IMG/VR virus record: IMGVR_UViG_3300028299_000023
Location: 1 to 28,103 of that record
Length of the DNA: 28,103 bases
Strand: one strand, 5' to 3'
Source: a virus
Below the pieces are notes generated by a model. It ran no database searches. It saw nothing but the letters and a program-made list of their open reading frames with translations, and was not told where the DNA came from. Below are positions 1-28,103 of this stretch, one piece after another (positions within the stretch are counted from its first letter, which is position 1; the number at the start of each line of letters is the position of its first letter). Position numbers and translations under genes: made by a program.

Positions 1-77
1 TGACCATCTACTAACGCCACGTAATAATCAAGATCAGTATTCCAGGCACCTATATCAACGTGACTGGCGTTATAGGC
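1..77. repeat. 77-bp exact direct repeat, copy 2 (in coding order)
   Basis: Bases 1-77 are identical to 1264-1340 by eye. Both copies lie in the same reading frame of the fibre gene and encode AYNASHVDIGAWNTDLDYYV followed by a few more residues. The spacing is 1263 bp, exactly 421 codons. The repeat may extend beyond the left edge of the window. Confidence 0.9.
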
Positions 78-2144
78 GTTCCCTGTGCAAGAAGCAGACG
101 ATCCTGTCGTATTCTGATTCAATGTCGGGAAGTTCGTAAGATTGGCCGCACTTCCATCAGTAGCCAATAACGTCTTCGTGCCTGATGGGAATGTTACGTT
201 TGTCGTCGCTGTCGATGTCAACGTAAGCGCATACGCACCTACCGTTATCAACGAACTTCCCGTCACCAAAGTCAAGGTAGCAGAAGTTGTCGGTGCAGTA
301 ATCGTTACTTTATTCACTGATGTTGCAGTCGCCACGCCGATATCCGGAGTCGTGAAGGTCAATCCAGCAAGCGTCAATGCGGCAGAAGCACGATTGATTG
401 CAACAGAAGTCGTTCCGATGTAAAACGTCTGAGCTACAGGAGCATAAACTCCACTATGATTATGCGAAGTCAAAGAGATTGTTCCAGTCGCAGCAGGAAC
501 CGTGATTGTCTGACTACCAGTTACACCAGCACCAGATTCAGGTGTCAACGTGAGAACAAATCCATTCGCACCATCGTCTGCCGTGTTAAGCCCTATCTTT
601 CCCGGATATGCCAGAGAACCTACGGTTATATCAATAGCCGCACTTCCTGATGCTACTGTCAATCCAGCAAAGGTTGGGGAATTACCTGTTCCAAGATTCT
701 GATTGATCGTATAGGCAGTAATGTTGCTTGCTGTTCCCGTTGTATTCTGATTCAACGTCGGGAAACTTGTAAGGCTTGCTGCGCTTCCATCGGTAGCCAA
801 TAAAGTTTTTGTTCCTGATGGAAATGTTACATTCGTTGTTGCTGTCGACGTCAAAGTAAGCGAATAAGCGCCTACAGTAATCAAAGAACTCCCCGTAACG
901 AGCGTCAACGTGGCCGATGTTGTTGGTGACGTAATCGTTACTTTATTCACTGATGTTGCAGTTGCTACGCCTATATTCGGAGTCGTGAGGGTCAATCCGG
1001 CAAGCGTCAATGCGCCGGAAGATCGGTTAATCGCAACACCAGTCGTGCCGATATACATCGTCTGACCTACAAGAGCAAAAGCAGAGGAATGATTACCATC
1101 CAAAAGATCAGCGTTCAAATTGGAAACTACCGTCGTCGATGCAACGGTCAACGGTGCCGTTCCTGTCGCTATAAGAGACGTAAAACGATTCGCACAAAAA
1201 ACACCTGTAAACGGATTGGCAGTAATGTTAATAGTGCCACCTATATGACAATTACTCGCCCCCTGACCATCTACTAACGCCACGTAATAATCAAGATCAG
1301 TATTCCAGGCACCTATATCAACGTGACTGGCGTTATAGGCTGTGCCAGTAGGAGTAAGCAACTCTTGCTCTGCACCTACAACTCCACCTTTCCATTGTTT
1401 GGCAGTAGTATCCCAAATCAATGAACCGGACTTAACATAGGTAAACGCTTGTGTCGTGACATTCGGAGAAAAGGCAACGGTCACAGTCAAATGCGTGGCG
1501 TCTGAAATCACATCGACAATTCGAGTCTGACCATTTGCCGTGATCGACATACCTGGCGTTAACTCTGTGATAAACGCCGTACCCGCACCAGTCACAGCCA
1601 TGCCCGACGACGAGACCGTTCCTGTGCCTGCCGTATTAGCATTGTTGCCACCAATAACTGTGAGACCTGCACCTGCTGAACTTGCTCCGGACCCACCAAC
1701 ATTGACCGTAATGTTCTTATCAACAACTGCCATCTCCGTCGAGGCAATCGTTATCGTGGTTCCCTGCACCGTCAAGTTGCCGGTGATAACCAAACTTCCA
1801 GCAATCGTATCGCTCCACGCCGGAACGCCACCAGACACGGAGAGAATCTTGCCGGTAGCACCGATCGCTAACTTTGCCAGCGTATTGGTTCCACTAGCAT
1901 ACAGAATATCGCCAGTCGTATATGCACTCTGATTCGTTCCACCATAGATCTCAGCAACTTTCGAACCTTGCCAAGAGCCGTTCGAAATAGCACCGGCAGT
2001 CAGATTCAAATTGGCTACATACGTTGTGGCACCAACCAACTTTATACCACTGCTATCTTTCGTAATGTATGCAGAGGCAACGTTGTTGGATTCGAAGAAC
2101 GCTATCTGTTCGCCATCGTAAACCGCTAATCTAGTCCGTGCCAT
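1..2144 (-). CDS. Repeat-rich tail fibre protein (partial, runs off left edge)
   Basis: An open minus-strand frame starts at the ATG at 2144-2142 behind AAGGAGATACAATA and has no stop before position 1, so at least 714 codons are present and the C-terminus is missing. The translation is Thr/Ser/Ala/Gly-rich and beta-strand-like, as in phage fibres. Recognisable fibre motifs include a segment after residue 120 of the GNLTVQGTT and DKNITVNVGG kind, an NADLLDGNHSSAFA collar-type motif near residues 341-355, and SHNHSGVYAP near 558-567. Two 112-residue modules (about 359-470 and 570-681) and two identical 25-residue stretches (269-293 and 690-714) are repeated. The start overlaps the stop of the preceding 56-codon gene (TAATG), so translation is probably coupled. 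Role inferred: distal fibre that contacts the host surface. The family is clear; the exact attachment partner is not. Confidence 0.85.
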   Translation of the reverse strand, partial: MARTRLAVYDGEQIAFFESNNVASAYITKDSSGIKLVGATTYVANLNLTAGAISNGSWQGSKVAEIYGGTNQSAYTTGDILYASGTNTLAKLAIGATGKILSVSGGVPAWSDTIAGSLVITGNLTVQGTTITIASTEMAVVDKNITVNVGGSGASSAGAGLTVIGGNNANTAGTGTVSSSGMAVTGAGTAFITELTPGMSITANGQTRIVDVISDATHLTVTVAFSPNVTTQAFTYVKSGSLIWDTTAKQWKGGVVGAEQELLTPTGTAYNASHVDIGAWNTDLDYYVALVDGQGASNCHIGGTINITANPFTGVFCANRFTSLIATGTAPLTVASTTVVSNLNADLLDGNHSSAFALVGQTMYIGTTGVAINRSSGALTLAGLTLTTPNIGVATATSVNKVTITSPTTSATLTLVTGSSLITVGAYSLTLTSTATTNVTFPSGTKTLLATDGSAASLTSFPTLNQNTTGTASNITAYTINQNLGTGNSPTFAGLTVASGSAAIDITVGSLAYPGKIGLNTADDGANGFVLTLTPESGAGVTGSQTITVPAATGTISLTSHNHSGVYAPVAQTFYIGTTSVAINRASAALTLAGLTFTTPDIGVATATSVNKVTITAPTTSATLTLVTGSSLITVGAYALTLTSTATTNVTFPSGTKTLLATDGSAANLTNFPTLNQNTTGSSASCTGNAYNASHVDIGAWNTDLDYYVALVDG
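102..437. repeat. 336-bp fibre module, second copy
   Basis: This in-frame 112-codon module is repeated at 735-1070 with an offset of exactly 633 bp and no indel. The two translated copies differ at 11 of 112 residues by hand count, and many further DNA differences are synonymous. The core residues TSVNKVTIT, TSATLTLVTGSSLITVGAY and NVTFPSGTKTLLATDGSA are shared. Confidence 0.9.
735..1070. repeat. 336-bp fibre module, first copy
   Basis: This is the partner of 102-437, covering roughly residues 359-470 of the fibre protein. It is more diverged at DNA level than the 77-bp repeat that flanks the pair. Confidence 0.9.
1264..1340. repeat. 77-bp exact direct repeat, copy 1 (in coding order)
   Basis: This is the partner of bases 1-77 with no mismatch seen, in frame at residues 269-293 of the fibre. 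The identity is higher than between the longer 336-bp modules in the same gene, which suggests recent duplication or gene conversion. Confidence 0.9.
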
Positions 2145-2314
2145 TATTGTATCTCCTTAATGATTGCATTGTGACCCTTGGGTAACTCGTGATCGACTGC
2201 GAACTGAGCCTCTTCACGAGTTTCGTACTTGGTTGTAATCTTAGAACTCCACTTGCCCATTGAGGCGTCCCAATACACTAAAAATTTCGCGAAATGCGTC
2301 TGTATTATCCACAT
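2144..2314 (-). CDS. Small hypothetical protein between fibre genes (56 aa)
   Basis: An ATG at 2314-2312 opens a 56-codon frame beginning MWIIQTHFAKFLVYWDASMG and ending in TAA at 2146-2144, whose last base is the A of the fibre ATG. The start lies inside the last codons of the upstream 805-aa gene (10-base overlap), with no clear Shine-Dalgarno, so expression would depend on translational coupling. The protein is charged, with an aromatic-rich N-terminus and a KYETREEAQFAVDHELP segment that looks like a short alpha-beta fold. I do not recognise the family. Its position suggests a fibre chaperone or small fibre-linker, but this is only context. It fills the space between the two fibre genes completely, which is the main reason to believe it. 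Confidence 0.65.
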   Translation of the reverse strand: MWIIQTHFAKFLVYWDASMGKWSSKITTKYETREEAQFAVDHELPKGHNAIIKEIQ

Positions 2315-4722
2315 AAGATTATGAAGGTTATTTTACTGTCTTGTGCAATGTTATAGTTAAACATCACGGTCGTCGCCACATCTCCCGTATTTCCAACTTC
2401 TCTATAATCATTACTCGTTCCAGCTTGCTGTAAGACACCATTGATAAACACTAACAACTTGTTCGAACCAACCTTGTATGACTTTGACCCGGGAATCGTT
2501 ATCGGAACAAGCGACTCGATATTGTAAGGGCACGTATAAATCTCTGAGTAGACCGTGCTGATATCCACGCCACCTTTTAGAAAACTACTCGCGGTTAAAC
2601 TACCAGCGACAGTGACATCTCCACTGGTTACATCTGCCAGGACCGGACGCCCCAACCACGTAGGCAATAATTGTGTGCCAACCTTTGCGTGCAGGCGAGA
2701 ACCGAACTTCCACTTGTTCGCGTTCGCATCATCACGATCATAGAATAAAAGGTTCGTGGAGCCTGCAGAGTCATCCAGTTCCAATCCACCATACACAAGA
2801 CCCGGAAGGCCAGAGTTCAAAACAAGAATAGGCGCTCCAGATGCGGATGGAGTATATGAGAACGTCTGACCATATACTTTGAGATCTCCCATCACGGTCA
2901 TAGCGTTGGTTGTCAATTCATCCACTTTAATTTCGGCCAAACCACTGCCAAATCTTACATAGGACGCTGGTGTGTTTCCAATAAACAACCCCTTGAGATT
3001 CAATTCAGAGAACGGAGAGTAAATTCCCAACGACACTGAATCGATGTAAGAAGTTGCTCGATTGCCTGTTGACCTGTCCCATTGATCACACTGAAACCTG
3101 ATAACAATATTTTTGGGGCCAGTTCCAGCAATAACAAACGTCTTCGAATACACTCGGAAAATTCCGCTGCCATCATACGCCAACACCACATCGACCACAT
3201 CGGATGTGCCATCGTTCAGTGTGAAGTAAAGCGGCGAATCTGTCATTGGCAGAGAAGCAAAGCTTATCTTACACACCGAGCCACCTTCAATTACCATTGT
3301 CTGAGACACACCCGGAGCACCAGGGTCAAAGTCTACACCAGACTCTAAACATAGAGCGTTTGCACCTTCGTATGTATGCGTGTTCTGGATAGTAGCAGAA
3401 GCATTGGATTCACACTCATCTGTCCATCCATTCATATTCACATCGAACGAACCATTGACAACGTTTTCGATGTCGGCAGCCCAAGCAGTTACATCTTTTC
3501 GCCACACATTTCTCGACGTAATGAAAGTCACAGGTGTTTCACCGCTTAAAATCTCAATGCCTTCGCCTGTCATTGACAAAGCAGGATTTTCCGGAGTGCC
3601 ACCTATCCCACCAACCGAACCCCACAAGCCAGCGCGGAGACCATCAGCACTAAGAACACCGACACGAGCTACTTCCTGATATGAACTATCCTCATACTGA
3701 TATACAGAGAATCGGGAGTCTTTCGACGACAACTGAACCGCACTCTTGCCGGTTTCAATTTTCTGAAACTCATCCTCTGTTAACGACCAACCACCGGCAT
3801 AAACCTCGCCTTCATTCGTTACTCTGAATCCCCACTTGGGAGCCAAATTCGTTCCAAGATTACCAAGATTCAATATTCCTCTGCCGAGATCGGGGATATT
3901 CTTCCATTCACCGACTACTAGACCGTCCTCGTTCCTCTGAGAAATACCTGCTTCGTCAATGATAACGCCACCAACACCACCCGCAGAGATTACAATTCCT
4001 TCTTCAACCCTAATACGACCAGCCTCTATTTCGTGAGCACCGACATAGGTAACAACCTTGATATCAAGTAAGGGATTGCCAATTTCGGCTCCCGTGAATC
4101 TTACCTTATACACACTACGAAATGTCTCACCGGTGAGACAAACGACAAACTGGCCGGCAGGTATCGTAAACTCATCCGAAAGAGCCTTGGCCACACCATC
4201 AATCCAAATGGTAAGTATTTCCAAGGGGACATAATGATCTTCGCGCGTCCGTGCGTCGGTTTGGATCTCAATACTGTCAATACTCACCGTCAGATCATCA
4301 CCAGAATTATTGGTGAAGACAAGCTTCGAACTATTAACGGCATAAGGGCTGATTACCTCGCGCACCGTAGAGGATACAAGCCCAACGACAAGATCTAACT
4401 GTCCAAATATGTCGATAGGTTGAAGGACAAGACCGCTATTCGGCGTGACGGCGACGTCCAACGTTTCCCAGTCACCGGCAGGCAGAAAATTCTGTAACAA
4501 CTTCGCGTGGATAAACCGAATATCACACCGACCACCACCAAAACCAGACTTCGAAATAGATACCAGCCACTGACCGAATACATCTGTATTGGTTCGCGCA
4601 AGCACTCTATTCGAGAAATGCTCGATTACCTGAACGTATGCACCAACGGCAGCTCTACCTTGACGGTCAAACTTCGTTCCGAGTATTTCGATGTCTGTAT
4701 CGGTGATGCGATAATTTGTCAC
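2305..4722 (-). CDS. Tail fibre / receptor-binding protein with jelly-roll domain (805 aa)
   Basis: The frame starts at a GTG overlapping the TGA of the upstream gene (GTGA), so it is translationally coupled. Residues 1-100 look like a carboxypeptidase-regulatory or Ig-like beta domain (VGAYVQVIEHFSNRVLARTN, then GQWLVSI). Residues 240-340 form a Gly-rich segment, and 421-566 look like a carbohydrate-binding jelly roll, starting VVNGSFDVNMNGWTDE and ending with SYIDSVSLG. The C-terminus (about 750-805) has the FINGVLQQAGTSNDYRE pattern that recurs at the ends of phage fibres and appendages. Together with its place after gpI and the large baseplate-attached protein, this argues for a receptor-binding or glycan-binding appendage. 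No enzymatic motif was seen. The family assignment is by motif shape only. Confidence 0.8.
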   Translation of the reverse strand: MTNYRITDTDIEILGTKFDRQGRAAVGAYVQVIEHFSNRVLARTNTDVFGQWLVSISKSGFGGGRCDIRFIHAKLLQNFLPAGDWETLDVAVTPNSGLVLQPIDIFGQLDLVVGLVSSTVREVISPYAVNSSKLVFTNNSGDDLTVSIDSIEIQTDARTREDHYVPLEILTIWIDGVAKALSDEFTIPAGQFVVCLTGETFRSVYKVRFTGAEIGNPLLDIKVVTYVGAHEIEAGRIRVEEGIVISAGGVGGVIIDEAGISQRNEDGLVVGEWKNIPDLGRGILNLGNLGTNLAPKWGFRVTNEGEVYAGGWSLTEDEFQKIETGKSAVQLSSKDSRFSVYQYEDSSYQEVARVGVLSADGLRAGLWGSVGGIGGTPENPALSMTGEGIEILSGETPVTFITSRNVWRKDVTAWAADIENVVNGSFDVNMNGWTDECESNASATIQNTHTYEGANALCLESGVDFDPGAPGVSQTMVIEGGSVCKISFASLPMTDSPLYFTLNDGTSDVVDVVLAYDGSGIFRVYSKTFVIAGTGPKNIVIRFQCDQWDRSTGNRATSYIDSVSLGIYSPFSELNLKGLFIGNTPASYVRFGSGLAEIKVDELTTNAMTVMGDLKVYGQTFSYTPSASGAPILVLNSGLPGLVYGGLELDDSAGSTNLLFYDRDDANANKWKFGSRLHAKVGTQLLPTWLGRPVLADVTSGDVTVAGSLTASSFLKGGVDISTVYSEIYTCPYNIESLVPITIPGSKSYKVGSNKLLVFINGVLQQAGTSNDYREVGNTGDVATTVMFNYNIAQDSKITFIILCG

Positions 4723-7304
4723 AATGATTGCTCCGCAATAACAGCCACAGTATTTGATATCGTCCGTGCATAAACAGTGATGGTTCCCATAAATGCAGCG
4801 TTGTTATTCGGCGCAACACCAGGGTCAAAGCAATCAAGTGCAAAATCGAGCGCACCATCGACAGATGATACCACAACATTTGATAATTGACTATATTTGC
4901 CTTCCTCGGAAATCAAGAGTGTATTCGCCTTCGTGCGACCAGTAGGCGTATCTTGATACCATCGCAACAACATCTGGCCAGCGTCAAGTTGTTGGCACTC
5001 AAATACAACGCCAACGATTCTGACGGGCGTCGGGTATGAGTGAAGTTCGTGGAGAAGTCGTCCTCTCAGTGACGTGTTAATAGTCCAGGCACCCTCCGCA
5101 GGTGACTTGTCGATGGAACCCACTGGACAGCGAAGTCTCAACTGCGTGATACCTTGAGTCTCACTTGTCGGCCAGTTCTCGATGTAAATAATGTCATATT
5201 CGAAACCAGTTGCGTCTACGTATACACTGCCAATATTCGATGTAGGAATACCAGACAAACGATAACTCCCCCCCGCTGGTGTGTACTTGTAACCTATCCC
5301 CCCGCCTGAATCATCCATTCTAACAAGGTATGTCCTCGTACCGAAATTGGAGCCTTGAGTAGCATGGCTGCCACTAAACGTCCAGCACGATATAAATTTA
5401 CTAAACAGCACAGCGTCGGTAGGAAGGAAACCACCAGCTCCGCTTACTATGCTAGCCGTGAGCGTAGTTCCAACAACCTGACTCGCTATCAATGGTCTGA
5501 TCTTGATACTATAATTCCGAGAATCCGTTGTTACAAATTCACGCCTACGGTCACAGAATATAACGTGCGTGTGTTGAGCATTATCAAAATCAGCCTCGAC
5601 ACCCGCAACGTAAACCATTTCAAACGCAGTAGCAGGCGTATAGCCAGCTATCACCGCCGTAAATCCATACGGATTGGCTGCCACACTGAGTGACGCATCA
5701 GTTGCATCCAATGTAGCAAGCTTAACAAGGAACGGTGAACCATACGTCTGTGTCTGTGTATATTTCTGATATGAACCACTCGGCAACATTGCAGGCACAC
5801 CAAGAATTCCACTAGCAATCGCGCGAACCTTTATTTGATACTTACACCCTATCAAAAGCGGTAAACGCACGCGAGATACTGGGACGTTGTTAATAACATC
5901 CGATACATCTATCTCTATACGGTCCGCAGGATTCTGTGTCACACCATCAGACATATAGCCTTGAGCAACGACCGAAAACGACGTGGCACCGCCACAGTGC
6001 ATAACAAACGGGTGTTCCGACGTCGCAACAACATCTGCAAGGTTAACGGGGATACCATTCTGTGTGACGGTCAGAATAGTTTGATCATCAACTGTTGCAA
6101 GATTCGAAACGACTCTGTAAGTCGCACCACCGGGCACAGCCAAACGCCGATCAACCAGTTGGTCGTGAGAGAAATAACCCGTTGCTGAATACGCTTCATT
6201 GGAGATCGCGAACTCACTATCTTCGCTTCCATAACCTTCGATATCGTTAAAGTCCCATGCGAGATTCACCAATGCGCGATGGTCAAGTAACGCTGTCCGT
6301 GCCTCATTGGCAAGAGTAACACCACCATCCGCGACCGAAATAAGACCGTCAGGAGCTATAGCACAAACATCTTCAATACGCAAATTCAAGGGCGCAGCAG
6401 GAGGATTGATCACCGCGGGAGTTTCTTCGGTCAATACTTTGTAACCATTACCACCATTCTTCGTCCCTACACCTACACGGAATTCGGCGCCAATCGTTCC
6501 GTCTTTATTGATATCACTTGCAAGAACCGCCGTAGTGTTGCCAATGCCGAACGTAGCATTAGTCGTCCTCGTCTTATCGATATCCTTTGCGAGAACAGCA
6601 ACAGAGTCACCAACACCAAATGTTGGATTCGTCGTTCGGGTTTTGTCTATATCGCTTGCAAGAACTGCCGCAGTGTTCCCGATGGCAAAGGTACTTGCAG
6701 TCGTTCCGTTCTTGGAAATCTTGCTGTTGATCAGATCAGCAAACGAAATGTTACCGATCGGTATATCATGCAACGGCAGTTCGTTCGTCACCACACCATA
6801 AGCGGAGACATTGGCAAGCTTCACGTGAAAAGTTGTTTCTGTGTCTGCAGGGACACTCGCTTGATACAGAAAGTCAACGGCATACCGATATTGGTTCGGT
6901 CCAGGCATTGACTGCAACGTTACCGGAGGATTCACATTCACAATCTCAGGATTCGATACAGACGTCAACTTTATAACGGTCACACGCGCAACGAGAACGC
7001 GATCAGATTGATCATTCTGAAATGCGTGAGCCTCTCCAATACGCAGAACATAATTACCGTATAGAACCATTCCGGCTTCTAGCGTGATCTCGTCAGACTG
7101 AGACGAAAAGGTAACACCGCATCCACTGACACGCACGGCACCGAACAGATTCTTGAAAAACAACTCAGACCTCTTGAGCAACGCCTCGGTGTTCAAGTTG
7201 AGACTAAAATCGGGAATCTGCCAAGGAAGCGGAAGAAACTCTACCTTCAATACTGATTCATCAAACACATCTGCCGTAGGTCTTAATGGAATTGGCTGTG
7301 ACAT
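4719..7304 (-). CDS. Large baseplate-attached fibre protein (861 aa)
   Basis: This starts at ATG 7304 behind AGAGGAG, just after the gpI-like gene. The N-terminal 200 residues (SELFFKNLFGAVRVSGCGV, then an EAGMVLYGNYVLRIGEA stretch) resemble the virion-anchoring part of phage fibres. Residues 201-279 hold three full 23-residue repeats and a partial fourth, each with a TFxxGNTxAVLASDIDK-type core. Beyond about residue 300 the protein is a series of beta-rich segments with no recognised enzyme motif. The size, position between gpI and the next fibre gene, and repeats support a proximal or side tail fibre. I infer it joins the baseplate to the receptor-binding proteins encoded next. A baseplate wedge component is the main alternative. 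Confidence 0.75.
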   Translation of the reverse strand: MSQPIPLRPTADVFDESVLKVEFLPLPWQIPDFSLNLNTEALLKRSELFFKNLFGAVRVSGCGVTFSSQSDEITLEAGMVLYGNYVLRIGEAHAFQNDQSDRVLVARVTVIKLTSVSNPEIVNVNPPVTLQSMPGPNQYRYAVDFLYQASVPADTETTFHVKLANVSAYGVVTNELPLHDIPIGNISFADLINSKISKNGTTASTFAIGNTAAVLASDIDKTRTTNPTFGVGDSVAVLAKDIDKTRTTNATFGIGNTTAVLASDINKDGTIGAEFRVGVGTKNGGNGYKVLTEETPAVINPPAAPLNLRIEDVCAIAPDGLISVADGGVTLANEARTALLDHRALVNLAWDFNDIEGYGSEDSEFAISNEAYSATGYFSHDQLVDRRLAVPGGATYRVVSNLATVDDQTILTVTQNGIPVNLADVVATSEHPFVMHCGGATSFSVVAQGYMSDGVTQNPADRIEIDVSDVINNVPVSRVRLPLLIGCKYQIKVRAIASGILGVPAMLPSGSYQKYTQTQTYGSPFLVKLATLDATDASLSVAANPYGFTAVIAGYTPATAFEMVYVAGVEADFDNAQHTHVIFCDRRREFVTTDSRNYSIKIRPLIASQVVGTTLTASIVSGAGGFLPTDAVLFSKFISCWTFSGSHATQGSNFGTRTYLVRMDDSGGGIGYKYTPAGGSYRLSGIPTSNIGSVYVDATGFEYDIIYIENWPTSETQGITQLRLRCPVGSIDKSPAEGAWTINTSLRGRLLHELHSYPTPVRIVGVVFECQQLDAGQMLLRWYQDTPTGRTKANTLLISEEGKYSQLSNVVVSSVDGALDFALDCFDPGVAPNNNAAFMGTITVYARTISNTVAVIAEQSL
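6468..6704. repeat. Tandem 69-bp coding repeats (3 and a part)
   Basis: Residues 201-223, 224-246 and 247-269 of the 861-aa protein are 23-residue repeats ending in LASDIDKTR, LAKDIDKTR and LASDINKDG, followed by a partial unit to residue 279. The copies have diverged at DNA level. Short repeats like this usually form the fibrous shaft of trimeric phage fibres. Confidence 0.85.
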
Positions 7305-7319
7305 AACGTACTCCTCTGA

Positions 7320-7856
7320 TTAAACAAAATACAATGTGACCACTGACTGGGCACTATCTCCGAACGGAAGTTCATACTTAATCGTCTTTTCAAACCATTC
7401 TCGCATCTGTGCGGAAACATCCTCAAACGTAATCGTGATACCCATCGGTTGGTCCTTATACAAATGAAAACAAGCATCCGCATCCAACATTTCCACATTG
7501 GGCAATCCTATCACCGACGAACCAAGAGCCAGAATCTTTCTTTCTGCACCATAATTCACATCGATGCTCACACCTGCGTCTAAAAAATATCCGATATACT
7601 GCAGCAGTCCTGCAACCGTGAAACGCTTTGCGTGAATCTCTTCGCTATTCAGAAGGACATTGCGCTTAATCGTAGAGGTTGCTTCTGGAAAATCAGGATA
7701 CACAAGTCCATTTTCAAGAAAGTGCAATTTCAGAACATCCTCTGGACATCGCCGAACATCATCAAGCCATCGTAACTTTTGAATAGCATCGGTACTTCTT
7801 TGGAGAGCATCGGCAAATAAATCAAGATACTTACGCGTATTTGCATCTATATTCAT
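7320..7856 (-). CDS. Phage tail protein I-like baseplate protein (178 aa)
   Basis: The gene lies directly after the gpJ-like gene with an ATGA overlap and before the fibre genes, exactly where P2-type phages place gpI. The length is close to that of P2 gpI. The protein begins MNIDANTRKYLDLFADALQR, with an early segment on Leu/Trp/Asp-rich helices (LRWLDDVRRCPEDVLKLHFL) typical of the family, which locates the tail tip to the wedge. The second half (TVAGLLQYIGYFLDAGVSID) is consistent. In the particle it should bind gpJ at the baseplate rim and bridge to the fibre. The assignment rests on context plus overall resemblance; no catalytic function is expected. Confidence 0.75.
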   Translation of the reverse strand: MNIDANTRKYLDLFADALQRSTDAIQKLRWLDDVRRCPEDVLKLHFLENGLVYPDFPEATSTIKRNVLLNSEEIHAKRFTVAGLLQYIGYFLDAGVSIDVNYGAERKILALGSSVIGLPNVEMLDADACFHLYKDQPMGITITFEDVSAQMREWFEKTIKYELPFGDSAQSVVTLYFV

Positions 7857-9298
7857 AACGAAATTCCTTGAGTCGTAAACTCAATGAGTAACGTGCCACC
7901 AGTAGCCGACACAGAGACGGTGCTCGCCACGTGCGTAAGAATCTGGTTGTCACCAACAGCTATTGCAGATGTAGGCACAACGATCGTGAAGCCGGGTTTC
8001 ATAGCGCCATTCTGCCGGATAACATAAATCAAATCGTCAAGCATCAGTGAACGGCCAAAGTCGTTCAAATACTCACCGTTCGCGTCAACCGCAACAGGAT
8101 TCAATCTTGCAAGAATGTCCGTCTCAACTGAATTCTCGACTTCGGTCGCCACAAGATAATCCTGCGCTACACCTACAACCGTTATCGTTACTGGCAGATA
8201 TGCGGGAGCCGCGACGAAAGGCGTAAACCCCATTACCAGTTTTTCAGATACAGCAGAATCAATAGAATTCAATAAATCGTTAGACGGCACACCACCGCCG
8301 ACTGGAACGACATAAATGTAAACCACTCCGCTTGTCACAGACACCTTCGCACGCGCTACCCCGGCCAAGCCCTCGACAAAACCTCGAACGTCATAAGCCG
8401 TCACAAGACGATCATATGCTCGGCGATGCAGCGGGGCGAGTAATCGAATTCGCTCGATATTTTCACGCTCTGAACCACCTGTAAACGCGGCATGATTTGC
8501 AATAGCAAAAGAATAGGGCGTCGAGTCAATACTGAATGACGTTGTCGAAAGAAGATTACCACGAACACCGCCACCGGACCGGAACGATAATGCCATCGCC
8601 ATCGTCGCGGGAGGCATAGCACCGTATACACCATCGCCGAAAACAATCTTGGTCTTGGTATCTCCGAAAGGTTCAACAACATAAACGGTATCCTCTGCAC
8701 CAGCAACTACTAAACCGTCAACCTCTTCCCATTCTACACTGTCAATCACAACCTTCACCGTGCCGTCAATTACTTTCGCCTTGTTGAGAACGATTTCCTG
8801 AAATTTCTTTCCCGTTCCGGTCTCAGATTGAGAGACAAGCTGTCCCTCTTCGAAGATCTGAGCAACATCCGTAGTGTTGGAAGGGATTGTGAAGCCAACC
8901 TTATTCTGCAAATACACCTTCTCACCGTCTTCACCATCACAAGACAATGTGATTGCATTGGCCGCGACACTGCGCGAAGTGCCCAAGGTCGTGAAGGTCA
9001 TATTGACGTTTCCCGTCGACGCGACCAATCCACTCACCGGATAGCCAAGCACTCTGGCTCGGCCCTCTACGTTCTGTCTCTCAATCGCTGTCAGTAAATT
9101 AAATTCCCGCGCCCATCGGTTGGCAAGCCACATCAATCGATCAAGGCCGTGAAGAAACAAGTCAAGCGTGAATCGTGCAAGATCATTCGGATTGTCAAAC
9201 TCCCAGTTCGGAAAGTATGACGATGCGAGTGCCCGGCACGACGCGACCAACGAATCGTAATTCAGGTCGGTTATATTAAACTGGAATTTGGTTGCCAT
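7853..9298 (-). CDS. Baseplate J-like protein (481 aa)
   Basis: This is a gpJ / T4 gp6-type baseplate wedge protein. The diagnostic segment is at residues 273-320: a GG-S-E-R-E-N-I-E-R-I-R-LLAP stretch, then RAYDRLVTAYDVRGFVEG and GVARAKV, which matches the Baseplate_J family signature. The N-terminus (DLARFTLDLFLHGLDRLMWL) also fits. The start is ATG 9298 with GAAGGACAG upstream; it overlaps the gp25-like gene by 28 bp, which this ribosome-binding site supports. J proteins build the ring of the baseplate that triggers sheath contraction. The gpW, gpJ, gpI order here is the standard P2/Mu-like arrangement. Confidence 0.9.
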   Translation of the reverse strand: MATKFQFNITDLNYDSLVASCRALASSYFPNWEFDNPNDLARFTLDLFLHGLDRLMWLANRWAREFNLLTAIERQNVEGRARVLGYPVSGLVASTGNVNMTFTTLGTSRSVAANAITLSCDGEDGEKVYLQNKVGFTIPSNTTDVAQIFEEGQLVSQSETGTGKKFQEIVLNKAKVIDGTVKVVIDSVEWEEVDGLVVAGAEDTVYVVEPFGDTKTKIVFGDGVYGAMPPATMAMALSFRSGGGVRGNLLSTTSFSIDSTPYSFAIANHAAFTGGSERENIERIRLLAPLHRRAYDRLVTAYDVRGFVEGLAGVARAKVSVTSGVVYIYVVPVGGGVPSNDLLNSIDSAVSEKLVMGFTPFVAAPAYLPVTITVVGVAQDYLVATEVENSVETDILARLNPVAVDANGEYLNDFGRSLMLDDLIYVIRQNGAMKPGFTIVVPTSAIAVGDNQILTHVASTVSVSATGGTLLIEFTTQGISL

Positions 9299-9633
9299 AC
9301 CAGACTGTCCTTCTGTCCTTTGTGGACGTAATAAATGTTCGCCTTTACTTCCTGTTCATTGTCCCCACGCTCGAAAACCACATCCTGCAATATCGCATCA
9401 GGAATGTATCTGGCCATCTGTTCAGTGAGAGCAACGACAAACAGCGTGCGCTCAGGCGACACATCATCATTCAACAATTCTTGTTCAAAACTAAAAGCAT
9501 TGTAACCATAGTTATTATCATGCAACCTGGATTTCGGTTTACAGTTTAACAACATTCGTAGTTGCGACTTCACGCCGTTATCAAAGGTCGCAACACCAGA
9601 ACTGCTTATCGAAAACGGATATGCGAGAATCAT
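9271..9633 (-). CDS. gp25/gpW-like baseplate wedge protein (120 aa)
   Basis: The size and position, immediately before the gpJ-like gene, match the gpW/gp25 family (lysozyme-like fold, not known as an active enzyme in phages). The segment ERTLFVVALTEQMARYIPDA followed by ILQDVVFERGD corresponds to the conserved helix and strand region, where family members usually carry an EPR-type motif; here I see only RYIPD. The gene is coupled to its upstream neighbour through an ATGA overlap. In the particle it nucleates sheath assembly from the baseplate. The missing classical EPR triad is the only reservation. Confidence 0.8.
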   Translation of the reverse strand: MILAYPFSISSSGVATFDNGVKSQLRMLLNCKPKSRLHDNNYGYNAFSFEQELLNDDVSPERTLFVVALTEQMARYIPDAILQDVVFERGDNEQEVKANIYYVHKGQKDSLVWQPNSSLI

Positions 9634-9953
9634 TTTATTTTCCCTGATACACTTGATGGAAGTTTTGCAACGATCGTAGACTGTAATCCTGTGCCACCAT
9701 CTTGCGGAATAGATGAGCCACCCTTAATCGCCGAGATGACACTGTTCACATCGGTCGTAACAACCGTCTCTCCATTTGAAACAATCTCTTCAATGATCGC
9801 CTGACAAATAGCCGTAATCAAACCCTTCGTCTGGCCCTTGATTTCCTGAATCTTGTCAGATGGAATATCTGCGGCTTCCAAAGTCGGCTTCATCACATTC
9901 GTGTAGAACGTATTCATTGCATCATCAATCGCTCGTGTCGCACTAAGTGCCAT
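9630..9953 (-). CDS. Hypothetical baseplate-region protein (107 aa)
   Basis: A small gene between the spike and gp25-like genes, started by an ATG behind an AGGTAG sequence that overlaps the preceding stop, and ending in the ATGA overlap with the gp25-like gene. The first 60 residues are predicted helical (RAIDDAMNTFYTNVMKPTLE), and the tail is Gly/Ser/Thr-rich (residues 80-107). I do not recognise the family. The place in the operon is often taken by a PAAR-like tip or a small wedge component, but no PAAR motif is visible. Its translational coupling on both sides supports that it is a real virion or assembly protein. Confidence 0.75.
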   Translation of the reverse strand: MALSATRAIDDAMNTFYTNVMKPTLEAADIPSDKIQEIKGQTKGLITAICQAIIEEIVSNGETVVTTDVNSVISAIKGGSSIPQDGGTGLQSTIVAKLPSSVSGKIK

Positions 9954-9956
9954 TGT

Positions 9957-10649
9957 CTACCTATTGGATACGAAACTCTTTTTACCTGACACACCTTGAT
10001 TCCCCTCGGTTACTACCGAAGGCATTATCGGGGCAGGGACACTCATATTACCCATAACAAACGCAGACGCATTATTGAGAATCCAATCCAATGTCGGCTG
10101 CAGAACCACATACTCATCGTTGATCTTGACCCCTTTATCTGTCATTGAAATCGTATTGCCGAAAGCGTCCGCGGTCAACATCTTATCCTTCGTCCACTCC
10201 TGCTTGTGTTTCAATACTTTATCTTCAAAGACAACTTTTTCACTGCCATTTGTCCGATCGAATTGAAAAACACTGCCGTCAGCGTGAAGAATCTTCAAAC
10301 TGTTTGCACCAGGCGTATCATCAATGATAATTTTCCAATTCTCTGTGAACGACATTCGCACATAAGGAAATCCCGTCAACGCTTCTTCTGGGAGTTGTCC
10401 TTCGATAAACGTAAATCCATCCCACACTAAATAAGCATTGCGGTCCCGTTCATCCGGAGTTGACTGGCCTACAATCCATACTCGAAGCGTGTCGCCGTAT
10501 TTCTCTATCCATTCTTTCGAAGGCATCTCGAATGAACCAAAGCGCATCTTGGGCATTGCCCACCGAAGCTCACCATGAAAAATTACACGGAGCCATCCGA
10601 TCTTGTTGACGTCAGGTTCATAATTGGGAGATATTCGGGCAAGTGTCAT
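9957..10649 (-). CDS. gpV/gp5-like baseplate spike protein (230 aa)
   Basis: The N-terminal 100 residues form an OB-fold-like stretch (GWLRVIFHGELRWAMPKM, then LRVWIVGQST), followed by a beta-rich segment with GNTISMTDKGVKI near residue 165, the hallmark pattern of gpV and gp5 spike proteins before the C-terminal beta-helix. The protein would sit as a trimer at the tube tip and pierce the cell envelope. It lacks any lysozyme domain, as in P2 gpV. It begins after a 116-bp gap and has no good Shine-Dalgarno before ATG 10649, unlike nearly all neighbours. The C-terminal 40 residues (PAPIMPSVV and on) look disordered and have no PAAR motif. Confidence 0.85.
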   Translation of the reverse strand: MTLARISPNYEPDVNKIGWLRVIFHGELRWAMPKMRFGSFEMPSKEWIEKYGDTLRVWIVGQSTPDERDRNAYLVWDGFTFIEGQLPEEALTGFPYVRMSFTENWKIIIDDTPGANSLKILHADGSVFQFDRTNGSEKVVFEDKVLKHKQEWTKDKMLTADAFGNTISMTDKGVKINDEYVVLQPTLDWILNNASAFVMGNMSVPAPIMPSVVTEGNQGVSGKKSFVSNR

Positions 10650-10765
10650 AGGGTTGTTGGAGATGTCTTGGGATTCGTTTTAATCCGTCCTGTTTAACTT
10701 TATGAACAACTATTAACTATGTATAGTATAATGAATGGTAAGCAAACAAGAAAGTCTTTTTTGAA
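10650..10765 (-). promoter_or_regulatory. A+T-rich 116-bp gap, weak promoter candidate before spike gene
   Basis: This is the longest gap inside the tail operon. On the minus strand it holds TTGTTT (10749-10744), 18 bases, then TATACA (10725-10720), a weak sigma70-like pair; TATACT at 10730-10725 is an alternative with poor spacing. It is more A+T-rich than the genes around it. It could let the spike and baseplate genes be expressed separately. The promoter reading is an inference. Confidence 0.3.
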
Positions 10766-12172
10766 CTATTGTGTAAACTTTATTGTCTGTGTGTATTTTG
10801 TTCCGTCAATTACGTGTGTCACCGTATCCGCAAACCATTTGACCTTTTCGCTGCTCGAGTACTTACCACCAAGATTGTGAATCTTGTATACCTTTCGTGG
10901 ACGAATATACGGGTTTCCCTCCGGTATCTGAACGTGCATCGTGATACCGGCAGAATTCCGCTTCTTCTGCGAATGTTTGATACGATTCTTGATCGCTTCG
11001 ATGGTGTCCGCGGCCTTCTTCAACTGTTCCGGCGTTACCTTCACATCGGACTTAGGCTTTGTATCCGATGTTGGCTTTTGGATGATCTTGAATTTCACAT
11101 ACTTTTTAACCTGTTCCCAACCAACATCTCCAGCAAGGAATGAGATTGTCCCCCATTTGATGGTTCCAGCTTTCTCATCTTTCGCTATCGCATCGTTGTC
11201 AATCTCGAAAGAATCATAGAACTCTTCCTGAGTGATCGTGACACTGGGCACAGCCATAGCTCCTAGAATCTCGTTCACAGCCTTATCTTCAAAAGCTGAG
11301 GCCGGCACTTCAATCATTGCAGGTTCTGCGAAATCAGGGTTGTCCTCAATACGAGCAGACGCTATCGTCATCTCCCCTGTCGCAACAGTAGGATCTTGAA
11401 TAACTACGATATCGGACCCATACATCGGATACACGAACTCAATGTCCGAGACATCCTTCATCCGGTCGGCTTCAGGAACGAAATAAAGAACAGGAGAGTG
11501 ACTCATCAGGTCCATATACACGAGACAGTCATACCCCTTGAACGAATTCTCTTTTTCCTTGTTGTCACCGTGAGCCAGTCTCTTCAACAACTTCCAATCA
11601 CTCTCTCCGGCCTGCTGCACGATCGACACCTGCTTGCCATCCAACACCTCAGTTTCAAATTCCTGCGGAAGATCTATCCTGGCAACGACAAAATCATCAC
11701 GATATGGTTTTACAAGTTTCTTGATCATATCCTTCATCGTAAGATTCTTGTCACCAGAGCGAGGCCACGTGATTGCTTTCGGGGGCTTATTGCGGGTCAT
11801 CAACCACGCGGGATCATACATCGTCACCGACAATCTTGGATGCCCACTCTCCGGATAATCAGGTTCCAACTTGGCGATATATCCAACAAACATTTCTTGG
11901 TCTTGATTCAAGATCTTTGAACCATCGATATATCCAAACCACGCCTTCACCTTCATCCCTTCAACCAACGTATCGATGAATCTCAAGACACTCGACTCTT
12001 CCGTGCTGATCAGCGAGAAGGTCAACCTGTCCAGCAACTCTGCGGTTTCTTCCAACGCAATACGCTTGTCAACATTGTCAGTAATATCCACCCATTCGCC
12101 TTTGCTTTCAGCCTCGGGACGGTTGTCCGGGATATATACTTCTATGCGGAACCAAGCCCTTCGAGAACTCAT
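10766..12172 (-). CDS. gpD-like baseplate hub protein (468 aa)
   Basis: The order LysM/gp53-like, hub, spike is standard, and the sequence fits phage late-control gene D / T4 gp27: a beta-rich N-terminus (WVDITDNVDKRIALEETAELL, then LTFSL), a short DPAWLMTRNKPPK segment near residue 125 and a long C-terminal domain ending HVIDGTKYTQTIKFTQ. It forms the ring joining the tail tube to the spike. The start overlaps the preceding gene by ATGA. Residues 375-410 contain a Lys-rich, probably helical insert. No frameshift or missing part was seen. Confidence 0.85.
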   Translation of the reverse strand: MSSRRAWFRIEVYIPDNRPEAESKGEWVDITDNVDKRIALEETAELLDRLTFSLISTEESSVLRFIDTLVEGMKVKAWFGYIDGSKILNQDQEMFVGYIAKLEPDYPESGHPRLSVTMYDPAWLMTRNKPPKAITWPRSGDKNLTMKDMIKKLVKPYRDDFVVARIDLPQEFETEVLDGKQVSIVQQAGESDWKLLKRLAHGDNKEKENSFKGYDCLVYMDLMSHSPVLYFVPEADRMKDVSDIEFVYPMYGSDIVVIQDPTVATGEMTIASARIEDNPDFAEPAMIEVPASAFEDKAVNEILGAMAVPSVTITQEEFYDSFEIDNDAIAKDEKAGTIKWGTISFLAGDVGWEQVKKYVKFKIIQKPTSDTKPKSDVKVTPEQLKKAADTIEAIKNRIKHSQKKRNSAGITMHVQIPEGNPYIRPRKVYKIHNLGGKYSSSEKVKWFADTVTHVIDGTKYTQTIKFTQ

Positions 12173-12468
12173 TTGTCCTGCGCCTTTCGAATCAATGTCA
12201 TTGGATTTTCAGACGGCACCCATACAACGTCGTCAACTTTCCAATCACCGGCCGCACGTATCGGATTCACATCTGCAATGATAAACCAGAACTTACTTTC
12301 TCCCCAAAGACGAAGAGCAAGCCTTTCGAGAGGATGATTCTCGTCTATCGTATGGGCATCTTCATAGGTGAGCGTGTAGCTTACCAACCTCTTCGACTCG
12401 ACAATATCACGAACACCAGGGTAACTACTATCACCGTCGTTCACAGTCTGAAAGTTTTTCTGAATCAT
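12169..12468 (-). CDS. LysM-like baseplate protein, gp53/gpX type (99 aa)
   Basis: The central part reads ENHPLERLALRLWGES, then FWFIIADVNPIRAAGDWKVD and DVVWVP, the usual LysM pattern (helix, W-x-I-A-x-x-N, D, then a V-W-V-P strand) seen in P2 gpX and T4 gp53 baseplate proteins. In tails this domain does not degrade peptidoglycan but fastens the hub to the tube or wedge. Both ends overlap neighbours by 4 bases (ATGA), so the gene is translated with the tube-like hub protein before it and the gpD-like hub after it. Confidence 0.85.
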   Translation of the reverse strand: MIQKNFQTVNDGDSSYPGVRDIVESKRLVSYTLTYEDAHTIDENHPLERLALRLWGESKFWFIIADVNPIRAAGDWKVDDVVWVPSENPMTLIRKAQDK

Positions 12469-13055
12469 TTCATCGTTCCCATACTACTTGCCCCACCCTC
12501 GAATGCATGTTGGGCAGAGCCGAACCTCGACAAGAGCACTCTCTGGGCAGTTTCGATATCATTCAAAATACCATCCTCCATGACAATGAGCTTGAGAGTC
12601 GTGAAGAACCTCTGCGGAGTCAACGTCTTATCGAACAACGTCTCGCGGATCGGTGCACTCGCCAACTTGCATTTGGCCCACTTCAACCCATACACGAAGT
12701 AACAATTCGGCGGTTCGGAAAACTTGCGCTTTTTCTTGTTCCCGAGTATATCAGACATATCGACTGCAGGCAGCATAAAACTTTCGAGAATCGCAATCAT
12801 ATCGCGCACACCGTATAACCTCGCAGATTCAAACTGGCCCTGTGAACCGGGTGTCGAATCGCCAATGAGATCAAACTCCATGGTCCGTTCACCATTGCGC
12901 TCATACTGAATAATGGGTCTGTCCCAACCAGCCGGTGACAGGATACCATAATGCACGGGCTTATCCGTCTTGATTACACTGGGATTGAACTGGAACTTAT
13001 AAAACAATCCTTGCGTTACATTCGCAAGCATCCCTCGAATCGATCGGTCTATCAT
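12465..13055 (-). CDS. Tube-initiator / contractile injection system tube-like protein (196 aa)
   Basis: The early segment LFYKFQFNPSVIKTDKPVHY followed by PIIQYERNGERTMEFDLIGD recalls the N-terminal domain of contractile-injection-system tube proteins (Pvc7/Afp7-like; FNP, then plqY-G-x-x-x-tm-E-f-L-x-D). These proteins usually cap the tube towards the baseplate and are paired with a LysM gene, as here. A charged KKKRKF patch lies near residue 110. The gene overlaps the tape-measure stop by ATGA and the LysM gene by ATGA. A gp53-type wedge protein is the alternative. Confidence 0.75.
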   Translation of the reverse strand: MIDRSIRGMLANVTQGLFYKFQFNPSVIKTDKPVHYGILSPAGWDRPIIQYERNGERTMEFDLIGDSTPGSQGQFESARLYGVRDMIAILESFMLPAVDMSDILGNKKKRKFSEPPNCYFVYGLKWAKCKLASAPIRETLFDKTLTPQRFFTTLKLIVMEDGILNDIETAQRVLLSRFGSAQHAFEGGASSMGTMK

Positions 13056-15340
13056 CGTCGTTTTTTCTCTTCAAGTTTTCTGGGTAACAATTCTACCAGC
13101 TTTTCAGTAAGTTTATCGGCAAACTCTTCCGGATTATTCGCGACAATCGTAATGTTGCCAAAATGGAAATTACCACCCTCCCCGCGCATCGCATACTTTG
13201 CAAAATTGTGAGCCATGCCAGACAGTTGTTCTTTCGTCTTCCCCGCGATATTGACATCGGGGCCAAGTTTTCTAGACCCAGGTGTATAGGACGGTTTTTC
13301 GATAGGTGCTTCAAACAACCCTCTGTGTCCATCAAGAGCAGAACCACCTGAGAAACTTTTCACCAACTGCGTTAATGCTCCCTTGCCTTCTTCGTCCTGA
13401 GTCCCAGGGGCCACAAACATTCCAGCCAAATTAGAGACATTCGTTTGCGTCCATTGACCAGTCGACGCGAACTTTATCCACGCCATCGGATTAAGCATAG
13501 ATACAAGGTTGTTAACGAGTAGATCAACCTTTTCCGCAAGCCACCGAAACAAGTCGAGAAACGTATAGCGCAACGAATAAAGAGCGACAACTAAGCCTGT
13601 AATCGCAGCAATAAATAACACAATCGGATTGGCCGCTACCGCAGCATTATACAGCCACTGAGCCGCCGTAGCTGCTTTTGTCGCGACCGAGATGGTCATC
13701 CACGCACCGGCGATAACACCAATGAGCCTTCCATATGTTTCCATATCGCTCGACTTGCTGGAGAACATTTCGGAAAGATTTCCAAATTCACCGACCATTG
13801 GTCTTAAAATATTCCACGCCACATCAAGCGCGGCAGTGAAACCTTTCCAAGCACCACCGACGAACGCACCTATTCTGATGCTTGCAATCTCAAGAAAAAC
13901 CAGAAGGGGAATAAGATGGTTCTTCATCTGATTCATAGACTGTTCTCGGCTATCAGAGACCAAGCCTGTCCATCGTAATACGTTCGTGAGCCATCCCGAC
14001 ACCGACGCACCGAGACGGTCAACCATCCTGCCACCAAAATCGGCAATCGCATCAAGAGCCGGTTTATTCTTTGTGAATTGAATCTGTAACGATTCCCAAT
14101 AATTTCCGATCTTCTTCAACGTACTCACCATCGGTCTCTCAAGCGATTCGCCTATAATAACTTTGAGATTGTTCAACCTATTGGCAACGTTCACAATTTG
14201 ACCATCAAGCGTGTTGAACTGGATCTCTGCCATCCTCGCCGTTGTGCCTTTGGCTCCTTCTTCTGTAAGTTGCGTAGACAACTCTCGCATCTTCTTCGTA
14301 TCTTTCGTCAATCGCATCATCAAACCGGCAGAATAACCACCAACCAACCGACTCAATTCACCATAAGTCATTTTGCCCATCGTATCCAACACATTAAACA
14401 CGCCACGCTTGGAGATGTCAACATCAGCCGTAGTAAGACCTACACCCGCAAGAAGCTTTTTCTGATGTTCTGTTCCCATCGCCAACTGCTGGAACATCAT
14501 CCTTAAACGGGTGCCGCCTTCGCTCCCCTTGTAATACAAATCTGTATTACCCATCAATGCCAACATCTCACTGAAAGAAACATTGGCACCAGCCGCTTCT
14601 GTGCCCGTTACCTTGAGCATTTCCGACAACCGTTGGGCTGTCATACTAGTAACGTTTGTTGCTTTTGCCATTTGATCGAAAAGAATAGTCGAATCCGTGA
14701 GAGGCCGACCCAACTTGGACAATAGCGCAAGCATATCAAGCCCGGATTCCTTGACGCTGTATTGCGTGGCCGTTGCATAGTCCATAACAGACTTCGTCAA
14801 CCCGCCAAGTTGTTCGGAAGCAATAGGAATAGTTGTCGAAAGGTCATACGACGCATCGGAGATCTCCTTCATCGAAAACCGACCTGAGTTCGACATCGAA
14901 CGCATACCATTCTCTAACATCTTCATTTCACTATTGGAGTAACCCGCTGCGGCCTGCATATTGGCGAGACTATACGTTAGTTCACGTGTGGTAGCGATTA
15001 TATCATCGAATCCACGCTTAACTGCATAGACACCGCCAAGAACGCTAACGTAAGGAAATAGACGAATGATACCTGCTCTGAAATCCACGATATTCGGAGT
15101 CGCCCTATTCAAATCGTTGGTGAACGAATGAATACCCGCACCGGATTTCCGTGCGCCATGATCAGCTTTGTCAAAATCTGTCGCCAGATGGTCCACGGCA
15201 GTGCCAGTTTTCTTGGCACCGCCAGCGAACTCCTGAGACATCTTCATCAAACGATCTATTGAGGATGTAATCTTGTTCGCATTGACAGAAGCGTTATCTG
15301 CGATACGAACCGCTAACCCGAGATTGAGACCGTCAAACAT
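13052..15340 (-). CDS. Phage tail tape measure protein, TP901-type (762 aa)
   Basis: The position after the chaperone pair and before the baseplate genes, and the size, identify the ruler protein that sets tail length. Residues 110-410 show the TP901 core (TRELTYSLANMQAAAGYSNSE, then MSNSGRFSMKEISDASYDLS, then AQRLSEMLKV and GGTRLRMMFQQLA). The N-terminal 80 residues are probably coiled coil. Residues 540-590 form a strongly hydrophobic stretch (NPIVLFIAAITGLVVALYSL), expected in tape measures that enter the membrane. The ruler rule of about 1.5 angstrom per residue would suggest a tail a little over 0.1 micrometre long; this is an estimate. AGGAG precedes the ATG. Confidence 0.95.
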   Translation of the reverse strand: MFDGLNLGLAVRIADNASVNANKITSSIDRLMKMSQEFAGGAKKTGTAVDHLATDFDKADHGARKSGAGIHSFTNDLNRATPNIVDFRAGIIRLFPYVSVLGGVYAVKRGFDDIIATTRELTYSLANMQAAAGYSNSEMKMLENGMRSMSNSGRFSMKEISDASYDLSTTIPIASEQLGGLTKSVMDYATATQYSVKESGLDMLALLSKLGRPLTDSTILFDQMAKATNVTSMTAQRLSEMLKVTGTEAAGANVSFSEMLALMGNTDLYYKGSEGGTRLRMMFQQLAMGTEHQKKLLAGVGLTTADVDISKRGVFNVLDTMGKMTYGELSRLVGGYSAGLMMRLTKDTKKMRELSTQLTEEGAKGTTARMAEIQFNTLDGQIVNVANRLNNLKVIIGESLERPMVSTLKKIGNYWESLQIQFTKNKPALDAIADFGGRMVDRLGASVSGWLTNVLRWTGLVSDSREQSMNQMKNHLIPLLVFLEIASIRIGAFVGGAWKGFTAALDVAWNILRPMVGEFGNLSEMFSSKSSDMETYGRLIGVIAGAWMTISVATKAATAAQWLYNAAVAANPIVLFIAAITGLVVALYSLRYTFLDLFRWLAEKVDLLVNNLVSMLNPMAWIKFASTGQWTQTNVSNLAGMFVAPGTQDEEGKGALTQLVKSFSGGSALDGHRGLFEAPIEKPSYTPGSRKLGPDVNIAGKTKEQLSGMAHNFAKYAMRGEGGNFHFGNITIVANNPEEFADKLTEKLVELLPRKLEEKKRR

Positions 15341-15349
15341 ACTTCACTC

Positions 15350-16434
15350 CTATCCACTGTATCCGGCAGCTCGAGCTGTAAACTCCAACAACTGTTTCTT
15401 ATACTCAGTGTCGTTCTCAACGTCGAGCTTAATGCGTTCAAACAACTTTATTCGCTCTGCGCGAGTTAACGAAATGATCTCCTTACGCGTAAACCCTGTA
15501 TGCGTGGCAATCAAATACTCTTGCTCATCAGAACCGTATTCATAATCGTCCTGAAAGAGCAGAGCCGCTAACTCACTAAGGGGAAAAAAGATGAAGCACT
15601 CACCGGAGCTTTGTAAGGGACTTGGCACTCACCGCAAACAACCTCGGGGTTCAAATCAATCTGTGGCAGATTATTCAGCGCGTCACGGATAAGCATCCGA
15701 TCATTCGCCCACAATCCACCTTTATCAGCAAAGAACAAGTTGCCGGCTTTATGCGCTTCGAAATAATTCTGAGGCATGACGAATCCGTCTTTACTGCACT
15801 CCACTCTCTCAAGCCTGTCATTCACAAGCTTAACCTGAAAGTCAGTGATTCTTGACATACTGAAAGAACCCTGATTGCGGAGCTGGTCGCCAATCGTCGG
15901 CAACCCAAATTCAAATACATCAAATACTTTATCTTCCCAACCAAGCTCGGTCTGCCCTGCTTTGCTGGAATCCAACACACGCTGCCAACCCGTTTCGAGT
16001 TTCACTTTCAACGTCTTGATCACTTCTGTACTCCGAGAAACCGGAAGCGTTGAGAGATCGATGTCAACGATATTGATACCCGCATCGCCACGGCATCGTG
16101 GACAATGCGTCTTCTGTTTTTTGAGAATCGAGCCGAACGTCAAAATATGTCCGGCGACAAGAATAAGGCCAGCGTCGGGGAGCGGTATTTGGTTTACAAC
16201 GTCAGGTATATTCTTGCCACCGGATTCTTCAAAATCAAAACTCACACTCTGGTTGCCAAGCGTCTTGAGCAATCCAGACAACACGCTTGCAGTCCAGGAC
16301 GCAGGACGTTCACTCCGGAGCGTGTCATTGTGAATAATACGCTCAAGGAAACCACCGATTCGATTCAGCTCAAACGACCGAATTGTCTCACCTTGATATT
16401 CAAAACCTATGGGTAACTCATTCTTTAACGACAT
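15350..16434 (-). CDS. Tail assembly chaperone, -1 frameshift fusion product (361 aa)
   Basis: This is the product expected if ribosomes slip -1 on the heptamer at 15589-15583 inside the 61-bp overlap of the 288-aa and C-terminal reading frames. The second frame (15628-15350) has no ATG at all; its only start candidate in the overlap is a GTG with no usable Shine-Dalgarno, so it is best read as the extension of the first. In most tailed phages the two genes just before the tape measure make a short and a long chaperone (G and GT of lambda, E and E+E' of P2) by such slippage, and both coat the tape measure. The extension is about 75 residues, acidic and helical (FQDDYEYGSDEQEYL). Confidence 0.75.
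15568..16434 (-). CDS. Tail assembly chaperone, short form; T4 gp26-like (288 aa)
   Basis: The frame stays open to 16506, but the ATG at 16434 has AGAGGA six bases upstream and no good site exists higher, so I start there. The body resembles the T4 gp26-type baseplate family found upstream of tape-measure genes: GLPTIGDQLRNQGSFSMSRI, then DFQVKLVNDRLERVE. It carries two CxxC pairs (111-114, HCPRCRGD, and 267-270, VCGECQ), so a zinc site is likely. The short form ends AVSASSFFPLVS-like at a TAG 13 bases beyond the slippery site. It follows the tail tube gene and is co-transcribed with it. Confidence 0.8.
   Translation of the reverse strand: MSLKNELPIGFEYQGETIRSFELNRIGGFLERIIHNDTLRSERPASWTASVLSGLLKTLGNQSVSFDFEESGGKNIPDVVNQIPLPDAGLILVAGHILTFGSILKKQKTHCPRCRGDAGINIVDIDLSTLPVSRSTEVIKTLKVKLETGWQRVLDSSKAGQTELGWEDKVFDVFEFGLPTIGDQLRNQGSFSMSRITDFQVKLVNDRLERVECSKDGFVMPQNYFEAHKAGNLFFADKGGLWANDRMLIRDALNNLPQIDLNPEVVCGECQVPYKAPVSASSFFPLVS
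15583..15589 (-). other. Slippery heptamer T TTT TTC for -1 frameshift
   Basis: On the minus strand the codons TCT TTT TTC CCC of the upstream frame contain T TTT TTC, an X XXY YYZ site whose -1 shift places TTT TTT CCC in the downstream frame. The downstream frame is exactly -1 relative to the upstream one, and the upstream stop comes four codons later. No strong downstream stem was seen by eye. Confidence 0.7.
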
Positions 16435-16527
16435 AACAATCCTCTCTACATTTGTGATTAAAAAGTCCACCGGCCAGCTCACCGAGCATAGCCTCACCAA
16501 CCACACTCTGGCCGGTAGACATTTGAG

Positions 16528-16962
16528 TTATACCTCTTCCCAACCTTCGACTTGGGCAACAGCCTTTTGGTCTGATTTCGCAGAATCACCTTTGCCGTTC
16601 GTATCGAAGTCAGTCAGACTGTACTCATTGAAGAGACAGCCTGTAAACATGATCTTCATAATCTGAACGCCATTGCGCTTCTGAGTCATTACACCGTTGA
16701 GCTTCTTGCCTTTGACCGCTTCACTGAAGAATTTCGCGAACGCTTTGTCATTAGCAGAGCCGTCTCGAGTACGGACGAGAGTGATCGGACCGTGCTCGAC
16801 AATTCCATCGCTGAAACTGAGCTGAACGTTCGTGCCACCATCAACCGTCGTCATAAGACCGGTTTTCTTTGAAAGCCCCTGCAGCTTGTGGAAAGCAGGG
16901 GAAGTGAGGCCGGGTAACTCCATCAACCAGCCGTTTACGGGATACAAATCATTCTGTCCCAT
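16528..16962 (-). CDS. Tail tube protein, gp19-type (144 aa)
   Basis: This is a short gene right after the sheath, the usual order in contractile tails. It begins MGQNDLYPVNGWLMELPGL, with the NxFxV-like tube start, followed by GLSKKTGLMTTVDGGTNVQL and SDGIVEHGPITLVRTRDGSA, which fit the T4 gp19 / P2 FII tube family. The family forms stacked hexameric rings around the tape measure. AAGGAG precedes the ATG at 16962. Its length is normal for the family. The C-terminal 25 residues (DTNGKGDSAKSDQKAVAQVE) are polar and probably flexible. Confidence 0.9.
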   Translation of the reverse strand: MGQNDLYPVNGWLMELPGLTSPAFHKLQGLSKKTGLMTTVDGGTNVQLSFSDGIVEHGPITLVRTRDGSANDKAFAKFFSEAVKGKKLNGVMTQKRNGVQIMKIMFTGCLFNEYSLTDFDTNGKGDSAKSDQKAVAQVEGWEEV

Positions 16963-16975
16963 CGTAATCTACTCC

Positions 16976-17023
16976 TTAGCTAAAAATGTTAATCATCGTG
17001 AAATGTTGCACCGGTGCAACATT
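16976..17023 (-). promoter_or_regulatory. Perfect 22-bp palindrome between sheath and tube genes
   Basis: Bases 17002-17023 read AATGTTGCACC GGTGCAACATT, identical on both strands; its end overlaps the sheath stop codon. In RNA this makes a nine-base-pair stem with a CCGG loop. It is not followed by a U-run, so it is not a standard terminator. It may slow ribosomes, protect the downstream tube message, or mark a processing site. The function is unknown. Confidence 0.6.
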
Positions 17024-18515
17024 ATTTCTCTGTCACCTTGATATCGTCACGTGTCTGGTAAATGTTGATCGTGCCACCTTCAACACATTCCACAGGATGG
17101 AACGTGAAGTCGGCCTGCAGTTGACCATTATCTTCCATGTCAGCCGTGTTGTTTTCATCATCACATTTGACCTGAACGTTGTTGGCATAGCCACCCCGTC
17201 TGCGGAAAGCACCATTCTTCCAACAATCTTGAGCGAAAAACGTCAACGTATCAGTTACGCGACTGCGGGTATCATCATTGTTCGCCTCTTGTTCAACCCA
17301 CAGGAAGCTTGCTCGGAACGTTGTCTTGAACCAGTTGGTCATTCGACGAACGTGAACCGAATAATGCTTCCGAAGCGTGGAAAACGTACGCGATGTCCGA
17401 ACAATGAAACCTGCACCGGGAATGAACTGAATGGGATTGAATCCACCATCACGAATTGTAGCGACATCACTGTCACTGTAAGACGGGAATTCAAGCTCAT
17501 ACACATCCCGTAATGCAGTTGCCTCGCCTGCAGGGGCAATCCAAGGATAACCACCGCGTTCGATACATTTACGAATGTAGCCTGCACCAAGAGCGTGTCC
17601 AAGCATCGGCACCTGAATCACACCGCCAAATTCGCTATCGACTGTGCCCCAACCTCGGAACCCAGTGATGAACGACTTGGCTTTCAGCAACGGCTCATAC
17701 GTTGAAATCAATGTCGCCTGCACCATCGCCTGGGGAGATTGAATCGCACCAACGATGTCATTCCGGCCCTCAGCGTAGGTCTGCAAACTCTGTGCAGAAG
17801 CCAATGCGTGAAGATCGCAATTCATCAGGGTTGTGATTCCAAGACCGTCGAACAATGAATATGCTGCGACATAATTGCTATCTGTGATCGATGCAACACC
17901 TTCTACACCCGTCGCTAATGCGGCAGAAGCTGCAACATCTGGAACCGCGATACCTGCAGAGGCCAAAGCCACCTTCACATAGAACGACTTGCGGTTGATC
18001 GTGTCGACAACCGTATTGCTGTCAAGGTATTCGTGGATCTCTTTTATAACCGGAGCTGCATCACGAACGCTCTTGTATGACACATACACATCACGCTTGT
18101 CGGCGTCTGCGAGAGATGCTTTGATTTCCACATACGTGTTATTCCCGTCGAGGCCAGGGCTATCGTAGCCCAAAACACCAGACTTGAATATCCATGCCGG
18201 TGTAGTCGAAGCTGTGTTGAATGTCTTTGTCGCCGTCACTGCATCAGAAGCCACGACGCGTGTTCCAAGAATCTTTGCGCCGAACTCTTCACAGTTGCGG
18301 AACAACCCTCGGCGAATGTAGCCACCAAGGAAAGACGATGAATACTCTCCGAACACTTTCTTGTCCTCGTTCACGTTGTAAACGGGATACGCTACACCAA
18401 CAGGACCACGTCGGGACTTAAACGCAGCACCCATAGTGAAGATATCGCTCGGCACGACACGGATAGCATCTGCACTATCACGTTCATTTACGCTAATGCC
18501 TACGTTGTTGCTCAT
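17022..18515 (-). CDS. Contractile tail sheath protein (497 aa)
   Basis: The gene is preceded by AGGAGGTAGTT and starts at ATG 18515. The N-terminus (GISVNERDSADAIRVVPSDI, then MGAAFKSRRGPVGVAYPVYN) and the FGEYSSSFLGGYIRRGLFRN stretch near residue 60 are those of phage sheath proteins. The C-terminal domain (SRTFSTLRKHYSVHVRRM, then FAQDCWKNGAFRRRGGYANN) carries the conserved part that forms the inner sheath mesh. Length is typical. Placement between tail-completion genes and the tube is standard. It contracts around the tube to drive the spike through the host envelope. Confidence 0.95.
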   Translation of the reverse strand: MSNNVGISVNERDSADAIRVVPSDIFTMGAAFKSRRGPVGVAYPVYNVNEDKKVFGEYSSSFLGGYIRRGLFRNCEEFGAKILGTRVVASDAVTATKTFNTASTTPAWIFKSGVLGYDSPGLDGNNTYVEIKASLADADKRDVYVSYKSVRDAAPVIKEIHEYLDSNTVVDTINRKSFYVKVALASAGIAVPDVAASAALATGVEGVASITDSNYVAAYSLFDGLGITTLMNCDLHALASAQSLQTYAEGRNDIVGAIQSPQAMVQATLISTYEPLLKAKSFITGFRGWGTVDSEFGGVIQVPMLGHALGAGYIRKCIERGGYPWIAPAGEATALRDVYELEFPSYSDSDVATIRDGGFNPIQFIPGAGFIVRTSRTFSTLRKHYSVHVRRMTNWFKTTFRASFLWVEQEANNDDTRSRVTDTLTFFAQDCWKNGAFRRRGGYANNVQVKCDDENNTADMEDNGQLQADFTFHPVECVEGGTINIYQTRDDIKVTEK

Positions 18516-18524
18516 AACTACCTC

Positions 18525-18758
18525 CTATGAATTGATCAGTTGCAAAACACCGGCTTTTATCAAATCCTTACAATGCAGGCTCTGATAAACAGCCTCACTC
18601 GTCGGTCTGGTTTCGTGGGGCTCAACGATAAACATTTCACCTACACCATAACTAATGACAACAGGTGTGGATTTCTCATTCTTCAACGACACAACGACCG
18701 GAATGACCTCGGGCGTCGGGGATAAAAACTCTGTCTTCATAAATCGACTTTCCTTCAT
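18525..18758 (-). CDS. Small protein upstream of tail sheath (77 aa)
   Basis: The gene starts at ATG 18758 (AAAGGAG upstream; a second ATG at residue 7 is possible) and ends 9 bases before the sheath start. The protein is mixed beta, with a STPVVISYGVGEMFIVEPHE core and an HCKDLIKAGVLQ end. Many contractile phages have a small gene at this point (DUF2635-type in Mu-like phages), but I do not claim family membership. The strong ribosome-binding sites on both sides and tight spacing support coding. Confidence 0.75.
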   Translation of the reverse strand: MKESRFMKTEFLSPTPEVIPVVVSLKNEKSTPVVISYGVGEMFIVEPHETRPTSEAVYQSLHCKDLIKAGVLQLINS

Positions 18759-18762
18759 AAAA

Positions 18763-19404
18763 CTACTCCTTTAGTCTGACTGTGATCAAATTCGAATCGG
18801 GTATTGCAGCTCCAACCTCATTGAGCGTTGGGTCAGGTGTAGCCGTTATAGTTGCGGGTTCATCAATCACCATATCTGTCACCAACGGTTTCGGCGTCGT
18901 CGCAATTGCATTGAATAACGAGAACGTGGTTTCATAAGTGATAATCCATTCGAACGTTCCTTCACTGATCGTCGGAATGTCCGTCGTCGTCAAAATCGTT
19001 ATGCTTACTCGATCATTGCCAACCTGTAACCATCGATCACCATTCTTATCCTTGAAGACTCCAAGTGCCGCTTGAAATAATGCCGTGACATCATCAAAAC
19101 GGTCAGTCACCAATGATACCTGAAACATCATCTTCTCGCGCTCCGGAGGCGCAACATACTTCACACCCGGGACAGACACTTCATCGACAACAACCGATAC
19201 AAACTCTTTCGTTGGCTCCGTGAAGACAGTCCCTTCCGGAACAGGCGCAAACGGCTGAATAACAATCATCGGATAGACAGGCGCATCCTTCAACTTCGGT
19301 TGCTTGTTGAAGAACCGCACAGGGACATAAGCGCTACGAATACTGATAGTGTTCACGTGCTTGTCCTGAAATGTCTTATACAGTGTCTTGATGTCCGTGA
19401 TCAT
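18763..19404 (-). CDS. Tail terminator-like protein (213 aa)
   Basis: Between the gp10/gpS-like gene and the sheath, most contractile phages encode a tail terminator, and this gene is of fitting size. It begins MITDIKTLYKTFQDKHVNTI and has a beta-rich middle (VYPMIVIQPFAPVPEGTVF, then EKMMFQVSLVTDRFDDVTALF) reminiscent of terminator folds. The last 40 residues are Pro/Thr/Ala-rich and probably disordered. ATGA overlap joins it to the gene before, so synthesis is coupled. The call is by context and shape, not by a diagnostic motif. Confidence 0.65.
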   Translation of the reverse strand: MITDIKTLYKTFQDKHVNTISIRSAYVPVRFFNKQPKLKDAPVYPMIVIQPFAPVPEGTVFTEPTKEFVSVVVDEVSVPGVKYVAPPEREKMMFQVSLVTDRFDDVTALFQAALGVFKDKNGDRWLQVGNDRVSITILTTTDIPTISEGTFEWIITYETTFSLFNAIATTPKPLVTDMVIDEPATITATPDPTLNEVGAAIPDSNLITVRLKE

Positions 19405-19886
19405 TTTCCAAATACCTCAACTCTTACTTCTGCTGTGATACGATTCAATACTGTCTGCAACTCTTTCTTCAATTCCTGTAGGGTCAGTCGATAAGCAGCT
19501 CTTGGATGTTCCGTTCCGTATTCGTGAATCAAAGCTAAGAGAGCCATATCAATTCCACCGCGATGTCTTTTACCACCTTTGATACCAATAAATCTTTCAC
19601 CTGGTTGCTGTGTCTTGTAAATCTTGATGTTCGAAAGCATTTCGCCAGTGGCTATCAGTATCCGGGTATCTAGGCCACGTTTCTCTTTCCACGCTCGATA
19701 CCACTCATTCAATGGTGCTAACGGTAGATCTTGTCGCTCAATGTGCTGCACCAGTGAATCGAAGTATTGTTGAGCTATTCCTTGTGCTACTCGTTCCGTC
19801 AGAAGCCGTGTGAATGTTTCTAGCTTGTGGAAGTGTTGAACAACCGTTTTCCAGTCACCTTCCAACTCCACGTCGACACTAGCCAT
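19401..19886 (-). CDS. gp10/virion-morphogenesis-like tail completion protein (161 aa)
   Basis: The sequence has the shape of the HK97 gp10 / Mu gpG / P2 gpS tail completion family: a helical N-terminus (VQHFHKLETFTRLLTERVAQ), then RILIATGEMLSNIKI, then FIGIKGGKRHRGGIDMALLA and LIHEYGTEHPRAAYRLTL. The KGGKxHRGG-xxx-HEYGT segment, near residues 100-130, is the family fingerprint. These proteins finish the tail for joining to the head. It overlaps the upstream gene by 8 bases and its neighbour by ATGA. Confidence 0.8.
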   Translation of the reverse strand: MASVDVELEGDWKTVVQHFHKLETFTRLLTERVAQGIAQQYFDSLVQHIERQDLPLAPLNEWYRAWKEKRGLDTRILIATGEMLSNIKIYKTQQPGERFIGIKGGKRHRGGIDMALLALIHEYGTEHPRAAYRLTLQELKKELQTVLNRITAEVRVEVFGK

Positions 19887-20292
19887 TCAAGGGTTTCCGC
19901 TTCTTACATCCAAGAACAGTGACAACCGATGAACCAAGAATCGCAGGTATCGGCGTAATTGACGAGATCTCATATTCAACACTCTGATGAATAATTGCAC
20001 CTGTTTCCCGATGGATTACCAGAGACAGGTCGTCAAGTTGTTTCGTCGCTATCTGTGCAATCAAATCTACTTCCTCAACCACGCCATACTTCGACTTCGT
20101 CTTTGCATCCGGATTCACAACCGTCGCCGCATACAGGGGCGTGTCTACATTGACCGGAGTTGTTACAATCCCGAAATCCGTATCTTTTACACTCGTAGGA
20201 CCAAGAGCGCGATACGTGATCGTCAACTCTAAGTCGTTTTGCAGAAAGTCGGCGAACTCTGCCTTCATATCTGAAAGATCAGTCGAATCCAC
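19879..20292 (-). CDS. Head-closure / stopper-like protein (137 aa)
   Basis: A GTG start (GTGGATTCG) overlaps the TAG of the preceding gene by one base and has AGGAG eight bases upstream, so the reading frame and start look sound. The protein is beta-rich (DLELTITYRALGPT, then GVVEEVDLIAQI, then ILGSSVVTVLGCKKRK) with a size and place that match neck proteins such as SPP1 gp16 or head-completion proteins. No motif is diagnostic. I infer it joins connector and tail completion protein. Confidence 0.6.
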   Translation of the reverse strand: MDSTDLSDMKAEFADFLQNDLELTITYRALGPTSVKDTDFGIVTTPVNVDTPLYAATVVNPDAKTKSKYGVVEEVDLIAQIATKQLDDLSLVIHRETGAIIHQSVEYEISSITPIPAILGSSVVTVLGCKKRKPLNG

Positions 20293-20954
20293 TAGGCGAC
20301 TCCTACATAGGGCACGTTTGTATCTTCCTCAAACTTGGTTATCAGGGATTCACCCTCTGCCTTGTATTCGGCTGTCTTCTGTTTCACTGACAACCCTTGA
20401 AGATCGATGTCCATTTTCGCAAGCAGAACAGGCGTGATGTTTATCAAAGCCGTTCCCATCGCGTAATTCAACACCGACCGGGCATCCGTCACACCTATCT
20501 CGGATTCTGTTCGATATCCCCAACCGACAACCGTCAGCGTGCCATTCACCATTTCGGCAAACTCTATTCGATTGAGTTCGACATCAACCAGCCATTCACC
20601 AAACGTAGCCCGTTCCTTGGAATCAGGATATTCCACAAGCGGGTCCGGATGCAACACATCTAGAACCGTATCGTTCATATCACCGGTATAAACCTCGAAA
20701 GATTTCCCGGGTATCAGTTTCCGCGTGCCAATCCAAACACCATTCACCTTCAACACACCTGCAGGAACCGCAACAAATTGAGCAGGAGTCGAGACTTCAA
20801 CGGTTTTCGTAACCCGCAACGGCTTTCGCTCGGCCAGTTTCGCCAGCCCTTCGGAAATATATCCGGAAAGCGTAGTATCGCCAGCCGTGCTCGCGTAATA
20901 CTTCGATATGTTTCTTGTCCCTAATTCTGTTTTTAACTGTGCAAGCAAGCTCAT
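20292..20954 (-). CDS. Head-tail connector-like protein (220 aa)
   Basis: GAGGTAACG precedes the ATG at 20954, three bases after the MuF-gene stop. The N-terminus is helical (LKTELGTRNISKYYASTAGD and LSGYISEGLAKLAERKPLRV), followed by beta strands (LKVNGVWIGTRKLIPGKSFE) and a long helical C-terminus. This architecture and place match adaptor/connector proteins that sit under the portal. It resembles phage 'head-tail adaptor' proteins rather than the short gp6-type connector. The assignment is by context. It is coupled to the next gene by a one-base overlap. Confidence 0.6.
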   Translation of the reverse strand: MSLLAQLKTELGTRNISKYYASTAGDTTLSGYISEGLAKLAERKPLRVTKTVEVSTPAQFVAVPAGVLKVNGVWIGTRKLIPGKSFEVYTGDMNDTVLDVLHPDPLVEYPDSKERATFGEWLVDVELNRIEFAEMVNGTLTVVGWGYRTESEIGVTDARSVLNYAMGTALINITPVLLAKMDIDLQGLSVKQKTAEYKAEGESLITKFEEDTNVPYVGVA

Positions 20955-20956
20955 CG

Positions 20957-22627
20957 TTACCTCACTGGTCCAAAGAATTCACTGAACATCTCAAGCATCT
21001 TGAGAACAACGTCGTCTTTGATTGTAACCTTGATCTGCTCTGCCATCGCATACGTCTCTGCATTGGCCGTCATATATCTGGCCACCATATCGGCAAAATG
21101 TTCTTTCGGGTTCCGCGCTGCATACATCCGGAGATACACGCCAAAAGGCTTCGAAGGGCGCCAATTCTTAGGCTCAAACATATTGCCCTCTCCAATCCTC
21201 TTCCACGCTAAATTCGCGAACTTCTCAAAGAAAGCCGGATTGCTATAATGCAAGGAATGTCCGACTTCATGTGCTAAAGAATATCTGAACTGTTCATCGG
21301 GTATCGCTTCACTGGGAAACGTAATCGTTCTTGACTCTAACGTGTAACCGGCAATCCCTGCCTTCGTGCCAAGATCTCCAATTTCAATAGCTGCCAACTT
21401 CATATTGTCCATCATCAACTTGAACGGCATAGCATCCATCGTATCGGCTATCGCATTTAACTCGTTCATAGTAAAGCTGGCGTCTACTTCCACACCGTAA
21501 ATGTCGCGAACATAGTCAATCGCGTCGAAGTTATTTGCAAATGCACCTATGCGCTCGGCATTGATATACGGTTCAACATCAGCGGTCTGTTCCGTCTGCT
21601 GGATGAAACGCCGAATTCCACGATCGTCCATAGGCGTAAGTTTCTGTTGGCCTGTCTCATACGACAAATAGCACCCGCAGTTGATAACGTTATGAGAGCT
21701 GGCGTTCGGGTCGTGAGGCCGGGCCATCGGCTCACCGTCAACACTGAACATTTCCGCAAACTTCAAAGTCTGACCGGAAACCGAAGCGTGAGTCTTGCGC
21801 TTGTTGGAACGCTCCATCTGCCACCAGGTCTTGACCATTTCTACTTCATACTTGTCTCGATACTCGCGTGCGAATTCATACTCACCGAAGTTCGCGGCAC
21901 TCGCTATCTCGGTTGTCGCAATTACATTTGCATTTGATTTTGAACCAAGGACATCTCGAACACGTTGGACCATCGAAGCCTTATCGCCACCAAGCTGATA
22001 GCCTGTGGAGAGCGTTTCCTGCAGCCGCTTCTTGAGATTCTCCGTGATGTTCGTCGACGTGATCTTAAAGTCTTTACCGAACAGATAGTCTTGAGCTTTG
22101 CGATTGAAGTCTTGAAAGCGAAGATCAAAATTGACACCCATATTGAGCTTAAACGGCTGACGGCCTTTTTCTGTCTCGGGAATCACAACCTTATCAGGGA
22201 TGCCTGCCTGATTCTTTGTGGCATAATCAAATACCGCTTTGTTGGTCGTCATTTCTTTGCTCTTGGTCCTAAACGTCTGATACAGCTTGTTCGTCTCGGA
22301 GTTCATCGTGTTATACATCTCGGAGACACCGGCCTGCAGCACATCCTTCTTTCCTTGTGAAACAACCATTCCTAACGCCATTAAAAAAGGCAAGCTCTTC
22401 GTGACCTTCGCACCAAATTTTTCTGCTACTTCGTGGTCAATATCCGGGCTTGCCTTCATTGGAAATTCACTGATCTGCGCAACCTGTGTGCTTAACGCAT
22501 GGTACACCTCATCGGGATCTTCGACTTCGTCAATATCTGTAATGTCATCGCTCAGTTTGCCATACAGTTCGTTTAACGTGCCTTCAAGTTCGTCGATGTC
22601 ACCGCTATAATCATAAGAGTTGTGCAT
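20957..22627 (-). CDS. MuF-type head protein fused to zinc-metallopeptidase-like domain (556 aa)
   Basis: Residues about 190-330 are the phage Mu gpF / SPP1 gp7 minor head domain: a helical run (RLQETLSTGYQLGGDKASMV), the ATTEIASAANFGEYEFAR segment, then MERSNKRKTHASVSGQTLKF, and the Cys pair at C317-C319 (INCGC). The C-terminal 200 residues contain a metallopeptidase signature, HEVGH at 453-457, with E509 (NPKEHFADMVARYM) placed as a third zinc ligand, as in the anthrax-lethal-factor-like and other gluzincin families. MuF proteins fused to toxin domains are known in temperate phages. I infer the domain acts either on host proteins after injection or in head maturation. The start at ATG 22627 overlaps the preceding gene by 17 bp without a good Shine-Dalgarno, so coupling is likely. 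Confidence 0.8.
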   Translation of the reverse strand: MHNSYDYSGDIDELEGTLNELYGKLSDDITDIDEVEDPDEVYHALSTQVAQISEFPMKASPDIDHEVAEKFGAKVTKSLPFLMALGMVVSQGKKDVLQAGVSEMYNTMNSETNKLYQTFRTKSKEMTTNKAVFDYATKNQAGIPDKVVIPETEKGRQPFKLNMGVNFDLRFQDFNRKAQDYLFGKDFKITSTNITENLKKRLQETLSTGYQLGGDKASMVQRVRDVLGSKSNANVIATTEIASAANFGEYEFAREYRDKYEVEMVKTWWQMERSNKRKTHASVSGQTLKFAEMFSVDGEPMARPHDPNASSHNVINCGCYLSYETGQQKLTPMDDRGIRRFIQQTEQTADVEPYINAERIGAFANNFDAIDYVRDIYGVEVDASFTMNELNAIADTMDAMPFKLMMDNMKLAAIEIGDLGTKAGIAGYTLESRTITFPSEAIPDEQFRYSLAHEVGHSLHYSNPAFFEKFANLAWKRIGEGNMFEPKNWRPSKPFGVYLRMYAARNPKEHFADMVARYMTANAETYAMAEQIKVTIKDDVVLKMLEMFSEFFGPVR

Positions 22628-23120
22628 CAGCGTGAACAGCTCTCATGTGCGCGTTTAGTTTCCGCTGACTGGTAAACTCTTCATCAGGACACTTATCACA
22701 CTTGAACAGTGTAACGCCAGCAGCCGGAACAAATGCTGACAACGCTCCAGCGAGTTCAATTTCTGCAAGACGCGCATCTGTCTGGGCGTCAGCGATTCCT
22801 TCCGGAGCCACAACAGCCAGTTCAACTTTCTCGGCGACAAGCTCCGGAACGGTGGCCGTAAGACCACCATCAATTCGAGGGTTGTCATCAACTCCTGCAG
22901 GTGCTCCTTCACTGTCGATCGATACATTTGGCTCCATGCGAACACTGACCGCTACTAGAAATGCTTTCGCCTTCTCCAGTTCAAGACATACCCAACCATC
23001 ATTTTCATTGTGACGCTGTATTGCAAGATCTGCGCCTACCCAAACAGATCCGCCCTCTCGAACCATCTGTCCATAATACTGCGTGTTAAAAGGCCGCAAC
23101 CACTTTAATTCAAAGTTCAT
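22611..23120 (-). CDS. Head-region protein with C-terminal C2H2 zinc finger (169 aa)
   Basis: The ATG at 23120 has GGGAGAAGG upstream. Residues 1-60 are a beta-rich domain (NFELKWLRPFNTQYYGQMVR, then SVWVGADLA). Residues 60-130 are acidic and probably flexible. The C-terminal segment (139-169) is a textbook C2H2 zinc finger: C141-x2-C144-x13-H158-x4-H163 with aromatic/Leu positions F139, F149 and L155 present. The gene lies between capsid and MuF genes, where a head decoration, connector or DNA-binding virion protein would be expected. I do not recognise the family; the finger suggests binding of DNA, RNA or protein. Confidence 0.75.
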   Translation of the reverse strand: MNFELKWLRPFNTQYYGQMVREGGSVWVGADLAIQRHNENDGWVCLELEKAKAFLVAVSVRMEPNVSIDSEGAPAGVDDNPRIDGGLTATVPELVAEKVELAVVAPEGIADAQTDARLAEIELAGALSAFVPAAGVTLFKCDKCPDEEFTSQRKLNAHMRAVHADAQLL

Positions 23121-23141
23121 TACCTTCTCCCGAAACGTGTA

Positions 23142-23179
23142 GGAAAAGAATCAAGGGCGGGGTCGAGATGACCCCACCC
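23142..23179 (-). terminator. GC-rich hairpin after major capsid gene
   Basis: On the minus strand the sequence forms GGGTGGGGTC-ATCTC-GACCCCGCCC (23179-23155), a 10-bp stem with one G-U pair, followed by TTGATTCTTTTCC, a moderately U-rich tail. It lies 14 bases beyond the capsid stop. It could be a partial terminator that raises capsid output relative to downstream genes. Confidence 0.65.
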
Positions 23180-23192
23180 TCAATTCAACCGA

Positions 23193-25232
23193 TTAGGCTG
23201 TTACCGTTACCAACGACATCTTGTCATTGATCGGCGTGCTCAACGCGTCTTCTTGGTAGATGTAGTACTCATCACCACCAACAAGCTGTGCATCGGAGTT
23301 ACGCACAGGATATGGACCTTTGAGAACCAACGGTTCCCAGATACGGAAGATGGTTGCATCCTTCTGTGAAAGCAGGATGTACGCATCATCCCATACATCT
23401 GAACCAAAGTGAGACAGACCGGCAGTGATGCCGTAGTTGCCTTCACCCAGCACTTGTCCGGCAGAGTACCCGGCACGAGCTCTTGCGGGTTCGTACGCTT
23501 CTGCTTGGGTCAAGTAGTTCGATGTCACTTCTGATGCCAAGATGAAGTCTGGTTTGTAACCGCGTGACTGACGATGGGAAGCGGCCTGATTCTGAACTTT
23601 GAACAACAGTTCATTCATATACTTCGACCACTCTTTCGTGCCAACACCACCGAGAGAAAAACGTATTTCGTTCGTGGCTTTCTTTCCGGTCACCAGGACA
23701 ACACCACTGTGCGCAACCGGTGAAGCTGCACCCGTTGCATCAACGAACTGGATCTTTCCGTTCAGACCGTCAACAACGTAGAACTTATCGCCAACAGGGA
23801 TGCTACTCACCTCGTACTCGTGAACAGCCACCGTGTCAATGGCGACAGACAATGTTTCACCAACAGAGATGGATGCACCAGAGACAACCGTGAACTCGGA
23901 TTTCGCAACGTCCACGGTCTCCGTGAACGAGAACGCTACCGATCCATAGGCGAGTGCAGAATTTCGCATATTGGCAAACACCATTTGCTGGAGCGACCGT
24001 TTCAGGTCGGCAATCAGATTGGCGATACCCTGGCTAATGCCTGTGATGTTCGCGTACCGTTTAGAGAGTGTAGCAAACTCATCGGAGAACTGTGCTTGGA
24101 GCTTGCTTGCCGTTGCATCGATGGGGAACCACTCTGTGGTCAATTTGCCTTTTGCCATCACACCAAATTCGGCAACCTTCAAATCGTTCTGGCGCCTTGT
24201 GGACGGCTTGTACGTTTTGCGTGTTCCGGCGATTCCACCTTCTCGGCGATACCGGGTGATGGGAATCTGATCGCGTTTCGCGTCCATCGGACCGAACAGG
24301 GTCAACCGCTCGATCATTTGATCGGCATACACCTCTGCGAGCACGATGCGAGAAATTGTGTACGGAATCTGAAAATCGGCTGGTGTTTGTGTCGCATCTT
24401 GCAATGCCACAATCATGTCAGCTTCTTTTTTCAGGTATGCGCCGTATGTTTTGTCAAACACACGTAACAGTTGCTGATTGATCGCGCTACGGTCTTTTCC
24501 AAGCACCACAGCTTCTTTCTTTGTGTTTATGAAACCAGTACCGACAATCTGATCGGCAATGATTTCAACACCCTTCAGGTGTTCACCCACGACAGTGATG
24601 TCCATGACGGAGGTTCCTTTCGCTTTGAGACCTTCCTGTGCTTGTTTTTCTTGGGCTACCCCAAGGTTATATAGTTTTACTGCATCTTGAATCGCAGCAT
24701 CCACCGCAGCGTTGTCAGCAAATGCACGACCCTTGAGAGAGTCTGTCATCACTGTCTTTGCATCTGCCGGCTGCTCCAATCTTGTAATCGAGTCAACAAG
24801 GTAGGTGCCGATTGCAGCGGTCTTTGCGACAAGATCAGCCTCTCTCTTGCTATTCTCGACAAACTCTGTGAGACGCCGTGCGGAGTCTGTGAGGACTGCC
24901 AGAGCCGCTTCACTTGCCTTCGTGTCAACAACCACTACGGCAGGTGCTTCTACCACCGGCACTACAACCTCCGGAACGACGGGAGCCGGCGTGATACTGT
25001 CGACAAGTGTTTTCAACTCGCCTGATAATTTCACAAGGTTCGCGTTTTTCTTTTCCGGATCGATGCTCGTGTCGGCGACAAGCGTTTCAACACCAGTCTT
25101 CAACGCACCGAACGAGTCAGTGATTGCCTGTGGCATTGTTGCAGTGGCCGCAGTCATCTGCTTTTGAATCGTGTCGACCAGAGCGGTAACGGATGCAACG
25201 AGCAGTTTATTTTGCTCAATCAATTTTTCCAT
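23193..25232 (-). CDS. Nested scaffold-capsid product from internal start (679 aa)
   Basis: Inside the 889-aa frame, ATG at 25232 (residue 211) has AGGAGG at 25246-25241, eight bases upstream, as strong as the first start. Translation from here yields scaffold and capsid without the protease, much like lambda C/Nu3 and other nested protease/scaffold genes. The bases before the site are A+T-rich as in an intergenic gap. A third, weaker site (AAAGGA nine bases before ATG 24605, residue 420) could make capsid with little scaffold. Proteomics would be needed to show which products exist. Confidence 0.65.
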   Translation of the reverse strand: MEKLIEQNKLLVASVTALVDTIQKQMTAATATMPQAITDSFGALKTGVETLVADTSIDPEKKNANLVKLSGELKTLVDSITPAPVVPEVVVPVVEAPAVVVVDTKASEAALAVLTDSARRLTEFVENSKREADLVAKTAAIGTYLVDSITRLEQPADAKTVMTDSLKGRAFADNAAVDAAIQDAVKLYNLGVAQEKQAQEGLKAKGTSVMDITVVGEHLKGVEIIADQIVGTGFINTKKEAVVLGKDRSAINQQLLRVFDKTYGAYLKKEADMIVALQDATQTPADFQIPYTISRIVLAEVYADQMIERLTLFGPMDAKRDQIPITRYRREGGIAGTRKTYKPSTRRQNDLKVAEFGVMAKGKLTTEWFPIDATASKLQAQFSDEFATLSKRYANITGISQGIANLIADLKRSLQQMVFANMRNSALAYGSVAFSFTETVDVAKSEFTVVSGASISVGETLSVAIDTVAVHEYEVSSIPVGDKFYVVDGLNGKIQFVDATGAASPVAHSGVVLVTGKKATNEIRFSLGGVGTKEWSKYMNELLFKVQNQAASHRQSRGYKPDFILASEVTSNYLTQAEAYEPARARAGYSAGQVLGEGNYGITAGLSHFGSDVWDDAYILLSQKDATIFRIWEPLVLKGPYPVRNSDAQLVGGDEYYIYQEDALSTPINDKMSLVTVTA

Positions 25233-25862
25233 ACTACTATCCTCCTGTAAAGTGTCTTCGATACGTTTGTATTTTAATATAGTACTAAGCTCGACCGTAT
25301 CGACTAGTCGGAGTCTAGTCCGCTCTCCCGCGGCTGCTGTCTCCAGATAACAAAAATCATAACCGAGGATCTTGACAATCTTGTCCACGACGATGTAGTA
25401 GTTGCCCCCTTCGTCTTCACGCACACTCTGAACACCAAGGGCACGTTGTGAAACTCCCAGTTCAACGCTCTCGTCAAAGAGCGTTTGAACCTTTCTTCCT
25501 TTTTCGGTGTCGATGAGCCTGATGTTGACAACCGTTTCACCCTTGTCGTTGAGATTCAATATCTCCGGAATACCTGCGAGATCATCTTCTTTACCGCGAG
25601 GGTCGGCGGCTGGATCCGGATGACCGAGATATGATGTCAGTTGCCACTTACCGGCCTGCCAATCTGTTACTGCGTCATTCTGGACGATGAAGGGAATGAT
25701 TCTATTGTTCCCGTTCAGAACGTTGGCAATAGAACCAACCGTCTGAAACCGGTATTTCTTGTCCGCCAATTTCTCAACGTTAATTTTTACGACGTCACTG
25801 ATAAACTCAACGGTCTTGCCGTCAAGTGCTCTCAGATGATCGGGCATCTTGTTGTGCGACAT
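23193..25862 (-). CDS. Prohead protease-scaffold-major capsid fusion protein (889 aa)
   Basis: This is one uninterrupted frame from ATG 25862 (AGGAGG nine bases upstream). Residues 1-200 resemble T4 gp21-type prohead serine protease (family S77): NGNNRIIPFIV near 50, a GHP with H81, and ELGVSQRALG with S138 as likely catalytic pair. Residues 211-420 are helical and Ala/Val/Pro-rich, scaffold-like (long helix 211-290; PAPVVPEVVVPVVEAP 292-307). Residues 430-889 are an HK97-fold major capsid protein (AINQQLLRVFDKTYGAYLKK, then PITRYRREGGIAGTRKTYKP, then MVFANMRNSALAYGS). Most phages keep these as separate genes. The L205-Q206-E207 triple at the join matches the L/I-x-E cleavage rule of the T4 protease, so self-processing is plausible. 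Confidence 0.9.
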   Translation of the reverse strand: MSHNKMPDHLRALDGKTVEFISDVVKINVEKLADKKYRFQTVGSIANVLNGNNRIIPFIVQNDAVTDWQAGKWQLTSYLGHPDPAADPRGKEDDLAGIPEILNLNDKGETVVNIRLIDTEKGRKVQTLFDESVELGVSQRALGVQSVREDEGGNYYIVVDKIVKILGYDFCYLETAAAGERTRLRLVDTVELSTILKYKRIEDTLQEDSSMEKLIEQNKLLVASVTALVDTIQKQMTAATATMPQAITDSFGALKTGVETLVADTSIDPEKKNANLVKLSGELKTLVDSITPAPVVPEVVVPVVEAPAVVVVDTKASEAALAVLTDSARRLTEFVENSKREADLVAKTAAIGTYLVDSITRLEQPADAKTVMTDSLKGRAFADNAAVDAAIQDAVKLYNLGVAQEKQAQEGLKAKGTSVMDITVVGEHLKGVEIIADQIVGTGFINTKKEAVVLGKDRSAINQQLLRVFDKTYGAYLKKEADMIVALQDATQTPADFQIPYTISRIVLAEVYADQMIERLTLFGPMDAKRDQIPITRYRREGGIAGTRKTYKPSTRRQNDLKVAEFGVMAKGKLTTEWFPIDATASKLQAQFSDEFATLSKRYANITGISQGIANLIADLKRSLQQMVFANMRNSALAYGSVAFSFTETVDVAKSEFTVVSGASISVGETLSVAIDTVAVHEYEVSSIPVGDKFYVVDGLNGKIQFVDATGAASPVAHSGVVLVTGKKATNEIRFSLGGVGTKEWSKYMNELLFKVQNQAASHRQSRGYKPDFILASEVTSNYLTQAEAYEPARARAGYSAGQVLGEGNYGITAGLSHFGSDVWDDAYILLSQKDATIFRIWEPLVLKGPYPVRNSDAQLVGGDEYYIYQEDALSTPINDKMSLVTVTA
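25241..25246 (-). promoter_or_regulatory. Strong internal ribosome-binding site (AGGAGG)
   Basis: AGGAGG is read on the minus strand eight bases before ATG 25232 inside the protease-capsid frame. The main start at 25862 has the same AGGAGG at 25877-25872, nine bases upstream. The upstream mRNA also contains TCGATAC and GTATCGA (25303-25297 and 25264-25258), which could pair and loop out the A+T-rich stretch between. Confidence 0.75.
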
Positions 25863-26022
25863 GGCTTTTAACCTCCTGTACTATTCTGTGATTGTGAGGC
25901 TGCGTCGGCGTAAACACGATTGCTTTTATCGGACCGGATTGCGGAGTAACGACAACCTCTCCTACCCGTCCGTGTGTCCCACCATTTTCAGGTGATTTCC
26001 AACCGCTATTCTCGTTGCCCAT
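25822..26022 (-). CDS. Possible small protein upstream of capsid fusion (66 aa)
   Basis: An ATG at 26022 opens a 66-codon frame overlapping the first 41 bases of the capsid fusion gene in another frame. The product begins MGNENSGWKSPENGGTHGRV and has a beta-like middle (GEVVVTPQSGPIKAIVFTPT). No Shine-Dalgarno is seen. It might be a real small virion gene or only a leader reading frame; the overlap with a strong start makes coupling possible. Moderate doubt. Confidence 0.35.
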   Translation of the reverse strand: MGNENSGWKSPENGGTHGRVGEVVVTPQSGPIKAIVFTPTQPHNHRIVQEVKSHVAQQDARSSEST

Positions 26023-26130
26023 AGATGACCGTTTGAACTTGGTTTGGTGAATCGTTTTTAATCGTTCCTAATTCGCTCTGGTTACAGTTGTTGCCAGTGA
26101 AGAGTAGTTGGATAAGGATTCATCCCGAGC

Positions 26131-26192
26131 AATAAAAAAGCCGAAATACTTTTGACACATTCCTCGACGGGATGTCTCAAAGATACTTCGGC
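26131..26192 (-). terminator. Strong hairpin terminator upstream of phage operon
   Basis: A 24-nt pair of arms (26169-26192 and 26140-26163) with five mismatches and a five-base loop is followed by TTTTTT (26139-26134) on the minus strand. The outer six pairs (GCCGAA/TTCGGC) are perfect. It lies about 100 nt downstream of the promoter at 26239-26267 and about 110 bases before the first possible phage start. It ends either a small RNA or an attenuated leader. Confidence 0.8.
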
Positions 26193-26232
26193 TTCAATGG
26201 GGGCACTCTAGACGCTCAACGTCTAAACTACT
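26134..26232 (-). ncRNA. Candidate small RNA or leader with two hairpins
   Basis: A transcript from the promoter at 26239-26267 would begin near 26232 and end at the U-run near 26134, about 100 nt. It would fold into a short hairpin (TAGACG-TTGAG-CGTCTA, 26225-26209), a linker with CCCCC, then the long terminator stem. No open reading frame of note lies inside. Its sequence CATCCCG (26174-26168) is complementary to CGGGATG at 26127-26121, just past the terminator. Confidence 0.5.
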
Positions 26233-26238
26233 TTCAAA

Positions 26239-26267
26239 AATATAATACGCTACTTAGCCAATGTCAA
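26239..26267 (-). promoter_or_regulatory. Near-consensus sigma70 promoter
   Basis: TTGACA (26267-26262), 17 bases, TATATT (26244-26239) read leftward toward the phage genes. Both boxes and the spacing fit the bacterial consensus. It lies immediately downstream of the small unidentified gene ending at 26285 and drives transcription into the hairpin element. Confidence 0.7.
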
Positions 26268-26284
26268 GTATATTCTTTCTGATA

Positions 26285-26632
26285 TTAGTTTTGTTCAATC
26301 TGCTGAACGTGCAATAATTCCATTAACCAGACGAAATCACACCTAAAGAATAATCGATCACTGGCACGTCGATGATTGGATACGGCAAGGATGTGTTCGA
26401 TCGTAAATGGCTTGTAGATCTGTCTCACAACTGTGTGCTCACCGTAGCCGTCTTTCTCGCTCCATCCTACGGCATCTTGTACAGGAGATTCTAAAACTGC
26501 TTTTACTTTGTTCACGAACGCGGTCTCAAGACCGGTATAATCATACTCTCCCCCCGTAAGCACAACGATACCGATTGACTTTTCATCGCGTGTAAACTTA
26601 TCGGCAAATACTTCGATTTCTATGTTTTCCAT
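26285..26632 (-). CDS. Hypothetical protein (115 aa)
   Basis: The frame is open to 26668, where an earlier ATG (MTFPCQAVRLSS) exists, but residue 13 (MENIEIEVFADKFTRDEKSI, ATG 26632) gives a more natural N-terminus; neither start has a clear Shine-Dalgarno. The first part looks beta-alpha (IEVFADK, GIVVLTGG), followed by a helix (TGLETAFVNKVKAVLESPVQ). The end, FRCDFVWLMELLHVQQIEQN, is Arg/Leu-rich and may lie past an old frameshift. I do not recognise the family. Composition is more A+T-rich than the phage genes. Confidence 0.5.
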   Translation of the reverse strand: MENIEIEVFADKFTRDEKSIGIVVLTGGEYDYTGLETAFVNKVKAVLESPVQDAVGWSEKDGYGEHTVVRQIYKPFTIEHILAVSNHRRASDRLFFRCDFVWLMELLHVQQIEQN

Positions 26633-26747
26633 TGACGACAATCTAACCGCTTGGCACGGGAATGTCAACCATATTTTCTATATCGGAGATTTGATGTCTC
26701 TTGGACTGGATTCTGTTTCAACGGGAATATATTTCTTACTGATTTAA

Positions 26748-26776
26748 TAAAAAAAGAGCTGATGGTTAGTCAGCTC
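26748..26776 (-). terminator. Rho-independent terminator
   Basis: GAGCTGA-CTAACCA-TCAGCTC followed by TTTTTTT on the minus strand: a perfect 7-bp stem with U-run, 27 bases after the stop of the sorting-domain fragment. It is the natural end of that gene's transcript. Confidence 0.85.
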
Positions 26777-26802
26777 TCCGGTTTTCCTTATATTTTAGTT
26801 TA

Positions 26803-27270
26803 TTATTTTGTCAGTAAAATCTTTATCGTCCGGCCGAAGGGTTTTGCCCCATTCTGCCTGTCCGCCGTTTGTGTGGCGGACGGCGTTGCATTAAAGCGGA
26901 CAAAGTATATTCCGCTTGCCAGACCTGAACCATTGAACGTAGCATTGTAGTACCCGGCTTCTTTTACTTCATCAACTAACACGGCTACTTCTCGACCAAC
27001 CATGTCATATACCTTCAGGCTTACTATTCCAGCGGATGGAAGTTGATAACTAATGGTTGTGTTCGGATTAAACAGATTAGGATAGTTTTGATATAAATTG
27101 ATATTATTTGGAGAGTTACTATTATAGTCTTTTACATCGGTTAATTTCTTACAAGAATAAATGTAGATTTTACCGAAGGGATTATTATAATCGGGATATC
27201 CAGGTGCCAAGATAAACAATTCATCATATATCGATACAAGACGATTACAAATCGATTTCCAATATCAATC
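26803..27270 (-). pseudogene. 3' remnant of secreted FG-GAP-type protein with T9SS sorting domain
   Basis: The last about 90 residues are a type IX secretion C-terminal sorting domain: NLYQNYPNLFNPNTTISYQL, then AGIVSLKVYDMVGREVAVLV, then GLASGIYFVRFNA and a final KILLTK. Before it, ELFILAPGYPDYNNPFGKIY resembles the end of an FG-GAP repeat. The frame has no ATG and meets a TGA about 15 codons above the first usable TTG (27219). A shifted frame near 27250 reads DIGNRFVI, FG-GAP-like, so a frameshift plus 5' loss is likely. It is a leftover of a host surface protein, and the main clue to the host group. Confidence 0.75.
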
Positions 27271-27275
27271 CCAAC

Positions 27276-27505
27276 TTAATTACTGCAATTAGACACGGGT
27301 GGGCTGTTATATCCTAAAATGAATGCTTATGAGTAAGTGATGCGGTTCAAGTTCTCCGCGAAATGTATACGCCCTGAACCGCACAAGAGCGAATCAGGCA
27401 CAAGTCAATTTCTATAAAGCGTTGTTTCTATATCGAGCAAATTCTTTGTTTTCCCATTAATGTATTTTATTTTAACTACCGCGAATTACCTTAAGGAAAA
27501 GAACA
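27276..27505. other. Non-coding A+T-rich stretch with inverted repeat
   Basis: No gene is apparent. The only structure is a perfect 9-bp inverted repeat, TGCGGTTCA (27341-27349) and TGAACCGCA (27375-27383), around a 25-base spacer that itself contains GCG-rich pieces. No U-run follows on either strand. Integron attC was considered and not supported. Confidence 0.5.
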
Positions 27506-27997
27506 TCATTTCTCGATCTTCAGAATGGTTTTAAAATCAAGAAAGTGCTTTTCGACAAACTTAATGCTTGTATTCAGAGTTCCGAGAGTTAGGGGAACCT
27601 CTCCTGAAGTCGAATCCAATAATTCTTTTCTAAGAATCGTCATCGCATTAGTATCGTGTTTCATAAATTCATTGTACATCGCCGCACAGGTAGGGCACAA
27701 CGCCAAATATTGAGCTTCTAATTCTTTGTTGACAATCTCTGCTCCGAAAGCTTCAACCACTTCAAAATAGTATTCTCCATTTCGCTTCCTGAATGGCATT
27801 TCGTTTTTACATATCTGGCAGATCATCTGTTCAGAATCATTTATATACAATTCTTTAAGCCAAGTAGACGGATCGATTGAATTCCTTGTTATGCGGACAC
27901 TTCTCTCTCGCTGCTCATATTCTTTTTCAGTTGCTTCAGTATGGATATCTACAAGTCGATCTTCTCTGCGTTCTGGATCTAGTGCCGATCCAAATAA
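27506..27997 (-). pseudogene. 3' remnant of sacsin/NOV-like protein C-terminus
   Basis: The open frame runs from just after a TAA at 28000-27998 to TGA 27508-27506 but has no ATG before residue 58, only a TTG at 27850. The product (FGSALDPERREDRLVDIHTE, then RSVRITRNSIDPSTWL, then MICQICKNEMPFRKRNGEYY, then ALCPTCAAMY) matches the C-terminal module of large bacterial sacsin-like/NOV proteins with N-terminal ATPase-like domains, which carries CxxC pairs for zinc. The bulk of the gene is gone, or frameshifted above 28000. Such genes are often found in defence or accessory loci, which is inference here. Confidence 0.65.
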
Positions 27998-28033
27998 TTA
28001 ATCTTGTACTTTTTACAATGGTTTAAGATATTA

Positions 28034-28102
28034 GAGGAGTCACTGATGAAAATGAAAGGACTCCTCGATGGCATTATTTGTTCGTTCTTTGACAATCGCT
28101 GA
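28034..28102 (+). CDS. Possible 18-codon leader ORF with occluded ribosome-binding site
   Basis: ATG at 28046 begins MKMKGLLDGIICSFFDNR and stops at 28102. AGAGGAG lies six bases upstream. The GAGGAGTC (28034-28041) can pair perfectly with GACTCCTC (28059-28066), hiding the site. The frame is short, at the window edge, and unlike anything I can name, so the coding claim is weak. Confidence 0.25.
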   Translation, partial: EESLMKMKGLLDGIICSFFDNR

Positions 28103-28103
28103 A

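Follow-up and report, generated by a model that had tools for sequence, protein, structure and literature searches.

Probable -1 programmed frameshifting in a gp26-like tail assembly chaperone gene of an IMG/VR virus record

Introduction

The tail assembly chaperone gene of phage lambda (gpG/gpGT) lies before the tape measure gene and gives a short and a long form by means of a -1 frame and a canonical heptamer near the stop codon, and the same source describes lambda-type -1 frameshifting in this gene as a widely conserved feature of long-tailed phages, T4 excepted (PMC5009743). According to the PRFect paper, which cites Vladimirov et al. 2022, some T4-like phages do not use frameshifting and have, in its place, one short and one fused long gene (PMC10274946). 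Chaperone-like roles were proposed for T4 gp26 and gp51 (PMC9024508), and in the annotation of phage Octan both gp26 and gp51 are tape measure protein assembly chaperones. For the Vandenendeviridae/Andersonviridae locus exemplified by phage Adele, a conserved -1 frameshift in a myovirus chaperone was proposed from sequence, and polyT signals were described as known in T4-like TAC-N genes (PMC12846349).

The mechanism is already known in tailed phages, and the gene analysed here adds a new case, in a gp26-like chaperone. The locus shares with lambda gpG/gpGT the position before the tape measure gene, the -1 frame, the heptamer near the stop and the predicted pair of forms, but its frame-0 protein appears gp26-like, is about 290 aa long, carries Cys pairs and belongs to a contractile-tail phage; no match to lambda-type chaperone families was found in the libraries searched. 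With T4 it has in common a frame-0 protein that seems distantly related to gp26 and, in the family, a -1 domain resembling the C-terminal end of gp51, whereas T4 has two separate genes and no -1 domain after gp26. The Adele locus resembles ours, by description, in being a chaperone locus with a proposed -1 frameshift; its motif is GTTTTT, not a canonical heptamer (PMC12846349). In the literature searched, no paper was found that treats the gene in these phages or describes heptamers being exchanged at a single site, and a term search of the paper on the Maribacter phages (PMC8776804) returned neither frameshift nor chaperone.

Gene order and the junction in the window

The window, that is, the whole stretch analysed, is a 28-kb virus record (28,103 nt) in which tail sheath, tail tube, a 288-aa gene, a -1 frame and the tape measure gene follow one another on the minus strand (Table 1). 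The 288-aa gene, with an upstream SD-like pairing of -6.4 kcal/mol, sits between the tail tube and tape measure genes, and the -1 frame stays open to just before the latter.

Table 1. Positions of the features at and around the junction in the window
Feature	Position	Strand	Remarks
Tail sheath	17022..18515	-	Context
Tail tube protein, gp19-like	16528..16962	-	PF06841, 23.4 bits, below cut-off 28.2
Frame-0 gene, 288 aa; putative short tail assembly chaperone (TAC-N), gp26-like	15568..16434	-	
GTG, sole start-like codon of the -1 frame upstream of the heptamer	15626..15628	-	Rival start
GGTGA, weakly SD-like, with its end 10 nt upstream of the heptamer	15600..15604	-	Possible stimulator
Slippery heptamer T TTT TTC, X XXY YYZ phase	15583..15589	-	Codons 283-284
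Second heptamer T TTC CCC, in phase, overlapping the first	15580..15586	-	Codons 284-285
Predicted stem starting ~10 nt after the heptamer	15509..15573	-	Possible stimulator
Putative TAC-C, -1 frame after the slip, long-form C-terminal domain	15350..15583	-	77 codons + stop
Tape measure protein, 762 aa	13052..15340	-	Start 15340; phrog_1272, PF10145

Frame 0 ended in the codons GCT TCA TCT TTT TTC CCC TTA GTG AGT TAG, with the stop at 15570-15568. Four sense codons separated T TTT TTC from this stop, and the two overlapping heptamers, starting in codons 283 and 284, were the only in-phase X XXY YYZ heptamers in the 288-codon gene (n = 2). A -1 slip at either of them would give the same fusion, with the junction SSFFPLSEL and a length of 284 + 77 = 361 aa. 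The open -1 frame ran from 15628 to 15350 and overlapped frame 0 by 61 nt. Inspection of the sequence and the ORF list confirmed the original prediction in the position and phase of T TTT TTC four codons before the stop, in the -1 relation of the second frame and in its 61-base overlap, coordinates included. It had further held that this frame had no ATG and no usable start. The former was borne out, as ATG was absent from the -1 frame both upstream of and after the heptamer; the latter was overstated, since a GTG exists at 15628.

Among 22 window genes chosen from the ORF list, 12 in-phase heptamers were counted in 7680 codons, and only the 288-aa gene had any near its end (at most 7 codons after the heptamer, stop included). 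When synonymous codons were resampled with the protein kept fixed, a heptamer arose at the end of the window gene in 44% of trials, because Ser-Ser-Phe-Phe-Pro is readily coded in a slippery form. The window heptamer alone is therefore not beyond chance; it is suggestive when taken by itself, and the weight rests on the relatives.

Three further features of the window were observed away from the junction. Near the record end (26803-27219, minus strand) there was a fragment with a sorting domain of type IX secretion (PF18962, 32.1 bits; TIGR04183, 35.3 bits), which hints at a Bacteroidota-type host or at host DNA at a provirus edge. The N-terminal part of an 889-aa protein (23193-25862, minus strand) matched head maturation proteases (phrog_207), and the remaining ~700 residues had no PHROG match at E<=0.01; the protein is perhaps a fusion. 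A Mu F-like head morphogenesis protein (PF04233; 20957-22627, minus strand) showed in its C-terminal part a weak zinc metallopeptidase match below the cut-off (PF15890, 17.2 bits).

Putative slip sites in the nearer relatives

Homologues at about 25-31% identity to the window gene were found in Bacteroides phage BS162P1, in MT835482 and in two IMG/VR contigs that contain the junction (L006 and L008), and the Maribacter phages Colly and Molly were found via L008. Single-sequence queries of viral_contigs with P0001 and with the MT835482 protein gave no relative. Left out of the junction counts were two contigs that end inside the gene (L007, L013) and three that repeat L008 or L006 (L010-L012). 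Matches of the second frame in Roseobacter (L004, L005; E 0.3, different gene context) and a non-phage locus (L009) were rejected as unrelated.

At the same place and in phase, BS162P1 and MT835482 had T TTT TTC, L006 had T TTT TTT, L008 had G GGA AAC and Colly/Molly had G GGT TTT; the T run at the slip site was T8 in L006 and T6C4 in the window. Beyond the heptamer, the -1 frame stayed open in all these relatives, with a length of 89-100 codons if the heptamer is taken as its start. The Phe-Phe peptide was lost in L008 and Colly, which had another canonical heptamer at the slip site instead. The letters of the heptamer thus change while the site is kept, and a conserved Phe-Phe peptide therefore cannot explain L008 and Colly. 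Homology of the second frame started at or after the slip site and not upstream of it. The window TAC-C aligned only loosely with the other TAC-C domains and had no significant family match in the profile libraries searched.

The first ATG of the -1 frame occurred 156 nt in for L008 and 93 nt in for Colly. An ATG in this frame was present 12 nt past the start of the heptamer in BS162P1, MT835482 and L006, as well as in PhiW-14 and phi-ST2 of the wider family, and a separate start at this ATG is possible in the first three as well. As for existing annotation, the second half is a separate hypothetical gene in BS162P1. For Colly_1 and Molly_1 (L014 4798-5067, L015 same region), the deposited annotation of this half covers just the 58 aa read from an internal ATG; in both, however, the open -1 frame already extends from G GGT TTT, and a strong stem comes just after this site.

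Likeness to gp26

The window protein scored 12.4 bits against PF12322 (T4_baseplate, gp26) and failed the cut-off of 24.5 bits. Of its relatives, L006 passed with 27.6 bits, L008 (22.5), MT835482 (18.2) and BS162P1 (15.1) stayed below, and the Maribacter proteins had no match to PF12322. Direct HMM matches of the 288-aa protein were weak. By hhalign against eight gp26-like proteins, a probability of 87% was obtained with a five-sequence set and 75% with a six-sequence set; comparison with T4 gp26 alone (1.7%) was uninformative, and so was that with T4 gp51 alone. A Foldseek search of viral structures gave six matches at E<=1e-3, T4-like baseplate hub assembly proteins among them, with a low-confidence model (mean pLDDT 57). 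The gp26 likeness claimed in the original prediction is backed by the L006 score, the profile-profile comparison and these predicted-fold matches, and the window protein is therefore called gp26-like, not a member of PF12322. It contains two Cys-x-x-Cys pairs (residues 111-114 and 267-270); Cys 111, 114, 267 and 270 were conserved in five of six aligned proteins and lost in Maribacter. These pairs are not proof of zinc.

Survey of gp26-like junctions

For the wider family, 15 of 1618 matching gp26-like records were taken together with T4. In-phase heptamers were T TTT TTT in Melnitz-1 and T TTT TTC in ZPAH1, S-RIM8, PhiW-14, phi-ST2 and VH1_2019; in all six no more than one sense codon lay between heptamer and stop, and a -1 domain followed. 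Altogether, a -1 chaperone C-terminal domain was present at 17 of 23 gp26-like junctions, and at 13 of those 17 loci the end of the gene contained an X XXY YYZ heptamer in phase (at most 6 codons after the heptamer, stop included). Conservation of the heptamer across related phages, which had been suggested as a check on the prediction, was thus found, with letters exchanged among canonical heptamers. The 13 loci amount to about 11 lineages, as Colly/Molly are near relatives and phi-ST2/VH1_2019 likewise, and the rest of the 13 genes held 8 in-phase heptamers in 3481 codons. The synonymous nulls were 0.44 for the window, 0.34 for BS162P1, 0.085 for L008, 0.13 for Colly, 0.36 for S-RIM8, 0.46 for ZPAH1, 0.105 for PhiW-14 and 0.14 for phi-ST2; the product of these eight lineage nulls was ~4e-6 under an assumed independence of lineages that is only roughly true. 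Taken together, the comparative evidence from the relatives is strong.

The 23 junctions were grouped after inspection, and the Ackermannviridae (0/4 with heptamer) were set apart for that reason. Their members 3M, VAP7, T765 and 241 kept the open -1 domain and had no canonical heptamer (4 of the 17 loci); they may use a non-standard slip or a separate start. Only (G/A)TTTTC or GTTTTTC-like runs were seen at these gene ends (L020, L022, L029, L031).

In the phages with a separate gp51 (T4, Octan, Phi1, avDM5, Aes508 and Miro), no -1-frame domain was found (0/6). The sole heptamer among them (1/6) was an unrelated T TTA AAG near the gene end of Miro, which was not accompanied by a -1 domain; the gp51-like neighbour in avDM5 carries just the label hypothetical. 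In T4 gp26 the terminal Phe-Phe is encoded by swapped codons, TTC TTT, which do not fit X XXY YYZ. The C-terminal part of T4 gp51 aligned with the -1 domains, as expected of a ready-made fusion, and this agrees with gp26 and gp51 being the T4-like short/fused pair, which we take them to be.

No downstream structure or upstream SD-like element was found to be common to the 11 sites tested. The GGTGA element of the window was not significant, 22% of gene windows being equally strong, and the predicted stem had a z of about -3.1 in a 70-nt window and 0.3 in a 50-nt window and was not conserved. Besides the window, clearly low folding z values were obtained only for Colly (about -5 and -4.5), phi-ST2 (-4.7, 70 nt), PhiW-14 (-2.6, 70 nt), Melnitz (-2.4, 70 nt) and S-RIM8 (-2.1, 50 nt), with differing distances and shapes; the strong stem of Colly (z about -5) begins ~5 nt after the heptamer.

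Discussion

Gene order, phase, open frames and their conservation across the relatives were observed directly. As judged from these sequences, the 288-aa gene very probably encodes a gp26-like tail assembly chaperone of the gp26/gp51 type that is made in short and long forms by -1 programmed frameshifting. The original prediction had proposed such a frameshift in a tail assembly chaperone, and it gains support from the slip site and the open -1 frame conserved in distant relatives. Several points speak against frameshifting, namely the null of 0.44, the GTG at 15628, the lack of a conserved stimulator, the 4 of 17 loci with no canonical heptamer, the ATG just after the heptamer in five relatives and the loosely alignable window TAC-C.

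Some of these points would fit two separate proteins, with the second started at GTG 15628 by translational coupling and the heptamer reflecting a conserved Phe-Phe end. The GTG is in frame directly after a TGA, and the 20 nt upstream pair with the anti-SD at -7.1 kcal/mol, a value that lies between the 5% and 10% quantiles for random 20-mers from the window; the window null and the ATG of the five relatives point the same way. However, GAGG lies ~13 nt from the GTG by eye, beyond the usual spacing, homology of the second frame does not reach upstream of the slip site, and L008 and Colly have lost the Phe-Phe peptide yet carry different canonical heptamers. An ATG-started second gene in relatives, which the original prediction had counted against frameshifting, does occur in five of them, but this is not refuting, because those phages keep the heptamer and five others (L008, Colly, Melnitz, ZPAH1 and S-RIM8) have no -1-frame ATG until 63-156 nt in. 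Separate proteins are therefore considered improbable.

The T/C run itself could be suspected as well. RNA polymerase rather than the ribosome might slip on it and so make the longer product, for which T6C4 in the window and T8 in L006 would be suitable templates. But G GGA AAC and G GGT TTT at the same position are standard tandem tRNA slip sites, and their runs are too short for polymerase slippage, which makes this reading highly improbable. An error of sequencing or assembly within T6C4 that split one in-frame gene would be in keeping with a homopolymer in a fragmentary virus record; it can be given hardly any probability, as the same -1 arrangement is found in independently sequenced phages, including two lineages without the T6 run.

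With -1 programmed frameshifting as the preferred explanation, we infer slippage itself as a minority event. Most ribosomes would stop at 15568 and release the 288-aa short form, while a minority would shift back by one base at T TTT TTC or T TTC CCC and read to 15350, giving the 361-aa fusion. By analogy with lambda gpG/gpGT, the presumed chaperone function would be divided between the two, such that the short form may serve as a coat for the tape measure protein, and the long form may recruit tail tube subunits through its extra domain.

We consider it somewhat more likely than not that -1 frameshifting is ancestral in the gp26/gp51 family across very different hosts. The heptamer would have been freely replaced (T TTT TTC, G GGA AAC, G GGT TTT) with the site kept, and the T4 branch would have dropped recoding by way of a separate fused gene (gp51), leaving a non-slippery Phe-Phe relic. 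For a gene pair that lacks annotation in a little-known group of phages and in public genomes, the present analysis proposes a function and a decoding mechanism. The various heptamers at one position also form a natural series of putative slip sites which, contrasted with the T4 branch, may tell how recoding is kept, exchanged and lost.

Follow-up and report, generated by a model that had tools for sequence, protein, structure and literature searches.

The window, that is, the whole stretch of DNA analysed here, is a single virus record of 28 kb (28,103 nucleotides). On its minus strand lies an open reading frame of 889 codons (25862..23193), the frame named in the initial annotation, which gave no strand. 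It runs from an ATG to its end without an internal stop and is assigned from sequence comparison to a fusion of protease, scaffold and major capsid protein (889 aa; 23193..25862). The ATG at 25862 is preceded by the Shine-Dalgarno sequence (SD) AGGAGG (25872..25877, minus strand; duplex -11.0 kcal/mol). Neighboring genes in the window encode head (MuF-like), contractile-tail and baseplate proteins, and no terminase or portal was recognized within the 28 kb. The MuF-like head protein (20957-22627, minus) ends in an HExxH metallopeptidase-like stretch (Peptidase_Mx1, below the cut-off), and a 169-aa protein adjoining the capsid gene (22611-23120, minus) has a C2H2 zinc-finger-like motif at its C-terminus. 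The segment 26267-26130 (minus), upstream of the capsid gene, holds a promoter-like TTGACA-17-TATATT (11/12) and, about 45 nt past it, a very strong terminator-like hairpin (-34.2 kcal/mol, z -5.5, with a T-run); this looks like either a late promoter with a leader terminator or a prophage boundary. Further along, the end of a frame at 26803-27219 (minus) resembles a type IX secretion sorting domain (YQNYPNLFNPNTTISYQLP...), which suggests that the right end of the window is Bacteroidota/Ignavibacteria-like host DNA.

The N-terminal part of the fusion is a T4 gp21-like protease domain of the peptidase S77 type (residues 30-171; 25350..25775, minus). Residues 30-170 match the head maturation protease PHROG 207 (E 1e-9), and the domain aligns with the protease of the family of relatives described below (hhalign, E 4e-11). 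The window sequence alone scores below Pfam S77, a model that family members do reach: Peptidase_S77 is matched by 39 of the 40 aligned members, and the family profile matches the T4 gp21 structure 5JBL (E 5e-14). The catalytic residues proposed initially, H81 (25620-25622) and S138 (25449-25451), and a third candidate, D169 (25356-25358), all on the minus strand, sit on conserved family columns. In the HMM alignment the family serine falls one column before T4 Ser140 (GVASRG in T4, GVSxR in the family), and cyanophage gp21 (GVSSRG) has a serine at both columns. Because of this offset, S138 is regarded as the likely rather than the proven nucleophile.

The protease is followed by a scaffold-like helical region (residues 211-415; 24618..25232, minus) and then by the major capsid protein region (residues about 420-889; 23196..24605, minus). 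Modeling of the window protein with AF2 gave helices at 210-290 and 314-409 with pLDDT up to 92, and long predicted helices of this kind (residues 210-409) are as expected of a scaffold; the model of the entire protein has a pLDDT of 54 and is a usable outline for the protease and scaffold only. AF2 gave no usable structure for the capsid part (pLDDT 33), and a capsid fold is therefore predicted by homology via relatives. By hhalign, the window capsid part is homologous to its counterparts in the family at large (E 4e-22), Gp23 is matched by 7 of the 40 aligned members (Pfam), and in three members (L010, L012 and L033) both S77 and Gp23 exceed the Pfam gathering score in one ORF each. The window alone reached no Pfam capsid model, and hhalign with gp23 was negative when run directly on the window capsid region or on that of the Firmicutes relatives; for the remaining family members it gave a weak profile match (E 9e-4). 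Placement of the window capsid region in the Gp23/HK97-fold family is thus indirect and passes through these relatives. Together, the PHROG 207 match, the predicted helices and the capsid-family homology bear out the three-part composition proposed in the initial annotation.

Used alone as a query, P0001 recovered no relatives in IMG/VR or in genome contigs. In tblastn searches of phage genomes, the window protease weakly matched gp21 of T4-like cyanophages and the capsid end matched Virus Rctr41k. A profile search yielded 71 loci, with 64 distinct ORFs that contain protease and capsid domains and are free of internal stops. As a guard against bias towards fusions, a second IMG/VR scan was seeded on capsid-only motifs; it returned at least 262 relatives, the best 80 of which were kept, and when these were checked for separate versus fused genes the fusion was present in 74 of the 74 loci with enough upstream DNA, the other six being cut by the contig end. 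One apparent split gene, L011, was rejected as broken by frameshifts. The fusion also occurs in the cultured Brevibacillus phage Emery (gp6, 1006 aa, annotated 'hypothetical protein'), on plasmid sequences of Aneurinibacillus and Brevibacillus isolates (phage-plasmids), and in Anaerolineales genomes as fused frames of 879-981 aa. The Aneurinibacillus-type members L088:5030-7954, L091 and L092 carry about 180 additional aa between protease and scaffold. Since the same frame recurs in many contigs, a cultured phage, plasmids and Anaerolineales, the fusion is neither an artefact nor rare; across a large clade the nested triple fusion, initially called unusual, is the norm.

Within the frame, a second AGGAGG (25241..25246, minus; duplex -10.3 kcal/mol) lies inside codons Q206-E207-D208, exactly 8 nt ahead of the ATG of M211 (25230..25232, minus), as described in the initial annotation, and this SD is kept in relatives. 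A start with an SD is found about 20-40 residues past the protease end, with an in-frame ATG, in 47 of 47 cluster representatives, and in 37 of them the junction SD and ATG stand out from other windows of the same ORF at p<=0.01. Across the representatives the SD falls in all three codon registers (35/11/1), and its spacing is mostly 5 or 8 nt. An SD with ATG or GTG is likewise present at the junction in all 74 capsid-seeded loci (from the best 80 of at least 262), and the start codon is ATG in 78 and GTG in 8 of 86 members; other internal ATGs show no excess of SD. ORFs of the Emery-like (Firmicutes) clade generally have their two strongest start signals at the beginning of the gene and at the junction, and ATG alternates with GTG at the latter: Emery gp6 has an ATG after CCAAGGAGG (SKEDDK/TKEDDK-M), and the three Aneurinibacillus-type members have a GTG with AAAGGGGG.

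Codon choice at the junction points in the same direction. In 81 members that share less than 70% identity in the junction region, SD strength exceeds by 3.22±0.17 kcal/mol what a random draw of their gene's synonymous codons would give, a large departure from the synonymous null, and identically processed control windows give an excess of 0.35±0.04 kcal/mol (n=1491). Picking the best start in a range introduces selection bias into such an aggregate test, for which the matched windows control. Because the window alone gives p 0.30, which is not significant, the codon signal is one of the family. The predicted mRNA opening cost is 8.7 kcal/mol at the junction and 8.0 at the gene start, compared with 13.9±3.9 at 788 other internal ATGs. 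These counts come from related members and are not independent, a dependence that the within-gene controls reduce and do not remove. In view of the conservation, the codon excess and the open mRNA, a used start is strongly indicated, and the best explanation, backed by strong evidence from sequence comparison, is that the junction start functions and would yield a scaffold-capsid protein free of protease, as proposed initially. Near residue 420, where a third N-terminus had been suggested, the SD reaches only -5.6 kcal/mol in structured mRNA, and no second nested start was found there.

The initial annotation had also proposed that the full-length protein is made in few copies and the nested product in many. 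The start signals do not predict this. In the window the SD duplex of the gene start is slightly stronger than that of M211 (-11.0 vs -10.3 kcal/mol), and over 44 relatives the two starts are on average equally strong (mean -9.67 vs -9.55 kcal/mol). Full-length chains would nevertheless be expected to make up a small fraction, because T4 is reported to contain about 55-100 gp21 and about 960 gp23 (PMC9958956, PMC5694885).

Self-cleavage at L205-Q206-E207 (25242..25250, minus), a candidate gp21-type site, is plausible. T4-type proteases cut after x-x-E, and the gp21 homologue of a giant phage cleaves itself at AQE-203 (PMC5694885). The motif [LIVMF]xE[SN] stands just before the nested start in 58 of 86 members, against a background of 12%, which agrees with the cleavage proposed at the outset; less favorable are the Firmicutes clade, which mostly has no L-x-E motif, and the site in the window, which overlaps the SD. 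There, the motif could be no more than a by-product of the SD, because the two share bases (CAG GAG GAT).

With S77 and Gp23 in single ORFs, a family match to 5JBL, and the separate genes 21, 22 and 23 arranged in that order in the T4-like phage JS98, the most fitting description of the gene is a single 21-22-23 frame. It is highly probable, as judged from sequence, that this block has a second ribosome entry at the gp21/gp22 junction and gives rise to protease-bearing and protease-free products. The T4-type head genes for gp21 (protease), gp22 (scaffold) and gp23 (capsid) would have merged with their order unchanged. Initiation at 25862 would produce the 889-aa protease-scaffold-capsid protein, and initiation at 25232 a scaffold-capsid protein of 679 aa. 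From this arrangement we infer that two proteins are made and co-assemble. Because scaffold and shell domains are common to both, the protease would be built covalently into the procapsid, at a dose that depends on how often each start is used relative to the other. Following assembly, it would release itself near the junction and trim the scaffold off the shell protein.

The same signals could in principle have been left behind by history. The junction coincides with the gp21/gp22 gene boundary of T4-like phages, and an in-frame fusion through loss of a stop would keep the SD in place, so that the internal SD and ATG might be remnants of once-separate genes, with only the full-length protein made and smaller forms arising by proteolysis. 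However, a relic should decay, and the SD persists among members about 20% identical in spite of a changed peptide and codon register; the codon bias exceeds the synonymous null and the surrounding mRNA is unstructured, which makes this reading improbable. Intragenic SD-like sequences have also been proposed to slow ribosomes, and such a stretch at a domain boundary might give the protease time to fold before the scaffold is made, without any initiation. A pause needs no start codon, yet SD and start stay paired across the family (86 members, 78 with ATG and 8 with GTG), and other internal ATGs are not accompanied by the SD excess, so a pause without initiation is very improbable.

The probability is lower still, practically nil, that the fusion was created by an assembly or sequencing error. 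The window does come from the contig of an uncultivated virus, and the relative L011 is truly frameshift-broken, but the same unbroken frame is found in more than 60 other contigs, the complete genome of a cultured phage and isolate plasmids, and these relatives already refute an artefact.

How phages load a small and correct number of proteases into each procapsid is an old question. If the proposed mechanism is true, two start codons in one gene would set the protease dose, and delivery would be covalent. Dozens of related phages share this layout, which suggests a genuine and common means of dosing the capsid protease. We also consider, tentatively and with a little less than even confidence, that several phage lineages independently fused protease, scaffold and shell, that every such fusion retained or acquired a nested start, and that procapsids are always mosaics of shell subunits with and without protease; independent fusions would make covalent dosing a general principle and not the oddity of one clade. 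The family occurs commonly among uncultivated phages and includes a cultured one, Emery, in which the proposed mechanism can be tested now. For annotators, a frame of 750-1100 aa labeled 'head maturation protease' in such phages is the major capsid protein as well.

Protease-capsid fusions of other kinds are already catalogued, another respect in which the arrangement is less unusual than first thought: the NCBIfam models scaf_prot_MCP1/MCP2 (NF045540, NF045541) and PHROG 4523 ('major head and protease protein') describe protease and capsid in one chain, as in the window. The window record does not match at the NF045540/NF045541 cut-offs and lies outside these NCBIfam types. Eight Anaerolineae loci related to these models (L177-L184) have a capsid of the Phage_capsid_4/Mu gpT type, unlike that of the window; by inspection, most appear to have a strong SD and ATG near the protease end. 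Virus Rctr41k APU89242 (871 aa, 'putative phage capsid protein and protease') has the same fusion and an internal AAGGAG-8-ATG; its record names both functions and lists no nested product. In Microcystis phage yong1 (L082:2408-4954), protease, scaffold and capsid likewise share one frame (848 aa, 'Mu-like prophage I protein'). Its capsid part is related to the window family, but its protease belongs to a different type (PHROG 328), and the internal ATG, preceded by GGAG after LTES, has a weak SD (-6.4 kcal/mol). No account of a nested start inside a fused S77 protease, scaffold and capsid gene came up in the literature covered, which takes in few subscription papers.

The likeness to the T4 21-22-23 block lies in the protease family (Pfam S77, PDB 5JBL), the gene order and, in some family members, Gp23 matches, whereas T4-like phages make three separate proteins and the window family has one frame with a nested start. 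In lambda C/Nu3, Mu I/Z and herpesvirus UL26/UL26.5, an in-frame nested start yields a protease-free scaffold, and the nested product ends before the capsid protein, which is encoded separately. The window resembles lambda C/Nu3 in its in-frame internal SD and start at the protease/scaffold junction, with a predicted product, and differs in that the capsid protein belongs to the same frame. In HK97, the protease gp4 is the product of a separate gene, whereas that of the window is fused. The HK97-type capsid protein carries its scaffold as a domain (PMC10275583), and the predicted nested product of the window has the same layout as HK97 gp5, a scaffold domain followed by the capsid protein.
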